From: Arthrobacter sp. D5-1
GTDB taxonomy: Bacteria; Actinomycetota; Actinomycetes; Actinomycetales; Micrococcaceae
Reading direction: 5' to 3'
DNA length: 64,000 nt
Assembly (NCBI RefSeq): GCF_017357425.1
Contig: NZ_CP014571.1
Location: 3,720,001 to 3,784,000, forward strand
Shown: positions 1 to 64,000 of the stretch, one piece after another
How the letters are laid out: the number at the start of each line of letters is the position of its first letter
How positions within the stretch are numbered: the first letter of the stretch is position 1
Notes under the pieces: generated by a model
What the model was told of the DNA's origin: nothing
Database searches by the model: none
Seen by the model: only the letters and a program-made list of their open reading frames with translations
Position numbers and translations under genes: made by a program

Positions 1-392
1 CCGAGCAAGACCGCGAACTCGTATGGACGGTAGACCCCACCCACCCCATCGCCAAGGGCATCCCGCACCCGATCGAGATCCCGCAGCAGGAAATGTACGG
101 CGAGTTTTTCGACATCCCCACCCCTGAAGAACTCGTGTTCATCAGCTCGTTCAGTGGCGGCGAAGTGTTTCGCTCCGGCTGCACCTTCCGCCGCGGCCAC
201 GGCAAAATCTTCTTCTTCAGCCCCGGCGACCAGGACTACCCCGTCTACCACCACAAGGACGTCCGGCGCGTGATCGCCAACGCCGTGGAATGGGCCGTCA
301 CCGACCGCCCGGAACGCGCTGTTCCGGAGCTGCTCCGCTACGAAACCAACGACTTCTTCAACGGCAAGAGCTACCAGGGGGCCAACGCGTGA
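1..392 (+). CDS. ThuA-family protein, 3' part
   Basis: The reading frame is open from base 3 of the window, so the gene starts upstream; about 129 C-terminal residues are present. Before the first internal Met there is in-frame coding sequence with the motif GIPHPIEIPQQEMYGE, typical of the ThuA (trehalose utilisation, glutamine-amidotransferase-like) fold, followed by SFSGGEVFRSG and HHKDVRRVIANAVEW, the usual ThuA C-terminus. ThuA proteins accompany sugar dehydrogenases and take part in keto-disaccharide metabolism; the exact reaction is unsettled. The TGA stop overlaps the GTG of the following Gfo/Idh gene, so the two are translationally coupled. The family call is firm and the substrate unknown. 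Confidence 0.85.
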   Translation, partial: EQDRELVWTVDPTHPIAKGIPHPIEIPQQEMYGEFFDIPTPEELVFISSFSGGEVFRSGCTFRRGHGKIFFFSPGDQDYPVYHHKDVRRVIANAVEWAVTDRPERAVPELLRYETNDFFNGKSYQGANA

Positions 393-1522
393 ACCCGCCT
401 TTCGCCACGAATCCCGACGACGGTACTCCCCTTCGCGTCATCGTTGTAGGCGCCGGGGGCATGGGCCGCGCGTGGCTTCGAACTGTTGAATCGTCGCCGC
501 TGGTTGAGCTGGTGGGCATCGTTGACCTGGACCTTGCGGCTGCCGCTGAGGCGGCGGCATCCGTGGGCCGCCCCGACCTCCCCCTTGGTACCGGGACCGC
601 CCGGTTGGCGTCCGACGTCGGAGCCCAGGCAGTCATCAACGTCACCACCCCGGCCGCGCACCATCCGGTCACCGCCGAAGCCTTGGCCGCAGGCTTGCCG
701 GTCCTCGGTGAAAAACCGGTAGCTTCGACTGTGGCGCAAGGACTGTCCTTGGCCGCCGCCGCCGAACTCCACGGCCAGCTGTTCATGGTCAGCCAATCCC
801 GGCGGTACAACAAGCACTTGTTCGCGGCAAAACGATTGTCGTCGACCCTGGGTTCAGTGGGCATCGTCTCGGCCGAGTTCTTCAAAGCCCCGCACTTCGG
901 CGGATTCCGCGACGCCATGGATCACCCGCTCCTGCTGGATATGGCCATCCACCAGTTCGACATGGCCCGGTTCCTTCTCGACGCCGACCCCGTGTCCGTC
1001 TTCTGCGAGGAGTACAACCCCTCTTGGAGCTGGTACAGCGGTGATGCGGGATCCACGGCCATTTTCGAGATGACCGGCGGCGGGCGGTTTGTTTTCACGG
1101 GCAGTTGGTGCAGCCCGGGCCAGGAAACCTCATGGAATGCTTCGTGGCGTATCAGCGGTGAGCACGGAACTATTCTCTGGGACGGCGACAACGAGCCGGT
1201 GTCCTCTGTCCCTGCTTCCGGCGATGCCGCAGAGTCAGAGGATCCTGGCCAGGAAATCGCCGGGTCCTTGCGGGACTTTGTGGCCGCTGTGCGCACCGGA
1301 AGCACGCCTATGGGACGGGTTCATCAGAACATCATGAGCCTGGCCATGGTGGAGTCCGCGATTCTCAGCGCTTCCAAGGGCGTCCGGATTTCCGTGGATT
1401 CGCTGCTGGAGGACTCCTACCAGCAAGCGATCCTGGCAGAACGAGACCCCGCGGTGCTGGAGGTGCTCAAATCGTGGACGTCGGTTCGGAGTGCGTTGGC
1501 CGGGGAGCACCTGCCGTCGTGA
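389..1522 (+). CDS. Gfo/Idh/MocA family oxidoreductase
   Basis: NAD(P)-dependent sugar dehydrogenase-like protein of 377 residues. I chose the GTG at 389, which overlaps the ThuA stop as GTGA and has AGGGGG upstream; a longer in-frame extension would run through the ThuA gene. The N-terminal Rossmann domain begins VIVVGAGGMG (about residues 17-26), and GEKPVAST near residue 110 is the conserved EKP motif that contributes the catalytic Lys. The C-terminal half is the alpha/beta dimerisation and substrate domain. Pairing with ThuA suggests oxidation of a sugar or inositol-like substrate, but the sequence does not say which. A strong stem-loop follows the stop. Confidence 0.88.
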   Translation: MNPPFATNPDDGTPLRVIVVGAGGMGRAWLRTVESSPLVELVGIVDLDLAAAAEAAASVGRPDLPLGTGTARLASDVGAQAVINVTTPAAHHPVTAEALAAGLPVLGEKPVASTVAQGLSLAAAAELHGQLFMVSQSRRYNKHLFAAKRLSSTLGSVGIVSAEFFKAPHFGGFRDAMDHPLLLDMAIHQFDMARFLLDADPVSVFCEEYNPSWSWYSGDAGSTAIFEMTGGGRFVFTGSWCSPGQETSWNASWRISGEHGTILWDGDNEPVSSVPASGDAAESEDPGQEIAGSLRDFVAAVRTGSTPMGRVHQNIMSLAMVESAILSASKGVRISVDSLLEDSYQQAILAERDPAVLEVLKSWTSVRSALAGEHLPS

Positions 1523-1546
1523 GCAACACGCACACCTGCGAGCCGT

Positions 1547-1603
1547 CGAGGGGTTAGCTCTCGGGAGTAACGAGAACACTTACAGGCGAGAGCTCACCCC
1601 TCG
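1547..1603. terminator. Long inverted repeat between convergent genes
   Basis: Arms at 1547-1563 and 1587-1603 are 17 nt each with one mismatch (CGAGGGGTTAGCTCTCG against CGAGAGCTCACCCCTCG). The 23-nt loop contains a short GTAA/TTAC pair. It lies between the ends of the Gfo/Idh gene and the convergent GNAT gene, so a bidirectional terminator is likely. There is no strong U-tract on either side. Confidence 0.6.
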
Positions 1604-1629
1604 CCGCACACACACCCCACTCTTCGTGG

Positions 1630-2226
1630 CTACGCGCCGTACTTTGACAACCGGAACTCCAGTCCGTTGCGCACGGCGGGCCATTCGTGCTCGAGGATGG
1701 AAAAGACCACGGTGTCGCGCAGCGCTCCGTCGGTGCTGCGCGAGTGGTTCCGGAGGACGCCGTCCTGCTTGGCGCCGAGCCGGGCAATGGCATCACGGGA
1801 CTGGTGGTTCAGCCAATGCGTGCGGAACTCCACGGCCGGGCAGCCCAGTGTCTCGAAGGCGTGCCGCAGGAGCAGCAGCTTGGAATCCGGGTTGGTTCCC
1901 GTGCCGTGTGCAGACGCAGCGTTCCACGTCGAACCGATCTCCACGCGAGGGGTCGCGGCGTCGATGTTCATGTACGTCGTCATGCCGATGAGCTTGCCGG
2001 TGGCGTTGGAGCGCGTGGCGAAAGGCACCATGGAGCCTTTCGCCAACAAATCCAAGCGGCGATCGATTTCACCCGCCATGCCTTCCGGGGTGGGGACCGA
2101 GGTGTACCAAAGCTTCCAGAGGTCACCGTCGTGGGCTGCATCCACCAGCCCGTCATGGTGTTCCTGGCTCAACGGTTCCAGCGTTACGAATTTTCCGGTC
2201 AGGGTGATGGGTTGGATTGAAGTCAC
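1630..2226 (-). CDS. GNAT family N-acetyltransferase (RimJ/RimL-like)
   Basis: Protein of 198 residues starting at GTG. It begins with the RimJ-like lead-in ITLTGKFVTLEPLSQEHHDGL and contains GTWN.../GTGTNPDSKLLLLRHAFE, corresponding to the acetyl-CoA-binding beta4-alpha3 segment, and VEFRTHWLNHQSRDAIARLGAKQDG, the typical C-terminal part of RimJ/RimL-type enzymes acting on N-termini or small amines. The substrate cannot be told. The start is supported by a -10 element TAAGCT exactly 6 nt upstream, which makes the mRNA probably leaderless. It stands alone, convergent with the Gfo/Idh gene. Confidence 0.88.
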   Translation of the reverse strand: MTSIQPITLTGKFVTLEPLSQEHHDGLVDAAHDGDLWKLWYTSVPTPEGMAGEIDRRLDLLAKGSMVPFATRSNATGKLIGMTTYMNIDAATPRVEIGSTWNAASAHGTGTNPDSKLLLLRHAFETLGCPAVEFRTHWLNHQSRDAIARLGAKQDGVLRNHSRSTDGALRDTVVFSILEHEWPAVRNGLEFRLSKYGA

Positions 2227-2238
2227 CCGGTTAGCTTA
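2227..2238 (-). promoter_or_regulatory. Leaderless promoter of the GNAT gene
   Basis: On the minus strand TAAGCT (2238-2233) is followed by six bases and then the GTG start. No Shine-Dalgarno sequence precedes the start. No clear -35 is visible. Confidence 0.5.
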
Positions 2239-2252
2239 ACCGTCCGCTGGCG

Positions 2253-3116
2253 TTAGTCTTTCCAGTCGAAGAAACCCTTGCCCGTCTTACGCCCGAGTTC
2301 ACCCCGAGCCACTTTGTCGCGGAGGATCTGTGGCGGAGCGAAACGGTCACCCAACGTGGAATGCAGGTATTCGGCGATGCCCAGCCTGACGTCCAGGCCC
2401 ACAATGTCGGTAGTTTTCAGGGGGCCCGTGGGGTGTTTGTAGCCAAGCACCATGGCGGCATCGATGTCTTCAGCCGATGCCACGCCTTCCTCCACCATGC
2501 GCATCGCTTCGAGGGCAATCGCCACACCCAGGCGCGAGGAAGCGAACCCGGGCGCGTCATTCACGACGACGGCGGTCTTGCCGAGTGCCTCAGTCCAGAT
2601 TTTCGCCGCAACAGCGAGTTCGGGAGACGTCTCCTTGGCCAGCACCACCTCGATGAGGGTGGAGGCCGGGACTGGGTTGAAGAAGTGCAGCCCCACAAAG
2701 TTCCCCGGGCGGCGGAGTTCGTTGGCGAGGCCGGTGACGGAGAGCGAGGACGTGTTCGATGCCAGGAAAGCATCAGCGGACAAGTGCTCCTCCACAGCTT
2801 TCAGCGCCGACACTTTGAGGTCGTAGTCCTCAGGCACGGCCTCCACCACGAGGCCGCAGTGGATGAAGGATTCGTAGTCCGTGGAGGTGCTGAAACGGGA
2901 CATCGCCTGGTCGGGGGTTTCGTTCAGGGTCCCGCGGGCAGCAGACTTGGCCACGGCCTCAGCAACGCGGCCCTGCGCTCCGGCCGCTGCCTCGTGATCG
3001 CGTTCCACCACAATCACAGTGGCTCCTTTGACGAGGAAGGCATGGGCGATGCCGGCACCCATCCGGCCTCCGCCCAATACTCCTACGACGTGCGGGATGG
3101 CGGGAGCTTCGGTCAT
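2253..3116 (-). CDS. 3-hydroxyacyl-CoA (3-hydroxybutyryl-CoA) dehydrogenase
   Basis: Protein of 287 residues, the normal length for the short PaaH/Hbd type. The N-terminal NAD-binding motif is GVLGGGRMGAGIAHAF; SNTSSLSV and HFFNPVPASTLIEVV (about residues 120-155) are the family's active-site region with the catalytic His; the C-terminal helical domain carries HPTGPLKTTDIVGLD and ends KTGKGFFDWKD. It oxidises a 3-hydroxyacyl-CoA to the 3-oxo form with NAD+. It is the last gene of a three-gene operon and overlaps the hydratase stop by ATGA. Together with the hydratase and thiolase it would carry out the beta-oxidation end of phenylacetate or a related acyl-CoA pathway. Confidence 0.93.
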   Translation of the reverse strand: MTEAPAIPHVVGVLGGGRMGAGIAHAFLVKGATVIVVERDHEAAAGAQGRVAEAVAKSAARGTLNETPDQAMSRFSTSTDYESFIHCGLVVEAVPEDYDLKVSALKAVEEHLSADAFLASNTSSLSVTGLANELRRPGNFVGLHFFNPVPASTLIEVVLAKETSPELAVAAKIWTEALGKTAVVVNDAPGFASSRLGVAIALEAMRMVEEGVASAEDIDAAMVLGYKHPTGPLKTTDIVGLDVRLGIAEYLHSTLGDRFAPPQILRDKVARGELGRKTGKGFFDWKD

Positions 3117-3940
3117 TTCTGGGTCCTGTCGTTGTTGCCGGAAGTCGGAGCGGAGGTGGCGGATGCGTCCGTGTCTTGCGTAGCCTTCGCCGATTTTTTG
3201 TCCAGGAAAGCCTGCATCCGGTCAAACTTGGCCTGGGACTCAAAAAGGATTCCCTGGGCCAGCGTGTCGATCAGCGGGTGGGCTTCGGCCGGAGCGTGGA
3301 ACACGGATTTGGTGATGCGCACCGCCAAGGGATCCTGGCGGCCGATCCGATCGGCCAGTTTGTGCGCCGCCTCCATAAGCTCAGGGGCTTCATGGATTTC
3401 GGTGATGAGGCTGATCCGCAAGGCTTCCTCGGCGCGAAGCACGGCACCAGCCAGGAGGATTTCCTTGGCCTTTGGTTCACCCACGAGTTCCTTGAGCCGC
3501 CAGCTGGCACCTGCCGCGGCGAGGATTCCCAGGCCGGTTTCCGGGTTACCAATCCTGACGCTCGGAGTCCCGATGCGGAAGTCCGCCGCATAGGCGAGTT
3601 CAGCGCCCCCGCCCAGGCAGTACCCGTCCAAGGCCGCGATGACGGGCATGGGCAGCTTGGCGATCCGGACAAAGATGGTGGAGTTGATACCCTGCAGGGC
3701 GTCGTCACGGCGTCGTTCGCGCAACTGCCCAATGTCGGCGCCGGAAGCGAACACCCCGTCCGTCCCGGCGATGATCAGTACTTTGGGGTTCCGCTCCAGT
3801 TCAGCACACACCTGGTGAAGCTCGTCCACCATGGTCTGGTCGATCGCGTTGCGGACCTCGGGACGGTTCAGCAGGACAGTGAGGCGGTCGTCGCGTTCCT
3901 CAAGCAGGAGGGTGGTGAAGTCTTCCGGGTTCAGTGCCAT
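3113..3940 (-). CDS. Enoyl-CoA hydratase/isomerase family protein
   Basis: Protein of 275 residues in the crotonase fold. The start is ATG at 3940, which overlaps the thiolase TAA as TAATG; the frame is open further upstream but that would run into the thiolase gene. GVFASGADIGQL forms one half of the oxyanion hole and DGYCLGGGAELAYAADFRI the other, with NPETGLGILAAAGASWRL following. The enzyme hydrates trans-2-enoyl-CoA, making the substrate for the dehydrogenase encoded just downstream. The C-terminus (after residue 260) is a hydrophilic Thr/Ser/Asp-rich tail without obvious function. Operon membership suggests a PaaF/PaaG-like role, but a general beta-oxidation enzyme fits as well. Confidence 0.92.
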   Translation of the reverse strand: MALNPEDFTTLLLEERDDRLTVLLNRPEVRNAIDQTMVDELHQVCAELERNPKVLIIAGTDGVFASGADIGQLRERRRDDALQGINSTIFVRIAKLPMPVIAALDGYCLGGGAELAYAADFRIGTPSVRIGNPETGLGILAAAGASWRLKELVGEPKAKEILLAGAVLRAEEALRISLITEIHEAPELMEAAHKLADRIGRQDPLAVRITKSVFHAPAEAHPLIDTLAQGILFESQAKFDRMQAFLDKKSAKATQDTDASATSAPTSGNNDRTQK

Positions 3941-5166
3941 TACACGCCTTCCAGCAGCATTGCGGTACCCTGTCCAACGCCGATGCACATCGTGGCCAAC
4001 CCCAGCTTCGGCCCGAAAACCGAGGCGAGTTCACGCTCCATGCGGCCCAGCAGCGTGATCGCGATCCGTGAGCCGCTGGAACCGAGAGGGTGCCCCAAAC
4101 TGATGGCGCCGCCGTCGTTGTTCACAATTTCGGGATCCAGGCCGAGACGGCGCATGCTGGCCAGCGACTGCGTGGCGAAAGCTTCGTTGAGTTCCACCGC
4201 GCCCAACTGGTCCACGGTGAGCCCAGTGCGTGCCAGGATCTTTTGCGTGGCCGGGACGGGACCGATGCCCATGATCTCGGGCTCGCAACCCGCTGAAGCA
4301 CCGTCGACGATACGGGCGCGGGGCACCAATCCGAACTTCTTGATGGCAGCTTCCGACGCGACAATGATGGCCGAGGCGCCGTCGTTGAGCGTGGACGAGT
4401 TGCCGGCCGTGACCACGGATCCGCCGGGCACAACGGGCCGCAACCCGGCCAGGACGTCCATGGTGGTGCCTTCGCGGGGTCCTTCGTCGGTGTCCACCAC
4501 GGTCTCGGACTTCCGGGTCTTGACCGTCACGGGAACAATTTCTTCCTTGAAGCGACCGCCCGCAATGGCTGCCAGTGCGCGCTGGTGCGAACGGACGGCA
4601 AAGGCGTCAGCATCCTCACGTGAAATCTTGTCCACGCGGCCTACTTCCTCAGCCGTTTCCGGCATGGAATAGGTCATTTTGCCGTCGCGTGAGAGCTCGC
4701 CCTTGGTGAAGAGCGGGTTGGCGAAGCGCCAGCCGATGGAGGTGTCGAAGATCTGTCCGGGCTTGGCGAACGCCGTGGTGGGCTTCTCCTGAACCCACGG
4801 GGCGCGGCTCATGGATTCGACGCCGCCGGCCACCACGATGTCCGCGGCACCGGATTTGATCATGTGGCTGGCCATGATGATGGCGCTCAGGCCGGAGGCA
4901 CACAGGCGGTTCACGGTGATGCCCGGAATGTGGAGGGGAAGTCCGGCAAGAATGGTGGCCATACGGGCCACGTTCCGGTTTTCCTCGCCTGCGCCGTTGG
5001 CGTTGCCGAGGATCACCTCGTCAATGGAGTCAGGATCGACGCCGGCACGCGCCACTGCTTCCCGGACCACCAGTGCTGCGAGATCGTCCGGGCGAACGGA
5101 GGACAGTGCCCCACCGTAGCGACCTACAGGCGTACGTGCGCCGCCAACAAGAAAAGCCTCGACCAT
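3940..5166 (-). CDS. Acetyl-CoA acyltransferase (thiolase)
   Basis: Protein of 408 residues, full-length for thiolase I. The acyl-accepting Cys is in NRLCASGLSAI (about residue 88), the second-half catalytic residues are in NEAFATQS, GHPLGSSGSRI (His) and CIGVGQG (Cys). It cleaves 3-oxoacyl-CoA with CoA. The sequence is of the PcaF/PaaJ kind (3-oxoadipyl-CoA thiolase) as well as of general beta-oxidation thiolases; I cannot separate these by eye. It is the first gene of the operon thiolase-hydratase-dehydrogenase, and the region upstream contains an operator resembling the TetR-type PaaR site, favouring an aromatic (phenylacetate-type) or acyl-CoA-responsive role. Confidence 0.93.
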   Translation of the reverse strand: MVEAFLVGGARTPVGRYGGALSSVRPDDLAALVVREAVARAGVDPDSIDEVILGNANGAGEENRNVARMATILAGLPLHIPGITVNRLCASGLSAIIMASHMIKSGAADIVVAGGVESMSRAPWVQEKPTTAFAKPGQIFDTSIGWRFANPLFTKGELSRDGKMTYSMPETAEEVGRVDKISREDADAFAVRSHQRALAAIAGGRFKEEIVPVTVKTRKSETVVDTDEGPREGTTMDVLAGLRPVVPGGSVVTAGNSSTLNDGASAIIVASEAAIKKFGLVPRARIVDGASAGCEPEIMGIGPVPATQKILARTGLTVDQLGAVELNEAFATQSLASMRRLGLDPEIVNNDGGAISLGHPLGSSGSRIAITLLGRMERELASVFGPKLGLATMCIGVGQGTAMLLEGV

Positions 5167-5210
5167 GAGAACATCCTTCGCGAAAGTGAAAGGGACCGGT
5201 CTGGAATAAT

Positions 5211-5230
5211 ATACCGACCGTTCGTTCTAT
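5211..5230 (-). promoter_or_regulatory. PaaR-like TetR operator over the thiolase promoter
   Basis: The core ACCGACCGTTCGTT (5213-5226) fits ACCG-NN-CG-NN-CGGT with one mismatch, the core of the site described for the phenylacetate regulator PaaR in Corynebacterium. On the minus strand the AT-rich TATATTATT, a likely -10, follows immediately, 40-45 bases before the thiolase ATG. Repression relieved by an acyl-CoA is the expected logic. The regulator gene is not in the window. Confidence 0.5.
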
Positions 5231-5322
5231 AAAGATTACACGGCCCGGCGTAACGGTCAACAGCTGACGTCATCTGTTGCACCGGCCCGCACAGGAACCG
5301 AAGCAGTCCCGGAAACCCGGGA

Positions 5323-5979
5323 TCACACCACCCGGATCCCGAGGTGACCAGCCAGGAGGGGTGCCATGAGGCTGAGTTGGTAGTCATCGATAACAACCCC
5401 CGCCAGCCCGGCCAATCCGTTGATGCCACGGAACTCCGAGGTCCGCAGATCAACATCCTTGAGCTTTGCCCCGGTAACGTCCAAGGTGCCGATAGTGCAA
5501 TTCTTCAGGGCGATCCTGGTGCCTGCGCAGCCACCGAGATCCAGCTCGTTGATGATGCAGTCCGAGATCTGGAGGTCCATGAGCTTGGAGCCGCGCAGGT
5601 TCACATAGTCCAGCTTGCCGCCGTCGATCCGGACCGAGCGCCAGTTCCCCTCATAAAGTTCAGCTGAGCCCCATCGAGGGTTGCTGATTTCCACGTCCTG
5701 CCAGGAGCTCCGCGCGGCGGTGAAGACCGGCGCGTACGGCTCGGCCAGAATGCACTCGCGGAACGTTGCACCCCGCAACTGCGCCTCATTGAAGGAGACA
5801 CCGTTCAATTCGCATTCAATGAAGTCGGAGCCACTCAGTTCCTCTCCGTCGGCAGAAACCTTGGTCCACCTGACGCCGTCATACCGTTCGCCACGCTGGA
5901 AGTCCGGAGCGTCGTCGTCGCGCAATTCTTCCAAACGGAGCGGTGAAATCTTAGGGGCCGCAACCTTCGCAGCCGCCAT
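5323..5979 (-). CDS. Pentapeptide-repeat protein
   Basis: Protein of 218 residues with tandem pentapeptides A(D/N)LXX-like throughout: FIECELNGVSFNEAQLRGATF, then VNLRGSKLMDLQISDCIINELDLGGC and LKDVDLRTSEFRGI. This predicts a right-handed quadrilateral beta-helix. A short leader of about 50 residues precedes the repeats. The ATG overlaps the stop of the SRPBCC gene (TGATG), so both are cotranscribed. Some pentapeptide proteins mimic DNA and protect gyrase, but nothing here shows that activity. Function unknown. Confidence 0.88.
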   Translation of the reverse strand: MAAAKVAAPKISPLRLEELRDDDAPDFQRGERYDGVRWTKVSADGEELSGSDFIECELNGVSFNEAQLRGATFRECILAEPYAPVFTAARSSWQDVEISNPRWGSAELYEGNWRSVRIDGGKLDYVNLRGSKLMDLQISDCIINELDLGGCAGTRIALKNCTIGTLDVTGAKLKDVDLRTSEFRGINGLAGLAGVVIDDYQLSLMAPLLAGHLGIRVV

Positions 5980-6437
5980 CAGAGGGATTCCGCCTTTGCT
6001 GCGATCTCCGTCAGGTCCTTGGCGAGGGCCTTGCGCGTCATGCTCATGCCGATTTTCCCGAAGAGCGCCATACCTACCTTGCTGAGGAACGACGGCTTGA
6101 GGACCTCGGCGCCGAACGTCAGCGTAAGGTCCGTACCGCCGTCGCGCTCGGACAGGGTGAAGCGCGAGGTGTAGTCAGCGCCGCCCTGATGCGCCTTCAC
6201 GGTAGTGCTGCGCGGCGGGTCAGCCTGGGCAACCCACATTTCGACGGTTTCCTGCTTGCCCATCATGGTCCTGGTTTCCTTCCAGCGCGTGCCTTCGCCG
6301 TACGGACCTTCGCTGAGCAACTGGACGGAGTCGATGCCGGAGAGTGTGCCGGCCGAGCCCGGGATGTCCGAGATAACGGCCCAGACTTTCTCCGGACCTG
6401 CCTTAATGTGCTGCGTCAGGGTGGTGGTGTGTTCCAT
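5979..6437 (-). CDS. SRPBCC family protein (polyketide cyclase/START-like)
   Basis: Protein of 152 residues with the SRPBCC lead-in TTTLTQHIKAGPEKVWAVISDIPGSAGTL, the glycine-containing beta segment SEGPYGEGTRWKETRTMMGK and a C-terminal long helix. These single-domain proteins form a deep hydrophobic pocket for lipids or other small molecules; the ligand is not evident. It starts 6 nt downstream of a TAGGCT -10 element, suggesting a leaderless mRNA that continues into the pentapeptide gene. Confidence 0.85.
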   Translation of the reverse strand: MEHTTTLTQHIKAGPEKVWAVISDIPGSAGTLSGIDSVQLLSEGPYGEGTRWKETRTMMGKQETVEMWVAQADPPRSTTVKAHQGGADYTSRFTLSERDGGTDLTLTFGAEVLKPSFLSKVGMALFGKIGMSMTRKALAKDLTEIAAKAESL

Positions 6438-6449
6438 ACATCGAGCCTA
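6438..6449 (-). promoter_or_regulatory. Leaderless promoter of the SRPBCC gene
   Basis: Minus-strand TAGGCT (6449-6444), then six bases, then ATG at 6437. No ribosome binding site is present. Confidence 0.5.
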
Positions 6450-6482
6450 GACCCGACCCCTGACAGTCCCAACCGAAAAGGC

Positions 6483-6914
6483 CTACGACGCCGGGCGCCC
6501 CTTCAGCACGTTTCGGAGCAGCACCACCGTGAGCCACGTGACCATAGCGCAGACACCAACACCCCAGGCGATGTCCGTCACGGCCACCAGTGCCGGGAAG
6601 TCCTTGAGGACAGCGAGCGCCGTCAGAGCCCAGGTTGTGTACGTGAAGAACCCAAACAGCGCGCCACCGAGAATCCGCCCGCGCAGCGCAATGTCCGCCT
6701 TCGCCGGCCGTACCCCGTAGTGCACGATCCCGGCAACGAAGACGAGGTAGAACAGCACAGCTGCGAGGGGTTGCGGGCTGGCCGCCAGGAGATGCCCCAT
6801 CTGGCTCTGATACTGCCGCTGCGCCACGGTGACGATCCATACGACGTCGATCACGGCAAAGATCACCGCGGCCAGGGCGTAAGACAGGAGCCACCTTTTC
6901 ATGGTTTGGCTCAT
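6483..6914 (-). CDS. DUF2177 family membrane protein
   Basis: Protein of 143 residues with four predicted membrane segments: LLSYALAAVIFAVIDVVWI, LAAVLFYLVFVAGIVHYGV, a segment around GALFGFFTYTTWALTALAVL, and the C-terminal VGVCAMVTWLTVVLL. The sequence pattern, with DVVWI in the first helix, YGVRPA after the second and FTYTTWALT in the third, is typical of DUF2177, a family of unknown function. It overlaps the acyl-CoA ligase stop by ATGA and is the last gene of the marR-ligase-DUF2177 operon. Confidence 0.85.
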   Translation of the reverse strand: MSQTMKRWLLSYALAAVIFAVIDVVWIVTVAQRQYQSQMGHLLAASPQPLAAVLFYLVFVAGIVHYGVRPAKADIALRGRILGGALFGFFTYTTWALTALAVLKDFPALVAVTDIAWGVGVCAMVTWLTVVLLRNVLKGRPAS

Positions 6915-8779
6915 CCCTGCCGCCGGGTGTCTGTGTAGAGGCTGTCAACGATATGGCGGGCTCGCTCGGTGAAGGCTCCGCGCTTGAGTTTCATGGTGGG
7001 TGTCACGATCCCGTTGGCTTCGGTGAGGTCAGTCAGCAGCAAGGCGAACCGGCGAACTTGCTCTGAGCGGGCGATTTTCGCATTGGCGGCACTGACGGCC
7101 TGGCCAATCACGGCGAGAAGCCGGACGTCGTCGATTTGGACTGCGCCGCCGTCGTCGGGGATCCGGAGGCCCTTCAGATCGGATATCCCTTCGCGCTCAG
7201 CCCATGCGGCCAAGGATTCGGGGTCCAGGAGCACCAGCCCGCCGAGATAGGGTTTCCCCTCCCCCACCATCACGGCATGGGCCACCAGCGGGTCGCCTTC
7301 AACGTAGCCTTCCCAAATGGCCGGGGAGATCGTTTTCCCGCCGGCGGTGACAATCACGTCCTTGATCCGGCCCTTCAACGTGAGCCGGCCCAGATGGTCC
7401 AGCTCGCCGAGGTCCCCGGTCCGGAAGTAGCCGTCGACGAACGCGTCTGCGTTGTCTGCCTGCCGACGGTAGCCGGCAAAGACGCCCACACCGCGGGCCA
7501 GCACTTCACCTTGGTCTGAGAGACGCACGGTGGTACCGGGCATGGGGACGCCCACCGACCCCGAGTTGATGGCGCCCGGCAGGTTCCCCGTCAGGGGGGC
7601 TGTGGTTTCCGTCAGCCCGTAACCTTCGATCACGGGCAGCCCGAGGCCGCGGAAGAAGAGGGACAGTTCCGCATCCAGCGCGCCGGCGCCGGAGAGCAGG
7701 TAATCGAGCCGCCCGCCCACCAGTTTCCGCAGCCGGCCGTAAAAAAGACGGTCGAACAGAGCCCGGCGAATGCGGAGGCCTGCAGAGGCACGGACAGTAG
7801 GGTCGGCGTCGTGCGCTTCGGCAAACCGGCCCCACTCCACTGCCGTACTTTGCGCCGAAGCCCACACGCGCCCCAGCCGTTTTTGTGTTGCGGCGGCCGC
7901 GGCCGATGCCTGGATCTTCTGGAGGACCCGCGGGACCACCACCAAAAACGTGGGCTTCAACGCACCCAGCGCGGGCACCACGTCGCGGGGATCGGAAAGG
8001 TGGGCGATCCGCATGCCGTTGGCCAGGCAGATCAGCTGGAGCCCGCGCGCCAGGACATGGGCCATAGGCAGGAAGATGATGGTGTTCCCGCCCTCACGGA
8101 CCACCTCGGTGTAGGCTCCTGCAACGTTCAGGACCTGCCCCACGAAGTTGCCGTGGGTGATCAGTGCACCCTTGGGCGCGGCCGTGGTGCCCGACGTATA
8201 GACAATGGTGGCCACGGTATTGAGGTCTGCCAGCAGGCGACGCTCCTCCACGGCGTGATCCGGGATTCCGGCGCCGCCCTCCACCAGGTCTGCCAGGTCC
8301 GCTCCGGGCCTGGCATCGATGGTCCATATCCCCAAAGCCTCGATTCCAGCATCGTTGAAGCCTTGTTGCAGCAAAGCGGCGTGCTCTGCCGTGCCGCCCA
8401 CAGCAAGCCTGACATCGGCGTCAGCCAGAATCGCCGTCACCTGCGGTGCCGCCGAGGTTTCATAGACAGGAACCACGACGGCGCCGGCGAACCAGGCGGC
8501 CATATCGGCCAGTGCCCATTCGTACCGTGTGGGGGACATGATGGCCAGGGATTCACCTGGCTGGATGCCTGCGGCGATGAAGCCTTTGGCCAGGGCCCGG
8601 ACTTCTTCGACGAATTGTTCCGTGGTGACCTGCCGCCACGGATCGGTGATGGCAGCACCGGCCGAGCGGACTTCGAAAGCGATATGCCCTGGGCTTGTCC
8701 GCACGCGTTCCATGAGCAATTCGGTGGCATTGCGGTGGTTGGCGGCGTCAACCACCGGCGGGGAGGTGAATTCTCTCAA
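6911..8779 (-). CDS. Long-chain fatty acid--CoA ligase (AMP-binding, FadD15-like)
   Basis: Protein of 622 residues. The AMP-binding P-loop is IVYTSGTTAAPKGALITHGN (about residues 195-214), the adenylation motif is IEGYGLTETTAPLTGN, the ribose-binding Asp is in YFRTGDLGELD, and the flexible-domain LKGRIKDVIVTAGGKTISP follows. It activates fatty acids to acyl-CoA through an acyl-adenylate, at the cytoplasmic face of the membrane. The gene lies immediately after (4-nt overlap) a MarR repressor gene, which probably controls it in response to a fatty acid or acyl-CoA ligand. Confidence 0.93.
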   Translation of the reverse strand: MREFTSPPVVDAANHRNATELLMERVRTSPGHIAFEVRSAGAAITDPWRQVTTEQFVEEVRALAKGFIAAGIQPGESLAIMSPTRYEWALADMAAWFAGAVVVPVYETSAAPQVTAILADADVRLAVGGTAEHAALLQQGFNDAGIEALGIWTIDARPGADLADLVEGGAGIPDHAVEERRLLADLNTVATIVYTSGTTAAPKGALITHGNFVGQVLNVAGAYTEVVREGGNTIIFLPMAHVLARGLQLICLANGMRIAHLSDPRDVVPALGALKPTFLVVVPRVLQKIQASAAAAATQKRLGRVWASAQSTAVEWGRFAEAHDADPTVRASAGLRIRRALFDRLFYGRLRKLVGGRLDYLLSGAGALDAELSLFFRGLGLPVIEGYGLTETTAPLTGNLPGAINSGSVGVPMPGTTVRLSDQGEVLARGVGVFAGYRRQADNADAFVDGYFRTGDLGELDHLGRLTLKGRIKDVIVTAGGKTISPAIWEGYVEGDPLVAHAVMVGEGKPYLGGLVLLDPESLAAWAEREGISDLKGLRIPDDGGAVQIDDVRLLAVIGQAVSAANAKIARSEQVRRFALLLTDLTEANGIVTPTMKLKRGAFTERARHIVDSLYTDTRRQG

Positions 8780-9255
8780 CGGGCACCCTCTGTTGATATC
8801 GACTGCAGGTGGTCCTGCATGAGGTTCAGGACGGCGTCGAGGAAGTCCGTGACGAAGGCCTGGCGTTCGGGGGGCAGTGCGTCCAGCTGCTGGCTGGCGG
8901 CGGACAGCAATGGCAGCATCAGGTCCTTGACCTTGCCGGCTGCTGCGCTGGTGACGTTGACGCGCACTTGGCGCCGGTCTTCGGTACTGCGCATGCGTTC
9001 AACATAACCGTGTGATTCCAAGCGGCTGACCAGCGCAGTGGTGGTGGCCGCCGTCGCGCCCAGTTCCGCGGCAAGCGCTCCGACAGTGACGGGTCCGGAG
9101 TCCGCCAGGACGGTCAGCGCCCTGTAGTCAGTGAGGTTGAGGCCCAGCGTTCGGGCAACCTCACGTTCGGTCTCATTCGCGAGGCTGAAGAGACCTTGCA
9201 GGGTCCGGGAAGCCGGGTGGTCCAGCCCTCCGGTAGCCTTCTGATGGTTTTGCAT
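8776..9255 (-). CDS. MarR family transcriptional regulator
   Basis: Protein of 159 residues with the winged-helix core LTDYRALTVLADSGPVTVGALAAELG and recognition helix/wing ATAATTTALVSRLESHGYVERMRSTEDRRQVRVNVT. The DRR motif of the wing is intact. It is first in the operon with the acyl-CoA ligase and a DUF2177 gene. Its own start sits 6 nt from a TACTAT -10 with an inverted repeat in the promoter, so autoregulation is likely. The divergent DUF1295 gene may also be controlled from this spacer. Confidence 0.92.
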   Translation of the reverse strand: MQNHQKATGGLDHPASRTLQGLFSLANETEREVARTLGLNLTDYRALTVLADSGPVTVGALAAELGATAATTTALVSRLESHGYVERMRSTEDRRQVRVNVTSAAAGKVKDLMLPLLSAASQQLDALPPERQAFVTDFLDAVLNLMQDHLQSISTEGAR

Positions 9256-9289
9256 GGTTATATAGTAATCAAATTAGATTGAACATCAA
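9256..9289 (-). promoter_or_regulatory. marR promoter with inverted-repeat operator
   Basis: Minus-strand TTGATG (9289-9284), 16 bases, TACTAT (9267-9262), six bases, ATG. An imperfect dyad TCAAATTAGATTGA (9269-9282, 10 of 14 positions symmetric) fills the spacer, a good position for a MarR dimer to block polymerase. The mRNA would be leaderless. Confidence 0.55.
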
Positions 9290-9348
9290 ACAGGCTAGGT
9301 AAACCTCGATGAGACGTTACGGGGAACCACTGCGAAAGGAACCGCGCC

Positions 9349-10218
9349 GTGAAGGATTCAGACAGGAAGGGCCTGATTGCCCTTCCCGTAGTAGTGCTGC
9401 TGGGGGCGCTCGTCGCTTGGGCTGGAAGCCACCATGGGCAAGGCCTCGCTGGCATTCCCCTCTATACGGCAGCAGTCGCCGCGGCCTTCATCATTCAATG
9501 GATCGTCTTCATCCCGTCCTTTAAAGCCCAGACGGAAAAGTTCTTCGACCTCACCGGCTCACTGACCTACGTGGTGATCACGGTGCTCCTGGTGCTGGCC
9601 ACCCCCGGAATCGATGCACGCTCGCTGCTCCTCGCGGCCATGGTTACCGCGTGGGCCCTTCGCCTGGGCACCTTCCTGTCGCGGCGCATCCACAAAGCCG
9701 GCAAGGACGATCGCTTCGACGAGCTCAAGCCCTCGTTCATCCGCTTCCTGAACGTCTGGACCATGCAGGGACTCTGGGTGGTCTTCACCGCGGCAGCGGC
9801 ATGGGTGGCCATCACCAGCACCAACCGAGTGGCTTTGGACTGGCTGGCCATCCTCGGATTCGTGGTGTGGGCGGCAGGATTCGTCATCGAGATCGTGGCG
9901 GACCTGCAGAAGAGCCGGTTCAAGGCCAACCCTGCCAACAAGGGAAAGTTCATCTCCACCGGGCTGTGGTCCAAGTCCAGGCACCCCAATTACTTCGGCG
10001 AGATCCTGCTGTGGACCGGGGTAGCCATTATCGCGATTCCGGTGCTCCAAGGCTGGCAGTGGGTTGCGCTGATCTCCCCGATCTTCGTCACCCTCCTGCT
10101 CACCAAGGTCAGTGGCATTCCCCTTCTGGAGAAGAAGGCCGACAAGACCTGGGGCGGCGAAGCCGGGTACGAGGCCTACAAGAAGAGCACACCGGTGTTA
10201 ATCCCCAAGCTCGGCTAG
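9349..10218 (+). CDS. DUF1295 (steroid 5-alpha-reductase/ICMT-like) membrane protein
   Basis: Protein of 289 residues from GTG, preceded by GAAAGGA at 8-nt spacing. Several hydrophobic helices occur, including GLIALPVVVLLGALVAWAG, LTYVVITVLLVLATPG and LWVVFTAAAAWVAI. The C-terminal WSKSRHPNYFGEILLW (about residues 205-220) is the RHPNY motif of the PEMT/ICMT/5-alpha-reductase superfamily, which binds a nucleotide cofactor. The substrate is unknown. It is divergent from the marR operon and followed by two stem-loops. Confidence 0.86.
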   Translation: MKDSDRKGLIALPVVVLLGALVAWAGSHHGQGLAGIPLYTAAVAAAFIIQWIVFIPSFKAQTEKFFDLTGSLTYVVITVLLVLATPGIDARSLLLAAMVTAWALRLGTFLSRRIHKAGKDDRFDELKPSFIRFLNVWTMQGLWVVFTAAAAWVAITSTNRVALDWLAILGFVVWAAGFVIEIVADLQKSRFKANPANKGKFISTGLWSKSRHPNYFGEILLWTGVAIIAIPVLQGWQWVALISPIFVTLLLTKVSGIPLLEKKADKTWGGEAGYEAYKKSTPVLIPKLG

Positions 10219-10221
10219 TCC

Positions 10222-10301
10222 GCAGAGCAGGCCCCACAACACGAAACCCTCCCGTTGTGGGGCCCGCTCTGCACCCTTTGCGCCAGGAATAGGGCGCAAA
10301 G
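10222..10301. terminator. Two consecutive stem-loops after the DUF1295 gene
   Basis: First hairpin: GCAGAGC (10222-10228) with GCTCTGC (10266-10272), and inside it GGCCCCACAAC (10230-10240) with GTTGTGGGGCC (10254-10264). Second hairpin: CTTTGCGCC (10276-10284) with GGCGCAAAG (10293-10301). Both lie between convergent genes. Confidence 0.75.
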
Positions 10302-10320
10302 CGGGCCTCGCAACGCGAAA

Positions 10321-10354
10321 ACGGCGCGTGCCCCCGGAAGGAGGCACGCGCCGT
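10321..10354 (-). terminator. Terminator of the amino-acid permease gene
   Basis: A perfect 12-bp stem, ACGGCGCGTGCC (10321-10332) with GGCACGCGCCGT (10343-10354), is followed on the minus strand by TTTTC. It lies 33 bases after the permease stop. Confidence 0.8.
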
Positions 10355-10387
10355 CGTACGTTTGAAACGCAGGAAACCAGACGAGTC

Positions 10388-11851
10388 TTAGCTGAAGAGC
10401 TCGCTCTTGGGTTCGTTGTTCTTGACCTTCTGCCAGCCGAGCCACAGGACCAGGGCGAAGAACGGGATGGTCGCGAGGGTCCACAGGCCCAGCAGGAACA
10501 CCTCGCCGGTTTCTTTGTCGGTCATGGAATCGAAACCGATCAGCACGGTGATCGCCAGCAAGGCAATGAGCCCCACCCAGCTGGTCCACGGCGAACCGGG
10601 CATCGGCAGGCTGGAGACGTTGCCGCGCTTCTTCCGCAAGGCAATCTGGCTCGCGAAGATGGATCCCCAGGTGAAGATCACACCAATGGACGCGGTGTTC
10701 AGCGCGAGGTCGAACGCGTGCGAGCCGCCCAGCCAAATGTTGAGCAGGATGCCCGCAAGGTAGACGCCGCCGATCGCCAGAATGGCTGCGTACGGCACGT
10801 AGCGGGTGGACATCTTGGTGAGCCACTGCGGGGCGTGGCCGTTGTTGGCCATGGTGCGGAAGATACGCCCGATCGAGTACAGGCCCGAGTTGCAGGAGGA
10901 CAACGCGGCAGTGATGACGATCATGTTCATGACATCGCCCATCCAGCCGAGGCCCATCTGGCCGAACACAGTAACGAACGGCGAGGTGCCGGCGACGTAC
11001 TGGTCGGACGGCAGCAGCATTGCGAGCAGCGTCACCGAACCAACGTAGAAGACCACAATACGGACCACGACGGCGCGGATCGCCTTGGGAACTTCGCGTT
11101 CCGGGTTTTCCATCTCACCTGCGGTGATACCAACGAGCTCGATGGCGTTGTAAGCGAAGATCACGGCGTTGAGGACCAGGATCATCACCAGCCCGCCCTT
11201 GGGGAACATGCCGCCGTCTTCGTGGAAGAGGTTGGCGACGGACGCGTTGCCGTCGCCCACCTTGGCGTTGGTGACAACCATGAAAGTGCCAACGGCCAGG
11301 AAGATCACGATCGCCGCGACCTTGAGGCAGGATGCCCAGAACTCGAACTCGCCGAACGCCTTGACGCTGAACAGGTTCACGGCAACCAGCAGCACCAATG
11401 CTGCGATCGCGGACAGTTCAATGGGCACGTTCGGGAAGAAGAACTGGAAGTACAGGCCGATGGCGATCAGCTCGGCAATGCCTGTCATGGCCCAGTTGAT
11501 GAAGTACATCCAGCCGGAAAGGAACGCGCCCTTCTTGCCGAACATTTCGCCGGCGTAGCTCACGAAGGAGCCGGACGTCTGGCGGTACATGATGAGTTCG
11601 CCGAGGGCGCGCATCAGCAGGTAAGCGATGACGCCGGCAATGGCGTAGGAGAAGATCAGGGCCGGGCCGGTGGAGGCCAGGCGGCCACCGGCACCCATGA
11701 AGAGGCCGACGCCGATAGCGCCACCCATGGCGATCATGGTGACGTGGCGGCGGCTCAGGGTCTTCTGGTATCCCTCGGCGCTGAGGTTGGAGTCCGAGGC
11801 TGAAGATGAGGCCTTGGAGCTCTGGAGATCTGTGGGAGTACTTTGCGGCAC
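10388..11851 (-). CDS. Amino acid permease (APC family, AnsP/CycA-like)
   Basis: Protein of 487 residues with about 12 membrane segments. The consensus first helix reads MIAMGGAIGVGLFMGAGG, preceded by YQKTLSRRHV, and GITAGEMENPEREVPKAI is the family's loop signature; SSCNSGLYSIGRIF belongs to helix 8. Such permeases import an amino acid with protons. L-asparagine, D-Ala/D-Ser/Gly or aromatic amino acids are all possible. It starts at GTG with AAGGAA 5 nt upstream. It is monocistronic, with its own terminator. Confidence 0.92.
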   Translation of the reverse strand: MPQSTPTDLQSSKASSSASDSNLSAEGYQKTLSRRHVTMIAMGGAIGVGLFMGAGGRLASTGPALIFSYAIAGVIAYLLMRALGELIMYRQTSGSFVSYAGEMFGKKGAFLSGWMYFINWAMTGIAELIAIGLYFQFFFPNVPIELSAIAALVLLVAVNLFSVKAFGEFEFWASCLKVAAIVIFLAVGTFMVVTNAKVGDGNASVANLFHEDGGMFPKGGLVMILVLNAVIFAYNAIELVGITAGEMENPEREVPKAIRAVVVRIVVFYVGSVTLLAMLLPSDQYVAGTSPFVTVFGQMGLGWMGDVMNMIVITAALSSCNSGLYSIGRIFRTMANNGHAPQWLTKMSTRYVPYAAILAIGGVYLAGILLNIWLGGSHAFDLALNTASIGVIFTWGSIFASQIALRKKRGNVSSLPMPGSPWTSWVGLIALLAITVLIGFDSMTDKETGEVFLLGLWTLATIPFFALVLWLGWQKVKNNEPKSELFS

Positions 11852-12090
11852 AGCTGTTCCTTGTGGGTTGGGGTGTTGCTGTAGGTGTCACGCCCATGCC
11901 GGAACATAGGCGTCTTTGGCACACAAAATTCGAGCTTTTCCTCTTTGGAGGACCCGAAGTGTGACAAAGAACGCAGAACGCCGAAGCTTCGCGCAACCCG
12001 TCTATCTTACGGGATTAACCCGAATGCCCGTGACGCAGGCAACAAGGAGCCATGGACAAGGGCCAAAACCCGCTTGGAAATGGCTGCTGT

Positions 12091-12447
12091 TCAGCCCAAT
12101 TCCAGCACCACATTTCCGGCCTCATCTGCGAAAACCCTGTAGGCGCGCAGGGGGTTGGCGCCCGTGGTGGAGCACCCTGTTTGGAGTTCGAAAGCGTGTT
12201 GATGAAGGGGGCACACCACCACCTGCTGGTCGATGGTGCCGTCCGCGATCGGGCCGCCTTTGTGCGGGCAGACACCCGAGACGGCCCGCAGGTTTCCATC
12301 CCGCAGGCGGAACACCGCCACCTGCTCGCCGTCGATTCCAAACGCCCGGCCTTCACCGAACGGAATTTGGTCAACGGGACCAAGGACGCGATGGGCCTTC
12401 GATCCAGCGGCAGATACTGACCCGGCACTCACTGGCTGCGCGCTCAT
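12091..12447 (-). CDS. nirD: Nitrite reductase (NADH) small subunit, Rieske-type
   Basis: Protein of 118 residues with both Rieske [2Fe-2S] ligand boxes, CPHKGG (about residues 60-65) and CPLHQHAFEL (about residues 79-88). NirD is the small subunit of assimilatory NADH nitrite reductase and works with NirB in the cytoplasm. The ATG overlaps the NirB TGA (ATGA). A 25-residue Ala/Ser-rich N-terminal extension precedes the domain. It is the last gene of the operon. Confidence 0.95.
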   Translation of the reverse strand: MSAQPVSAGSVSAAGSKAHRVLGPVDQIPFGEGRAFGIDGEQVAVFRLRDGNLRAVSGVCPHKGGPIADGTIDQQVVVCPLHQHAFELQTGCSTTGANPLRAYRVFADEAGNVVLELG

Positions 12448-14924
12448 CGGACCGGCACCTGCGGCAGGACTGTCAAGGGCAGGGAGGTCCGGAACTGGCC
12501 GGGCGTCAGCGGATCATCGCGTTCGCTCCAAGGATCCACATAACTGTCCACCGAGGTTTGCATGGAAGCATCCAAACGGGCCGCGATCCCCTCGGAATCG
12601 TCCAGGATGACGCTGCGGATGTGCTCGATCCCTACGCGCGGCACAAACGCATACGTCCGCTCCAGCCAGTTGGCGTTCTCCCTGTAGTACTGCATGAACC
12701 GGCCTGTCAGGAGGGTCACCTCTTCCGAAGTGTCCACTGTCGCGAGGAGATCGCCCTTGCGGATATGGGCGCCCGCGGCTCCGCCGATGTAAATTTCCCA
12801 GCGGCCACCTTCCACGGCCACTACTCCCACATCCTTGACCAGGGACTCCGCACAGTTGCGGGGGCAGCCGGAGACGGCGAGTTTCAGCTTGGCCGGCGCT
12901 TCAATTCCCTGGAACCTGGACTCCAGCCCGATCCCCAATCCCGTGGAGTCCCCCGTTCCGAACCGGCAATAGTCCTTCCCAACACACGTCTTGACCGTGC
13001 GGAAGCTCTTGCCGTAGGCGTAACCGGAGGGCATGTCCAGATCGGCCCAAACCTGTGGAAGCTCTTCCTTGGGCACACCCAGAAGGTCGATCCTTTGCCC
13101 GCCGGTCAGCTTGATCAGGGGAATCTTGTGCTTCTCGGCGACGTCCGCGATCCGCCGGAGCTGCTGCACCGAGGTCACCCCGCCTTTCATCTGCGGGATC
13201 ACGGAGAATGTGCCGTCGCGCTGGATGTTGGCGTGGACCCGGTCGTTGATGAACCGGGCGTCGCGTTCGTCCACGTAGTCCCCGGCCAGCATCATTTTCA
13301 TCAACGACGCCAGCCCCATCTTGGATTTGGCATCCTCAGCACTGCCCGGAGCCAAAGCGGCAAAGACCTCTGACACGGAGCGTAGCCCGCGGGCCCGGAT
13401 CTCCGCCATCAGGGAAGCCTTGTCCAACGGAATTCCGGGAACGTAGTAGGTGGCTGCCGGGTCTTCCTCCACAGCACCGCCGGAGGCCCACTCCACCACT
13501 TGGGTCACCATGAGCTTGCACGAGCCGCAGCCCTTCCCAGCCCGGGTAGCGTCCATGGCAGCGGACACCGATGTGCACCCACCGTGGACCGCGGACACCA
13601 ACGCCCCCTTGGAAACGCCGTTGCAATTGCAGACCTGGGCGCTGTCCGCCAGTTCGGCAACGCTCTCTTCCTCCCCCGGTGACCCGAGGTCGAACATCAG
13701 CGAGAGCCGCTCCTGAGGCAGGGGCCGGCCTTGATCAAAAGCCTGGGTCAGGTAGGCCACCTTACGGCTGTCACCCAGCAGGGTGGCGCCCACCATCTTG
13801 TTGTCCCGGATCACGATCGACTTGTACACACCACGGCTGGGTTCCGAGAACACAATGTGCTCGTCGCTGTCCCGTTCCGGGCCATGAAGTCCCATGGAAG
13901 CGACGTCGACGCCGGCCACCTTCAGCTTGGTGGCGGTCCTGGACCCCAGATATATCGAGGAGCGGTCCACGCCCGTGACATGGTCGGCCAGCACGGCGGC
14001 CTGTTCCCACAAAGGCGCCACCAGCCCGTACACCTCGCCGCGGTGCTGGACGCACTCCCCCACGGCAAAAATCTCCTCTTCGTCCATCACCCGCAGGTGG
14101 TCATCCACCACAATTCCGCGCTCCACTGCCAAACCACTGACGACGGCGACATCCACGTTGGGTCTGATGCCTGCGGTGACCACCACCATGTCGCAGTCGA
14201 GGTTGGGCTGATCGCGCAGGGCCACCCCGGTGATGCGGTCCGAGCCCAGGATCGCCGTGGTCCGGCTTCCGGTGTGCACCGCGATGCCCAGCGCCTCAAT
14301 GCTTCTCCGCAGTATTGCACCGCCGTCGGGCCCCATCTGGGCGCTCATCAGATGACTACCCGAGTGGACCACGGCGACGTCCAGGCCATGGGCCTGCAAC
14401 CCCCGCGCTGCCTCCAGCCCCAGCAATCCGCCGCCGATCACCACCACCTTGCCTTGCTGATCGTGCTGGAGCCCGTGTTGGGCACACTGGATCATCCTTC
14501 GGGTGTCGTCCATGGTCCGGAAGGTGAAGACTCCATGCCGCACCGTTCCGCTGGGCGTGTAGATGCCGTCCATGGGTGGCAGGAAGGAACGGCTGCCCGT
14601 GGCAATGATCAAGTAGTCGTACTGGACCACGCGGCCATCGGCGGCGAAGACATGCCGGCTGAACTTATCGATCCGATCCACACGGACCCCGGCGTGGAGG
14701 GTGATGTTGTTGTCCTGGTACCAAGGCAGGTCATTGAGGAAGATGTCCGCATCGCTTTCCTCACCGGACAGGACGTGGCTGAGCATGATCCGGTTGTAAT
14801 TCCCGTACGGCTCGTCGCCGAACATGGTGATCTCAAACAGATCCGCACCACCCCTGGCCAGGATTTCCTCCACAGCCCGGCCGCCGGCCATGCCGTTTCC
14901 GATCACTACCAGCCGCTTTTTCAT
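12444..14924 (-). CDS. nirB: Nitrite reductase (NADH) large subunit
   Basis: Protein of 826 residues. Domains in order: FAD/NAD(P)-binding reductase (VVIGNGMAGGRAVEEIL at the start, VVVIGGGLLGLEAARGLQ near residue 150); a BFD-like [2Fe-2S] domain with CNCNG and GKGCGSC near residues 425-465; then nitrite/sulfite reductase ferredoxin-like and siroheme/[4Fe-4S] domains, with the cluster cysteines in TCVGKDYCRFGTGDS and SGCPRNCAES (about residues 635-685). It reduces nitrite to ammonium with NADH in the cytoplasm. It overlaps both neighbours by 1-4 nt. No nitrate reductase gene lies next to it in this window. Confidence 0.96.
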   Translation of the reverse strand: MKKRLVVIGNGMAGGRAVEEILARGGADLFEITMFGDEPYGNYNRIMLSHVLSGEESDADIFLNDLPWYQDNNITLHAGVRVDRIDKFSRHVFAADGRVVQYDYLIIATGSRSFLPPMDGIYTPSGTVRHGVFTFRTMDDTRRMIQCAQHGLQHDQQGKVVVIGGGLLGLEAARGLQAHGLDVAVVHSGSHLMSAQMGPDGGAILRRSIEALGIAVHTGSRTTAILGSDRITGVALRDQPNLDCDMVVVTAGIRPNVDVAVVSGLAVERGIVVDDHLRVMDEEEIFAVGECVQHRGEVYGLVAPLWEQAAVLADHVTGVDRSSIYLGSRTATKLKVAGVDVASMGLHGPERDSDEHIVFSEPSRGVYKSIVIRDNKMVGATLLGDSRKVAYLTQAFDQGRPLPQERLSLMFDLGSPGEEESVAELADSAQVCNCNGVSKGALVSAVHGGCTSVSAAMDATRAGKGCGSCKLMVTQVVEWASGGAVEEDPAATYYVPGIPLDKASLMAEIRARGLRSVSEVFAALAPGSAEDAKSKMGLASLMKMMLAGDYVDERDARFINDRVHANIQRDGTFSVIPQMKGGVTSVQQLRRIADVAEKHKIPLIKLTGGQRIDLLGVPKEELPQVWADLDMPSGYAYGKSFRTVKTCVGKDYCRFGTGDSTGLGIGLESRFQGIEAPAKLKLAVSGCPRNCAESLVKDVGVVAVEGGRWEIYIGGAAGAHIRKGDLLATVDTSEEVTLLTGRFMQYYRENANWLERTYAFVPRVGIEHIRSVILDDSEGIAARLDASMQTSVDSYVDPWSERDDPLTPGQFRTSLPLTVLPQVPVR

Positions 14925-15271
14925 CAGTGCTCCACCATGCCCAGATCCACCACCACGGTTCCCCGCACCCCGGCAGGGGCCACGATGAACAGTTCGATCA
15001 CGGACCCGCCTTCGGTGTCTTCCACCACCCTGAGCGGGATGTGGACATCGCCCTTGGCCCCGATGGGGAAATAGCGGAGGGGAATGCGGTCCCGCATCAA
15101 CACCACGGTGATCAGTTCAGGGCTGGAGTTGCCGCCACGGAAGTACAGCGTCTGGTTGACCACGCCATCCGGAACAAAGTGCGAGAGTTCGGCGTGGATG
15201 GGAACCGGTTTATCCAGCCCGGTTCCTTCAAAGTGGTAGATCCCCTGCAGGAAGAGATTCTGGATGATCAC
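14924..15271 (-). CDS. Uncharacterised protein leading the nitrite reductase operon
   Basis: Protein of 115 residues. I choose GTG at 15271, because AAAGGA lies 8 nt upstream; the frame could start at ATG 15304 but has no ribosome binding site there. The protein looks all-beta: IIQNLFLQGIYHFEG, VNQTLYFRGGN, ELITVVLMRDRIPLRYFPIGAKGDVHIPLRVV and GTVVVDLGMVEH. No cofactor motif, Cys pair or signal peptide is visible. Its stop overlaps the nirB start (TGATG). Tight coupling ahead of nirB suggests an assembly, cofactor or partner role for nitrite reductase, but I do not recognise the family. Confidence 0.7.
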   Translation of the reverse strand: MIIQNLFLQGIYHFEGTGLDKPVPIHAELSHFVPDGVVNQTLYFRGGNSSPELITVVLMRDRIPLRYFPIGAKGDVHIPLRVVEDTEGGSVIELFIVAPAGVRGTVVVDLGMVEH

Positions 15272-15340
15272 GGGAAAAGTCCTTTCGGCCGGTTCCCTTC
15301 CCATGGTGCTCCGCCGTTGTTTCGGGACGCTCGATGCCGT

Positions 15341-15401
15341 GTTTCCACCTGCAGGACAGGGGGTAACGATCCCTTTGCCAACAACTCACCGCAGTGGAAA
15401 C
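15341..15401. promoter_or_regulatory. Spaced inverted repeat upstream of the nir operon
   Basis: GTTTCCAC (15341-15348) and GTGGAAAC (15394-15401) are exact inverse copies separated by 45 bases, in the spacer that must contain the nir promoter. GGTAAC (15362-15367) sits between. The arrangement could serve a nitrogen regulator such as GlnR, but the match to a GlnR box is poor. Confidence 0.35.
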
Positions 15402-15426
15402 CGCGTGACGACCACCGCAACGTGCA

Positions 15427-17094
15427 CTAGAGCAATTCGCCGCCCTGCATCCCGTACCGTACCCACGATCCTGCCGATGCGCTCCGCCCGGAGCCGTCAA
15501 CGCGGGCGCAGTGATCGAACCACTCGCCCAAGGCGCGGTCGTGGCTCACGATCACCAGGGTCCCGGCAAATGAGGCCAACGCTGCCTCCAGTTGTTCCAC
15601 CAATACTGGTGCCAAATGGTTGGTTGGCTCATCCACAATCATGATTTGGTAGCCGCCCAGGAGCAGCCGGGCCAGGGCGAGGCGGCGTTGCTGCCCCGCA
15701 GACAGGCCACCCACGGGCACGTGGAACTCGGCGGGCCGGAAGAGACCCAGGCGAAGCAAGCCTTCCGCGTGTTCATCGATGTTGCCACCCAGACCAGCGG
15801 CGAATGCCGGAAGCAAGCGCAGCCCCGGCCGCGTGGGAACGTCGAGCTCCTGCTGCAGGTAGCCCACCTTGCCGCGGACGCCCACCGACCCCGTGGCCGG
15901 TTCCAGGTTCCCCGTCAACACGGACAGCAACGTGGATTTACCGGCTCCGTTGGGCCCGGTGATGAGTACCTTCTGGCCGGTTTCAACCCTAAGATCGGTG
16001 GGTTGAAGCCTCCCGGGGACGCTGACGCCGTGGGCTTCCAGCGCAGGTTCGGACATCACGTCGGTCACAGAACCCAGCGGAGCTGCCAGTGTCAGCGGCA
16101 CTGGTGGGCGGTCCACCGGATTCTCTTCGAGCCGGCGGAGCCGTTCCTGGGCGTTGCGGACCTTGCTGGTGACCGCGCTCTGCCAGGTTCCGGCCTTGAA
16201 ATCGAAACCCATCTTGTCGTTGTCGCGCTTGCGTCCGTAACCCATACGGTCGGCCACCGTGGCAGCTTGGAGCCGTTCGGCAGCCATGGCGTCCAGCCAT
16301 TGATCGTATTCCTGGACCCAACGGGCACGTTCGGCGGCTTTCTCGCGGAGGTAGCCTTCGTAGCCGTTCCCATAGCGGTTAACGGACCTGCGGTCGGCGT
16401 CCACTTCGATGATGGTGGTGGCGACTTTACGCAGCAGGACACGGTCGTGCGAGACCACCACTACCGTGCCGCGATGCGCAGCCAACCGGGACTCAAGCCA
16501 GGCGGTACCGTTCGCGTCCAAGTGATTGGTGGGCTCGTCCAGGAGCAACGCTTCGGCAGGATCGGCCAGCAAGCATGCCAGCGCCACCCGCTCCTGCTCG
16601 CCGCCGGACAAGGAACCAAGCGTTCGACGGCGGTCCAGGCCTCCCAGCCCCAGCTTGTCCAGCGCTGCTTCCACCCGGGATTCGGCAGCGTAGCCCTCGC
16701 GGAGTTGATACTCCGTTTGCAGGCTTCCGTAGAGTTCAAGTTCCTCGGTGTCTGCGTCGGCCAGGCCTGATTCGAGGTCCAGGATGCGGGTTTCAAGGGA
16801 ACGCAGCGACGCCAAGGAAGAGTCGATGGCATCTCCTACGGTCACCGATTCAGAGAATCCATGGGTCTGGGCGAGGTAGCCCACGCGGTAGCCGGGGTTG
16901 CCGCTCAGGCCGGCCGCGCCGTCGTCGGGCGTTTCCACACCGGACAGCAGCCGCAGCAGCGTGGACTTCCCCGCGCCGTTTTCCCCGACGATCGCCACAT
17001 GCTCGCCGTGGTGGATGACGAGATCAACGTTGTTGAGAAGTTCGCGATCCCCATAGCCGTGGGAAACGCCGGAAAGGTAAAGGTGGTCAGTCAA
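15427..17094 (-). CDS. ABC-F family ATP-binding protein
   Basis: Protein of 555 residues with two ABC domains in one chain and no membrane segments. First domain: Walker A GENGAGKST, signature LSGGEQERVALA, Walker B ALLLDEPTNHLD. Second domain: GPNGAGKST, LSAGQQRRLALA, IMIVDEPTNHLAP. The linker is a charged helical arm (about residues 230-320). ABC-F proteins act on the ribosome, as antibiotic-resistance factors or translation factors; which type this is cannot be told. The start is TTG with AGGA 6 nt upstream; an earlier TTG (17109) is possible but has no ribosome binding site. Confidence 0.92.
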   Translation of the reverse strand: MTDHLYLSGVSHGYGDRELLNNVDLVIHHGEHVAIVGENGAGKSTLLRLLSGVETPDDGAAGLSGNPGYRVGYLAQTHGFSESVTVGDAIDSSLASLRSLETRILDLESGLADADTEELELYGSLQTEYQLREGYAAESRVEAALDKLGLGGLDRRRTLGSLSGGEQERVALACLLADPAEALLLDEPTNHLDANGTAWLESRLAAHRGTVVVVSHDRVLLRKVATTIIEVDADRRSVNRYGNGYEGYLREKAAERARWVQEYDQWLDAMAAERLQAATVADRMGYGRKRDNDKMGFDFKAGTWQSAVTSKVRNAQERLRRLEENPVDRPPVPLTLAAPLGSVTDVMSEPALEAHGVSVPGRLQPTDLRVETGQKVLITGPNGAGKSTLLSVLTGNLEPATGSVGVRGKVGYLQQELDVPTRPGLRLLPAFAAGLGGNIDEHAEGLLRLGLFRPAEFHVPVGGLSAGQQRRLALARLLLGGYQIMIVDEPTNHLAPVLVEQLEAALASFAGTLVIVSHDRALGEWFDHCARVDGSGRSASAGSWVRYGMQGGELL

Positions 17095-17262
17095 GAGGAA
17101 TCCTCGCAAGTCCGCAGTGGGTGGCTAAAGCCGTGTGGGTACTGGGGATGCAGCCGCAGATAGGGGGCTGCGCTCAAGACTTCATCGCTCCAGCCTGCCC
17201 GGCGAACGTGGCGCCGTCAAGCCGGGGCACTTCGGGTGACGCCATGAGGGGACGGAAAACCC

Positions 17263-17299
17263 TTGGCATGACACCACAATGACGTCATAATGGTGTCAT
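17263..17299 (+). promoter_or_regulatory. Leaderless promoter embedded in a palindromic operator
   Basis: TTGGCA (17263-17268), 17 bases, CATAAT (17286-17291), six bases, then the ATG at 17298. A palindrome spans the promoter: ATGACACCA (17268-17276) mirrors TGGTGTCAT (17291-17299), with ATGACGTCAT (17279-17288) at the exact centre. The right arm ends inside the start codon. This is strong evidence for autorepression by a dimeric or tetrameric regulator, most simply the RHH protein encoded immediately downstream. Confidence 0.75.
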
Positions 17300-17807
17300 G
17301 CAGCTGAATCAGTACGTCACCGCGGTCCAGCACCAGCTGGAAACCGCAGCCGAAGCCGGCGGCCCGGAAGCACGGGCCTTGAGCGAACGCTTGACTGCCG
17401 CGCTTGAATCCACCGTGCGTCTGGTTCTGCTGGAGGCCCTTTCCGACGCAGCCAGTGAGATCACCCTGGAGCTTGCCCCCGGCTCGGTGGAGGTGAGGCT
17501 CCGCGGCCGCGACCCGGAACTCGTGGTCAACAATCCGCCCAACGGGGACTTCGAGGCAATGATCGAGCAATCAATCCTGGGAACCATGGCCCCGGAGGAC
17601 TTCGACGGCACCAGCATCTCGCGCACCACGCTCCGGCTTCCGGATCAGCTCAAGCAACACGTTGAGGAGGCCGCCGTCAGGGATGGCGTGTCCGTGAACT
17701 CGTGGCTGGTCCGGGCCGTCGCCGAGGCGCTTCACGGCAGCCGCTCGGCCAACAAAGGCAGGCGCCGCGAAACCGGCGAACAGAACTTCACGGGATGGGC
17801 GCGCTGA
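17298..17807 (+). CDS. HicB-like ribbon-helix-helix protein
   Basis: Protein of 169 residues. The N-terminal part (1-60) is a helical segment; 60-100 is a beta-rich stretch (EITLELAPGSVEVRLRG). The C-terminal RTTLRLPDQLKQHVEEAA...VSVNSWLVRAVAEAL (about residues 112-148) is an Arc/HicB-type ribbon-helix-helix DNA-binding domain. There is no partner toxin gene next to it; instead a DUF4097 gene overlaps by one base (TGATG). The promoter palindrome indicates self-regulation. It may be an orphan antitoxin or an ordinary regulator of the DUF4097 gene. Confidence 0.8.
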   Translation: MQLNQYVTAVQHQLETAAEAGGPEARALSERLTAALESTVRLVLLEALSDAASEITLELAPGSVEVRLRGRDPELVVNNPPNGDFEAMIEQSILGTMAPEDFDGTSISRTTLRLPDQLKQHVEEAAVRDGVSVNSWLVRAVAEALHGSRSANKGRRRETGEQNFTGWAR

Positions 17808-18673
17808 TGGCGACCTTTCAGACTCCCCGGCCGATCGCCGTCGTGGTGGACGTCTCCGTCCGCGGCGATATTCGGGTCATGGCCCGCGACCACCCCGAAA
17901 CCGAGGTGACGGTCCAGCCCCGCAAGGCACAACGAAGCCTGGACGTCAGGATGGCTGAGCAAACCACCGTGGACTACTCGGATGGCCGCTTGCAGGTCAG
18001 GCTTCACCCCGCATTCCGCCACAGCTGGTTCAGCGACGGGGGTGCAGTGGAGATCACCGTGGAGGTTCCCCTGGGCAGCAGCCTGGAGTTGAAGACCGCC
18101 ATGGGAGACCTCCGCTGCGAGGGCGAATTCAGCACCGCCGACCTGAAGACCGACTTGGGCCACATCCGCATCGACCATTGCGGCGAGCTCCGAGCCCACA
18201 CCGACATGGGTGACGTCACCGTGGAACGCGCGGCAGGACGGTCCAGGATCAAGACCGGCTCGGGCAAAATCCGCGTCCGTCACATCGACGGGGCTGCCAC
18301 CGTCAAGAACGGCAACGGCAACACCTACATCTCGCACGTTTCCGGCGAGCTCAGCATCAGCGCCGCCAACGGCGACGTCTCCTTGGAACGGGCAGGCCTC
18401 TCCACCACAGTCAAAACGTCCAACGGTGACATCACGGTAGGGGAAGTGGCCGCGGGCGCCCTCACGGTGCAGACGGCAGCGGGTGCGCTGTCCATCGGGG
18501 TGCGCCAAGGTACCGCGGCATGGCTTGACCTCAAGACCAAATATGGACGGGTACGCAACGCACTCGACGTCACCCATGGACCTGGCGAATCCACGGACAC
18601 AGTGGAGATCCGTGCCCGCAACGCCTACGGCGACATCACAGTGACGCGTTCACCCGCAACAACGCACGCCTGA
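17807..18673 (+). CDS. DUF4097 family beta-strand repeat protein
   Basis: Protein of 288 residues. I take ATG at 17807, overlapping the previous stop. The body is a repeated beta-strand pattern: LELKTAMGDLRCEGEF, DLKTDLGHIRIDHCGEL, AHTDMGDVTVERAAG, IKTGSGKIRVRHIDG, VKNGNGNTYISHVSG and so on, roughly 20 residues per turn, predicting a right-handed beta-solenoid. No signal peptide is seen, so it is probably cytoplasmic. DUF4097 proteins often accompany stress or envelope regulators; the role here is unknown. Confidence 0.85.
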   Translation: MATFQTPRPIAVVVDVSVRGDIRVMARDHPETEVTVQPRKAQRSLDVRMAEQTTVDYSDGRLQVRLHPAFRHSWFSDGGAVEITVEVPLGSSLELKTAMGDLRCEGEFSTADLKTDLGHIRIDHCGELRAHTDMGDVTVERAAGRSRIKTGSGKIRVRHIDGAATVKNGNGNTYISHVSGELSISAANGDVSLERAGLSTTVKTSNGDITVGEVAAGALTVQTAAGALSIGVRQGTAAWLDLKTKYGRVRNALDVTHGPGESTDTVEIRARNAYGDITVTRSPATTHA

Positions 18674-18674
18674 C

Positions 18675-19538
18675 CTACACCGTAGCGAGAGCCCGCTTCC
18701 GACGAACTTTCGCCAGACGAGTCCCTATCAGCCCCTGCCGCGGACTGAAAAGATACACGAACGCGAACACCACGCCTTGGGTGAGCACCACCATGGCCCC
18801 CGATGCTGTGTCCAGGTAATAGCTGAGGTAGATGCCGGTCACGGAACACACCACGGAGATCACCGGTGCAATAACAAGCATCCGCGAGAACCGGTCCGTC
18901 AGCAGGTAGGCGGTGGCACCTGGGATGATCAGCATGGCGACCACCAACACCACGCCCACAGTTTGCAGGGCAACAACCGACGTCAGTGCCAGCAGACCCA
19001 ACAACAGCGCGCCAAGCCTGCGGGGTAAGAGACCTATCGCGTGCGCATGCGTGGGATCGAAGGCGTACAGCGTGAGGTCGCGGCGTTTGAGGATCAGGAT
19101 CGCAAAGGCCACCACGCCCAGCACCACCACTTGGATGAGGTCGGGGATACTGACGCCCAGCAGGTTGCCGAAGATGATGTGGTTCAGGTCGGTTTGGCTT
19201 GGAGTCACCGAGATCAGGACCAGTCCCAGGGCAAACAGCGAAGTGAACACGATGCCGATCGCGGCGTCTTCCTTCACCCGGCTCGTGTTGCGGACCACCC
19301 CGATCAACGTCACCGCGATCAGCGCGAACACCAACGCACCCACCGCGAACGGCGCACCGACGATGTAGGCCAGGACGACGCCGGGAAGCACCGCGTGCGA
19401 GACGGCGTCGCCCATGAGGGACCAGCCGATCAGGACGAGCCAGCAACTCAGCACCGCACAGACCACCGCAGCGATGGCCGTGGTTGCGAGCGCCCGCACC
19501 ATGAAATCGTAGCTCAGGGGTTCCAGGAGGAATTCCAC
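18675..19538 (-). CDS. Metal ABC transporter permease (ZnuB/MntB/SitC type)
   Basis: Protein of 287 residues with 8-9 membrane segments, including AAVVCAVLSCWLVLIGWSLMGDAVSHAVLPGVVLAY, which carries the family signature GDAVSHAVLPG. It forms the membrane channel for a divalent metal imported from a binding lipoprotein. It lies 3 nt after the ATPase gene and is the last gene of the operon, ending back to back with the DUF4097 gene. Confidence 0.93.
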   Translation of the reverse strand: MEFLLEPLSYDFMVRALATTAIAAVVCAVLSCWLVLIGWSLMGDAVSHAVLPGVVLAYIVGAPFAVGALVFALIAVTLIGVVRNTSRVKEDAAIGIVFTSLFALGLVLISVTPSQTDLNHIIFGNLLGVSIPDLIQVVVLGVVAFAILILKRRDLTLYAFDPTHAHAIGLLPRRLGALLLGLLALTSVVALQTVGVVLVVAMLIIPGATAYLLTDRFSRMLVIAPVISVVCSVTGIYLSYYLDTASGAMVVLTQGVVFAFVYLFSPRQGLIGTRLAKVRRKRALATV

Positions 19539-19541
19539 GGT

Positions 19542-20276
19542 TCAGCCCCTGTTCATGACGTCGAGGCCGAAGGCCATGGCCAGGTTCTCGGGCTGGAGCA
19601 CGGTGTCCGGACTTCCGTGCATGAGCACCTTGCGCATCAGCAGCACGGCTTCGTCGCAGAGCTGGGGCAAGGCGTGGAGGTCGTGGGTGGAAATCAGGAT
19701 GGTGGCGCCGTCTTCCGCCAACTCACGGAGGAGCCGGGTGATGGTGGCCTCGGACCGTTTGTCCACGCCCGCGAATGGCTCATCCAGCAGCATCATGGTG
19801 GCGCCCTGCGCGATGCCACGGGCCACGAAGGCCCTCTTCTTCTGTCCTCCGGACAGCTGACCGATCTGCCTGTCGGCGAACTCGCTCAGCTCCACCCGTT
19901 CCAAGGCGTGCTCGACGGCGTCCCGGTCGGCTTTGCGGGGCCGGCGCGTGAATCCCAAGTGCCCGTAGCGGCCCATCATCACCACGTCCCGGACGGACAG
20001 GGGAAAGGCCCAGTCCACGTCTTCGCTTTGGGGGACGTAGCCGATCCCGGCGTCCTTACGCATCTTCGCGGGTGGCTCTCCGTTGATGAGTACCCGGCCG
20101 GAATCGGGTTTCACCATGCCCATGATGACTTTGAACAGGGTGGATTTGCCCGAGCCATTCATCCCTACCAGGCCGCAGATCCGGGAATGCTCCAGGGTCA
20201 GGGACGCAGAGTCCAGGGCCAGGACCTCACCATAGTGGACCGTGACGTTCTCTACAGCGATTGCGGGGGTGCTCAT
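19542..20276 (-). CDS. Metal ABC transporter ATP-binding protein
   Basis: Protein of 244 residues. Walker A is GMNGSGKST (about residues 38-46), the Q-loop is YVPQSEDVDWAFPLSVRDVVMMGRYG, which is characteristic of the Mn/Zn/Fe-chelate subfamily, the signature is LSGGQKKRAFVA and Walker B MMLLDEPFAG. It powers the permease encoded downstream. The start overlaps the stop of the binding-protein gene by ATGA. Confidence 0.94.
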   Translation of the reverse strand: MSTPAIAVENVTVHYGEVLALDSASLTLEHSRICGLVGMNGSGKSTLFKVIMGMVKPDSGRVLINGEPPAKMRKDAGIGYVPQSEDVDWAFPLSVRDVVMMGRYGHLGFTRRPRKADRDAVEHALERVELSEFADRQIGQLSGGQKKRAFVARGIAQGATMMLLDEPFAGVDKRSEATITRLLRELAEDGATILISTHDLHALPQLCDEAVLLMRKVLMHGSPDTVLQPENLAMAFGLDVMNRG

Positions 20277-21217
20277 GACGTTCCTCCTGTGAGTGCCGTG
20301 GTGATGACTTTGGCGTCGTGGCGGATGAGGTCAAGGTAGGTAGGAACCGGTCCGTCAGCTTCGGACAGGGAATCGACGTAGAGCACCCCACCGAACTTGG
20401 CATCAGTTGCACCCACCACCTGCTGCATGGGGGCGTCCGACACCGTGGATTCACAGAAAACGGCAGGTACCTGGTTTTCCTTCACGAACTCGATGGCCCG
20501 GGTGATCTGCTGCGGTGTGGCCTGCTGCTCTGCGTTGACTGCCCAGATATAGACCTCTTTGAGGCCGGCGTCGCGGGCCAGGTAGGAGAAGGCGCCTTCG
20601 CAGGTGACCAAGGCCCTCTGCTTCTCCGAGAGAACGGAAAGCTTGGACACCATCTCGTCCTGCACGCCCTGCAACTGGGCGTTGTAGGCCTTGGCATTGG
20701 CTTCGAACTCTGAAGCATGGGATGGATCCAGCTTCGCAAAGGCCTTGGCCATGTTGTTGGCGTAGATCTGGACGTTCTTGGGCGACATCCAGGCGTGCGG
20801 GTTGGGTTTGCCCTGATAGGAGTCCTCGGCGATGGGCATGACCTCGACGCCGTCGCTCACCACAGCGTGCGGCACGTCCAGGTCTTCCACGAACTGGGCA
20901 AACCAGGCTTCGAGGTTGAGCCCGTTGTCCAGGATAAGGTCCGCTTGGGCTGCTTTGCGGATGTCGCCGGGCGTGGGCTCGTAGCCGTGGATTTCGGCCC
21001 CGGCTTTGGTGATGGACTCGACCCGGAGTTTATCCCCGGCCACGTTCTTGGCGACGTCGGCCAATACAGTGAATGTTGTCAGCACCACGGGTTTGTCATC
21101 ACCTCCCGCGGAGGAATTCCCGCCACAGGCGGAGATCCCCAAGGCGAGGGCGATGACGGTCAGGGCAGCAGCGAAACGGCGGACATCTTTGGCGCGCCGA
21201 AACGAAAAGTTAGGCAT
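20273..21217 (-). CDS. Metal-binding lipoprotein, manganese-type (cluster A-I)
   Basis: Protein of 314 residues. The start at ATG 21217 gives a signal peptide (RRFAAALTVIALALGISAC) with lipobox ISAC. The metal ligands appear as His in IHGYEPTPGD, His in NPHAWMSP, Glu in TCEGAFSYLARD and Asp in YVDSLS. Having Glu at the third position and no His-rich loop matches the PsaA/MntC/SitA group (Mn or Fe) rather than ZnuA, which uses a third His. The frame is open 133 codons further upstream but that reads through the divergent CPBP gene. It delivers metal to the coupled permease and ATPase. Confidence 0.92.
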   Translation of the reverse strand: MPNFSFRRAKDVRRFAAALTVIALALGISACGGNSSAGGDDKPVVLTTFTVLADVAKNVAGDKLRVESITKAGAEIHGYEPTPGDIRKAAQADLILDNGLNLEAWFAQFVEDLDVPHAVVSDGVEVMPIAEDSYQGKPNPHAWMSPKNVQIYANNMAKAFAKLDPSHASEFEANAKAYNAQLQGVQDEMVSKLSVLSEKQRALVTCEGAFSYLARDAGLKEVYIWAVNAEQQATPQQITRAIEFVKENQVPAVFCESTVSDAPMQQVVGATDAKFGGVLYVDSLSEADGPVPTYLDLIRHDAKVITTALTGGTS

Positions 21218-21253
21218 ACCGAAAAGTGTAGCCAAGCAAGGGCCACCCGGCAA
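21218..21253 (-). promoter_or_regulatory. Leaderless promoter of the manganese transporter operon
   Basis: Minus-strand TTGCCG (21253-21248), 17 bases, TACACT (21230-21225), seven bases, ATG at 21217. No ribosome binding site. The 51-base spacer is shared with the divergent CPBP gene; I saw no convincing IdeR/MntR box. Confidence 0.6.
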
Positions 21254-21256
21254 AGC

Positions 21257-21268
21257 TAGGCTGGTCAC
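21257..21268 (+). promoter_or_regulatory. Possible leaderless promoter of the CPBP gene
   Basis: TAGGCT (21257-21262) followed by six bases and ATG. No -35 is recognisable, and it overlaps the divergent promoter. Confidence 0.4.
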
Positions 21269-21997
21269 ATGGGCACTCTTTCCACCAAGGCATCTTTGTA
21301 CAGATTCACTGCCCTTGACGCCGCCGCAGTGGCCGCCTACCTCACCTTTACCGCCTACTTCACGTTCGCGGGTGAATCCGTGGAACGGCTGATGCTGCAG
21401 CTCTTTCCCGAGCCAGCCACCGCATCCTACGCCGTCAATGCGGTCTTCTATGCCGGTGTCGGAATATTCGCGGTGGCCTCGGCCTGGCGGGTGATGGGCA
21501 GGGACCTCAAGATCCTTGGCACCCGCCCATGGTTCACCCTGGGCATGGTCCCCTTGGCGATCGTGGTGATGCTCATTCTCACGGCGCTGCTGGTGGCGGC
21601 CTTCGGCACAGCACAAAGCTCAGAGAACCAACTGGGCATCCAAGGTCTCCTGCAGCAGGTGCCCGCATGGCTCATGGTGCCCCTGCTGGTGCTGCTGGGC
21701 CCGTTTGTTGAAGAGTATCTGTTCCGGCATTTGCTGATCGGCAAATTGTCGCGGTACCTGAACATCTGGATCTGCTGCGTGATCTCCGTGGTGGTCTTTG
21801 CCTCCATTCACGTAGTGGGCCGCGAAGGACTGGTGCTGTCCGCGTTGGCACCGTATCTGGGCATGGCCGTGGTCCTCGTAGCGGTTTATGTCTGGACGGG
21901 AAAGAACCTGATGTTCTCCTATTTTGTCCACGCCGCCAAGAACCTCATGGCCGTTGTCCTGATCTACGCCATCCCGTCCGAGCTGCTTCCAAGCTAG
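21269..21997 (+). CDS. CPBP family intramembrane metalloprotease
   Basis: Protein of 242 residues with about seven membrane segments. Motif 1, GPFVEEYLFRHLLIG (about residues 148-162), has the EExxxR signature; His in SIHVVGREG and FVHAAKN supply the further catalytic residues. These Rce1-like proteases cut within the membrane; the substrate is unknown. Divergent from the manganese transporter operon. Confidence 0.9.
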   Translation: MGTLSTKASLYRFTALDAAAVAAYLTFTAYFTFAGESVERLMLQLFPEPATASYAVNAVFYAGVGIFAVASAWRVMGRDLKILGTRPWFTLGMVPLAIVVMLILTALLVAAFGTAQSSENQLGIQGLLQQVPAWLMVPLLVLLGPFVEEYLFRHLLIGKLSRYLNIWICCVISVVVFASIHVVGREGLVLSALAPYLGMAVVLVAVYVWTGKNLMFSYFVHAAKNLMAVVLIYAIPSELLPS

Positions 21998-22002
21998 AAG
22001 CT

Positions 22003-22025
22003 GGCCCGCCCAACTAAAACGGGCC
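22003..22025. terminator. Stem-loop between convergent genes
   Basis: GGCCCG (22003-22008) pairs with CGGGCC (22020-22025) over an A-rich loop, between the CPBP gene and the end of the convergent sugar operon. Confidence 0.55.
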
Positions 22026-22033
22026 TGCCCCAG

Positions 22034-23776
22034 CTACGACACGCTCTTCCCCGTCAGCACCACCCGGTGGCTGCCTGAGGTCCGTCCTGTGATGTAGACC
22101 TTCACGCCGTAGCTGGCGTTCGAGCCTCCTGGATATCGGTAAGCCTCCCCCGGGTTGTACACAGGCGGGCTGTCCGGGTCTGCTGCGTTGCCGGGGCCAA
22201 ATTCGATCACGTCATTCCCCACGCGGTAGGCACCCGTCCCAGAGGTCAGTTGGAAGGTCCCGGACCCAGTACCGGCCTCCTCCACCCCGCTGAGCTGCCC
22301 ACCCGCACGGAAGGTCAGCTCCAGGGCGTACGAGGTTTCGGCACCGTCGAAGTCCAGCTCCAGTACCACCGTTCCGTCCGCAGCATTCGGTGTGACCGTG
22401 ATGGACGTTGCCAAGCGGTGCTCCACGGTGGGCCGGTTGTCGAAGTCCATGGAGGCGCTGAAGCGTCCTTCGTGGACCAAAGGATAGATGCCGTCGGAAC
22501 GCTGCACATCCACCGGCAGCGGAAGGTAGAAGTTGGCGCTCAGCTCATCGCGGAGGCGGACCGCGGGACCATCAACGGCGGCGCTCCGGCTGCGGAACGG
22601 CCCCAGGTCGAAGAAGCTCCGCGAGAGCCGCACATCCGTCAGGACCGCCTCGCCGTGACTGAAGCGCAGGAAGGTGGGATTGGTGGCAAGTCCGGAGCTG
22701 ATGCCGGCCGAGACGTCGTCACACCCGCCAAAGACCGTGGCCACGCTCCGGCCACCGCGGAATCGATGGATTCCACAGCTGACCAAGCCGGCATGCCCGG
22801 GAGCCATCGCTGCCGGCAGGCTTTCCCACGCCTCCACGGCCGGAAGCTTGGCGGCCAACCACGCATCCAGCCGAACCCTGGCCAGAGCCTTGGCCGGTTC
22901 CAGCAGCTGGAATTGCTCTAACCAGGCCGCAGCAGCTGCAAAGTCGCCGTTCCGGTCCTGATTGGCCAACCGGCGGTACAGCAGCTGGAAAGCTTCGCCG
23001 TCGAATTTGATCCATTGGTCCTGCCTGCGCGAGAACAGGGACTCAGCACTGCCATCGCTGCCGAACCACGGCAGGAACGCCGTCAGGTTGGCCCGGACAT
23101 GGTCAAGGAGTTCGGGCCGGCCGGCATGGTCGGCGATCGCCAGCAGGGACGGATTGGTCACTGCGGTGGCATAGAGGGGGCTCCTTTCGGAGTACATTCC
23201 ATCCGGCAGTTGGTCGATCCCCTCGGCAAGCCACTGGCCGATGCGCTGCTGGATGTCCGGACGCGGATTGCCCTCCGTTTCGTGCAGTGCGTGAAGACGG
23301 GCCAGCGCGGCACACAGCTCCCAACGATGGTTGGGGGTGTGAACGCCGCCGCTGACCAGGGCGTCAGTGATACGCCCGACGACGGCGCGAAGCCGGCTTA
23401 CGGTCCCGGCCAAGCCATCTTTCGGGGACCCCAGGATGTCCAAGGCCATGCAGGCGTCATTAATGGTGAAGGCAGAGTCCGGCGGCGAACTGAGGTTGGT
23501 GCCGTCGAACAAACCGGTCGGCCCTTGCAGGTACTCCAGCCTGGCCACACAGTCCGCCATGAGCCCGGGCAGCCTGGACGAACCGACGTGAACGGATCCG
23601 GGTTGGGTGTAGACGGTGGCCAAAGCCAGCAACCTGCCCATAGCGGGGCGGTGCGCCAAAGCCGCCACGCCGCCGTCGGACTCTTCCAGGAGCGTGTCCA
23701 CTTGGCGGTCGGCCGCCTCGATCAGTTTGTCGAGGAACGCTGTATCCACCGCAACTGACGCTGTTTGGTGATTCAC
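22034..23776 (-). CDS. Putative polysaccharide lyase-like (alpha/alpha-toroid) protein
   Basis: Protein of 580 residues without a signal peptide, from GTG. The first 330 residues are helical with NHRWELCAALARLHAL and DGMYSERSPLYATAVTNPSL (about residues 185-205), a pattern seen in the toroid domains of heparinase II/III-like lyases. The second half is beta-rich (FRGGRSVATVFGGCDDVS onward), fitting the beta-sandwich part. It is the last gene of an operon encoding a CUT1 sugar ABC importer, so it may degrade the imported oligosaccharide in the cytoplasm. I cannot assign a lyase family or confirm catalytic residues. Confidence 0.55.
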   Translation of the reverse strand: MNHQTASVAVDTAFLDKLIEAADRQVDTLLEESDGGVAALAHRPAMGRLLALATVYTQPGSVHVGSSRLPGLMADCVARLEYLQGPTGLFDGTNLSSPPDSAFTINDACMALDILGSPKDGLAGTVSRLRAVVGRITDALVSGGVHTPNHRWELCAALARLHALHETEGNPRPDIQQRIGQWLAEGIDQLPDGMYSERSPLYATAVTNPSLLAIADHAGRPELLDHVRANLTAFLPWFGSDGSAESLFSRRQDQWIKFDGEAFQLLYRRLANQDRNGDFAAAAAWLEQFQLLEPAKALARVRLDAWLAAKLPAVEAWESLPAAMAPGHAGLVSCGIHRFRGGRSVATVFGGCDDVSAGISSGLATNPTFLRFSHGEAVLTDVRLSRSFFDLGPFRSRSAAVDGPAVRLRDELSANFYLPLPVDVQRSDGIYPLVHEGRFSASMDFDNRPTVEHRLATSITVTPNAADGTVVLELDFDGAETSYALELTFRAGGQLSGVEEAGTGSGTFQLTSGTGAYRVGNDVIEFGPGNAADPDSPPVYNPGEAYRYPGGSNASYGVKVYITGRTSGSHRVVLTGKSVS

Positions 23777-23785
23777 TCCGGGCCC

Positions 23786-24676
23786 CTAGTCCTTCAGTCC
23801 TGCGCTGACGTCAGCGTTGAGTACGTATTTCTGGAAGACCGCGAACACCAACACCAGCGGGAGGATGGAGATCACGGAAGCGCCCAGCAGCACGGGCCAG
23901 TCGATGTTTTCCGCGCCCACAATGCTGCGAAGTGCCACCTGCAGGGTGTACCACTTGGGGTCGTTCAGCACGATCAGTGGCCAGATGTAGTCGTTCCAAC
24001 GCCACTGGAAAGAGAAAATGGCCAGCGTGAACAGGATGGGCTTGGACAGCGGGAGCATGATCCGGAAGAAGATGGCCAGTTCGCTGGCGCCATCGATCCT
24101 GGCCGAATGCAGGAGGTCGTCCGGGACCGTCAGGAAGAACTGACGGAACATAAACACACCTGTGGCTGTCAGCACGGAGGGCACAATGATGCCCGCCAGG
24201 GAGTTATACAGGCCAAGGTCACGGATCACCGAGAACGTGGGGTTCAGGATCACTTCGGTGGGCAGCATGGTGGTAGCCAGGATGCACACGAAGAACAATC
24301 GTGTTCCCTTGTTGTTGTACTTGGCCAGCGCATAACCAGTGCACGCGCTGAAGAACACCGTGAGGACTGTGGTGACCAGCGAAACCGTGGCCGTGTTCAG
24401 GAAGTACTGAGCAAAATCCACCCGCTCCCAGGCATCCACAAACCCCTGGAACGTCCACTCCCGCGGAATCATGGACAGCGGATAGCTGAAAAGTTCACTC
24501 CCGGGCTTGAACGAGCTCAGGAGGAACCACAGCAACGGCAGCGCGTAGATGGCCACGATGACCCAGAGCACGGCCGTCAGCGGAGCGGACAGGTTCTTCC
24601 GCCTGGCACGGGCCTCACGGGTCTTGTCCGCGGGTTTGGCCCCTGCAGCAGGAGGCAGTTTGGTAGCTGTTGCCAT
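23786..24676 (-). CDS. Sugar ABC transporter permease (MalG-like, CUT1)
   Basis: Protein of 296 residues with six membrane helices after a 30-residue Pro/Ala-rich cytoplasmic tail. The EAA-like loop is DDLLHSARIDGASELAIFFRIMLPLSKPIL, the permease contact site for the ATPase. No ATPase gene is in the operon, so a shared MsmK-type ATPase encoded elsewhere is presumably used. It lies 3 nt after the first permease gene. Confidence 0.92.
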   Translation of the reverse strand: MATATKLPPAAGAKPADKTREARARRKNLSAPLTAVLWVIVAIYALPLLWFLLSSFKPGSELFSYPLSMIPREWTFQGFVDAWERVDFAQYFLNTATVSLVTTVLTVFFSACTGYALAKYNNKGTRLFFVCILATTMLPTEVILNPTFSVIRDLGLYNSLAGIIVPSVLTATGVFMFRQFFLTVPDDLLHSARIDGASELAIFFRIMLPLSKPILFTLAIFSFQWRWNDYIWPLIVLNDPKWYTLQVALRSIVGAENIDWPVLLGASVISILPLVLVFAVFQKYVLNADVSAGLKD

Positions 24677-24679
24677 GGT

Positions 24680-25624
24680 TCAGCCCTTCTTCTTGTTGAA
24701 GCGCAGCTGGATGAGCGCTATAGCCAACAGGACCACCATCAGCACCATGGAGGCGGCGCTCGCGTAGCCCACCTTGGATTGTTCGAAGCCGGTCTTGTAG
24801 ATGTACTGGACGATCAACGTGTTCTCTGTTCCCGGTCCGCCGTTGGTGAGCGCCTGAATCATGGCGAACTCCTTCATCGCATGGATGGTGGAGAGCAGGA
24901 TGACCATGAACGACGTCGGCGCGATGCCGGGCAGGATCACATGCCGGAACCGTTGCCAGGCGTTGGCGCCATCCAGTTCGGCCGCCTCCAGGAGTGCCTC
25001 AGGGATGTTCTTCAGCGCCGCGATGAACAGCAGCATGTTGAAGGCCGTACCGCCCCAGGCCGAGGCGAAAATGACCACCATCAACGCAAGGTTGCCGTTG
25101 CTGGACCACGGCACCGGGCCGCCACCCAACGTGGTGATGACGAAGTTGACGAAGCCGAAGTCCTGGCCGAACATCCATTTCCAGATGACGCCCACCACGA
25201 TCGGCGAGATCAACCACGGCAGGAAAATGATCACCTTGGCCGCTGTACGCCCCCGCGTGGCTTTGCTGACCAGCAGCGAGGCGATACCCAGGGATGAGAC
25301 GTATACCAACGGCACCGAAAGAACCGTGTACAGGAACGTCCGGGTCAGCGCCGCGTAGAAGGTGCTGTCAGCGAAGAGCTTTTGGAAGTTCGCCAGGCCG
25401 ATGAAGTTCAGCTTGCCCACACCGCGGTAATCCGTGAACGAATAGATCAGCCCCAGGGCGCCTGGCCACACAAAGAACACCAGGAACAACACCACGTTGA
25501 CGCCGATGAGGATCAGTGGCGCGATGACATAGCGGTTGCGCCGCCGTTGCTGGGACTTGCTGCGCACGGCCGGTGAGCCGGGCTGTTCCGGCCGCACCGC
25601 CGGGCTGAGCGTTGAATTGGCCAT
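24680..25624 (-). CDS. Sugar ABC transporter permease (MalF/UgpA-like, CUT1)
   Basis: Protein of 314 residues. After a Ser/Arg-rich tail come six membrane segments, starting YVIAPLILIGVNVVLFLVFF. The EAA loop reads IPEALLEAAELDGANAWQRFRHVILPGIAP. It pairs with the MalG-like permease. The ATG is directly after the restored stop of the upstream binding protein, supporting the idea that the binding protein once ended at 25628. Confidence 0.93.
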   Translation of the reverse strand: MANSTLSPAVRPEQPGSPAVRSKSQQRRRNRYVIAPLILIGVNVVLFLVFFVWPGALGLIYSFTDYRGVGKLNFIGLANFQKLFADSTFYAALTRTFLYTVLSVPLVYVSSLGIASLLVSKATRGRTAAKVIIFLPWLISPIVVGVIWKWMFGQDFGFVNFVITTLGGGPVPWSSNGNLALMVVIFASAWGGTAFNMLLFIAALKNIPEALLEAAELDGANAWQRFRHVILPGIAPTSFMVILLSTIHAMKEFAMIQALTNGGPGTENTLIVQYIYKTGFEQSKVGYASAASMVLMVVLLAIALIQLRFNKKKG

Positions 25625-25627
25625 GGC

Positions 25628-25726
25628 CTAGGCGCCGTTGTAGAGCTTCACGATGTTCTCCACCGTGGTCTTGGCATCCTGGCTGCCGCCCAACATCTTC
25701 ACGGTTTCCTCCCTCAAGGGTCCCCG
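25628..25726 (-). other. Out-of-frame remnant of the binding-protein C-terminus
   Basis: In the -1 frame relative to the binding-protein gene the sequence continues REETVKMLGGSQDAKTTVEN and then IVKLYNGA before a TAG at 25630-25628, four bases from the next ATG. This is a typical C-terminal helix of a CUT1 binding protein. It implies one base missing near the GGGG run (CCCC at 25720-25723 on the plus strand). Confidence 0.65.
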
Positions 25727-26901
25727 GAGAAGGGGGTCTCGGCATAGGCCTCGGCCACGACACGTTTGATGGCGTTATCGCCCTTGGCCTGGTTCCCGGC
25801 AATCTGCTGCTGGTAGAGCTCAAAGGAGGCCTGCTGGTACGGATACTCCACCTTGAGGCTTTCCTTGACCGGCAGGTAGCCGCCGAGCTTGGCGAACTCG
25901 GTGTAGTTGGCGTCGTCGTAGAACCAGTCGATGAACTTTTTGGCTTCTTCGTCCGCGCCCGTGTCCTTGAAGGCCACCATGAAGCCGCCACCGAGGTTGG
26001 TGGCGTTGACTTCCTTCTTGGGCAGCGGCACGGACAGCCACTCAAAGTCCTTGATGTTCTTATTGAAGTCGGCCACCTGCCAGCTGCCGGAGTAGTAGGC
26101 AGCTACCTGCCCGCTCTTGAACATGGCGTTGCCGTCTTCGCCGCTGAGCCACACTGATTTGGGCATCGTGGCGTCATCGTTAATTTTCTGGAAGTACTCC
26201 AGGGTCTCTACGGCCTTGTCATCCGCGGCGTACTTATCGCCGTTCTTCGCAAAGGCGTCGCTGCCGAACTCGTACATCATGGCGCGCAGGCGGTGGCCTG
26301 AACGGTCCATCACCATGCCGTACTTGGCACCGGCCTTCTCGCGGACCTGGTTCACGGCTGCTACGAACTCGTCCCAGGTCCAGCTGTTTCCGATAGCGGT
26401 GGGGTAGGCCACTCCGGCTTTGTCGAAGAGGCTCTTGTTCACAAACAAGCCCACTGCGGTGAGGTCTGACGGGATGGCCGGGAGCGTTCCGTCAGGGGCC
26501 GTCTGCAGGAACTTCCCATCGATGTTCCGCGCCTTGGCGATGTCGCTGAGATCCTGGAGTTGGTTGACCCAAAGGGGGTCCAGGCCCGTCACCCGCGCCA
26601 GCGCCGGAAGGTCATTGGCCGTTGCCGCATTCTTGAGCTTGGTAGTGATGTCCGCGGTGGGGACGTCCACTACCTCGATGGTGATGCCGGTGGCTTCCTT
26701 GTATTTCGCGGCGGCCGCGGCGAAAGCGCCGCCCTGGTTGGTGTCCCCGGAAAGGACCAACTGGAGGGTCTTGGCGCCACTCTCAGCGGAGGTGCCGCCA
26801 CCACTACAGGCAGAAAGTCCGACGGCAAGGGCGGAGAGGCCAAATGCCGTCATTCCGAATTGCCGGCGGCTGATGCTGGAGATGCGTGTCTGCTCTGACA
26901 A
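25714..26901 (-). CDS. Extracellular sugar-binding lipoprotein (CUT1), 3' frameshifted
   Basis: As read, 395 residues. The start is TTG at 26901, with AAAAGGA 8 nt upstream; an upstream in-frame start has no support. The N-terminus SRRQFGMTAFGLSALAVGLSAC combines a twin-arginine motif with a lipobox (LSAC), so export may use Tat. The body is a type-1 solute-binding fold: SGDTNQGGAFAAAAAKYKEATGI, WTWDEFVAAVNQV, DFEWLSVPLPKK. The chain stops after ETPFSGDP, about 30 residues earlier than the likely original end, which is found in another frame downstream. Truncation of the last helix may or may not abolish function; a sequencing error is also possible. Confidence 0.85.
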   Translation of the reverse strand: MSEQTRISSISRRQFGMTAFGLSALAVGLSACSGGGTSAESGAKTLQLVLSGDTNQGGAFAAAAAKYKEATGITIEVVDVPTADITTKLKNAATANDLPALARVTGLDPLWVNQLQDLSDIAKARNIDGKFLQTAPDGTLPAIPSDLTAVGLFVNKSLFDKAGVAYPTAIGNSWTWDEFVAAVNQVREKAGAKYGMVMDRSGHRLRAMMYEFGSDAFAKNGDKYAADDKAVETLEYFQKINDDATMPKSVWLSGEDGNAMFKSGQVAAYYSGSWQVADFNKNIKDFEWLSVPLPKKEVNATNLGGGFMVAFKDTGADEEAKKFIDWFYDDANYTEFAKLGGYLPVKESLKVEYPYQQASFELYQQQIAGNQAKGDNAIKRVVAEAYAETPFSGDP

Positions 26902-27022
26902 TGCTTCTGTCCTTTTCTCACGGGGCTGCCAGTCCACGGAGGCCTGGCTGCGGAAGTAGGACGTGGCGCGGGGGCCACGCTGCCTTGGTAGGAAAAGCCT
27001 TTCCTGCACCCACTGTGATCTA

Positions 27023-27074
27023 TGTCATGACAATATGTCAAGAAAACGTATGCACATCTCCAACGTTGGAGATG
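27023..27074 (-). promoter_or_regulatory. Palindromes upstream of the sugar transporter operon
   Basis: A perfect 20-bp palindrome CATCTCCAACGTTGGAGATG lies at 27055-27074, with the CG centre and symmetry of LacI-family operators. Closer to the gene, TGACAATATGTCA (27028-27040) and TGTCATGACA (27023-27032) are overlapping dyads; on the minus strand TTGACA (27041-27036) inside the first could serve as a -35. No well-placed -10 was found. The divergent VOC gene could share these sites. Confidence 0.55.
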
Positions 27075-27169
27075 ACCACTAGGCCGTGACTGCCGACCAT
27101 TTGGAACCCGGACCAAACATGACCGCAAAGGCCTACCAGCTACCCGGCGTCGGGAATAGCGTGGAGACC

Positions 27170-27607
27170 ATGACATTGAACATCCAGGTAGTAGTCGATT
27201 GCCAGAAGCCGCATGACCTCGCCGACTGGTGGGCCGAGACCCTCGAGTGGAGCGTGGAACCACAGGACGAGGCGTTCATCCGATCGATGATCGAGCAGGG
27301 CTACGCCAACGAGGACCAGACCATCACGCACAACGGCAAGCTGGTCTGGGCCGAAGGCTGCGCGATCGTGCCTGCCGAGGACACGGACCCCAAGACCGGC
27401 CGGCGCATCCTGTTCCAGACCGATGCCACCCAAAAGACCGTCAAGAACCGCGTGCACTGGGATGTCCGCCTGGACGGCCGGGACAAGGATGCGGTGCGGA
27501 AACAATTGGAGGCCCGCGGAGCAAAACACCTCTGGACCGCCAGCCAGGGACCCCACGAGTGGCACACCATGGCCGACCCCGAGGGCAACGAGTTCTGCAT
27601 CAGCTAA
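27170..27607 (+). CDS. VOC family (glyoxalase-like) protein
   Basis: Protein of 145 residues. I chose ATG at 27170, where the fold starts (LNIQVVVDCQKPHDLADWWAE); the frame extends to 27086 but adds residues without the character of the domain. VHWDVRLDG...VRKQLEARGAKHL and HTMADPEGNEFCIS are the second betaalphabetabetabeta half. Metal ligands are probable at His in VHWDV and Glu in EGNEF. It belongs to the glyoxalase-like group with a single module pair; the reaction is unknown. It directly precedes menB but menB has its own promoter. Confidence 0.82.
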   Translation: MTLNIQVVVDCQKPHDLADWWAETLEWSVEPQDEAFIRSMIEQGYANEDQTITHNGKLVWAEGCAIVPAEDTDPKTGRRILFQTDATQKTVKNRVHWDVRLDGRDKDAVRKQLEARGAKHLWTASQGPHEWHTMADPEGNEFCIS

Positions 27608-27616
27608 GGCCATTAC

Positions 27617-27628
27617 TAGACTCGGACT
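27617..27628 (+). promoter_or_regulatory. Leaderless promoter of menB
   Basis: TAGACT (27617-27622), six bases, then GTG at 27629. TTCTGC (27593-27598) lies 18 bases upstream as a weak -35 within the VOC gene. Confidence 0.5.
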
Positions 27629-28591
27629 GTGAACAACCAACTCCCTGCCAAGGTTTCCGACGTCTTTGACCCCTCACGCTGGCGCACTGTTTCCGGCTTT
27701 GATGACTTCAAGGACATGACCTACCACCGGCAGGTGGAGCGTTCCGCGGACGGCACAGTCAAGGACCTTCCCACGGTCCGGATCGCGTTCAACCGCCCCG
27801 AAGTCCGCAACGCCTTCCGGCCGGGAACGGTGGACGAGCTTTACCGTGCCATGGATCACGCGCGCATGACCCCTGACGTCGCCACGGTGCTGCTCACTGG
27901 CAACGGTCCATCGGAAAAGGACGGCGGGCACTCGTTCTGCTCGGGTGGGGACCAAAGGATCCGTGGGCGGGACGGCTACAGATACCAGGTAGAAGGCGCT
28001 GCCGGTGATTCCGCTGAATTTATCGACCCCGCCCGTGCCGGCCGGCTCCACATTTTGGAAGTACAGCGACTCATGCGGACCATGCCCAAGGTGGTCATCG
28101 CCGTCGTGAATGGATGGGCGGCGGGCGGCGGCCACTCACTGCACGTGGTCAGCGACCTCACCATCGCTTCCCGCGAGCACGGCAAGTTCAAGCAGACGGA
28201 CGCCACAGTGGGAAGTTTCGACGCCGGATACGGCTCTGCGCTGCTGGCCCGCCAGATCGGGCAGAAAGCGGCGCGCGAGATCTTCTTCCTTGCCCGCGAA
28301 TATTCGGCCGACGACATGGTTCGCATGGGTGCGGTCAATGAGGCGGTGGACCACGCCCGCCTGGAGGAAGTAGCCCTGGAGTACGCCGCGGACATCGCCC
28401 GCCAGTCCCCGCAGGCCATCCGCATGCTCAAATTTGCGTTCAACCTGGCCGATGACGGCCTGGCAGGACAGCAGGTTTTCGCCGGCGAAGCCACCCGCCT
28501 CGCCTACATGACGGACGAGGCCGTGGAGGGGAAGGAAGCGTTCCTCCAGAAACGCGACCCCGACTGGTCCAGCTTCCCCTACTACTTCTAG
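27629..28591 (+). CDS. menB: 1,4-dihydroxy-2-naphthoyl-CoA synthase
   Basis: Protein of 320 residues in the crotonase fold with the MenB-specific features FCSGGDQRIRGRDGYRY and VIAVVNGWAAGGGHSLHVVSDL (oxyanion hole), TVGSFDAGYGSALLARQIG and the C-terminal end FPYYF. It cyclises o-succinylbenzoyl-CoA to 1,4-dihydroxy-2-naphthoyl-CoA in menaquinone synthesis. A longer loop than in E. coli MenB (about residues 85-130) is common in actinobacteria. It heads the menB-menE-menA cluster. Confidence 0.95.
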   Translation: MNNQLPAKVSDVFDPSRWRTVSGFDDFKDMTYHRQVERSADGTVKDLPTVRIAFNRPEVRNAFRPGTVDELYRAMDHARMTPDVATVLLTGNGPSEKDGGHSFCSGGDQRIRGRDGYRYQVEGAAGDSAEFIDPARAGRLHILEVQRLMRTMPKVVIAVVNGWAAGGGHSLHVVSDLTIASREHGKFKQTDATVGSFDAGYGSALLARQIGQKAAREIFFLAREYSADDMVRMGAVNEAVDHARLEEVALEYAADIARQSPQAIRMLKFAFNLADDGLAGQQVFAGEATRLAYMTDEAVEGKEAFLQKRDPDWSSFPYYF

Positions 28592-28601
28592 GACTCACCC
28601 T

Positions 28602-29741
28602 GTGGACATCGATCCCGTTCTCAAAGCACTGATGGCTGCCCTCCATGGCGAGGGTCCCGCCGTCGAAATCGTCACTGGCGACCACGGCGAGCCGCAGGCG
28701 ATCCCGGTGGAGACCGGCGTCGAGGATGCCGCGGTGGTGGTCCGCACTTCCGGTTCCACGGGCACGCCCAAGGCAACCGTCCTGACCATCGACGCCCTCG
28801 CGGCCTCGTCCGTGTCCACTGCCATGGCCCTGCGCGGTGAGGGCCAGTGGTTGCTCGCGCTCCCGCTGCAGTATGTGGCCGGAGTGCAGGTCCTGGTCCG
28901 GTCGCTGTACGCAGGCACCCGGCCGTGGGTCATGGACTTGTCTGACGGCTTCACGCCCGAGGCCTTCACCGCGGCGGCCGAGGAACTCACGGACAAGATC
29001 CGCTTCACCTCACTGGTTCCCACGCAGCTGCAGCGGCTCCTGGACTCCCCCGCGCCCGAAACCCTGGCCGTGCTGCGCCGCTTCAACGCGATCCTGCTGG
29101 GTGGCGCTCCGGCGTCACCGGATCTCCTTGCCTCCGCCCATGCGGAGGGGCTCAAGGTGGTCACCACCTACGGCTCAGCCGAGACCTGCGGCGGGTGCGT
29201 GTACGACGGCCAGCCGCTGGACGGCGTCGAGGTCCGCATTGGCGAGGGCGGGCTGGAAGGCCGCATCCTGCTCGGTGGCGACACCGTGGCCGCCGGCTAC
29301 CTTGACGCCGCCCGCGCGTCGAAGGCTGCCTTCTTTGAGGAGGAAGGCGTTCGCTGGTACGTCACTGGCGATCTCGGCGAATTGGACGACGACGGCAAGC
29401 TCACCGTCCTGGGCCGGGCGGACGATGTCATCATCACCGGCGGCGTCAAAGCCTCCGCCGCCTACATTCAGGGCGAGCTGGAAAAGCTCGACGGCGTCAC
29501 AGCGGCTTTCGTCACCGGTGTCCCGTCGCGCGAGTGGGGCCAAGCCGTGGCAGCTTTCGTAGCAGTGACCGATCCCAGCCCCGAAGGCATCAAGGGCTTC
29601 ACGTCCCGGCGCGAGGCTGCGCTGGGAGTCCTGGCTCCGAAAACAGTGTTCGCTGACAAGGAACTGCCCATGCTGCCCAACGGGAAACCGGACCGACTGG
29701 CCATGATTGAACGGCTTTCCGAACTGCATCAGGGACAATAG
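28602..29741 (+). CDS. menE: o-Succinylbenzoate--CoA ligase
   Basis: Protein of 379 residues from GTG, shorter than general acyl-CoA ligases, as is usual for actinobacterial MenE. Motifs: VVRTSGSTGTPKATVLT (P-loop), TTYGSAETCGGCVYDG, YVTGDLGELDDDGKLTVLGRADDVIITGG. The catalytic Lys is in LPNGKPDRLAM. It makes the substrate for MenB. It lies 10 bases after menB and ends 60 bases before menA. Confidence 0.94.
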   Translation: MDIDPVLKALMAALHGEGPAVEIVTGDHGEPQAIPVETGVEDAAVVVRTSGSTGTPKATVLTIDALAASSVSTAMALRGEGQWLLALPLQYVAGVQVLVRSLYAGTRPWVMDLSDGFTPEAFTAAAEELTDKIRFTSLVPTQLQRLLDSPAPETLAVLRRFNAILLGGAPASPDLLASAHAEGLKVVTTYGSAETCGGCVYDGQPLDGVEVRIGEGGLEGRILLGGDTVAAGYLDAARASKAAFFEEEGVRWYVTGDLGELDDDGKLTVLGRADDVIITGGVKASAAYIQGELEKLDGVTAAFVTGVPSREWGQAVAAFVAVTDPSPEGIKGFTSRREAALGVLAPKTVFADKELPMLPNGKPDRLAMIERLSELHQGQ

Positions 29742-29801
29742 ACACGTTCTTCCTCCCGAAACTGACTCAAGATCAACCGCGAAATACACGAGGTACTACA
29801 C

Positions 29802-30683
29802 GTGGCGACAGCTGCACAATGGATCCAAGGAGCCCGGCTCCGCACACTGCCCGCGGCCATCGCGCCCGTCCTGATTGGTTCGGCAGCGGCGTACGAGCTC
29901 CAGGCATTCCGGCTGCCGAACGCGATCCTGGCTGCGCTCGTGGCGCTCCTGCTCCAGATCGGCGTGAACTACGCCAATGATTACTCCGATGGCATCCGCG
30001 GCACCGACGAGGACCGGGTAGGTCCCCTGCGTCTTGTCGGCTCCGGTGCTGCGCTGCCGGAGCAAGTGAAGTGGGCAGCGTTCGGGCTGTTCGGCGCCGC
30101 GATGATTTGCGGCCTGATCCTGGTGATCATCACCCAAACGTGGTGGCTGATCCTGGTGGGTATCGGCTGCGTCCTGGCAGCCTGGGGCTATACGGGCGGC
30201 AAGAATCCCTACGGCTACATGGGCTTGGGCGATGTCTTCGTGTTCGTGTTCTTCGGGCTCGTGGCCACGCTCGGCACCACCTATACCCAGGCCGGACAAG
30301 TCAGCCTGGCCGCCGTGATCGGTGCGATTGGTACAGGCCTCATCGCCTGCGCCCTGTTGATGGCAAACAATGTCAGGGACATTCCCACTGATACGGCCGC
30401 CGGAAAGCGGACCCTGGCAGTGCGTCTTGGCGACCGGCACGCCCGTGAAAGCTACGTGTTGATGCTTGCCGTCGCCATCCTGCTGGTCATCGTGCTGGCG
30501 CCCACCAAGCCGTGGATGCTAATCGTCCTGCTGCTGATCCCCGCGTGCTTGATGCCGGCCTGGCTGATGGTCAATGGGAAAAAGCGCAAGAGCCTCATTC
30601 CCGTGCTCAAGCAGACCGGCATGATCAACCTCGGGTACAGCCTGCTGTTCTCGCTGGGCTTGATCCTGAGCCGCGGCTTCTAA
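29802..30683 (+). CDS. menA: 1,4-dihydroxy-2-naphthoate polyprenyltransferase
   Basis: Protein of 293 residues from GTG with GAGG 8 nt upstream. UbiA-type membrane prenyltransferase with about nine helices. The first Asp-rich motif is NYANDYSDGIRGTDEDR (about residues 56-72) and the second is NNVRDIPTDTAAGKRTLAVRLG (about residues 188-209). It attaches the isoprenoid tail to dihydroxynaphthoate in the membrane. Followed by a very strong terminator. Confidence 0.95.
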   Translation: MATAAQWIQGARLRTLPAAIAPVLIGSAAAYELQAFRLPNAILAALVALLLQIGVNYANDYSDGIRGTDEDRVGPLRLVGSGAALPEQVKWAAFGLFGAAMICGLILVIITQTWWLILVGIGCVLAAWGYTGGKNPYGYMGLGDVFVFVFFGLVATLGTTYTQAGQVSLAAVIGAIGTGLIACALLMANNVRDIPTDTAAGKRTLAVRLGDRHARESYVLMLAVAILLVIVLAPTKPWMLIVLLLIPACLMPAWLMVNGKKRKSLIPVLKQTGMINLGYSLLFSLGLILSRGF

Positions 30684-30690
30684 GTTCAGA

Positions 30691-30735
30691 TACAGCCAAC
30701 GCCCCCAGGAATCCTTCCTGGGGGCGTTGGCTGTA
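30691..30735. terminator. Bidirectional terminator after menA
   Basis: A perfect 21-bp stem (30691-30711 with 30715-30735) with a three-base loop; ACTTTTT follows at 30741. It separates menA from the convergent DUF4229 gene. Confidence 0.9.
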
Positions 30736-30745
30736 CAAAGACTTT

Positions 30746-31057
30746 TTACAAGGAGCCCGGGCGTTTGTCGTTGTTGACAGCGATATCCGGGTTTTTCTCT
30801 ACCAAGCGGTCCTCGACCGTGGCGTCCTCAACTTCGCCGGCAGTGCGAATGGGCTTGGCCCGCCCGGAGAAACGTTCGCGCATGGCTGCAGTGGCGGCGT
30901 CGCGCTGTTTCTGGAAGAAGAGGTAGCTGATGGCGAACGCGATCAGCCCGGCGAAGATGACCGCCAGGATCCAGCCAACCCCCAAAAAGGCGAAGAGGAC
31001 GAACAACGGCACGAACAGCGCCAGGCGAATGAGGGAATACTTCAGGAAAGCCACCAT
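30746..31057 (-). CDS. DUF4229 family small membrane protein
   Basis: About 103 residues: two hydrophobic helices, LIRLALFVPLFVLFAFLGVGW and AVIFAGLIAFAISYLFF, then a charged cytoplasmic tail with QRDAATAAMRERFSG. This layout and sequence fit DUF4229, unknown function. The ATG at 31057 is followed directly by GTG (31054). The -10 element TAAACT lies 3 nt from the ATG but exactly 6 nt from the GTG, so by the rule seen at other genes here the true start may be the GTG. Confidence 0.85.
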   Translation of the reverse strand: MVAFLKYSLIRLALFVPLFVLFAFLGVGWILAVIFAGLIAFAISYLFFQKQRDAATAAMRERFSGRAKPIRTAGEVEDATVEDRLVEKNPDIAVNNDKRPGSL

Positions 31058-31066
31058 CCAAGTTTA
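31055..31066 (-). promoter_or_regulatory. -10 element of the DUF4229 gene
   Basis: Minus-strand TAAACT (31066-31061), six bases, GTG at 31054. Suggests a leaderless mRNA. Confidence 0.45.
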
Positions 31067-31132
31067 GCGGGCCGGATGGTTGCACTCTGATCACAGCCGG
31101 TAGAGGACGTCCAGTAATGGGCTTCCGGCGAC

Positions 31133-31144
31133 TAGACTTGGTGC
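31133..31144 (+). promoter_or_regulatory. Leaderless promoter of the PLDc_N gene
   Basis: TAGACT (31133-31138), six bases, ATG at 31145. Same element and spacing as at menB and the HAD gene. No clear -35. Confidence 0.5.
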
Positions 31145-31585
31145 ATGCTCCGGGTTGTAGGCGTCGTCATTGTTCTGGTCATCTTCGTCTATGCCCTGGT
31201 GGACGTCATCCGTACGGACAGCCACCAGACACGCGGTATTTCCAAACCCGCGTGGATCATCGTGATGATTGTCCTGCCGCTCCTGGGCGCCATCCTCTGG
31301 TTCATCTTCGGCCGGCCCTATGGCAAACCCACGGCAAAGCCGGTCCGCCGCTATCCCACTGCTCCGGACGATGACCCCGAATTCCTCCGTAACCTGGAAA
31401 CCCGCCGTCGCAACCAGGCCGAGGATGACCGCCTGAAGAAGCTCAAGGCGGACCTTGAAGCCAAGGAACGCGAGCTTGGCGACAAACCCTCCGATGGTTC
31501 CGGTGAGGCAACAGGCAACGGCTTCAAACCCGGCGATACCAAGCGAAGTGAGCCGGACCCCCATGACACCGACGAGCTGAAGTAG
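31145..31585 (+). CDS. PLDc_N domain membrane protein
   Basis: Protein of 146 residues. Two N-terminal helices (VVGVVIVLVIFVYALVDVI and PAWIIVMIVLPLLGAILWFIFGRP) flank the polar stretch RTDSHQTRGISK, the usual PLD nuclease N-terminal (PLDc_N) arrangement; a charged tail follows from residue 60 with coiled-coil-like RRNQAEDDRLKKLKADLEAKERE. It has no PLD catalytic HKD motif. Function unknown. The next gene starts 6 bases later. Confidence 0.85.
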   Translation: MLRVVGVVIVLVIFVYALVDVIRTDSHQTRGISKPAWIIVMIVLPLLGAILWFIFGRPYGKPTAKPVRRYPTAPDDDPEFLRNLETRRRNQAEDDRLKKLKADLEAKERELGDKPSDGSGEATGNGFKPGDTKRSEPDPHDTDELK

Positions 31586-31591
31586 GCAAAC

Positions 31592-32218
31592 ATGGCCCAG
31601 CAAGCTGATGGTTCACGGCAGTTACCTTCCACCACACCATCAGTCATTGGGCCAACAGCGCGTCCCGCACCACCACCCCGTCCGGGCATGTCCCTGTCAG
31701 TGCCGCCTCCCATTACCGCGGCCATCGTGCCACCGGGCACCGCACGGCTCTCCCGCTCCCTCTGGGTTGCCAGCTTTGTGGCGGGAATCGCCGTCGCCGT
31801 TTTCGGTTTCCTCGGCCGTGATGCCCACTTCGAGCGTCTGAAAGGCGTCATCGGAGGCATGGTTCCCGACGGTGACGCCCAAGCTGTCGAGGGATCCACC
31901 GCCGTCGTGTTCCTGGGCAGCCTCGCCATGATCGCGCTGGTGGTGGCCATGGAAGCCGTCCTGCTGATGGTGCTTTTCAAACGCCGTGTCTGGGCACGGT
32001 GGACCTTGGCGCCCTTGGTCCTCCTGCACGCGGTGGTCACAGTGATCACCGCAGACTTCGTGGTGGCTCCCGGTGCGGACGGCGTCTTGCCCACGGTTTT
32101 ACTGGCGTCCCAGTTCATCCTTGCCGCGGCGGGGCTGATCCTGCTGTTTTTCCCCTCAACTACTGTCTGGCTCCTGAGCGAAAAATTCAGCGAGCGACTC
32201 AGCGAACGGCCGGCATAG
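31592..32218 (+). CDS. Hypothetical four-helix membrane protein
   Basis: Protein of 208 residues. A 50-residue Pro-rich N-terminus is followed by four hydrophobic helices: LWVASFVAGIAVAVFGFLG, AVVFLGSLAMIALVVAMEAVLLMVLF, LAPLVLLHAVVTVITADFVV and LLASQFILAAAGLILLFF. No family recognised. Its 3' end overlaps that of the convergent dynamin-like gene by 20 bases. Confidence 0.75.
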   Translation: MAQQADGSRQLPSTTPSVIGPTARPAPPPRPGMSLSVPPPITAAIVPPGTARLSRSLWVASFVAGIAVAVFGFLGRDAHFERLKGVIGGMVPDGDAQAVEGSTAVVFLGSLAMIALVVAMEAVLLMVLFKRRVWARWTLAPLVLLHAVVTVITADFVVAPGADGVLPTVLLASQFILAAAGLILLFFPSTTVWLLSEKFSERLSERPA

Positions 32219-33671
32219 CGGCCAACATCCCTTCGCAACTCCGCACGACCACACGGCACGCTTCCAGTGCCGACGGCTCGGTCAACGGATTTTCCGCGAT
32301 CAGCCGCCAACGGCTCAAACAGCTCCGGGCAGCCTCGCTGATCTGCCTGGGATCCGCCTCCGGGTTCACGCCCAACCTCAACGAGGCAGTGCTGCCGCGG
32401 CCACCCACCAGCCGTTCCGCTTCAGCTTCCTGCACCTCATCCAGTCCCACGCCACCGGTCCGCAACGCGGCGAGGAGCTTGAGCTCCCGGAACTCATGAG
32501 CGCCAGCCTGGAGCCGTTCCAACGCCGCTTCCAGCGGCGCCGTCCGCTCCCTGGGAACCCCGCGGACCAATGACTCCAAACCCACGACGACGGCACGCGC
32601 CTTGAGTGCGTCGGCACGGTTCTGGAAGAGATAGCTGATGGCGTCCAGCAAAGTGCCCAGCCCGCTTCGACGTGCCAGTTCATGGGCCAGTTCGGTGGGA
32701 TCAGCAGTCCCGCCCCGGATCAGGGCAACACCCAGCCGAATCCCAAACAGGCCAAACCTTTGCACCAGCGATGCTTTGGTGGCCGGGCGGAGGCCTTGCG
32801 GAGCCTCGAAACGGACAAAACGGTCTGCGGACAGCATCATTCGTTCCCGCTGGCTCCGGTCCATCTGCGCCAGCATTGCCATGGCCTCATAGTCCGCCTG
32901 GCGCATGGTCCGTGAACTTTGTGCCAGCAGCCCGGCCACGGGCACCACACCCAAGGCCAAGGGTCTAAGGTTCTGGTCCCGGCTGTATCTGTCGGCGATG
33001 ACCGCTGCCGAAATCAGGGAGTCAATCCTTCCGGCGCCGATCTCGTCGGCCCGGGACAAGACAGCCAAGGCATTGACGGTACCGGATCGTCCGGCGGCGG
33101 TGTCCTTGAAGGATTCGAGGAACCGGACATCGGAGGCATGCAGGTGCCGCAGGAGATAGATGACGGCGTCCGCTGCCGTAGGTTCGTCTTCCGGCAGCAG
33201 GAAAGCCGCCGATCTCCCGGAAATATCCTCGGACATCGAGGCGATGCCGGGAGTATCGATCAACGTGAGATTGCGCAGGCCGGCTGATGGCCAGTCCACC
33301 ACCAGACGCTCCACATCCCCGGCCGGGATATCGCCCAAGGACAGGACCAAGCGGCCGTCTTCGCGGGTCACGGGGAGGTTTTGAGGTCCGCCCCGGAACG
33401 GGTAAACCGTGATTTTCGGAGTGTGTCCGTACTCGTACCACGTGACCACACGGGTGCATTCACCGGCGTCAGTGGGCGCGATTTCCTCGCCAATGATCGC
33501 GTTGAGGAGTGTTGATTTCCCGGCCTTGACCATCCCGGCCACCGCGATGCGCAACGGCCCTTTCAGCCGGCTGTCCAATTCGTCCACCACCGCGAGCGCA
33601 GCGGCGTCATCGCGGAAGACTTCCCGTGCGTGCCGGAGCAGGTCCGCGGCTCCGGCCATTCCCGGTTCCAT
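32199..33671 (-). CDS. Dynamin-like GTPase (IniC-like)
   Basis: Protein of 490 residues. G1 is GMVKAGKST (about residues 46-54), G2 Thr is in DAGECTRVVTWYEYG, G3 is DTPGIAS and G4 looks like LSRADEIG rather than the usual N/TKxD. The C-terminal 200 residues are helical, with no membrane segment. The short length and lack of a transmembrane paddle fit IniC more than IniA. The ATG overlaps the stop of the larger dynamin-like gene (TGATG), so the two are a translationally coupled pair, as many bacterial dynamin-like proteins are. Likely role: membrane remodelling or repair together with its neighbour. Confidence 0.85.
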   Translation of the reverse strand: MEPGMAGAADLLRHAREVFRDDAAALAVVDELDSRLKGPLRIAVAGMVKAGKSTLLNAIIGEEIAPTDAGECTRVVTWYEYGHTPKITVYPFRGGPQNLPVTREDGRLVLSLGDIPAGDVERLVVDWPSAGLRNLTLIDTPGIASMSEDISGRSAAFLLPEDEPTAADAVIYLLRHLHASDVRFLESFKDTAAGRSGTVNALAVLSRADEIGAGRIDSLISAAVIADRYSRDQNLRPLALGVVPVAGLLAQSSRTMRQADYEAMAMLAQMDRSQRERMMLSADRFVRFEAPQGLRPATKASLVQRFGLFGIRLGVALIRGGTADPTELAHELARRSGLGTLLDAISYLFQNRADALKARAVVVGLESLVRGVPRERTAPLEAALERLQAGAHEFRELKLLAALRTGGVGLDEVQEAEAERLVGGRGSTASLRLGVNPEADPRQISEAARSCLSRWRLIAENPLTEPSALEACRVVVRSCEGMLAAMPAVR

Positions 33672-35557
33672 CAGCCGGCCGGGACGGTTGAGGGTTTGGG
33701 TTGGTTTTCCATGGAGGGAGCTTCAAGCAGCTGCTGCGCTTCCCTGGCCATCGTGTCCACTGCCTTGAGATGGCCCCGGATTTCCTTGATCCGCAGGTCC
33801 CGTTCCACTGCGTAGGTTGCGGCAGCTTTTTGGGCAGCCGCCACGGATTCAGCCAGGGAGCGGTGGTGCTCCTCGGCGATCTCCGTGAAGTGGTCCCGTG
33901 TGGCCCTTTGGACCAGCCGCAGCCTGTCCCTCAGCTGTTTTCCGACTTGGAACACAACATCGTCCACGTGCTTCCTTACCAGGATCTTGGCTTCGGCTTG
34001 CCGCTGCTTGAGCCGGGCCTCTTTGTCTTCCCGGAAGGCTTTCCGTCCCAGCAGGAGGCCGGCGCCGACGGAGAGCGGGTTGATGAGGGCCATCCCAAAG
34101 ATGCCAGTGAGGAGGCCGAACATCAGCACGCCGCCATAGGATCCACGCATTCCGATCAGCACTTTTTGCAGGGGTCCGAGACGCCCGTTGTCCACCTCCT
34201 GGATGTCAGCCACGGGGTCCAGCACGCCGCCCGTATCGGCCACCTTCAACGCCGGCAGGGCTACCTCGTCCTCGGAAAAGTGGTCCGCCACCTGGGTGGC
34301 CAGCCACTGGGCCCGTTCGCTGGTCCAGACGAAGGTATCCGAGACCGCAGCAGCGGTGCTCTGCTCCAGCCACTGGGTGAACTGCTCCCAGGCGGGGCCG
34401 GGGTCCCCCTGGTCAATGGCGGTTTCCGCTTCGCGCTGGATCCGGCGCAACCTGTCCTTCAGGTCGTACTCCATGTCTGCGATGAGGTCCCCGATGCCAT
34501 CGTTGAGGGTGATCTGCCAGCGCGCCGACCGTTTGCGCAGCGAGTCCGCGTCCTCCTTGGCCGCATTGAGGCCGGCGATCATCTGCGGCGTGCCCTCGGG
34601 ATTCTCCAGGGCACCAAGCTCCGACTGCAGGGCGAGCCTCAGGTTTTCGGTCACGGACAAGAGATCATGGCCAACGGATCGACGTTGAATTCGGGCGGCC
34701 TCCCCCACAATGTTGTGCCTCAGGTGGTGGATCAGCTCAGGAAACCCTGATTCGGCGTTCAGTTCCGTGTCCTGCAGACGCGCCGCCTGGAGGCGAAGCT
34801 CCGAAGAGACCGGGAACAGGGGTATGTCCGGCCCCACCTCGGCAAGGTGTTTCCGGTCGAGGTCCTCGATTTGCCGCCAGCTCGGATAGAGGTCGGTCTT
34901 GGACAGTACGCACACCACGTTGGGGCTGATGCGCATGGCTTGGCGCAGGAACCGCATTTCCGGTTCGGTGTATTCCTGGGACGCATCGGAGACAAACACC
35001 ATGGCATGCGCTGACGGAAGGGCCGTCAGTGTGGTCAGCGTGTGCGTTGACCCCAGCCCACCCACCCCGGGCGAATCCACTATTGCCAGTCCACCCGCCA
35101 GCAGTTTCCTCGGCAAGACAACCTCAGCCGCCACGATGTTCTTCGCGTTGCCGGGATTGCCTTTTTCGGAGACGTAGTCAGCCAGGTGGTCCAACTGCAC
35201 GGGCTGGCGTTCCAGCGTTCGTTCGTGGCCGTCGCTGTCGAGCTCCGTACGAGTGCCTTCCAGCGTGCCACCCTCCGCAGCGGGAACCAGGACAACGGCC
35301 GACGCCGGTTCCCCCTGCCGGACCACCGTCGGCACAGTGGTGGCAATGTCGTCATCCACAGGGCAGACGGGCGCATTCACCAAAGCATTGATCAGTTGGC
35401 TCTTGCCTTGCTTGAACTCGCCCACCACGATCACGCGAACGCTGGGATCCTGAAGGCGGTTGTGGGTGTTTTCCAGGCGTCGCCGAAGGTCGTTCCGCTC
35501 CCCCACCAGCGCCATGCCCTGCTCCACCAATGTGGTCATCCGTACTGTTTCCGCCAT
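33671..35557 (-). CDS. Dynamin-like GTPase with membrane paddle (IniA-like)
   Basis: Protein of 628 residues starting at ATG 35557 with AAAGGA 6 nt upstream; a GTG at 35644 in frame lacks a ribosome binding site. G1 is GEFKQGKSQ (about residues 48-56), G3 DSPGVGGLG, G4 VLSKTDLY. After a long helical region, GVLMFGLLTGIFGMALINPL and LSVGAGLLLGRKAF (about residues 480-515) form a hydrophobic hairpin that should insert in the membrane, followed by a coiled-coil stalk. IniA of mycobacteria is a dynamin-like protein of similar size that causes membrane fission. It lies 140 bases after the IniB-like gene and overlaps the second GTPase gene. Confidence 0.88.
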   Translation of the reverse strand: MAETVRMTTLVEQGMALVGERNDLRRRLENTHNRLQDPSVRVIVVGEFKQGKSQLINALVNAPVCPVDDDIATTVPTVVRQGEPASAVVLVPAAEGGTLEGTRTELDSDGHERTLERQPVQLDHLADYVSEKGNPGNAKNIVAAEVVLPRKLLAGGLAIVDSPGVGGLGSTHTLTTLTALPSAHAMVFVSDASQEYTEPEMRFLRQAMRISPNVVCVLSKTDLYPSWRQIEDLDRKHLAEVGPDIPLFPVSSELRLQAARLQDTELNAESGFPELIHHLRHNIVGEAARIQRRSVGHDLLSVTENLRLALQSELGALENPEGTPQMIAGLNAAKEDADSLRKRSARWQITLNDGIGDLIADMEYDLKDRLRRIQREAETAIDQGDPGPAWEQFTQWLEQSTAAAVSDTFVWTSERAQWLATQVADHFSEDEVALPALKVADTGGVLDPVADIQEVDNGRLGPLQKVLIGMRGSYGGVLMFGLLTGIFGMALINPLSVGAGLLLGRKAFREDKEARLKQRQAEAKILVRKHVDDVVFQVGKQLRDRLRLVQRATRDHFTEIAEEHHRSLAESVAAAQKAAATYAVERDLRIKEIRGHLKAVDTMAREAQQLLEAPSMENQPKPSTVPAG

Positions 35558-35699
35558 GGTGTGTCCTTTGTTCTGCCTGTTCCGGTGCTGCTGTCCGGAG
35601 GGGCCACGAAGTGCCCGACAGGCGTCCATCCGCCTGCCGGGCACTGCTGGGGGTGCTCTGCGCCGCAGCTTCCGCTACGCCGTGTGGACCTCTTTGCCG

Positions 35700-37058
35700 C
35701 TAGTCGATCTCAACGTCGTTCTTGGCGATGACGTTCGAATGGTCAATGTCGTTGTATTCGACGTCAACTTCGTTGTCCTCGATGTTGGTGTAGCTCGACT
35801 TATCAACTTCGAGCTCGTTGTCCTGGATCACCGTGGAGTCGTAGTTGACCTGGACGTCCTCCACGTCGATTTCCTTGGAGTTGTCGATCTCCAACTCGTT
35901 GTCCTGGATCACCGTGGAATCGTAGTTGACCTGGACGTCCTCCAGTTCCACGTTGGTGGAGTGATCGTTGGTGTATTCCAGCTCCACCTCGTTGTCCTTG
36001 ATGATGGTGGAGTTCTCGATGTTCGTGTACTCCACGTCCACGTCGCCGACTTCCAACTCGTTCTCCGTGTTGTAGGAGTCCTTGTTGAACGAATCGGTGT
36101 TGTGGATGGTGGTGTGGGAGTTGTCGGTGTGGGAGGAGTTGTCCTCATTGAAGGAGTCCTCGATGTCCACGTCGACATCAACGTCGGTGTTGTAGGAGTC
36201 CTTGGTCACCGAGTTGTCCGAATTGTCGTTGAACGAATCCTTGACCTCGATGTCCGTGTTGCCCACCTCGACGTCGCCAGGGCCCGACTCATTGATGGTC
36301 AGCGAATTATCTGTTGAGTGGTCATCCGTGGAGGTGGTGTTGCCGGAGTCCTTCACGTCGTCGCCGGCGGCAATGGCACCGTCGCCCGAGGCGATGACAG
36401 CGTCCTGGTTGAAGAGCTGCGTGACATCGCCGTCAGCCCAGATGTTTTGGTTCACCGACTGATCGGTGATCGTATCGCGGTCATCGATAGTGGTGGTGTA
36501 GGAGTAGTTGTTCACCACGTGGACCAGTTGTTGAACGGCGTGGGCGTGGTCATCGTGGTCGTCGTGTCCGCCCCAGCCACCGCCGCCACCGCCGTGGCCG
36601 TGATCGTCGTCGTCATCATGGCCACCCCAGCCACCGCCGCCACCGCCACCGCCGTGGCCGTGATCGTCGTCGTCATCATGGCCACCCCAGCCACCGCCGC
36701 CACCGCCACCGCCACCGCCGTGGCCGTGATCGTCGTCGTCATCATGGCCACCCCAGCCACCGCCGCCACCGCCACCGCCGTGGCCGTGATCGTCATCATG
36801 GCCACCCCAGCCGGCGCCGCCGCCAGTGGAGGCATGGTTGCCGCCGGTGTTGTATTCGCGGTCGAACGACGAACGGGCGTTGATCGGTGCGTAGTCCAGG
36901 ACCACCGGGCGAACAGCATCGACGTCGGCCGAGGAAACGTCACGGAGGCCGGCTGCGGCCAGGGCAGCCTCGGGGTCGCGGACAAAGTCCTCGGCTGCAT
37001 CGGGATCGTTGAACAGGCTCATCAGGAACTGCACGAGCTGTTGTGCGAGTGTAGGCAT
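35700..37058 (-). CDS. IniB-like N-terminal domain protein with Gly/His/Asp and Asn/Asp repeats
   Basis: Protein of 452 residues. The first 60, with LAQQLVQFLMSLFNDPDAAEDFVRDPEAALAAAGL and VDAVRPVVLDY, match the IniB N-terminal domain. Residues 73-173 are a Gly-rich array built of HDDDDDHGHGGGGGGGGWGG-like units (possible metal binder). Residues 175-452 are Asn/Asp/Ser/Thr/Val-rich imperfect repeats (NYDSTVIQDNELEID, SFNKDSYNTENELEV), predicting a beta-solenoid. No signal peptide is seen. GGGAG lies 7 nt upstream of the ATG. It is followed by two dynamin-like GTPase genes, the iniBAC order. Function of IniB is unknown. Confidence 0.82.
   Translation of the reverse strand: MPTLAQQLVQFLMSLFNDPDAAEDFVRDPEAALAAAGLRDVSSADVDAVRPVVLDYAPINARSSFDREYNTGGNHASTGGGAGWGGHDDDHGHGGGGGGGGWGGHDDDDDHGHGGGGGGGGGGWGGHDDDDDHGHGGGGGGGGWGGHDDDDDHGHGGGGGGWGGHDDHDDHAHAVQQLVHVVNNYSYTTTIDDRDTITDQSVNQNIWADGDVTQLFNQDAVIASGDGAIAAGDDVKDSGNTTSTDDHSTDNSLTINESGPGDVEVGNTDIEVKDSFNDNSDNSVTKDSYNTDVDVDVDIEDSFNEDNSSHTDNSHTTIHNTDSFNKDSYNTENELEVGDVDVEYTNIENSTIIKDNEVELEYTNDHSTNVELEDVQVNYDSTVIQDNELEIDNSKEIDVEDVQVNYDSTVIQDNELEVDKSSYTNIEDNEVDVEYNDIDHSNVIAKNDVEID
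35821..35943 (-). repeat. 81-bp DNA repeat inside the IniB-like C-terminus
   Basis: A near-identical stretch begins at 35821 and again at 35902 (TCCTGGATCACCGTGGA then one differing base), giving a period of 81 bases or 27 residues. The encoded repeat contains VQVNYDSTVIQDNELE. Confidence 0.7.
36540..36840 (-). repeat. 60/66-bp tandem repeats encoding the Gly/His/Asp array
   Basis: Four copies of a unit containing GTGGCCGTGATCGTCGTCGT-like sequence start near 36594, 36654, 36720 and 36780, so periods are 60, 66 and 60 bases. Copies differ only in the number of CCGCCA (Gly-Gly) steps and Asp codons, as expected from replication slippage. Confidence 0.8.
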
Positions 37059-37096
37059 TGGAATGCTCCCTCAAATTCTGTGGTGGGTGGTAAATG

Positions 37097-37115
37097 GCCC
37101 GGCGCTTTGCCGGGC
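37097..37115 (-). promoter_or_regulatory. Stem-loop in the iniB-like leader
   Basis: GCCCGGC (37097-37103) pairs with GCCGGGC (37109-37115) around a five-base loop, 39-57 bases upstream of the IniB-like ATG. It could end transcription from the regulator gene or modulate leader RNA stability; there is no U-tract. Confidence 0.45.
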
Positions 37116-37183
37116 TCCCCTTCAACGTATGGCCGTGGTGAGGGACCGGGCATCGGGGGTGGTCCCCCTACCGCTTGCCCCAG

Positions 37184-37217
37184 CGTTAGGGGGTAGCGGG
37201 GTTTTCCGTTAGGGGGT
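37184..37217 (-). promoter_or_regulatory. Direct repeats, candidate activator sites for the iniB-like promoter
   Basis: CGTTAGGGGGT occurs at 37184-37194 and again at 37207-37217, 23 bases apart, and similarity extends further (GGGG blocks). GGGGGTGGTCCCCC (37155-37168) lies nearer the gene. A weak -10 TACGTT occurs further down on the minus strand. The spacing by about two helical turns suggests a dimeric or cooperative LuxR-type activator. Confidence 0.45.
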
Positions 37218-37232
37218 GGAGGGGGTTGCCGC

Positions 37233-39302
37233 TCACGGAGGCGGGTACCCCTCCCCCAAGGCAAGGCGCAGGCGGACCAGGAGGTCCGATCGGTTGTCGG
37301 CCCCCAAGCGCCTGCGCATGCGTGCCACGTGGTGTTCGGCAGTGCGTGGCGAGATGTAGATGGCTTCACCGATCTCCCGGTACGTCTTGCCTTCAAGAAG
37401 AAGCCGAGCCACTTCGCGTTCCCTGGCGCTCAGCCCGGACGGATCCCCCGCACCCGGGCTGGTGCCGTCCGGTGCAGGGGTACCCGCACCACCATGGTGC
37501 GGCTCCTCCACCCGATCGTGGCCCGCCCCGGCCGGAGCGCCTTGGGGATGGATGTCCCTGGCGCAGGCCAGCAGGCGCACCAGGTCGCGCCGTTCCTCCG
37601 CGTGCGCGGCGGCATGGCCCGCCAATCGCGCCCCTTCCCAAGGCATCCCGACGGCGGCCAACCCGCGGGCCGCCGCTTCGACGTCGGACGCTTCAAACCG
37701 GCCGGCCAACACCGAAACCCAGGCTTTGCCACCCACGGCAAGGACGGACGCCAGGTGGCTGTGTTCCGAAGCCCGAACCAGCGCGGCAGCGTGCGGCGCA
37801 AGCTCAGCGGGGCTTTCGCTCAGCAGTGCGGCCTGCACTGCCGCCCAGTGCAGCGGCACTGACCACAGTGGCGGGTTCCCCAACCTTTGTAAGAGCTCCC
37901 AGGCGCCGTCCACATAGTGCGAGACCCGACGTGTCTCGCGCAGCCGTGCAGCAGAAACCATCAGCTCACCCCAGGGCAGGAGACTGTAGAGATCCACGGC
38001 TACGTGCATCATGGCTTCCCGGGCCCGGTCCCACGCCAACACCAGCGCGTGCACGTCGCTGCCACGCCGTGCGAGCCCCACCTCCAGCGCTGACAGCAGC
38101 AGCTCGTCGCGGGGTGCCAAGGACCAATGGTTTGCCTTGACTGCCTCGTTGATGGCCAATCGGGCCTCGTCAGAGTTGTCCTGCTGCATGGCAGTCCAGG
38201 CCTGCAGGAGGAACAACCGGGGTCGGGCAGCATCCCCGCCCTGGCCCGCGGCCAACGCCGCCCTGAGCACAGTGTCTGCTACCGCCGGTTCCCCACTGTG
38301 GAGTGCGCAGAGGGCCGCCAGGGCCCCCGGGGTCTCCGGCAATGGAATCGCTGCGCCAGAGGCGTTCATCATGTCCGAGGCCCTGATGAGCTCCGGCAGG
38401 GCCAATTGAGGGTTGGGTCCAAGGGTCTGCCGCAGGCCCTCCTGGGTGAGCGTCAAAGCCACCGCCAGGAGCGTTGGCGAACCGGACGGCACGGCGGCAG
38501 CCATGATCTCTTCAGCCAGCACGGCATTTCCGGCGCCGATCATAGCCACTGCGGCCAGCGGGGCAGACCCCTGCAACCTGTCCGGCCCCAGCCAGCTGTA
38601 CGTGTCAGCACTCCGGGACAACATTCCCCGCTGTGCCCACACGGCGGCGGCCACGTCCACCCCCAGGCGAAGGTGGGGAGGTTCGGGCAAAGCGAGCAGC
38701 CTGTCAACGATCCTGCCAGCTTCGTCCAGATCCCCGGTGGCGGCCAAGGCCTGGGCACGCTTCGCGGCAATGTGGAGCTCCTTGTTCCCGGCAAGAAGCG
38801 CTTCGGCATAGAGATCCACGGCCAGACGCGGATCCGAGTCCAGGACGCTGTTTGCCACCTCTTCGAGTTCTGCGGCAACGCGGGCATCCTGCATCCCACT
38901 TCTAGCGAGGTCGCGGGCCAGGTCTCCCAAGGGACGGCCTTCGTCCAGGACCTTGTCCACGAGCTCACGCTGCAGCGCCCGGATGCGGGAAGGCGGGGTT
39001 CCATGCAGCAAGGCATGCTGGACCGTCCCCACTACGGACCCGTCGGCCAGCAGCAAGCCCGCATCCATGGCTGCAGTGATGATCGAGTCCAGGCCATCAT
39101 GGCCTTCAAGGCCACGCGGCAGGGGTGAAGGCAGCGTGAACCCCACGGATAGGGCTAGGAGCAGCTCGCGGACTTTCGCGGAATCCCCGGAAAGCTTCGG
39201 GACAGGGTGTGGCGCTGCCTCGTGAAGGGCGGCAGGTTCCTTGAACGGGTGATCGTCCGGCCCGGGTGGAAGGTGCCCGGGCTTAGGGTCATGTCCCGTC
39301 AT
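37233..39302 (-). CDS. LuxR family regulator without visible NTPase module
   Basis: Protein of 689 residues. The C-terminus (about residues 622-685) is a LuxR/GerE helix-turn-helix: GLSAREREVARLLLEGKTYREIGEAIYISPRTAEHHVARM. The rest resembles the TPR-like and winged-helix part of large LAL/MalT-type regulators (AAKRAQALAATGDLDEAGRIVDRLL and similar), but I find no Walker A (GxxxxGK) anywhere, so the NTPase switch of such regulators seems absent. The ATG follows the Hsp70-like stop by three bases. In M. tuberculosis a LuxR regulator gene also neighbours iniBAC, which supports it being the local activator. Confidence 0.85.
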   Translation of the reverse strand: MTGHDPKPGHLPPGPDDHPFKEPAALHEAAPHPVPKLSGDSAKVRELLLALSVGFTLPSPLPRGLEGHDGLDSIITAAMDAGLLLADGSVVGTVQHALLHGTPPSRIRALQRELVDKVLDEGRPLGDLARDLARSGMQDARVAAELEEVANSVLDSDPRLAVDLYAEALLAGNKELHIAAKRAQALAATGDLDEAGRIVDRLLALPEPPHLRLGVDVAAAVWAQRGMLSRSADTYSWLGPDRLQGSAPLAAVAMIGAGNAVLAEEIMAAAVPSGSPTLLAVALTLTQEGLRQTLGPNPQLALPELIRASDMMNASGAAIPLPETPGALAALCALHSGEPAVADTVLRAALAAGQGGDAARPRLFLLQAWTAMQQDNSDEARLAINEAVKANHWSLAPRDELLLSALEVGLARRGSDVHALVLAWDRAREAMMHVAVDLYSLLPWGELMVSAARLRETRRVSHYVDGAWELLQRLGNPPLWSVPLHWAAVQAALLSESPAELAPHAAALVRASEHSHLASVLAVGGKAWVSVLAGRFEASDVEAAARGLAAVGMPWEGARLAGHAAAHAEERRDLVRLLACARDIHPQGAPAGAGHDRVEEPHHGGAGTPAPDGTSPGAGDPSGLSAREREVARLLLEGKTYREIGEAIYISPRTAEHHVARMRRRLGADNRSDLLVRLRLALGEGYPPP

Positions 39303-39305
39303 GGG

Positions 39306-41324
39306 CTACACCGCCGGAAGCATCGCTGGATCCGGAATGGGGCCCGTTTGCGAGGGCTCGGGTAAGGGATCAGCCGTGACAGGCGGGGGTACCGGTTCCG
39401 GCGTTGGCTCGGGTGACGGCGGTGGGGGGTCTTGCGTGAGCGTCGGTTCAGGCTGCGGCACTGTTGGCTCGGGCGACGGCGGTGGAGGTGGCGTGACAGG
39501 ATCAGCCGGGGTTGTAGGCGGAGTTGTGGGTTCGATGACCGGTGGCGGCGTGGTGGGGGGTGTTGCAGGCGGCGGTGTAGGCCCACTGGCGGCGCCACCA
39601 GTAGGCGCCGGTGTGGGTGTGCTGGGAGCCGGGGTGGTGCCCGGAGCAGCGGGGGTTCCCGTGCCCGGCGCCGCAGGAGTGGCGGTGGCGGTTCCGCCGG
39701 ATGAGGTGCCCGGGGAGGTGCCGGCAGCAGGTCCTGCACCGGGTCCCGCAGCGGCCCCCGATCCAGTTCCGGCATTCGTTGTTCCGGTCCGGGCCGGGCT
39801 CTTCCCCATCCCATTCCCTGCCTTGGTAACCCCGGCCCTGGCGCTGGCTTCAAGTCCACCCGCCGGCTTGCCTACCGTCGGGGTTTCCCCGTTCTTCCCG
39901 CCACCGGCAACACTGCCTTGGCCCCCTGAAGCCTGAGGACCGCCGTCGCGCATGACATCAGCGGCCTGGTTCCCCAACACGGTTGCCAGCAACCCACTGC
40001 CTTCGGGACTCTGGGCCGCCGTCGCCGTCGCGATGGTCAAGGCGGCCGCCGCTGCAGCCGCGGCCGCAGCCATCCGGACACGCGGCCGGGGAGCCGGCCG
40101 GCCCTGCTTTGCGGACGCTGCTGCGCGGACGCCCAGGGCTGGGGGCCGGCTGGCGGTATGCGGGCGCCCCAGCGCGCCGATCGCCACCACGTCGTCAGCC
40201 GCTGCCCCGACAGCGGCCGCAGCCGCCGCGTCCACGGCCTCTTCGGCCCTAGAGCGCAAACCAGCCACCGCTGCCCCCAGGCAGATGGAGGACTTGGGAT
40301 CGGCGTCGACGGCGATGGGCCGGCCAAGTTCCACCGAAATCATCTGGGCCACGAGGGGAATGCGCGATGACCCACCGATGAGCAGCACGGCGCTCAGATC
40401 CTGAGAGTCCACGTTGACGCTCTGCAAGCTTCGTTCCAGTGCTTCCACGGTTTCCCGGAGGGGCTCCTCGATGAGCGCTTCGAATTCGGCGCGGACCAAC
40501 CGCACAGACTGCTGTGTTCCCGGCAGGGAAACTGCCACACTGGATTCGCTGTCCAGGGACAGCGCTTCCTTGGCCTCACGGCATTCCCTCCGCAGTCTCG
40601 AAAGGGCTGCGAGGGTGTCCGGCGCCTCCGGATCCACGTCCCCGGATGCCTTGACGTGGCCCATCACGTGCCGCAGGACGGCGGCGTCGAAGTCTGCGCC
40701 GCCAAGGGTTTCAATACCGTCGGGACGTCCCAGCAACTCAAAGTTCCCGGCTCCGGCTTTGCGCAGGATGGCAGTGTCGAACGTACCTCCGCCGAGGTCG
40801 TACACAGCGATGATGCTGCCATCTTCCACCCGCGTTTGGGAGGCGTAGTGCAGGGCCGCTGCTTCCGGCTCACTGATCAGGGTGATGTCATGGAGGCCCG
40901 CCGCGTTGAGCGCTGCGAGAACCACCGAGGTCCGGTGCTGGCCCCAGGCAGCGGGGTGCGTCATGATGATCGACGACGGCGCCGTCCCCTCCCGCTCCCC
41001 GGCCCTGTCCACCACCCACCGGGCCATTGTGGCGTACACATCCTCCGGGGCCAGCCAGCCCTCGCCGACAGCGAGGGGAACGGAATCCCCGATCCGACGC
41101 TTGAACTCACGCACCATATGGTGGGGATCGTCCAGGCCCCGGCGTTCGGCGGCTTCGCCTACCAGCACTCGGCCGTCGTCGGTATAGAACAACACCGATG
41201 GCACGGCGTTGCCATGTAAACCCAACGGGAGGATTTCCGGTGTAGGGGTTGGACCTTGGTCAGGCTTAACCAGGGCTGCTGCGGTAAAACTCGTCCCGAC
41301 GTCAATGGCGAGAACATAGTTCAT
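39306..41324 (-). CDS. Membrane-anchored Hsp70-type ATPase with Pro/Gly-rich tail
   Basis: Protein of 672 residues from ATG 41324 (GAGG 6 nt upstream). Residues 1-370 are an Hsp70/actin-type ATPase: LAIDVGTSFTAAAL (phosphate 1), YDLGGGTFDTAIL (phosphate 2), VLLIGGSSRIPLVAQM (adenosine). The Hsp70 peptide-binding domain is missing. Around residues 415-440 there is an Ala-rich hydrophobic segment that can span the membrane, and from there to the end the chain is Pro/Thr/Gly-rich low complexity (PAPTGGAASGPTPPP), probably outside the cell. The substrate or signal is unknown. It is the first gene of the transcription unit with the LuxR regulator. Confidence 0.88.
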   Translation of the reverse strand: MNYVLAIDVGTSFTAAALVKPDQGPTPTPEILPLGLHGNAVPSVLFYTDDGRVLVGEAAERRGLDDPHHMVREFKRRIGDSVPLAVGEGWLAPEDVYATMARWVVDRAGEREGTAPSSIIMTHPAAWGQHRTSVVLAALNAAGLHDITLISEPEAAALHYASQTRVEDGSIIAVYDLGGGTFDTAILRKAGAGNFELLGRPDGIETLGGADFDAAVLRHVMGHVKASGDVDPEAPDTLAALSRLRRECREAKEALSLDSESSVAVSLPGTQQSVRLVRAEFEALIEEPLRETVEALERSLQSVNVDSQDLSAVLLIGGSSRIPLVAQMISVELGRPIAVDADPKSSICLGAAVAGLRSRAEEAVDAAAAAAVGAAADDVVAIGALGRPHTASRPPALGVRAAASAKQGRPAPRPRVRMAAAAAAAAAALTIATATAAQSPEGSGLLATVLGNQAADVMRDGGPQASGGQGSVAGGGKNGETPTVGKPAGGLEASARAGVTKAGNGMGKSPARTGTTNAGTGSGAAAGPGAGPAAGTSPGTSSGGTATATPAAPGTGTPAAPGTTPAPSTPTPAPTGGAASGPTPPPATPPTTPPPVIEPTTPPTTPADPVTPPPPPSPEPTVPQPEPTLTQDPPPPSPEPTPEPVPPPVTADPLPEPSQTGPIPDPAMLPAV

Positions 41325-41384
41325 AGCTACCTCAAAAGAACACGGCGCGTCGCTAGCGGGCTGCATCACAAGCGGGTTCTGAAC

Positions 41385-41413
41385 AAGGTAGCACCTGCTT
41401 TGGACAGGCAAAA
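41385..41413 (-). promoter_or_regulatory. Candidate promoter of the Hsp70-like gene
   Basis: Minus-strand TTTTGC (41413-41408), 17 bases, TACCTT (41390-41385), about 60 bases before the ATG. Confidence 0.4.
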
Positions 41414-41511
41414 GGCTTGTTTAGTGCACCGTTTTGTTGTTTCTTGAGGGACGGGCCCGAGCCACTGACAACGCCCCTGCTCAGGCCCGCATTGGCGCCG
41501 AGGCCCCGATT

Positions 41512-42579
41512 TTAGAGCCCGGAGTAGGAATGCAGGCCGTTGAAGACCGTGTTCACCAGCGTGAAGTTGATGATGACGCAGGCGTAGCCAACAATCGACA
41601 ACCAGGCTGCGCGTGTTCCCGTCCAGCCACGGGTGGCCCGTGCGTGCAGGTAGCCGGCATAGACCACCCAGATCACAAAGGTCCACACTTCCTTGGGGTC
41701 CCAGCCCCAGAAGCGGCCCCAGGCCTTTTCGGCCCAGATGGCGCCGAACATGAGGGTAAACGTCCAGCCGATGAAGGCGATGGCATTGATGCGGTAGGAG
41801 AGATTCTCCAAGCTCAGCGCGTTGGGGACCAGGCGCATGAAGCCCAGCTTGTCCGGACGGCCAGCAGCAAGGCTCTTCTGGCGGTACGACTGCAGCAACT
41901 GCAGCACGGACATGGCGAACGTCAGCGTGAACAACGCTGAAGAGAGCACTGCGATGGAGACGTGGATGATCAGCCAATAGCTCTGCAGTGCCGGAACCAG
42001 GTGACCCACCGGGGTCCAGAAAGCAGCAGATGCGGCCACCAGCATGATGATAGCCAGCCCGATCACAAAGGTGCCCAGGAAGCGCAGATCCCGGCGGATG
42101 AGGACGATCAGGAAGACAGCTACCGCAACGAAGGCGCCGGTGGTGAGGAACTCGTACATGTTGCCCCACGGCACACGGCCCGCACCGAAGGCTCGGGTCA
42201 CTACACCCGCGCCGTGGATGAGGACACCCAATACCGTCAGGGCCACGGCCACACGGGCAGGTGCGCGGCGTTCGCCGGCGTATTTCATGTCGCCGGCGGC
42301 GGTGCCGCCCTCAAAGGTGAGGCCCGACGTCGGACGCTCAGCGCGGCCTGCCGGCCCACCGGCGTCGGGACCTCCCAAGCCTCCCGCGACGCGGCCGGCA
42401 GCAACCGTGACCTTCTCGCCGGCAGTGCTGGCCGCAGCCTTCAGGTCCACGGCGCGGAGCATCTTGCTGCTCTTGGCCAGGTCCCAGGCAAAGGCGATGA
42501 ACGCCACGGTGTACGTGCCGGCGGCCAACAGCATGAACAGCTCGCTGTACTGGCCCAGGGTTTCGTTGATGACGGGCAT
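41512..42579 (-). CDS. ccsB: Cytochrome c biogenesis protein CcsB/ResC
   Basis: Protein of 355 residues starting at ATG 42579 (GAAGGA 6 nt upstream; overlaps resB stop as TAATG). About eight membrane helices. The heme-binding tryptophan-rich motif is in the WGRFWGWDPKEVWTFVIWVVYAGYLHAR region (about residues 280-308) with the flanking conserved His, the hallmark of CcsA/CcsB/ResC. With ResB it forms the system II holocytochrome c synthase. It is the last gene of the operon. Confidence 0.94.
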   Translation of the reverse strand: MPVINETLGQYSELFMLLAAGTYTVAFIAFAWDLAKSSKMLRAVDLKAAASTAGEKVTVAAGRVAGGLGGPDAGGPAGRAERPTSGLTFEGGTAAGDMKYAGERRAPARVAVALTVLGVLIHGAGVVTRAFGAGRVPWGNMYEFLTTGAFVAVAVFLIVLIRRDLRFLGTFVIGLAIIMLVAASAAFWTPVGHLVPALQSYWLIIHVSIAVLSSALFTLTFAMSVLQLLQSYRQKSLAAGRPDKLGFMRLVPNALSLENLSYRINAIAFIGWTFTLMFGAIWAEKAWGRFWGWDPKEVWTFVIWVVYAGYLHARATRGWTGTRAAWLSIVGYACVIINFTLVNTVFNGLHSYSGL

Positions 42580-44288
42580 TACTGGTCCTTCGAGGTTGAG
42601 GAAGATCCTGCTGTAGTTGTTGCGGTGTCCTGCGTCTGTGGGATGTTCCATTCCCGGGCAAAGATCTCGCGGAGTGCCGCGGCTTCGCCGGCCAGGCGGT
42701 GATCTTCACCGCGGGCCAGCAGGCCGTACTCCACCATGGTGCGGCCGTCGGCGTGGGTTCCGGTGCGGACCCAGACACGGCGCCGGTTGATATAGAGGGA
42801 CATGACCAGGCCACCGACTGCGAGGAAGCCGAAGATCAGTGCGTAGAGCTGTCCGGGGTTGTGGTGGATGTCCACGCCGATGTACTTCTTCACGCCGTCG
42901 AACGTGATGCTGCCCTTGCCTTCGGGCAGGTTGACGGTTGCGCCCGGGGTCAGGGTGATGCCGCCCGCCGCGAGGTCGCGGGCATTGAGCGGTTTCAAGT
43001 CCTTGACGTCCAGTTCGAACACGTTCTGGGGCACGCCCTTGTCCAGGCCGAGGTCTCCGTAGAAGGAATTCAGGCTCAACTGGGGGTTGAAGAGTTCCGG
43101 GGAAGCGCTGAACGAGGTGCCGTCTTCGGTGACGAACGCCGTGGGAAGGAAGAAGCCCACAAAGCCAAGCTGTTCCGGCTTCGCGTCGGGGACCTTGATG
43201 ACCACCGACGAGTAGTAGTTGTCTCCCTGGACCTTGGCCGTGACGGGACCCTGGAAGGAAACATTGCCTTCGCCGTCCCGGACGGTGACCAGGGGCGCGT
43301 AGCCGTTGCCGGTCAGGTAGAGGCTGGTACCACCGAGGGAAACGGGGTCGTTGACCTTGAGGGTTTCCTTCTTGACCGGTGAATCCGGTCCTTCCTTGGT
43401 GGATACCTCGGCCGTGTAATCGATCGGCTGGCCTGCTTTGCCCGGGGATTCACGGTCGAACTTGGCTTCGAACTTGTCCAATTGGACCGAATACGGCTGC
43501 AGCGCGCTGCTCTGGAAGTTGGTGCCCGGAGTGAACTGATCGTAGCCCACCAGGGTGTTGACGAACGTGTCACCCTCCACCAGGATGCGCTGGCCGCTGT
43601 ACCCGTACAGGCCGCCGATGGCCACGGACACCAGGACGCCGATCAGCGAGGTGTGGAAGACCAGGTTGCCCACTTCCTTCAGGAAGCCGCGCTCGGCACC
43701 CAAGGACGGCAGGGCGCCGTCGACGTCCCTGACCTCCACGCGGTAGCCGCGCTTCTTCAGCAGCCCGGCGGCATCGTTGATGGCCTTCGACGCCGGGATC
43801 CCGGCGTCGGCGGGTACTGCCAAAGTACCGTACTCGGGCAGGCGCGAAAGGCGCTTGGGAGTACGGGGCGGCTGGGACTTCATGGCCTTGTAATGGGCAA
43901 TGGCGCGGGGGGTGACGCAGCCGATCAGCGAGATAAAGAGCAGGATGTAGATGGCCGAGAACCAGGCCGAGGAGTAGACGTCGAACATCTGAAGGGCGTC
44001 CAGGATCTCACCGTAGGACGGGTTGTCCTTAATGTACTGCGTGACCACCGAAGGGTTCGCCGGCCGCTGCGGGAACAGGGAACCAGGCACCGCTCCGACG
44101 GCGAGAAGGAGCAGCAGGAACAACGCTGTGCGCATGCTGGTCAGCTGGGTCCAAGCCCACCGGAGCATGCCCTTGAAACCGAGGGCAGGAAGTGCGGCCT
44201 CGGACTTGGCCTGCTGGAGTTTTCCTTCCGCTGCGCTGGTGGTTTCAGCGGACGGTGACTTCTTTGTGGCTTTCACGGACTCGCTCAT
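42579..44288 (-). CDS. resB: Cytochrome c biogenesis protein ResB
   Basis: Protein of 569 residues from ATG 44288. A 45-residue charged cytoplasmic N-terminus is followed by membrane segments LTSMRTALFLLLLLAVGAVPG, WFSAIYILLFISLIGCV and LVFHTSLIGVLVSVAIGGLYG, a large extracytoplasmic domain (about residues 220-480) and a final helix LYALIFGFLAVGGLVMSLYI. This is the ResB/Ccs1 layout. It works with CcsB to ligate heme to apocytochrome c. It overlaps ccdA (TGATG) and ccsB (TAATG). Confidence 0.94.
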   Translation of the reverse strand: MSESVKATKKSPSAETTSAAEGKLQQAKSEAALPALGFKGMLRWAWTQLTSMRTALFLLLLLAVGAVPGSLFPQRPANPSVVTQYIKDNPSYGEILDALQMFDVYSSAWFSAIYILLFISLIGCVTPRAIAHYKAMKSQPPRTPKRLSRLPEYGTLAVPADAGIPASKAINDAAGLLKKRGYRVEVRDVDGALPSLGAERGFLKEVGNLVFHTSLIGVLVSVAIGGLYGYSGQRILVEGDTFVNTLVGYDQFTPGTNFQSSALQPYSVQLDKFEAKFDRESPGKAGQPIDYTAEVSTKEGPDSPVKKETLKVNDPVSLGGTSLYLTGNGYAPLVTVRDGEGNVSFQGPVTAKVQGDNYYSSVVIKVPDAKPEQLGFVGFFLPTAFVTEDGTSFSASPELFNPQLSLNSFYGDLGLDKGVPQNVFELDVKDLKPLNARDLAAGGITLTPGATVNLPEGKGSITFDGVKKYIGVDIHHNPGQLYALIFGFLAVGGLVMSLYINRRRVWVRTGTHADGRTMVEYGLLARGEDHRLAGEAAALREIFAREWNIPQTQDTATTTAGSSSTSKDQ

Positions 44289-45043
44289 CAGATTGGCAAC
44301 TTCACATCGTTTTGGAACCAGTACTGCAACTCGGTCACCCAGGTTCCCCACACACCGGTGGCCATCAGGATGCCGAGCAAAATCAGGATGCCTCCGCCAA
44401 TCCGCTGGATGGCCAGACGGTGCTTGCGGAAAAAGGACATGACTCCCATGCCCCGGCGGACAGCCAGCGCAATCAGGAGGAACGGGATACCCAGCCCAAG
44501 GCTATAGACGAACGCCAGGAGCGCGCCCTTGGCTGCCGAGGAACCACCGGACAGGCTCAGCAACTGTACCGCGGAGTACGTCGGACCAATACAGGGCGCC
44601 CAGCCCAGGCCAAAGGTCAATCCCAGGAGCGGTGCTCCCCATAGGCCGGCGGGCGGTTTGGCATGGATCTTCGCGTCGCGCTGCAACCAGCCGAAGCCGC
44701 CCATGAAGACCACGCCCATGATGATCACCAGGATGCCCAGCAACTGCGTAATCCAGGCGTTCTGCGGGCCGGTCAGCAACGTGCCCAACTGCCCGAAGGC
44801 GCCGCCCAAAAGAACAAAGATCACCGAGAAGCCCAGGACGAACAGGCCGATTCCGGCCAGCATGCGGCCGCGCCGCTGCTTTTGGAGATCGACGCCGGTC
44901 AGTCCCGTGACGTAGCCAAGGTAACCGGGGACCAGTGGCAGCACGCACGGCGAGAGGAAGGAGACCAGCCCGGCCAGCAACGCCACCGGCACAGCCAGCA
45001 GCAGCGATCCATTGAGGATCGTCTCGGCGAAGGGACTGTTCAT
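44288..45043 (-). CDS. ccdA: Cytochrome c biogenesis thiol reductant transporter CcdA
   Basis: Protein of 251 residues with six membrane segments. SFLSPCVLPLVPGYLGYVTGL and GLGWAPCIGPTYSAVQLLSLS carry the two Cys-Pro motifs that relay electrons across the membrane. It passes reducing power to the lipoprotein thioredoxin encoded 5 bases upstream, which keeps apocytochrome c thiols reduced. Confidence 0.94.
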   Translation of the reverse strand: MNSPFAETILNGSLLLAVPVALLAGLVSFLSPCVLPLVPGYLGYVTGLTGVDLQKQRRGRMLAGIGLFVLGFSVIFVLLGGAFGQLGTLLTGPQNAWITQLLGILVIIMGVVFMGGFGWLQRDAKIHAKPPAGLWGAPLLGLTFGLGWAPCIGPTYSAVQLLSLSGGSSAAKGALLAFVYSLGLGIPFLLIALAVRRGMGVMSFFRKHRLAIQRIGGGILILLGILMATGVWGTWVTELQYWFQNDVKLPI

Positions 45044-45048
45044 GGGTG

Positions 45049-45654
45049 CTACTCCGCCACTGCGGAGGTGATGAGGGCCTTCAGGGTGCTCTTCTCGATC
45101 TCGCCGAGCACGCGGGAGGCAACCTTGCCCTCCTTGTCCAGGACCAACGTTGTGGGCACTGCACCCGGCGGAACGATGCCGGACACGGACAGGAGAACAG
45201 CCCCGTCCTTGTCGTTGAAGCTCGGGTAGGTGATGTTGAAGGTTTTGTCGAAGGCCTCAGCGGTGGCTTGTTCGTCGCGCAGGTTAACGCCGAAGAACTG
45301 GACGCCCTGGTCCTTGAAGTCCTGGTGCAGGGCTTCAAGCTGGGGCGCCTCGATGCGGCAAGGTGCACAGGCAGCAAACCAGAAGTTCAAGACCGTGACT
45401 TTGCCCTTGAGATCCTCGGGCTTTACCGTCTCCCCGTTAAAGAGGGTGCCCTTGAGCGCCACTGGGGCGGCACGGTCCGCCTTCGCGAACTCTGTCACCG
45501 AACCATCGCCGGCTACGTAGTTCTTGTTGTCGCCTGCCTTGGCTTGCTTGGCGAGGGAATCTTCCTGGGCACACGCCGACAGGCCCATGGTCAGTCCCGC
45601 GAGAAGGACGCCACCGGCAGTCAGCACACCGCGACGTGAGAGGTTGTTGTCCAT
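45049..45654 (-). CDS. TlpA/ResA-like thiol-disulfide lipoprotein
   Basis: Protein of 201 residues. The N-terminus LSRRGVLTAGGVLLAGLTMGLSAC is a signal peptide with lipobox LSAC and a twin-arginine-like RR. The thioredoxin-fold active site is NFWFAACAPCRIEAPQLEAL (CAPC, about residues 92-95), and the cis-Pro region is GAVPTTLVLDKEG. It likely reduces apocytochrome c disulfides at the outer face, fed by CcdA. Second gene of the operon. Confidence 0.92.
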   Translation of the reverse strand: MDNNLSRRGVLTAGGVLLAGLTMGLSACAQEDSLAKQAKAGDNKNYVAGDGSVTEFAKADRAAPVALKGTLFNGETVKPEDLKGKVTVLNFWFAACAPCRIEAPQLEALHQDFKDQGVQFFGVNLRDEQATAEAFDKTFNITYPSFNDKDGAVLLSVSGIVPPGAVPTTLVLDKEGKVASRVLGEIEKSTLKALITSAVAE

Positions 45655-45658
45655 GCTT

Positions 45659-46324
45659 CTATGCCCCCGGGGTGCTCGCCGCGCCGGGGAGCAGGACGGC
45701 AGCAGGTTCGGTGTACTCCACTCGCACGATCTTGCCGTTCCCGTCCAGCGTCAGGGACGTCAGGGAAGTGAGCGTGCATTCGCGCTTGCGGGGATCGTGT
45801 GCCAGCCGCCGTCCTTCAGCGGTCAAACGGGTTGACCAGATGGGGAGCTGATGGCTCACGAGGATGGCTTCGGCACCGTCGCCACCCAACTCAACCGCCT
45901 TGGCACGGGCGTCTTCAACGGCGGCCAGAACCCGGGCCGCCTGCTCTTTGTACGGCTCGCCCCAGGATGGCCGCAGCGGATTGCGGAAGTACAGCCAGTG
46001 CTTGGGCTTCAGGAATTCACTCTTGGTGGGGTGGAGCCCCTCAAAGTGGTTCTCGGCCTCGATAATCCGGGGCTCGGTGGTGATTTCCAGGTTCAGGGCC
46101 TCTGCAGTGGGCATGGCCGTTTCCTGGGCGCGGGTCAGCGGTGAGGCGACCAAGTGGACGATCTTGGCCCCCTGGCCGACACGTGCCACAAAGTGGTCGG
46201 CCAGCATACGGGCCATCTCCCGGCCACGCTCGGAGAGGTGGAATTCCGGCAGGCGACCATACAGGACGCCGTCGGGATTATGGACCTCGCCATGGCGAAG
46301 CAGGTGGACAGTTGCTTGGGGCAT
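45659..46324 (-). CDS. Histidine phosphatase family protein
   Basis: Protein of 221 residues with VHLLRHGEVHN (RHG catalytic His at about residue 11), the second catalytic Arg in ASPLTRAQETA and the acid and His in ILVSHQLPIW. It is a phosphoglycerate-mutase-like phosphatase; the substrate is unknown. It heads the cytochrome c maturation operon, an arrangement common in actinobacteria. Divergent from yceI. Confidence 0.9.
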   Translation of the reverse strand: MPQATVHLLRHGEVHNPDGVLYGRLPEFHLSERGREMARMLADHFVARVGQGAKIVHLVASPLTRAQETAMPTAEALNLEITTEPRIIEAENHFEGLHPTKSEFLKPKHWLYFRNPLRPSWGEPYKEQAARVLAAVEDARAKAVELGGDGAEAILVSHQLPIWSTRLTAEGRRLAHDPRKRECTLTSLTSLTLDGNGKIVRVEYTEPAAVLLPGAASTPGA

Positions 46325-46422
46325 GTTTACCAGTTTCTCAAAGAAGCGGGGCGATCCGAAATCTTCTACCGCTAGTAGAACTCAAAGTTTTTCCGAAATG
46401 TTCCCCGGAGTCGGAATAAAAG

Positions 46423-46443
46423 ATGCATATGCATGTTTATACT
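46423..46443 (+). promoter_or_regulatory. Promoter of the YceI gene with palindromic operator
   Basis: A perfect palindrome ATGCATATGCAT (46423-46434) lies directly upstream of the -10 TATACT (46438-46443), inside the spacer. No canonical -35. A MarR- or TetR-type repressor would fit. The start codon is 86 bases downstream with GGAG, so this mRNA has a leader. Confidence 0.5.
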
Positions 46444-46528
46444 GGACACGAAGCTCGGTTGACGCTTCAAGCAATGAGCTCGACCCGGCAAGCACGCAGT
46501 AACAACCAATCGATATAGGAGCAACACC

Positions 46529-47083
46529 ATGATGACTCTCCCCGCTTCCGTCACCACCGGCACCTGGACCCTCGACGCTTCCCACAGCGAGATCGGCTTC
46601 ACTGTCCGCCACGCAGGCATCAGCAAGGTACGCGGCCAGTTCAAGGACGCTTCAGCCACCCTCGAAGTTGGCGAAACCCTGGCCGACTCCAAGGTCACCG
46701 CCACCATCCAGACCGCCAGCTTCGACTCCGGCGACGTCAACCGCGATGGCCACGTCAAGGGAGAAGACTTCTTCGACGTGGAGAAGTTCCCGGAGATCAC
46801 GTTCGTGTCCCGCCACGTCAAGGCCAACGGCAACAGCTTCGACCTCGTGGGCGATCTCACAATCAAGGGCGTGACCAAGGAAGTATCCATCGAAACAGAA
46901 TTCAACGGTGTCGCAGTGGATCCCTTCGGCAACACCCGCGCCGGCGTTTCCGGCGAAACCACCATCAGCCGCAAGGACTTCGGCCTCACCTGGAATGCCG
47001 TTCTCGAAGCCGGTGGCGTGTTGGTCAGCGACAAGGTTGTCATCAACCTGGAACTCGCTTTCATCGCACCGGCCGCCGCATAG
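46529..47083 (+). CDS. YceI family lipid-binding protein
   Basis: Protein of 184 residues: GTWTLDASHSEIGFTVRHAGISKVRGQF at the start, NRDGHVKGEDFFDVEKFPEITFVS in the middle and a final beta barrel strand. YceI proteins are lipocalin-like barrels that bind isoprenoid lipids such as polyprenyl quinones. No signal peptide, so it is cytoplasmic. Its location near the quinone/cytochrome genes is suggestive only. Confidence 0.92.
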   Translation: MMTLPASVTTGTWTLDASHSEIGFTVRHAGISKVRGQFKDASATLEVGETLADSKVTATIQTASFDSGDVNRDGHVKGEDFFDVEKFPEITFVSRHVKANGNSFDLVGDLTIKGVTKEVSIETEFNGVAVDPFGNTRAGVSGETTISRKDFGLTWNAVLEAGGVLVSDKVVINLELAFIAPAAA

Positions 47084-47111
47084 GCCCTCTCTCCAGACGC
47101 GGATTCACCCC

Positions 47112-47153
47112 AACGGCGCCACCCACAGTCCCCGGCTGTGTGGGGGCGCCGTT
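47112..47153 (+). terminator. Terminator after yceI
   Basis: AACGGCGCC (47112-47120) pairs with GGCGCCGTT (47145-47153), with an inner CCACACAG-like pair, followed by TTCGCATTTCC. Confidence 0.7.
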
Positions 47154-47251
47154 TCGCATTTCCGGAAGTCACCCCGCAATTGTTCGGCAAACAGCCTGTA
47201 TTTACCTGCGAGTTGGCTCCGAAGTTCCTATGCAACCTTCAACCTGCGGTC

Positions 47252-47263
47252 TACAGTGATGCC
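47252..47263 (+). promoter_or_regulatory. Leaderless promoter
   Basis: TACAGT (47252-47257), six bases, ATG at 47264. No ribosome binding site before the start. Confidence 0.5.
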
Positions 47264-47977
47264 ATGAGTACCCCAGACGAAGCACCACAGCCACAGCAGC
47301 CCGGCTCCCAGCCTCCGCAGCCCGGCAATGTTCCTCCTGCGGGTTACCAGCCTCCGCAGGGCTACCAGCCACCCCAGGGTTACCAGCCGCCGTCGCAACC
47401 GGGACAATATTCACAGCCCGGCCCCACGCAGCCCGGGCCACCGCAGCCTGGCCCTGGACAGCCAACCCCGGGGCAGCCTGGTCTCCACTTCGAGATGCCC
47501 ACTGACGGGCCCCGCAACTTCAACGACGTCATGCCCCAGGGCGGATTCTCGGGAATGTTCAAGACCCAGGGCCTCCCCACCGAGCTGAAGGTTTCATACT
47601 TCATCTGGGTGATCTCCGGACTCCTTGGCCTGCTGTTCGGGCTGATCGGATTCTTCGCGATCATTGCCCTCTTCGCTTTCGCCCCTGGCGTTGCAGCCAT
47701 CCTGCTGATCATCCTCATCCTCACCCTGGCGGTGGCAGCGGCACAGGTAGTCCTTGCGATGAAGATGAAGGAAGGCAAAGAGTGGGCCCGCCTCGCCCTC
47801 ACCATCGTGGCCGGCATCTCCTTGCTCCTCACCATTTTCAGTGCGGCCAGTGCCGGCGGCTCCAGCACGGGCCTTGGCAGCAACTGGTTCGGCTTCCTCG
47901 TCAGCGCCGTAGCCGTAGTCCTGATGTGGCTTCCGAATTCACAACTTTGGTTCAAGGCAGTCAAGGGCCACGCTTAG
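47264..47977 (+). CDS. Membrane protein with Pro/Gln-rich N-terminus
   Basis: Protein of 237 residues. The first 80 are Pro/Gln/Gly-rich with three GYQPPQ repeats, like the disordered tails of actinobacterial membrane proteins; four hydrophobic segments follow: YFIWVISGLLGLLFGLIGFFAII, GVAAILLIILILTLAVAAAQVVLAM, LALTIVAGISLLLTIF and FGFLVSAVAVVLMWL. The frame is open upstream, but the -10/ATG spacing supports this start. No recognised function; the next gene has the same layout and may be a paralogue. Confidence 0.8.
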   Translation: MSTPDEAPQPQQPGSQPPQPGNVPPAGYQPPQGYQPPQGYQPPSQPGQYSQPGPTQPGPPQPGPGQPTPGQPGLHFEMPTDGPRNFNDVMPQGGFSGMFKTQGLPTELKVSYFIWVISGLLGLLFGLIGFFAIIALFAFAPGVAAILLIILILTLAVAAAQVVLAMKMKEGKEWARLALTIVAGISLLLTIFSAASAGGSSTGLGSNWFGFLVSAVAVVLMWLPNSQLWFKAVKGHA

Positions 47978-48026
47978 CGTTGAGGCAACTGCCGTCGTCG
48001 TGCCTTATCGGCGCCAATACAGGCTG

Positions 48027-48063
48027 AAGGCCGCGGTAAATCCTGTCGGATTGCCGCGGCTTT
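48027..48063 (+). terminator. Stem-loop after the Pro/Gln-rich membrane protein gene
   Basis: GCCGCGG (48030-48036) pairs with CCGCGGC (48054-48060); an inner AATCC/GGATT pair extends it; TTT follows. Confidence 0.7.
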
Positions 48064-48238
48064 CATCATGAAGGCGTAAGCCAACATGATGATTTTTGCC
48101 GCGAGCCGGAAATACCTGCGTGGGATCACCTGCAGGGTCAGACCCGGGAGGTACGGTGGAAGCAGAACCACGCTGGGGGCAGGGTCATTTTGCTGATCCC
48201 GGCGGCCGCACCAGCAGTCGAACAAGCAAAGGAATGCC

Positions 48239-48955
48239 ATGAGCAACCCTCCCTACCCGCCGTCAAACCCGGGCGATGCCAACCAGCCCGAGCAGCCGGG
48301 CACCCAGCCAGCCGCGCCGCAGTACGGCCAGCAGAGCCCCGCCGCGCCGCAGTACGGCCAGCAAAGCCCCGCCGCGCCGCAGTACGGCCAGCAGTCATCC
48401 CCGTACGGCCAGGCTCCCGGCGCTCCGCAGTACGGACAGGACACCAACTGGCCCAGCCAGCAGCCCGGTCCCACCGCTGTGCCGCCCATGGTTAACTACG
48501 CCTTCTGGATGATCGTTGCCGCCGGCATTCTTTCCGCTATCAGCTCGCTTCTGTTGGCCACCACTGGTGCTGATGCCTTCATCAGCGCCATGAACCAGCA
48601 GGCAAGCCAGCAGGGTACGGACCTCCCCGAAGGGTCCATGGAAGGCATGCGCGGTGTGATCGGTGTCAGCGCCGTCGTAGGCGCTGTTCTGGCCCTCGGT
48701 CTCTACGCCTTGGTCGCTTTCCCCGTCCGCAAGGGCAAGAACTGGGCACGGATCCTGGGCACCGTCTTCGCCGCCATCTCCGTCCTGGGCCTCACCGGCC
48801 TGTTCCAGTTCGGTGCCACCTACGGCATCCTGCAGCTCATCGTGATCCTGCTGGGAGTCGCGGCGATCGTCATGCTGTACCTGCCGGCGTCGGCCCCGTA
48901 CTTCCGCAAGGCGCAGCCCTTCGGCAACCCATACCAGAACCCGTACGGCCGCTAA
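48239..48955 (+). CDS. Membrane protein with AAPQYGQQSP repeats
   Basis: Protein of 238 residues starting at ATG with AAGGAA 4 nt upstream. The N-terminal 80 residues are Pro/Gln/Tyr/Gly-rich, including three tandem AAPQYGQQSP decapeptides. Four hydrophobic segments follow (NYAFWMIVAAGILSAISSLLL, VIGVSAVVGAVLALGLYALVAF, GTVFAAISVLGLTGLFQF, LQLIVILLGVAAIVMLYL). The C-terminus repeats NPYQNPYGR. It matches the preceding gene in overall plan. Function unknown. Confidence 0.82.
   Translation: MSNPPYPPSNPGDANQPEQPGTQPAAPQYGQQSPAAPQYGQQSPAAPQYGQQSSPYGQAPGAPQYGQDTNWPSQQPGPTAVPPMVNYAFWMIVAAGILSAISSLLLATTGADAFISAMNQQASQQGTDLPEGSMEGMRGVIGVSAVVGAVLALGLYALVAFPVRKGKNWARILGTVFAAISVLGLTGLFQFGATYGILQLIVILLGVAAIVMLYLPASAPYFRKAQPFGNPYQNPYGR
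48311..48394 (+). repeat. 30-bp in-frame tandem repeats
   Basis: Three copies starting at 48311, 48341 and 48371 of GCCGCGCCGCAGTACGGCCA followed by a variable end, each encoding AAPQYGQQSP. Only single-base differences occur between copies, so the array is recent and may vary in length. Confidence 0.85.
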
Positions 48956-49004
48956 ACACCCAGAGTTCCAGACGCTTCAAACGCGGGCGCGGACCCGGCG
49001 AAGG

Positions 49005-49712
49005 CTAAACAGCCTGGCCCGGTGTCTGCGCCCGTTGTGCGTGGTACGCCAAAATCTGGAGTTCCGTGGCCATGTCCACCTTGCGGAGGTTCACGTGCGG
49101 AGGAACCTGCAACAGCACCGGCGCGAAGCTGAGGATGCTCCGGATCCCGGCGGCAATCACGCGGTCGCATACAGCCTGCGCTACGGTGGCGGGCAGGGCC
49201 AGCACCACCATGTTGGTGTGGGTCCGTTCAAGGACCCGCTCAAGCTCCGCGGAGTCGCTGACGCGAAGCCACCCTACTTCGTTGCCGATCACCATGGGGT
49301 CGGCGTCGAAGATGGCTACAACGTCGAAACCGCGGGACTCAAAGCCGCCATACCGGGCCAGGGCCTTTCCGAGGTTACCGGCGCCCACAATGGCAACTTT
49401 CCAGTCATGGGTCAGACCCAGGGCGGCGGCAATGTGGCGGCTCAAGTACTGGACTTCATAGCCGACACCGCGCGTCCCATACGAGCCCACATAGGAAAGA
49501 TCCTTGCGCAGGGTGGACGAGCTGACACCTGAGGCTTCCGCCAATGCTTCGGACGAAACCCGCTCCACGCCTTCAGCCAACAGGGAGTTGAGCGCGCGCA
49601 AATAGAGCGTCATCCGGGCCACGGCCGCGGGTGGGATCTGCTTTGTGGCAGGTTCGTTGTCCCCGGTTGCAGCCTCCGGGGACGGTTCCAGCGCAGTCAC
49701 GGTATTCTCCAT
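49005..49712 (-). CDS. rex: Redox-sensing transcriptional repressor Rex
   Basis: Protein of about 235 residues. The N-terminal winged helix is RMTLYLRALNSLLAEGVERVSSEALAEASGVSSSTLRKDLSYVGSYGTRGVGY (about residues 32-85) and the NAD(H)-binding Rossmann fold begins WKVAIVGAGNLGKALARYGGF. Rex senses the NADH/NAD+ ratio and represses respiratory genes. The ATG at 49712 is my choice; GTG at 49736 and an earlier start at 49760 are possible in the same frame. No Rex box was found nearby. The glutaredoxin gene lies upstream on the same strand. Confidence 0.94.
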   Translation of the reverse strand: MENTVTALEPSPEAATGDNEPATKQIPPAAVARMTLYLRALNSLLAEGVERVSSEALAEASGVSSSTLRKDLSYVGSYGTRGVGYEVQYLSRHIAAALGLTHDWKVAIVGAGNLGKALARYGGFESRGFDVVAIFDADPMVIGNEVGWLRVSDSAELERVLERTHTNMVVLALPATVAQAVCDRVIAAGIRSILSFAPVLLQVPPHVNLRKVDMATELQILAYHAQRAQTPGQAV

Positions 49713-49784
49713 TGCGTCGCTTTGTTGTTCCACTCTATGACCCCCGGGCGGACTCAACAAAAGCCATTACCAACGGGTAACCCC

Positions 49785-50039
49785 TCAGCCCTCCAGGACC
49801 TTCTTCAGGGTGCGGGTGAGCCGTTCCTCGTCAATCTTCCAAAAATCGCGCTGGACGCCGTCCACCAGCACCACGGGAATCTCTTCCGCGAAGCGCTCCT
49901 GCAGTTGGGGGTCGTCGTCGATCAGCTGCTCCTTCCACTGCACGCCAAGACTTTTAGTGACACGCTCGACGGCGGCACGCGCCGCGGTGCACAGGTGGCA
50001 GTCAGCTTTGGTGAGGAGAACGACGTCGGGAATAGCCAT
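49785..50039 (-). CDS. Glutaredoxin family protein
   Basis: Protein of 84 residues with VLLTKADCHLCTAARAAVERV (active site CHLC, about residues 14-17) and the cis-Pro region EEIPVVLVDG. The DUF836-type small thioredoxin-like proteins share this layout. It may reduce disulfides or sense redox. It lies just upstream of rex on the same strand, an arrangement common in actinobacteria. Confidence 0.88.
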   Translation of the reverse strand: MAIPDVVLLTKADCHLCTAARAAVERVTKSLGVQWKEQLIDDDPQLQERFAEEIPVVLVDGVQRDFWKIDEERLTRTLKKVLEG

Positions 50040-50052
50040 ATCTCAAAGGTAC

Positions 50053-50148
50053 CGGCCAACCCTCTCTCACATCCCACGCCCTTCCGGCCAACCCTCTCTC
50101 ACATCCCACGCCCTTCCGGCCAACCCTCTCTCACATCCCGAGCCCTTC
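50053..50148 (+). repeat. Three tandem copies of a 32-bp intergenic repeat (array 1)
   Basis: Copies start at 50053, 50085 and 50117. The first two are identical; the third differs in a few bases at its end. Each contains CCCTCTCTCACATCCC. The array fills the spacer between the glutaredoxin start and the HAD gene promoter. Confidence 0.9.
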
Positions 50149-50193
50149 TGTGACGCCACCGTGCGCCCTCGAACGCGGACCGCGGCGATTGAC

Positions 50194-50205
50194 TAGACTC
50201 AAGGC
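50194..50205 (+). promoter_or_regulatory. Leaderless promoter of the HAD-IB gene
   Basis: TAGACT (50194-50199), six bases, ATG at 50206. It lies 45 bases downstream of repeat array 1. Confidence 0.5.
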
Positions 50206-51054
50206 ATGCCCGAGGAGAAGAACGCCGCCGTGGTCGCAGATGCCTTGGTGCAGAAGCCCATAGTGCAGAAGGACAACGTGCAGAAGCGCACGGGCGAGGC
50301 CGCCTTCTTCGACGTCGACAACACCTTGATGAAGGGCGCCAGCCTCTTCCATGTGGCCCGCAAGATGTACGAACGCAAGGCCTTCACATTGTCGCAAGCG
50401 GCCGGATTCGCCTGGAAGCAGTTCAAATTCGTCATGCGCGGCGAGAACATGGAAGACGTCCACTCGGTCCGCGACTCCGCGCTTACCCTTGCTGCCGGCA
50501 TCACCGTGGATGACATCAAGGCCCTGGGTGAAGAGGTCTACGACGAAATGATCGAGTCGCGGATCTGGCCGGGGACCAAGGCCCTCGCGGAACAGCATCT
50601 CAGGGTTGGACGCAAGGTCTGGCTCGTCACGGCTACACCCATCGAGGTGGCCACGGTCATTTCCACCAGGCTCGGACTCACCGGCGCCCTTGGCACCGTG
50701 GGTGAAGTGGAAGGTGGCATGTACACAGGGAAACTTGTGGGCGACATCCTGCACGGGCCGGCGAAGGCAGTCGCAGTTCAGCTCGTCGCCGATCGTGAGG
50801 GCCTGGATCTGGATCATTGCTGGGCGTACAGCGATTCCGCCAACGACATACCTTTGCTCACCATGGTGGGTCATCCCGTGGTGATCAACCCGGACGCCAG
50901 GTTGCGCCGGCACGCCCGCGAGAACAACTGGCCCGTGTACGACTTCCGTTCCGGTCGCCGCGCAGCAACGCTTGGGCTCAAGGCCGCCACGGTTGGCGGA
51001 GCGGTCTACGGCCTGTGGCGGGGTTTCTCAAGGTTCCGCGGCCCCCGCATCTGA
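50206..51054 (+). CDS. HAD-IB family phosphatase (SerB-like)
   Basis: Protein of 282 residues. Motif I FFDVDNTLMKGAS (nucleophile Asp, about residue 30), motif II LVTATPIEVA, motif III/IV HCWAYSDSANDIPLL with the conserved DxxND. These match the HAD-IB subfamily that includes phosphoserine phosphatase-like and lipid-related enzymes; the substrate is not clear. A 25-residue Lys/Val-rich N-terminus precedes the domain and the C-terminus is a short hydrophobic stretch (AATVGGAVYGLWRGF) that could associate with membrane. Its stop runs into repeat array 2. Confidence 0.88.
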   Translation: MPEEKNAAVVADALVQKPIVQKDNVQKRTGEAAFFDVDNTLMKGASLFHVARKMYERKAFTLSQAAGFAWKQFKFVMRGENMEDVHSVRDSALTLAAGITVDDIKALGEEVYDEMIESRIWPGTKALAEQHLRVGRKVWLVTATPIEVATVISTRLGLTGALGTVGEVEGGMYTGKLVGDILHGPAKAVAVQLVADREGLDLDHCWAYSDSANDIPLLTMVGHPVVINPDARLRRHARENNWPVYDFRSGRRAATLGLKAATVGGAVYGLWRGFSRFRGPRI

Positions 51055-51137
51055 CCCTCTCTCACATCCCTCGGGCTTGACCCGGGCCCTCTCTCACATC
51101 CCTCGGGCTTGACCCGAACCCTCTCTCACATCCCTCG
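51055..51137 (+). repeat. Three tandem copies of the 32-bp repeat (array 2)
   Basis: CCCTCTCTCACATCCC begins at 51055, 51087 and 51119, an exact 32-base period; the linker TCGGGCTTGACCCG forms a small hairpin. The first copy starts one base after the HAD gene stop. Confidence 0.9.
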
Positions 51138-51193
51138 ATGGCCTCAACGAGCCTGTGGATAACTTACGATGACTCAAGCGTTTCTGGGCGAGA

Positions 51194-52165
51194 ATGCCAG
51201 ATATGCAGAACGCCAGGCCCCTTCCGCCCCGACTGACCAACGCACCATTCACCATTGACGAGGCCGAGGCCGCAGGCCTGAAGCAATCGCACCTGTGGAA
51301 TCGTGTAGGAATAGATGGGGTGAGCCGGGGCCTTTACCGTCCATCGGATTGGGATTTTGAGCTATCGGCGGCTGCAAGGTCACTGTCAGCCGCAAGTCCA
51401 GGGGCCTGGATATCCCATGTAACGGCTGCGAGGCTACATGGCGTGTGCCTTCCACCGTGGCTGTCTGATTCCAATGAATTGCATCTCAGCAAGCCGAGGC
51501 ATCTCCCGTCCGTCCGCCGCAAAGGCGTAATCGGACACACGGTAGTGGCCTCCGCCGACGAGATCGAGAATGTTCAGGGCATCCGGATCAGCACTCGGTC
51601 GCGTACCTGGTTGGATCTTGCAAGACGCCTTCCGCTCGCCGACCTGGTCTGCATGGGTGACGAGCTCATTCGCAGACCCAGGCCGGACTTCGAAGCACGC
51701 GATAAACCGTTCACCACGCTGGAGGCACTTCGCGGGCTGGTGGGCAGGCACCGCAATCTACAGGGCGTCGTCAGGGCACGAGAAGCATTGGAGCTCATGC
51801 GTATTGGCTCCGACTCCGCGCCCGAGTCACTGCTCCGCTTGGCAATGTTGGACGCCGGTATCCCCGAACCGGAGTTGCAGGTGCTACTCCGCCCGAACGA
51901 TCCTTTTTCGCCGTCCGCGGACTTGGGCTTCCGTGGCCGGCGGGTAGCAATACAGTACGACGGCGGCCATCACCTTGGGCGCGAACAGATATTTAGCGAT
52001 CGGCGACGCGACAAGGCGTTCGAAGCAGCAGGCTGGACGGTCCTGAAATTCGGAAGGGATGACTTGGCGGACAACTTTTCGTCAGCCACGCAGAAGATCA
52101 AGAGCGCTCTTGGATCAGCATGGCGGGACCCCGCGGTCAGTTCGGGTTTCTCCCGAGGGACCTGA
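51194..52165 (+). CDS. AbiEi/DUF559-type protein (putative endonuclease domain)
   Basis: Protein of 323 residues. Residues 15-55 resemble the AbiEi-type winged helix (FTIDEAEAAGLKQSHLWNRVGIDGVSRGLYRP); WISHVTAARLHGVCLP is the usual next segment; the C-terminus VAIQYDGGHHLGREQIFSDRRRDKAFEAAGWTVLKFGRDDL (about residues 250-290) is the Vsr-like DUF559 nuclease core with D and H residues. Such proteins are frequent in actinobacteria; their role is not settled. No partner toxin gene is adjacent. Codon usage is slightly less GC-biased than in neighbours. Its TGA lies within repeat array 3. ATG at 51203 is an alternative start. Confidence 0.75.
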   Translation: MPDMQNARPLPPRLTNAPFTIDEAEAAGLKQSHLWNRVGIDGVSRGLYRPSDWDFELSAAARSLSAASPGAWISHVTAARLHGVCLPPWLSDSNELHLSKPRHLPSVRRKGVIGHTVVASADEIENVQGIRISTRSRTWLDLARRLPLADLVCMGDELIRRPRPDFEARDKPFTTLEALRGLVGRHRNLQGVVRAREALELMRIGSDSAPESLLRLAMLDAGIPEPELQVLLRPNDPFSPSADLGFRGRRVAIQYDGGHHLGREQIFSDRRRDKAFEAAGWTVLKFGRDDLADNFSSATQKIKSALGSAWRDPAVSSGFSRGT

Positions 52166-52235
52166 GAGAGGAACCCCACCAAACCCGAGGGATGTGAGAG
52201 AAGGACCCCCCCAAACCCGAGGGATGTGAGAGAGC
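52157..52235 (-). repeat. Three tandem copies of the 32-bp repeat, inverted (array 3)
   Basis: GATGTGAGAG occurs at 52191 and 52223, with a diverged copy (GACCTGAGAG) at 52159: a 32-base period in reverse orientation to arrays 1 and 2. The first copy includes the stop codon of the DUF559 gene. Confidence 0.85.
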
Positions 52236-52300
52236 GTCGGGGACGCAAAAATGCCCGCCACCTCGAGAGGCAACGGGCATTCACGCTTGGTGAAGTATCT

Positions 52301-52399
52301 CTACTTCTTATTGCGGCGCTGGTGGCGAGTCTTGCGAAGCAGCTTGCGGTGCTTCTTCTTGGCCATACGCTTGCGGCGCTTCTTAATAACTGAACCCAC
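52301..52399 (-). CDS. Ribosomal protein bS22 (AURKAIP1/COX24 domain)
   Basis: A 32-residue, very basic protein (GSVIKKRRKRMAKKKHRKLL... ending RHQRRNKK) from GTG at 52399 with AGGAA 5 nt upstream. It is too short for ordinary gene calling. The sequence is the actinobacterial small-subunit protein bS22, which binds near the decoding region. About 100 bases of leader precede it. Confidence 0.93.
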   Translation of the reverse strand: MGSVIKKRRKRMAKKKHRKLLRKTRHQRRNKK

Positions 52400-52563
52400 G
52401 AAAGTTCCTTACAAACTAGAAGTTCCTGTCTGTTGGAACAGATCCGCGGAAGCAGACAAGTACAACTGACAGATTCTTACATTGACGTAAAACGTTCCTT
52501 AACAGAGTACCGCTTCAAAGGGGCACCCTGTGACCACGGTCCGCGGGACGGACCCCGGCAGCC

Positions 52564-52776
52564 TCAGGCGGTCTCGGATTGTCCGTCCACCACGGCACCC
52601 TTGAGGTACTGGGCAACGGCCTCTTCAGGAACCCGGAAGGAACGCCCGAACCGTACGGCGGGCATTTCCCCTGAGTGGACCAGGCGATACACGGTCATTT
52701 TGGAAACACGCAGGACGTCGGCCACTTCGGCCACCGTCATGAAACGCGCATTCGAGAAGTTAGTCTCTGCGGACAT
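52564..52776 (-). CDS. BldC-like small helix-turn-helix protein
   Basis: Protein of 70 residues: RFMTVAEVADVLRVSKMTVYRLVHSGEMPAVRFGRSFRVPEEAVAQYL is a MerR-type winged helix as in BldC and excisionases. BldC is a DNA-binding developmental regulator in Streptomyces; in Micrococcaceae the gene is conserved but its role is unclear. GGAA precedes the ATG. No phage genes are near, so excisionase is unlikely. Confidence 0.9.
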   Translation of the reverse strand: MSAETNFSNARFMTVAEVADVLRVSKMTVYRLVHSGEMPAVRFGRSFRVPEEAVAQYLKGAVVDGQSETA

Positions 52777-52859
52777 TTCCCATATTCCTTTGCTCTCAGC
52801 CGGTTAGGACACCCCCAGTAGAACGGTGTGCCGATGCTGAGCCATCCAACAACCATGTG

Positions 52860-52872
52860 CTAGATACTCTAG
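52860..52872 (-). promoter_or_regulatory. Palindrome upstream of the BldC-like gene
   Basis: CTAGATACTCTAG is a perfect 13-base palindrome. On the minus strand it contains GTATCT and lies about 85 bases before the ATG, so it may be part of the promoter or an autoregulatory site. Confidence 0.4.
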
Positions 52873-52962
52873 AGGCTGATGGGGCCAATGTGAAAGCCTT
52901 TCCCGTAAGTGGGATGCCGCTCCCCCGGCCGAGCAAGACCATAACGGGGACTCGCTGCGGGC

Positions 52963-52980
52963 ATGCCGAACTTACGGCAT
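52963..52980 (-). terminator. Stem-loop after the DAHP synthase gene
   Basis: ATGCCG (52963-52968) pairs with CGGCAT (52975-52980) about 28 bases beyond the DAHP synthase stop. No U-tract. Confidence 0.45.
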
Positions 52981-53007
52981 GATGCGCAGCGAAGCCACGA
53001 AACGGAT

Positions 53008-54147
53008 CTACTCCGCAACCACCGCGCGGCGTTTCCGGGCCGAGGCAGCGAGCTGCTCCAGCACGGAAGCCGTAACGTCCCATTCCATGCAGGCATCGGT
53101 GACGCTCTGGCCGTAAACGAGTTCCTGCTCCCCCGCAAGCTGCTTGGCGGTGTCCAGGTTCTGGGCTCCGCCCACCAGGAAGCTCTCCAGCATGACGCCG
53201 GCGATCGGCGAGGTCTCCCCGGCTTCGAGCTGCGCACCGATTTCCAAGGCAACCTCAGCCTGGCGGTGGTGGCTCTTGCCGCTGTTGGCGTGGCTGGCGT
53301 CCACGATCAGGCGCGGGTTCAGGCCCTTGGCAGCGAGCTTGGAGGAAGCAGCCGCGACATCATCCTGGGAGTAGTTGGGTCCCTTGCGTCCGCCGCGCAG
53401 GATCACGTGGGTGTCAGGGTTGCCTGAGGTGGCTACGAGAGCCGCCCGACCGTCGTCGTCGATTCCCAGGAAGGCCTGCTCGGCGGCAGAAGCGCCGCAA
53501 GCGTCGATGGCCACCTGGAGGTCGCCGTCGGTGCCGTTCTTGAAGCCGATGGGCATGGACAGTCCGGAGGCGAGTTGGCGGTGGATCTGGCTTTCGGTGG
53601 TGCGGGCACCGATCGCGCCCCAGGAAACGAGGTCAGCCATGTATTGCGGACTGATCGGTTCGAGGAACTCGGTGGCCGTGGGTAGTCCGAGGGCGGTGAC
53701 CTGCTTCAGGAACCCACGGGCCGCGCGCAGTCCGGCGGCGATGTCGTGGCTGCCGTCCAGGTGGGGATCGTTGATGAGGCCCTTCCAGCCAACGGTGGTG
53801 CGCGGCTTTTCGAAGTAGGTCCGCATGACGATCAGCAGGTCTTCCTTGTGCTTCTCCGCCTGGCTCACCAAACGGCGGGCGTATTCGAGGCCGGCCTTGG
53901 GATCGTGGATGGAGCACGGCCCGACGATCACCAGCAGCCGGTCGTCCACGCCGTCCATGATGGCGCGGACCTGGTCACGGCCACGGTCGACGACGGCAGC
54001 TGAGCGGGCGTCCAGCGGCAGCTCTGCGATCAGGTCCTGGGGTGCCGGCAGCGGCTCGAAGCGGGCGACCCGCAGGTTGGACGTGGAAGGATGCGCGGCA
54101 TCAGGGGAGTCGAGCGATTCGGTGGGTTCTGCAGCGATGCTTGTCAT
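53008..54147 (-). CDS. 3-deoxy-7-phosphoheptulonate synthase (class I DAHP synthase)
   Basis: Protein of 379 residues. LLVIVGPCSIHDPKAGLEYARRL (about residues 66-88), MRTYFEKPRTTVGWKGLINDP, ATEFLEPISPQY and VMLESFLVGG are AroF/G/H motifs; metal and substrate residues are present. It condenses phosphoenolpyruvate and erythrose 4-phosphate, the first step toward aromatic amino acids. AGGA lies 7 nt before the ATG. About 170 bases of leader encode an aromatic-rich peptide, which indicates attenuation control. Confidence 0.95.
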   Translation of the reverse strand: MTSIAAEPTESLDSPDAAHPSTSNLRVARFEPLPAPQDLIAELPLDARSAAVVDRGRDQVRAIMDGVDDRLLVIVGPCSIHDPKAGLEYARRLVSQAEKHKEDLLIVMRTYFEKPRTTVGWKGLINDPHLDGSHDIAAGLRAARGFLKQVTALGLPTATEFLEPISPQYMADLVSWGAIGARTTESQIHRQLASGLSMPIGFKNGTDGDLQVAIDACGASAAEQAFLGIDDDGRAALVATSGNPDTHVILRGGRKGPNYSQDDVAAASSKLAAKGLNPRLIVDASHANSGKSHHRQAEVALEIGAQLEAGETSPIAGVMLESFLVGGAQNLDTAKQLAGEQELVYGQSVTDACMEWDVTASVLEQLAASARKRRAVVAE

Positions 54148-54209
54148 GTCTGGGTCCTGTTCCGGGATGCGGAGCGGGCCCCTTTTCAGAACCCGCCGGA
54201 TATGGCGAA

Positions 54210-54292
54210 GGGCAGAGAATGATCTCTGCCCTGTTGGCTCTGAAGGAAAGTTGGATGCGTGTCAGTTAGACGCGGGCCCCTCCAGAGCCAAC
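54210..54292 (-). promoter_or_regulatory. Candidate attenuator of the DAHP synthase gene
   Basis: On the minus strand GTTGGCTCTG (54292-54283), inside the leader peptide codons, can pair with CAGAGCCAAC (54242-54233). A second hairpin, GGGCAGAG with CTCTGCCC (54231-54210), follows directly. A ribosome held at the W/Y/Y/F codons would cover the first arm. The second hairpin lacks a U-tract, so the exact mechanism (transcription stop or translation block) is open. Confidence 0.55.
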
Positions 54293-54321
54293 GAAAAATA
54301 CGCATACCAACGGTTTGTCAT
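54262..54321 (-). CDS. Aromatic-rich leader peptide
   Basis: A 19-codon open frame, MTNRWYAYFSLALEGPASN, ends 115 bases before the DAHP synthase start. One Trp, two Tyr and one Phe lie within five codons. The ATG is 6 nt downstream of a TATGGT -10, so the transcript begins at or next to the start codon. This is the design of ribosome-mediated attenuation for aromatic amino acids. Confidence 0.75.
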   Translation of the reverse strand: MTNRWYAYFSLALEGPASN

Positions 54322-54357
54322 AGCCACACCATAACCGCGGTTCTTCACACCGGGCAA
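54322..54357 (-). promoter_or_regulatory. Promoter of the leader peptide-DAHP synthase operon
   Basis: Minus-strand TTGCCC (54357-54352), 18 bases, TATGGT (54333-54328), six bases, ATG of the leader peptide. Confidence 0.6.
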
Positions 54358-54370
54358 ATCGCGTCCGCCA

Positions 54371-55402
54371 TCATGACAAATGTTTGCGCAGGAACTGCAA
54401 CTGCTTGATCCAGTGGTGTTCCTGCCCGCCCTCATGGTTGTTGAAGCGGTAGACCTCGATGTCCTTTACGGGCACACCCTCGGGCGCACCGCCGGGCGCA
54501 GCCGAGGAGCCGGTGCCGTAGCTGTTGTAGCTCGCGAAAACGGTGGACGGAGGGCAGATGTCGTCCATCTGCGCAGCGGAGAACAGTGCAGGAACGGTGG
54601 CGGCACGGCCTAGGTGGACGCCGTCGAAATAGTTCAGGACGGCCAGCGTTGGCTCATACTTTTCGCGGTGCCGGCCCAGGAAACCGGCGATCTCCGGATA
54701 GGGCCCGCGCGGGGTGATGTCAATGGCGCGGGGGAAGTCCTGCAGGAACGGGACGTCGGACAGCGCGGCGACGACGCCGTCGAGCCTTCCAGCCGTCAGC
54801 CCAGCGGCAGCAACAGTAATGCCGCCACCCTGGCTGACGCCTGTCAGGACTACCTTGGAGGGGTCGACGGCGGGATGGCTCTGCGCCGCTTCTACCGCAC
54901 GGAACGCGTCCACGTACACCCGCCGGAAGTAGTAGTTGTCCTGGTGGTCGGCGCCCCTGGTCATGAGCCCGGCATAGTTGTTTCCGCCAGCGGACGGATG
55001 CGGATCCGGGGTGTCGCCCGAGACGCCGCCGTAGCCCTGCCCGCGGGTGTCCATGATGAAGTGTGCGTAGCCTGCTTGGGCCCACTTGGTGTTCTGGTTG
55101 ACCAGCCCGCGGCCACCGGAGTAGCCGATGTACTCCACCACCACGGGAAGTTGCTGGCCCGGCTGGCGGTGTGACGGCAGGTGCAGCCAGCCCTTGATGC
55201 GGTCTCCCCCGAAGCCGGCATAGGACACGTCGAAAGTGTCGATCACTGCGAGGTAGTTGTCCACGGGTTCGAACACAGCGTCAAGAGGCAAAGCCCTGGC
55301 CTCGGTGATGGTGCGGTCCCAAAAGGCATCGAAATCGGCTGGCGGGACCACGCTTGAGGTGTAGTCGCGGAGCTGCTCAAGGGAAAGGTCAAAGAGGGGC
55401 AT
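54371..55402 (-). CDS. Acetylxylan esterase-like (AXE1 family) hydrolase
   Basis: Protein of 343 residues with no signal peptide, hence cytoplasmic. The nucleophile elbow is LTGVSQGGGITVAAAGL (GxSxG, about residue 185); VVEYIGYSGGRGLVNQN and DTRGQGYGG are typical of the cephalosporin-C deacetylase/AXE1 family; the catalytic Asp is in MDDICPPSTVFASYN and His in NNHEGGQEHHW near the C-terminus. It removes acetyl groups from sugars. As the last gene of the rhamnogalacturonan operon it probably deacetylates imported oligosaccharides. Confidence 0.9.
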   Translation of the reverse strand: MPLFDLSLEQLRDYTSSVVPPADFDAFWDRTITEARALPLDAVFEPVDNYLAVIDTFDVSYAGFGGDRIKGWLHLPSHRQPGQQLPVVVEYIGYSGGRGLVNQNTKWAQAGYAHFIMDTRGQGYGGVSGDTPDPHPSAGGNNYAGLMTRGADHQDNYYFRRVYVDAFRAVEAAQSHPAVDPSKVVLTGVSQGGGITVAAAGLTAGRLDGVVAALSDVPFLQDFPRAIDITPRGPYPEIAGFLGRHREKYEPTLAVLNYFDGVHLGRAATVPALFSAAQMDDICPPSTVFASYNSYGTGSSAAPGGAPEGVPVKDIEVYRFNNHEGGQEHHWIKQLQFLRKHLS

Positions 55403-55416
55403 GTGGACATCCTACG

Positions 55417-56142
55417 TCATGGTTTCGTGTGCGCTGTCACAGGGCGCCAGGGCTGCAACTGGGTAATGGAGAGGTTCCGGTAGGCGGCTCTCAGGGGTGC
55501 CATCTGGCGAATACCGAAGTACCCGCCCCTGAGGGGTGCGCCCGCAGGATCGGTCCATTCAAAGAGCAACAGCTGGTTGATGGAGAAGGCTACCCGGGGG
55601 CCGTCCTTGATCACTTCCATACGATAAAACCCATCGGCATCCGCGGCAGGTGGAAGCGGGTCGGCTCCCTGCGCCACGAGCTCGAAGCCCGCGCTCTTGC
55701 GCAGATTGCAGGTTCGGAACGCGCGCTCGGAAGCGTGCTTGTGCCGAAAGTATGAGACGTGGAGGGCGTCCATATCTCCCGAATGGTATTGCGGATAAAA
55801 GCCTGTGCGGGGAGCCAAAGCGGGAGAGAACAGATCTTCGCCTCTGTGGCCGGCGGCTGCGAAGAACACCATGGCGAGGCCTGGCTCCTCCAACGGGAGG
55901 AACTCCCACGAGATCCTCACGTGATCAGGAAGTTTCTCCGGGCACCAGAGCGTCCAATGAGCGTGGTCTCCGTACTCCTCCGCATCGAGGGAGCCCGACA
56001 GAACCAGGGCGCTGGTGCCGTCGCCGCCCGAGCCCGGGCCGCCGTCGTCGTGCGCCACCTCATGCGTTCCGAACTGAACCGGCCCCTCCGCCACCCAATC
56101 AGCCACATCCGCAGGACCGCGCAGCGGGTTGGAGTGAATCAT
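55417..56142 (-). CDS. DUF1961 family protein
   Basis: Protein of 241 residues. WTLWCPEKLPDHVRISWEFLPLEEPGLAMVFFAAAG, RTGFYPQYHSGDMDALHVSYFRHKH and GGYFGIRQMAPLRAAYRNLSI are the conserved blocks of DUF1961, a jelly-roll, lectin-like family found next to pectin-degradation genes (for example YesU). It probably binds or modifies a sugar; no reaction is known. Overlaps the acetylesterase gene by ATGA. Confidence 0.88.
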   Translation of the reverse strand: MIHSNPLRGPADVADWVAEGPVQFGTHEVAHDDGGPGSGGDGTSALVLSGSLDAEEYGDHAHWTLWCPEKLPDHVRISWEFLPLEEPGLAMVFFAAAGHRGEDLFSPALAPRTGFYPQYHSGDMDALHVSYFRHKHASERAFRTCNLRKSAGFELVAQGADPLPPAADADGFYRMEVIKDGPRVAFSINQLLLFEWTDPAGAPLRGGYFGIRQMAPLRAAYRNLSITQLQPWRPVTAHTKP

Positions 56143-56810
56143 GCACGTGCGCCCGCGTTGAGGGTTGCCGACAGGCCGTAGCCGAGGGATTCCAGCTGCT
56201 CCGCCACGAAGGAAGCGATCCGCCGGGCGCCCTTCTCATGGAAGTGGGTGTTGTCCTCAAGGCCGCCGGCCCAGTGTGCGTGCTCGCCCGGAGCAAAGTG
56301 GAAGAAGAGCTCCTTGGAACCTTCCTCTCCCAACTCCTGGTAGAGGGAACGCGTCCACTGGTTGAGGTCGATGACGTCCAGGCCGAGCTCGAGACCAAGC
56401 TCCCGGACCACCACGGGGTAGTCCCCCAGGGTGACCTCCAGTTGTCCGTCCAAAAAATGCCTGCGTTCCACCGAGGTGCACAGGATGGGAATGCCACCCT
56501 TGCTGCGGACCTCGGCCACCATGCGCTTGAGGTTGTCCGCGTAGCCCGTGCGCGCGGCCAGCTGTTCACGTTTCTGGTCGTTGTGCCCGAACTGGATGAG
56601 GACCAAATCGCCCTGGACGGTCTGGTTGATGAGCTGGTACCAGAGGCCTTCCTCGCGGAACGACTCCGTGGTGGCACCGCCCTTGGCGTAGTTGTGAACG
56701 GCAGCCCACCAGTACGTCTCGGGCGCAAGATGGGCGCCCCAGCCACTCATGGGGTACTCGAAGCTGGGGCAGGCGGCAACGGTGGAGTCGCCCGCGAGGA
56801 GGATTTTCAT
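56139..56810 (-). CDS. Rhamnogalacturonan acetylesterase (SGNH hydrolase)
   Basis: Protein of 223 residues from ATG 56810, with AAAGGA 6 nt upstream. SGNH blocks: LLAGDSTVAACPS (nucleophile Ser), GGATTESF (Gly), IQFGHNDQKREQ (Asn) and DNTHFHEKGARRIA (catalytic Asp/His). This matches the YesT/RhgT-type rhamnogalacturonan acetylesterases. It removes acetyl groups from rhamnogalacturonan I fragments. No signal peptide, so it works inside the cell. It follows the permease genes by about 56 bases. Confidence 0.9.
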   Translation of the reverse strand: MKILLAGDSTVAACPSFEYPMSGWGAHLAPETYWWAAVHNYAKGGATTESFREEGLWYQLINQTVQGDLVLIQFGHNDQKREQLAARTGYADNLKRMVAEVRSKGGIPILCTSVERRHFLDGQLEVTLGDYPVVVRELGLELGLDVIDLNQWTRSLYQELGEEGSKELFFHFAPGEHAHWAGGLEDNTHFHEKGARRIASFVAEQLESLGYGLSATLNAGARA

Positions 56811-56866
56811 GGGTGTCCTTTCAGATGATGCAGCGGCAATACACGGCCGCCTTGCTGCAGCGGCGT

Positions 56867-57739
56867 CTAGCCCTTGACCGAACCGATCAGCATGCCCTTG
56901 GCAAAATGCTTCTGCAGGAAGGGGTAGAAGATCAGGATGGGCAGGGTGGCCACCACGATCACGGCGAACTTGATGCCCTGTTCCGGCGGAATATAGGAGG
57001 GATCCACATTGCCGGTGCCCAGGAGGTCCGAGGCTGCCGTGACCTGGCGCAGGTACATCTGCAGGGTCCACATGTTGTTATCGCTCAGGTAGAGCAAGGG
57101 TGACATGAAGTCGTTCCAGATTCCCACCGCGTAGAACAGCGCGAACGTAGCCAACACCGGCTTGGACAACGGCAGCAGGATCCGCCAGAGGATGCCAATT
57201 TCCGTGGCACCGTCCATTTTGGCGGATTCTTCCAGCTCCTGGGGGAGTTCCTGGAAGAAGTTCTTGATGATGATCAAGCTGAACGGGTTGATGGCCGCGG
57301 GCAGGATCAGCGCCCAGTAGCTGTTCAGCAGGCCCAGGTCCTTGACCAGCAGGAACGTGGGAATCATGCCGCCGGAGAACACCATGGCGAAGACCACCAG
57401 GGACATGATCAGCTTCCGGCCCCGCAGGTTTTTCTTCGCCAACGGGTACGCCATGGTGACAGTCAGGATGAGCTGGATCAAGGTGCCGACCAGCGTCACC
57501 AGGACGGTGGTGATGAGAGCCCGTGTGAAGGCGGGTGTGGAGAAGATGTATTCGTAGGCGCCCAGCGTGAATTGCTCGGGCCAGACGAAGAACGCCCGCC
57601 GGGTGATCTCGGCCTCGTTGGCGAAGGACCCGGCGATCACGTAGACGAACGGCAGCAGGGTGATGATGCCTACCAGGCTCAGGAAGACGTAGTTTGCGGC
57701 ATCAAAAACCCGTCCGCCGCGGGTGTTGTGGATCTTCAT
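56867..57739 (-). CDS. ABC transporter permease (LplC/YtcP-like)
   Basis: Protein of 290 residues with six membrane segments, beginning VFDAANYVFLSLVGIITLLPF. The EAA loop is LPQELEESAKMDGATEIGILWRILLPLSKPVL. The C-terminus MDPSYIPPEQGIKFAVIVVATLPILIFYPFLQKHFAKGMLIGSVKG-like end is typical of the YtcP/LplC group that imports oligosaccharides of plant cell walls. Overlaps the previous permease gene by TAATG. Confidence 0.92.
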   Translation of the reverse strand: MKIHNTRGGRVFDAANYVFLSLVGIITLLPFVYVIAGSFANEAEITRRAFFVWPEQFTLGAYEYIFSTPAFTRALITTVLVTLVGTLIQLILTVTMAYPLAKKNLRGRKLIMSLVVFAMVFSGGMIPTFLLVKDLGLLNSYWALILPAAINPFSLIIIKNFFQELPQELEESAKMDGATEIGILWRILLPLSKPVLATFALFYAVGIWNDFMSPLLYLSDNNMWTLQMYLRQVTAASDLLGTGNVDPSYIPPEQGIKFAVIVVATLPILIFYPFLQKHFAKGMLIGSVKG

Positions 57740-58713
57740 TAGAAAAGTCCGCTCTGGTTGAACCGCTTGGACAGCCAGTTGGTGCCAAAGATCAGCACGA
57801 TTCCCACGAGGGACTTGAACAGCCCGACGGCGGTGCTGTAGCTGTAGGCGCCTTGGGTGATGCCCACGAAGTAGACGTAGGTATCGAAGACGTCGGCCAC
57901 GCTGCGGTTAAGTGCGTTGGTCATGAGGTAGATCTGCTCAAAGCCGGTGTTGAGCATCTGCCCGATGGCCAGGATGAGCATCACAATGATGGTGGAGCGG
58001 ATGCCCGGCAATGTGATGTGCCAGACGCGACGAAACCTGCCGGCGCCGTCGATAATTGCTGCCTCATACTGGTCCTGGTCCACCGTGGCCAGCGCGGCGA
58101 GGAAGATGATGGTGCCCCAGCCGGTGTTCTTCCAGATTTCCTGGAGAACGATCAAGGGCCGGAACCAGTGGGGATCGGACAAGATGTCCACGTTGGTCCC
58201 GAACAAACCGTTCACGAACTGGAACAACGGTCCGATGTCCAAGGCGAAGAGCAGGAAGCTCAGCGACGCCACGATGGTCCAGGACAAGAAATGCGGGATG
58301 TAGACGAGCGTCTGGACGGTGCGTTTGAGCACCGACAGACGGACCTCGTTGAGGAGCAACGCCAGGATGATGGTGAGCGGGAACGCGATGCCCAGGTTCA
58401 GGAACGCCAGGATCAGCGTATTGCCCAGCAGCCGTGGAAAGTCCGGGTTCGAGAAGAAGTCCGTGAAGTGGGTGACACCCACCCAAGGGCTGCCATTGAC
58501 GCCAAGGAACGGAACGTAGTCCTTGAAAGCGATGGACACGCCGTACATGGGCCCGTACCTGAAGATCGCGAAGTACAGGACTCCAGGCAGCAACAGCAGA
58601 TACAGCCACTTGTAGTGCGCGAAGTGGACGGCGAACCCGCGCCGCCGCACCGGCGCGGGCGGCTTGGTGGCCGCCCGCTCCGAGGCCTTGGCTTCCATAA
58701 CCGGGGTTGTCAC
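57739..58713 (-). CDS. ABC transporter permease (LplB/YteP-like)
   Basis: Protein of 324 residues with six helices. FRYGPMYGVSIAFKDYVPFLG and SPWVGVTHF near the N-terminus are diagnostic for the LplB/YteP group. The EAA loop is VDQDQYEAAIIDGAGRFRRVWHITLPGIRSTI. It forms the channel with the other permease; no ATPase is encoded here. Overlaps the binding-protein gene by ATGA. Confidence 0.92.
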   Translation of the reverse strand: MTTPVMEAKASERAATKPPAPVRRRGFAVHFAHYKWLYLLLLPGVLYFAIFRYGPMYGVSIAFKDYVPFLGVNGSPWVGVTHFTDFFSNPDFPRLLGNTLILAFLNLGIAFPLTIILALLLNEVRLSVLKRTVQTLVYIPHFLSWTIVASLSFLLFALDIGPLFQFVNGLFGTNVDILSDPHWFRPLIVLQEIWKNTGWGTIIFLAALATVDQDQYEAAIIDGAGRFRRVWHITLPGIRSTIIVMLILAIGQMLNTGFEQIYLMTNALNRSVADVFDTYVYFVGITQGAYSYSTAVGLFKSLVGIVLIFGTNWLSKRFNQSGLF

Positions 58714-60239
58714 TTCTTGTTTTCCTGCCAGAGTTTATTAATTTCTTCCTTGACCTTGTCACCGCCGCTGGTGTTCCACAGCTTGATGGCGTCCTTCAGG
58801 CCCTGCTCGTCGGTCTGCCCGGCGAGGTACTTGATACGGGCGTCCGCCACGATGTTGTCCAACTGCGCGCCCTTGGCAACGTAGGTGGGCGAGACGAAGG
58901 CAGCTGCCGGGTTGTACACGGCGCTCTTGAGGTCCTCTGCCATGACGGCGACGCGGTCATCGAAGACCTTCTGCTCGTACTCGGAGGCCTGCTTGACCGG
59001 GTAGAAATTGTTACCCGTGACGTTGGTGCCAAGCTGGGCGAAGCTCTTGATGTCAGTGTTGACCACCTTGCCCTCAGGGGTTTCAGGCTTGATGGTGGCA
59101 GCCAGGCCCTCTTCGAGGGTGAAGTTCACGCCCTCGATGCCATTGTTCATGAGAACGGCAACGTCCTTGCTGTTCAACTTGTCCAGGAAGCTGAGGACGT
59201 TCTTCAGGTCAGCCTCGGTCTTGACGCTGGACTTGGGAATGGCCAGGAAGCCGGAGTAACCGTCGGTGGGGTGGGCGTGCAGTTCGCCGTCCGGTCCCTT
59301 GAGGCTGCCCACGAAGCCCACTTTGTTTTCAAAGTCGTTCGGGTTGGCCTGCTTGAAAAGGTTGATCAGCACGCTGACGCGGGAGTCAACGTCCACGATG
59401 ATGCCGCCCTTGCCGTTGAAGAACGGTTCGTTCCACTTGGTGCCGTCGAACGTGGCGAAATCGGGGTTGATGAGTTTCTCGTCCACCATCTTCTTGATGA
59501 AGCGGTTGGCTTCGAGGAATTCGTCGGTTTCGAAGCTGGGGACCAGCTTGCCGTCCCGCTCGGTCCAGCGGTTTCCGGCGCCGTACCAGGTCTCGATCAG
59601 GTCATAGGGGCTGTTGGTTCCCAGCGCGCCCCATTTGGGGATGGTGATCCCGTAGGTGTCGTTCTGGCCATTGCCGTCAGGATCCTGTTCGGTGAACGCC
59701 TTGGCTACTTTGTAGAGGTCTTCGGTGGTCTCGGGCGCCTTCAGACCCAGCTTGTCCAGCCAATCCTGACGGAACATGACCGCTGCACGGATCGGGTTGC
59801 GGCCGCGGTAAACGCCGTAGACCTTGCCGTTGACGCTGGCATTCTGCTGGACCTCCGGGAAGGTGGTCTTCAGGTTCGGATAGTCGTTGAGCTTGTCCGT
59901 GAGGTCCCAGAAGGCGCCCGCTTCAGCGTTCTTCACGAAGCCCGGCGTTTTGCCCTGCACCACCAGGACATGCGGAATCTCCGAAGATGCCAGCGTGATG
60001 TTCATCTTGTCTTCGTAGGACGCGTTGGGCGTCCACGTGATGTTGACGTCCTTGCCCGTGAGTTCCTCAAGCTTCTTCTGTACGGCGCCATCGGCTGTTG
60101 GCGGCTGCGCCTCCAGGAACGGCGCCATGATCTTGACGGAGGAAAGGTCCGACGCCGGCGCTTCGCCACCACAGGCGGTCAGCGCCAGGGCTGCGGAAAC
60201 GACGACGGCGGCGGCCAGCGTGTGTTTTCTACGGATCAT
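58710..60239 (-). CDS. Oligosaccharide-binding lipoprotein (LipO/LplA-like)
   Basis: Protein of 509 residues, long for the class, as usual in this group. The signal peptide HTLAAAVVVSAALALTACGG has a lipobox (LTAC). WTPNASYEDKMNITLASSEIPHVLVV and ALGTNSPYDLIETWYGAGNRWTERDGKLV are typical. It should bind a rhamnogalacturonan-derived oligosaccharide and feed the two permeases. AGG precedes the ATG. About 225 bases with an operator-like site precede it. Confidence 0.92.
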   Translation of the reverse strand: MIRRKHTLAAAVVVSAALALTACGGEAPASDLSSVKIMAPFLEAQPPTADGAVQKKLEELTGKDVNITWTPNASYEDKMNITLASSEIPHVLVVQGKTPGFVKNAEAGAFWDLTDKLNDYPNLKTTFPEVQQNASVNGKVYGVYRGRNPIRAAVMFRQDWLDKLGLKAPETTEDLYKVAKAFTEQDPDGNGQNDTYGITIPKWGALGTNSPYDLIETWYGAGNRWTERDGKLVPSFETDEFLEANRFIKKMVDEKLINPDFATFDGTKWNEPFFNGKGGIIVDVDSRVSVLINLFKQANPNDFENKVGFVGSLKGPDGELHAHPTDGYSGFLAIPKSSVKTEADLKNVLSFLDKLNSKDVAVLMNNGIEGVNFTLEEGLAATIKPETPEGKVVNTDIKSFAQLGTNVTGNNFYPVKQASEYEQKVFDDRVAVMAEDLKSAVYNPAAAFVSPTYVAKGAQLDNIVADARIKYLAGQTDEQGLKDAIKLWNTSGGDKVKEEINKLWQENKK

Positions 60240-60464
60240 TTTCTTACCTGCTCCACTTCATCGGGGTTGGTGTCTTTCGACTCTTGGTATGACGGCACAC
60301 CCGGGAATCTTTTGAGGGTCCACATGTGCTGGCCACGTGCATCTTGATACGTTTCATTAGTACTCGCGCCGGAGGCATTCGGGACGAGTTCGCTGCTTCC
60401 TTGGACATCGAGGGAACGGTGAAGGACCGGCGGCCCGCTCAATGCGGGGCGGGCGCGGGTGGGT
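60240..60464 (-). promoter_or_regulatory. Spacer with operator-like site and hairpin before the binding-protein gene
   Basis: TGATACGTTTCA (60345-60356) is a 10-of-12 symmetric dyad with a CG centre, as in LacI-family operators. Further up, CCCGC-TCAAT-GCGGG (60434-60448) forms a hairpin just after the YesL-like stop. The hairpin may reduce read-through, and a second promoter may start the binding-protein gene. An open frame covers part of the spacer but I see no sign that it is a gene. Confidence 0.45.
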
Positions 60465-61139
60465 TCAGACAAGGCTGGCCTCCGTACTGTGGGTCGTGAT
60501 GGAAACAGGGCCGCCGCCAGTGGCTGACATCGCCTCATCGTTGGCCGTAAAGAAGCGGTCACAGAGCCACCCCGTGACATAAAGCCATGCGCCAACGCCG
60601 AAGAACGGAATCAGCCCCGGAACCGACCGGCATACGAACAGGGCGGCCGCTGTGACGAACAAGAGAATCACAGTTCCCGCCAGATGGCGCATCGCAAAGC
60701 GTGAGGACATCAGGAAGTACTGCGGAATGGAAAGCTCGTAGCGGGCGAACATGGGGAACAAGTAGCAGACTGCGCCGGCGGCAAACAGGGCCGCCATGAG
60801 GATTCCAGCGGAAGCGATCTGCGAGCCAAAGTCCCAGCCTGCAGAGAAGTAGCCCCAGTTCAGGGTCAGGGCAATGCCCACCGCAATCAGGGGCAAGCCC
60901 AAGGCGTTGCCCTTGCCGAAGTTGCTGAAGTACTCCTTCGCGAAGCGCCGCATCAACGGCGCGGCATCTCCCCGTACCTTGTTGCGGACCAGGACGTGGG
61001 CCGCAGCGGTGCTGGGGCCGATTCCCAGGACAACTCCACCGAGGACAGTGAAGGCAATCCACAACACATTCAGGCAAGCTATCCAGACGAGTGTGTCGAA
61101 GAGCGTGTACGCACGGAATCCAAATCCACCCGAGGCCAT
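60465..61139 (-). CDS. DUF624 (YesL-like) membrane protein
   Basis: Protein of 224 residues with about five membrane segments: TLVWIACLNVLWIAFTVLGGVVLGIGPSTAAA at the N-terminus, which is the DUF624 signature, then KGNALGLPLIAVGIALTLNWGYF and others. YesL of Bacillus lies in the rhamnogalacturonan locus and its role is unknown. It starts with AAGGGGGAG upstream and is the first gene of the minus-strand operon, behind a LacI-type operator. Confidence 0.88.
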   Translation of the reverse strand: MASGGFGFRAYTLFDTLVWIACLNVLWIAFTVLGGVVLGIGPSTAAAHVLVRNKVRGDAAPLMRRFAKEYFSNFGKGNALGLPLIAVGIALTLNWGYFSAGWDFGSQIASAGILMAALFAAGAVCYLFPMFARYELSIPQYFLMSSRFAMRHLAGTVILLFVTAAALFVCRSVPGLIPFFGVGAWLYVTGWLCDRFFTANDEAMSATGGGPVSITTHSTEASLV

Positions 61140-61266
61140 GGCGCTCCCCCTTTCTCCATCGTTGCAGAATAGGCCCGCGTGACCATGGATGGCGATTGCT
61201 GAGGAGTCTCATAGCAGCCGCTGCAGCCGGTCAGTTGGGGTCGGCCCATGTGGGCCGCATCACTAA

Positions 61267-61313
61267 GCAAACGCTTTCCCGTCAACTTAGACGCTGGGCA
61301 AGGGTGGAGTCAA
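61267..61313 (-). promoter_or_regulatory. Promoter and LacI-type operator of the minus-strand operon
   Basis: Minus-strand TTGACT (61313-61308), 18 bases, TAAGTT (61289-61284), then three bases and the site GGGAAAGCGTTTGC (61280-61267). The operator overlaps the expected transcription start, a repressing position. Confidence 0.7.
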
Positions 61314-61329
61314 GATCATTCTTGAATCG

Positions 61330-61389
61330 TTACATTAGTCGTGAAGCCGCGCTACACTGGGCGGGAGCCGGAACTGGGAAAGCGCTTGC
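61330..61389 (+). promoter_or_regulatory. Promoter and LacI-type operator of the plus-strand operon
   Basis: TTACAT (61330-61335), 17 bases, TACACT (61353-61358), then the site GGGAAAGCGCTTGC at 61376-61389, identical to the divergent operator at 13 of 14 positions. The two site centres are 109 bases apart. One LacI-family repressor could control both operons; its gene is not in the window. Confidence 0.65.
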
Positions 61390-61477
61390 TGGGTATAGCC
61401 TGAACCCGCCGGATACTTACATGAACACCCTGACGACGGCGTCACCGCCTTCGTTGCAGCGCCAGCCGAGGAGAGCC

Positions 61478-63574
61478 ATGGACACCCCTTCCATCGAGTC
61501 CATCACCAGCCCGCGCGGGGCCGCACCGTCGCCCGCGCCGGTACCCGCACCCCGGACCGCTCCCGCCAGGATTGCCCTGGTAGGAGTCCACGGCTTCGGA
61601 GCACACCACCTCCACAACCTTCATAGGCTGAGCGCGCAGGGAGCGGTGGAACTCGTTGCCGTGGCGGACCCCAATCCCCCGTCCGCCGGCGCGTTGCCCG
61701 GGACAACTGCTGTCCATGCCACCCTCGATGACCTGCTGGCCGGCGATCACCACCCGGAGGTGATCATCGTGGCTACTCCGATCCAGACCCACGCCCCGTT
61801 GGCTTTGTCCGTCCTCGCATCCCACTCCCACCTCTACCTGGAAAAACCCCCGGTAGCCTCCATGACGGACTTCCGCCGACTCAAGGAGGCCGCAACCGCA
61901 GCCGGACGCAGCGTACAGATCGGTTTCCAGAGCCTGGGTTCCCATGCATTGGGCGCTTTGGAGCAGCTGGCCAACGGCGAAGCCACGAAGGAACTTCCCG
62001 GCATCGGCACGCTCAAGGGCATCTCCGCTACCGGCCGCTGGGTCCGCGACCGCGCCTACTACAAGCGCTCGCGCTGGGCGGGCAAACGCAGCCTCGACGG
62101 AGTGGACGTGGTGGACGGCGTCGCCACCAACCCATTGGCCCACGCGATTGCCACTGCCCTCCGCATCGCCGGAGCCCGCCAGGCAGAAGACCTGGCATCG
62201 GTGGACACGGACCTCTATCGCGCCAACGACATTGAAGCGGACGATACCTCCGTGATCCGCATGAAGACCGTCAACGGACTGCCCATCACGTGCGCCCTCA
62301 CGCTGTGCGCCACCGAATCCGTGGAACCGTACGTCACGCTCCACGGCACCGAGGGAACAGCGGTGTTCCATTACACCGAAGACCGTGTCACGGTCCGCAC
62401 CGAAGCAGCTGAAACCACCCATGTCTTCGGGCGGGACGATCTGACCGAGAACCTGCTCCAGCACCTGAGCCAGGGCACCGCCTTGCTCAGCCCCTTGGAT
62501 CACAGTGGCGCTTTCATGCGCGTCCTGGAAGCCATCCGGACAGCCGCGGCTCCTGCCGTGATTCCCCCGGAATTCCTGACCTGGGTGGGATCCGGCGATC
62601 AAGCCCATGCAGTGATCCCCCGCATTGAGGACATCCTGGAACGGGCCACCTTGTCCCATGCAACGTTCTCCGAACTCGGCCTGCCGTGGGCGCGACCAGC
62701 CGCGGCGGGCTCCGAGGCTCTCTTCGCCCCCGCTGCGGATTCTGAGGGTGCCGGTGATGGAGATCCCAAGGAAGAAGCTCCTACTGCCATCTTCCGCAGT
62801 GGAAGCGGGCTCAACACGGCGTTGTCGCCGCGGCCTTACCTTCATCCGGTGACCACCCGCGGCGGCATCGTGGTGACAGACCACCTTGCTTCGGACCACG
62901 TGTGGCATCTCGGCGCCGGATTCGCGCTGCAGGACGTCAACGGCAGCAACTTCTGGGGTGGACGCAGTTATCGCCGGTCCGCAGGAAAATACGTGGATCT
63001 GAACGACCACGGCAGAATCGAGGTCGCCGCAATCACCCAGGGCCCGGAGCACTCCACAGCGGACCTCCACTGGCTGGCCGCCGACGGCGGCTTGCTCCTG
63101 GAGGAACGTCGCTCGTTCCGTCGTTCGCTCATCACCCCACGAACGTGGCGGCTGGACATCACAACGGAACTCACCGCCGTCGTGGATGCCTCGCTGGGTA
63201 GTCCTGGCTCGCACGGTGCCGCGGGAAGTGGCTACGGCGGCTTCTTCTGGAGGCTTCCTGCCAATGCCTCTCCGCGCGTGTTCTCCTCCACAGCCGAGGG
63301 CGAACCCGCCGTACATGGTTCAGTGACGCCGTGGCTGGCGTGGACCGGAGAGTTCGACGGCGGCCCGGCCACGTTGGTGTTTGGCGCACCTTCCGAGTCC
63401 CCGGACCCATGGTTTGTGCGATGCAGCGGCTACCCGGCCGTGGGTTCGGCGCTGGCGTGGGACTCCGCCGTGGAGTTGGCTGCGGGCGAAGCACTGACCC
63501 GTTCCATCGCGGTGTGGATCAGTGACGGAATACTCGGCACCCCTGACATCGAGGACTTGGTGTCGGCTCGATGA
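61478..63574 (+). CDS. Gfo/Idh/MocA oxidoreductase fused to a PmoA-like domain
   Basis: Protein of 698 residues from ATG 61478 (GAGGAG upstream). An Ala/Pro-rich leader of 30 residues is followed by the Rossmann domain IALVGVHGFGAHHLHNLHRL, then VDPNPPS-like loops and LYLEKPPVASMTDF (EKP motif), and DGVDVVDGVATNPLAHAIATAL in the second domain (to about residue 380). From about residue 440 to the end the PmoA/DUF6807 domain runs: HPVTTRGGIVVTDHLASDHVWHLGAGFALQDVNGSNFWGG. The two parts are often encoded separately. It probably oxidises and processes a sugar from rhamnogalacturonan. Overlaps the next gene by ATGA. Confidence 0.88.
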   Translation: MDTPSIESITSPRGAAPSPAPVPAPRTAPARIALVGVHGFGAHHLHNLHRLSAQGAVELVAVADPNPPSAGALPGTTAVHATLDDLLAGDHHPEVIIVATPIQTHAPLALSVLASHSHLYLEKPPVASMTDFRRLKEAATAAGRSVQIGFQSLGSHALGALEQLANGEATKELPGIGTLKGISATGRWVRDRAYYKRSRWAGKRSLDGVDVVDGVATNPLAHAIATALRIAGARQAEDLASVDTDLYRANDIEADDTSVIRMKTVNGLPITCALTLCATESVEPYVTLHGTEGTAVFHYTEDRVTVRTEAAETTHVFGRDDLTENLLQHLSQGTALLSPLDHSGAFMRVLEAIRTAAAPAVIPPEFLTWVGSGDQAHAVIPRIEDILERATLSHATFSELGLPWARPAAAGSEALFAPAADSEGAGDGDPKEEAPTAIFRSGSGLNTALSPRPYLHPVTTRGGIVVTDHLASDHVWHLGAGFALQDVNGSNFWGGRSYRRSAGKYVDLNDHGRIEVAAITQGPEHSTADLHWLAADGGLLLEERRSFRRSLITPRTWRLDITTELTAVVDASLGSPGSHGAAGSGYGGFFWRLPANASPRVFSSTAEGEPAVHGSVTPWLAWTGEFDGGPATLVFGAPSESPDPWFVRCSGYPAVGSALAWDSAVELAAGEALTRSIAVWISDGILGTPDIEDLVSAR

Positions 63575-64000
63575 TTTCCAACGCCCCGGCATCACCACTC
63601 CTCGCGACGAGCCTCACGGTGGAGGGCCGGACGCATTGCCTGATGGCCCCGGCACGGCCCAGGTTCGCCTGGCTGCTGGATGCCGGTCCTTCCGCAGACA
63701 CGCGGCAATCGTTCCAAGCCGCGTACCGAATCCGGGTGATGGACCGCGGCGGAACACAGGTGTGGGATTCGGGCACTGTGGTCACAGACCAGCAGCACCA
63801 CCAGTCCTCCACAAGCCCCGAAAACAGCCCCAACCTCAGCCCTGACAGTGACTACCAGTGGACCGTCCAGGTCACGGACTCCACCGGTGCTGTGGGTGAG
63901 CCGGGCGCTCCGGCATGTTTCAGCACAGGGCTCGCCGAATCGGGAACCAGCGGTTGGAACGCCGAGTGGATCCATCGTGCCCCGGGAGGCCGCGCGCCAC
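63571..64000 (+). CDS. Alpha-L-rhamnosidase, N-terminal part (GH78-like)
   Basis: Open from ATG 63571 to the window end; 143 residues are visible. RPRFAWLLDAG..QAAYRIRVMDRGGTQVWDSGTV is the fibronectin-like N-terminal domain, followed by DYQWTVQVTDSTGAVGEPG and NAEWIHRAPGG, where the next rhamnosidase domain begins. GH78 enzymes release L-rhamnose from rhamnogalacturonan fragments. No signal peptide is seen, so the enzyme is intracellular. Its start overlaps the stop of the Gfo/Idh-PmoA gene. The catalytic domain lies beyond the window. Confidence 0.85.
   Translation, partial: MISNAPASPLLATSLTVEGRTHCLMAPARPRFAWLLDAGPSADTRQSFQAAYRIRVMDRGGTQVWDSGTVVTDQQHHQSSTSPENSPNLSPDSDYQWTVQVTDSTGAVGEPGAPACFSTGLAESGTSGWNAEWIHRAPGGRAP

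Follow-up and report, generated by a model that had tools for sequence, protein, structure and literature searches.

We consider here a locus of five consecutive genes at 32199-41324 of the window (the whole 64,000-nucleotide stretch of Arthrobacter sp. D5-1 DNA that was analysed). All five are co-oriented on the minus strand; the first encodes an Hsp70-like protein and the second an IniR-type regulator, and iniB, iniA and iniC follow. This layout, already given in the initial annotation, is borne out by the gene calls, the domain matches and our reading of the sequence. The junctions had been described as overlapping or 0-3 bases wide, apart from a gap before the iniB-like gene. Read from the sequence, the iniR ATG lies 3 nt past the Hsp70 stop, iniA shares 1 nt with iniC, and the gap between iniR and iniB is real, at 174 nt. 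The figure of 0-3 bases is wrong, however, for iniB and iniA, which are 142 nt apart from the ATG at 35557 and 55 nt apart from the earliest GTG.

IniB (35700..37058, minus strand) has an N-terminal IniB domain at residues 7-55, which matches NF038175 with 72.1 bits, above the cut-off of 40. This domain is followed by Gly/Asp/His repeats and then an Asn/Asp-rich C-terminal half, with tandem repeats at 36568-36794. IniA (33671..35557, minus strand) is a dynamin-like GTPase (Dynamin_N, E 1.2e-19) that aligns near full length, over residues 15-604 of 628, with the M. smegmatis IniA structure 6J72 (E 1.8e-134). Directly after it, as in iniBAC, comes a second dynamin-like GTPase, IniC (32199..33671, minus strand; Dynamin_N, E 1.5e-13), which matches BDLP 2J68 at E 2e-9 and IniA 6J72 at E 1.6e-4. 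The matches to NF038175, 6J72 and Dynamin_N confirm the iniBAC-type module that the initial annotation had seen. The mycobacterial IniA carries out membrane fission in vitro in a GTP-dependent manner, according to the available text of PMC6715688. A reading of the locus as a defence system was dropped, as PADLOC gives weak dynamin (LeoA/LeoBC), HTH and Hsp70-fold matches and nothing more.

The first gene encodes an Hsp70-fold membrane protein of 672 aa (39306..41324, minus strand) with a nucleotide-binding domain (NBD) at residues 1-355, a predicted membrane segment at 418-436 and a tail at 437-672. It matches Pfam HSP70 at E 8e-49 and DnaK in the PDB at E 1.5e-37, and its structural model (mean pLDDT 70) matches the DnaK NBD in Foldseek at E 6.3e-25. 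No substrate-binding domain was found in the protein, the Pfam match covering model positions 2-372 of 599. The NBD (40260..41324, minus strand) was aligned with the genome's own DnaK, a separate protein encoded elsewhere. In this alignment all five scored core positions are retained, namely D8, K70, E171, D194 and T199, whose numbering and roles we take to be those of DnaK; the core motifs read DVGTSFT, EFKRRIG, SEPEAA, DLGGGTFD and LIGGSSRIP. The predicted membrane segment, MAAAAAAAAAALTIATATA (40017..40073, minus strand), is Ala-rich and preceded by an Arg-rich stretch. The membrane anchor proposed at the outset is thus retained as a prediction: the segment recurs at a similar place in relatives, most of which have equal or higher hydropathy, and its own mean hydropathy of 1.66 is modest. 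Since Arg precedes the segment, the positive-inside rule predicts that the tail lies outside. The tail has 236 residues, 76% of them Pro, Thr, Ser, Gly or Ala, and can be described as a Pro/Ala/Thr-rich, low-complexity sequence.

The regulator (37233..39302, minus strand; 689 aa) matches the NCBIfam IniR model NF038181 at E 2e-109 over positions 273-824 of 827, with a score of 367 bits that lies below the equivalog cut-off of 750 bits. Its predicted structure (mean pLDDT 84) consists of a small helical, winged-helix-like part (39-90), a TPR-like superhelix (92-584) and a LuxR-type helix-turn-helix (623-676; 37275..37436, minus strand; GerE, E 1e-12). Foldseek ranks TPR proteins first, at low TM-scores; the 50 matches listed do not include MalT. 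In the available text of Boot et al. (2017, PMC5760070), IniR is composed of an AAA domain, a MalT-domain-III-like middle and a LuxR HTH; in M. tuberculosis and M. marinum it binds the promoter of iniBAC and regulates the operon, acting in mycobacteria as its activator. The window regulator has the TPR-like middle and the LuxR HTH, and its closest named IniR relatives are those of Paenarthrobacter and its neighbours (83% identity to P. aurescens TC1), on which ground the window would probably belong to that genus. The LuxR regulator of the initial annotation therefore stands, and is specifically IniR-related, a relationship at most hinted at there. The N-terminal AAA/STAND ATPase domain is missing, the match starting at model position 273. 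No Walker A motif was found in the protein and no ATPase-domain match in the other frames of the locus; because iniR starts 3 nt after hsp70, there is no room for such a domain 5' of it. When 23 loci are placed side by side, the HTH recognition region is similar in the ATPase-less and the ATPase-bearing regulators.

The conservation of this arrangement is considered over 158 loci and the window, chosen by their regulator with HTH-only matches left out. The regulator matched in 16 of 118 genomes of the class at E 1e-10 and in 25 of 197 of the family, both figures including some HTH-only matches. One further sampling gave 41 loci; others gave matches in 131 of 246 genomes (most HTH-only, 8 over the cut-off) and in 19 of 299, 133 of 251, 5 of 5 and 16 of 396 genomes. 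From the family labelled f6, 66 of the 133 matching genomes were used; we take f6 to be probably the Mycobacteriaceae, given that the IniR cut-off is passed by its genus g8. Genome G1273 has two places, one of which was left out, and near relatives are over-represented in the sample. Eleven of the 159 loci were set aside before counting: seven at contig edges (L059, L068, L128, L129, L147, L209, L214), one with a split frame (L141), one with Ns (L086) and two duplicates (L162, L163). Where the contig ends, no Hsp70-like gene is seen in L059, L068, L147 and L209, and L128 and L214 have weak matches only.

All 148 usable IniR loci contain an Hsp70-like gene, which in 130 immediately precedes iniR on the same strand. 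For 107 of the 130, the start codon closest to the Hsp70 stop falls within -4 to +10 nt. The remaining 18, often with the gene beyond iniB or iniC, are scored as having it elsewhere or not adjacent, for which the threshold is 90 bits with a custom Hsp70 profile and the 18 reach at least 260 bits. The initial annotation held that its module would fail if the Hsp70-like gene rarely neighboured the other four; the opposite is found. IniB is present in 139 of the 148 loci, IniA in 137 and IniC in 130, counts that are lowered in part by contig and stretch ends, and the full five-gene set, whose co-occurrence had been suggested as a check, is present in 123. The architecture of NBD, one membrane segment and low-complexity tail also recurs among the relatives, with exceptions: no good membrane segment is seen in L137, in L148 or in the first of the L130 copies, and the best segment of L066, L145 and L157 overlaps with the end of the NBD. 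In f6, where iniBAC runs divergently to iniR, the Hsp70-like gene shares the orientation of iniR. Hsp70-like genes occur on both sides of iniR in L125, L131 and L132. In L086 and L088 an open frame runs on from Hsp70 into IniR, and L088 is scored as elsewhere because the two share one frame there; a fusion is not claimed, since L086 has a run of Ns at the junction and L088 a junction in repeats that resembles a frame change.

Sampling by IniA instead (29 of 246 genomes) yields 15 further stretches. Among ten IniA-IniC pairs with no IniR in view, four (L245, L246, L255, L256) have an Hsp70-like gene nearby and six (L247, L249-L253), some of them at contig ends, have none in the fetched stretch; nor is any in view near the lone IniA genes L244, L248 and L254. 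The last two stretches, L243 and L257, are probably continuations, across contig breaks, of L128 and L136, loci already counted or set aside; L243 was dropped as an IniR-less pair because its contig ends just after the Hsp70-like gene and IniR is at the start of another contig (L128) from the same genome. IniA-IniC relatives without any Hsp70-like neighbour do exist, and they are mostly the more divergent ones.

We turn to the DNA upstream of iniB. A putative IniR operator is found there as a pair, CCCCTAACG ... CCCCTAAC, at 37185..37215 on the minus strand. This paired form of CCCCTAA(C/T) occurs once in the 5.12 Mb genome, at this place, and its reversed control not at all, a count made after the motif had been seen. 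In direct orientation, CCCCTAA(C/T)G recurs upstream of iniB across the relatives. Of 145 distinct iniB upstreams of 250 nt, 101 carry CCCCTAA one or more times and 70 two or more times; in 200 rounds of Markov shuffling no more than 10 upstreams carried it. These counts are descriptive, because the motif was spotted by eye in the sequences later counted. The heptamer is present in 45 of 56 upstreams in family f1, 48 of 62 in f6 and 2 of 5 in f15, is scarce in f4 (7 of 22), and is missing from 8 of 9 iniB upstreams of genus g79 and from the single ones of Georgenia (0/1) and f52 (0/1). Upstream of hsp70 it is seen in 2 of the 72 co-oriented loci, so hsp70 does not look iniBAC-induced. Between the putative operator and a -10-like TACGTT (37124..37129, minus strand), which has a similar place in several relatives and would belong to the iniB promoter, lies a recurring CCGATGC element (37150..37156, minus strand); a sigma-70-type promoter scan found no site. 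The distribution of the repeat, in front of iniB and rarely in front of hsp70, lends indirect support to the earlier proposal that the regulator controls iniBAC. Such control is not by IniR alone everywhere, since the iniBAC promoter of BCG has a different palindrome to which a second regulator, HpoR, binds, according to the available text of PMC13413693.

The two ATP sites of the pair are lost separately. With the IniR ATPase intact, the Hsp70 core is complete in 21 of the 148 loci and incomplete in 37; with the ATPase absent, it is complete in 49 (the window and 48 others) and incomplete in 23; with the ATPase degenerate, it is complete in 4 and incomplete in 14. "Absent" here means no match to a custom-built profile, and among the loci so scored L183 has Ns upstream, and L184 and L240 keep P-loop-like remains (GGFGKT, GVDGAGRT); 67 of the 72 ATPase-less loci have no ATPase-domain match in another frame. 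Neither an intact IniR ATPase nor a complete Hsp70 core is present in 23 loci (20 from f6, L178, L173 and the decayed L074). The catalytic core is thus scored incomplete in 74 of 148 loci, L181 among them merely through an alignment gap, gaps being scored as lost in the D8 counts. Among these 74, D194 is kept in 71, the adenosine-site Gly in 73 and E171 in 43, and K70 is kept in 3 and T199 in 9; judged by these residues, the proteins look like a retained fold without hydrolysis. The initial annotation had the anchored ATPase sense an outside signal, and because half of the loci score an incomplete core this does not hold as a general statement. A FastTree tree was built from 112 IniA proteins, after the named loci of the Arthrobacter group had been cut to 11 of 33 usable and loci lacking an IniA of 400 aa had been dropped. 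At least 18 changes of the state "IniR ATPase intact" are counted on it, and 7 of "Hsp70 core complete". Independent pairs on this tree reveal no association between the two states (12 pairs, on average 1.4 opposite versus 0.3 same, median p 1).

On balance, we lean towards a reading in which the membrane Hsp70-fold protein and the IniR-type regulator form a pair that activates iniBAC, the membrane-remodelling operon, by way of a dedicated operator, with the Hsp70-fold protein presumably doing the sensing. It would then be an envelope-stress locus of the IniR/iniBAC kind, comprising a sensor-regulator pair, itself without an iniB-type operator, and an effector operon. The Hsp70 fold would be cytoplasmic on its single predicted membrane anchor, with the Pro-rich tail reaching into the wall. 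As the receptor side of the pair, this protein may hold or release the TPR regulator, the output side, through changes that depend on nucleotide or on the wall. Once released, the regulator would bind in front of iniB, at the CCCCTAA(C/T)G repeats, and induce IniB and the two dynamin-like GTPases, which would remodel the plasma membrane. Because the regulator here is without an ATPase domain, any ATP input within the pair would come through the Hsp70 fold. The contact between the two proteins, the direction of control and the signal are what we infer. More tentatively, and with rather less than even confidence, we suggest that a class of transmembrane receptors, made of an Hsp70 nucleotide-binding fold and a wall-reaching tail, controls the ini locus. 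Such a receptor would be an ancestral partner of the actinobacterial IniR-type regulators, kept even where ATP hydrolysis has been lost from both proteins, and its signal would depend on binding and release in place of an ATPase cycle.

The chief rival, which we regard as possible though unlikely, places the Hsp70-fold protein in the effector arm, where it would anchor or pace IniA/IniC or IniB at the membrane, its adjacency to iniR reflecting co-regulation or history. Most loci of families f15, f52, f65, f75 and f10 do have the Hsp70-like gene on the iniB/iniA/iniC side and not upstream of iniR, and because four of the ten IniR-less IniA-IniC pairs have the gene nearby, the protein may serve the GTPases. 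The position directly upstream of iniR in 130 loci argues the other way, as do the co-orientation with iniR in f6, where iniBAC is divergent, the rarity of the heptamer upstream of hsp70, and the six IniR-less pairs that have no such gene in view, some of these ending with their contig. Almost no weight can be given to the view that the protein is an ordinary chaperone found there by chance: its NBD is clearly that of an Hsp70, yet a membrane segment and a low-complexity tail stand in place of the substrate-binding domain, the linkage holds in every usable locus and the genome has its separate DnaK.

A further alternative keeps the pair and has the Hsp70 ATPase replace in trans the lost ATPase of IniR, at least one of the two having to stay active. 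The 49 loci that have lost the IniR ATPase and keep all five Hsp70 core residues fit this idea, as do the 37 in the reverse state (one of which, L181, enters only via its alignment gap), and both patterns recur within f1/f4. As a rule it looked strong in the first 78 relatives and failed in the wider set, where 23 loci have an intact form of neither site and 21 of both. Because the independent pairs reveal no association, such a hand-over is not supported as a rule, although the window itself has the pattern, and we hold it to be improbable.

Two signals have been put forward by which iniBAC might sense envelope damage, trehalose and a burst of ATP, the latter with the AAA domain of IniR as the suggested ATP sensor (available text of PMC5760070 and PMC6104191). 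A natural regulator that is without this domain and keeps an operator-like repeat would allow the ATP-sensor proposal to be tested directly in a soil bacterium. The missing iniBAC sensor may be the Hsp70-fold membrane partner, whose conservation makes it a candidate and points to a part of the sensing apparatus that has been overlooked. The searches of the open-licence literature gave no report of the Hsp70/iniR pairing across several actinobacterial families, of an IniR without its N-terminal ATPase domain, or of an Hsp70-like partner that often loses its hydrolysis residues and is yet kept; nor did they give one of CCCCTAA upstream of iniB, a repeat that subscription papers could have described.

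Compared with the mycobacterial IniR-iniBAC system, the window has in common the IniB N-terminal domain, a near-full-length IniA, IniC, a TPR/LuxR regulator with a similar HTH and the operator-like heptamer upstream of iniB. It differs in that its regulator lacks the AAA/STAND ATPase domain, its Hsp70 core is intact whereas that of the genus g8 loci passing the IniR cut-off is degenerate, its genes are all co-oriented whereas the f6 iniBAC is divergent from iniR, and its IniB has Asp/His/Gly repeats. The initial annotation took the Hsp70-like partner to be new. An Hsp70-related (dnaK-like) gene adjoining iniR has in fact been published for M. smegmatis, in one sentence (Boot et al. 2017, PMC5760070), and it is the recurrence for which no report was found: the available text (section 10) places that gene downstream of iniR and gives it without topology, conservation or role, whereas the window gene is upstream and recurs across families. 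The available text also likens IniR to MalT. With DnaK, the window protein shares the actin-like nucleotide-binding domain with the DLGGGTFD and adenosine motifs, and it differs from DnaK in having no substrate-binding domain and in having a predicted membrane anchor and a wall-facing tail. MalT-type STAND regulators have a TPR-like superhelix followed by a LuxR HTH, and repeated short operators. The window regulator is alike in its superhelix and HTH and in its putative repeated operator, and differs from them in being without the NTPase domain.

We turn to the regulator IniR, whose N-terminal ATPase domain is intact, degenerate or absent depending on the locus. In the IniR of three loci (L130, L199 and L240), an arginine replaces the usual P-loop lysine (GVDGAGRT, GANGSGRS), and this substitution perhaps represents an intermediate stage of ATPase decay. 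Two tandem IniR-type genes, the second of them shorter, are located at the start of a contig at L128 (genome G107, contig C37); the Hsp70-like gene and iniBAC matching this locus seem to be at the end of another contig, L243 (C45 of the same genome). At L245, L246, L255 and L256, an Hsp70-like gene is found near an IniA-IniC pair with no IniR within view, so that a different regulator may serve there.

In some loci of family f6, probably Mycobacteriaceae, iniR has an Hsp70-like gene on either flank (L125, L131, L132). A downstream Hsp70-like match is also present in 35 of the 63 f6 loci, many of these matches scoring below 60 bits, and the double flanking is weaker in L187-L205. The Pseudarthrobacter locus L074:7814-12594 looks decayed, with altered Hsp70 motifs and iniB present; neither iniA nor iniC was found within the stretch covered.

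The IniB of the window contains Gly/Asp/His-rich tandem repeats (36568-36794) which look as though they might bind metal ions. The Hsp70-like proteins of L181, L182, L184 and L185 (families f52 and f65) have an outside tail with a conserved, folded-looking end. Rather than plain Pro-rich sequence, this end is a stretch bearing HVHFFFDT- and LCVLVANPDHSV-like motifs.
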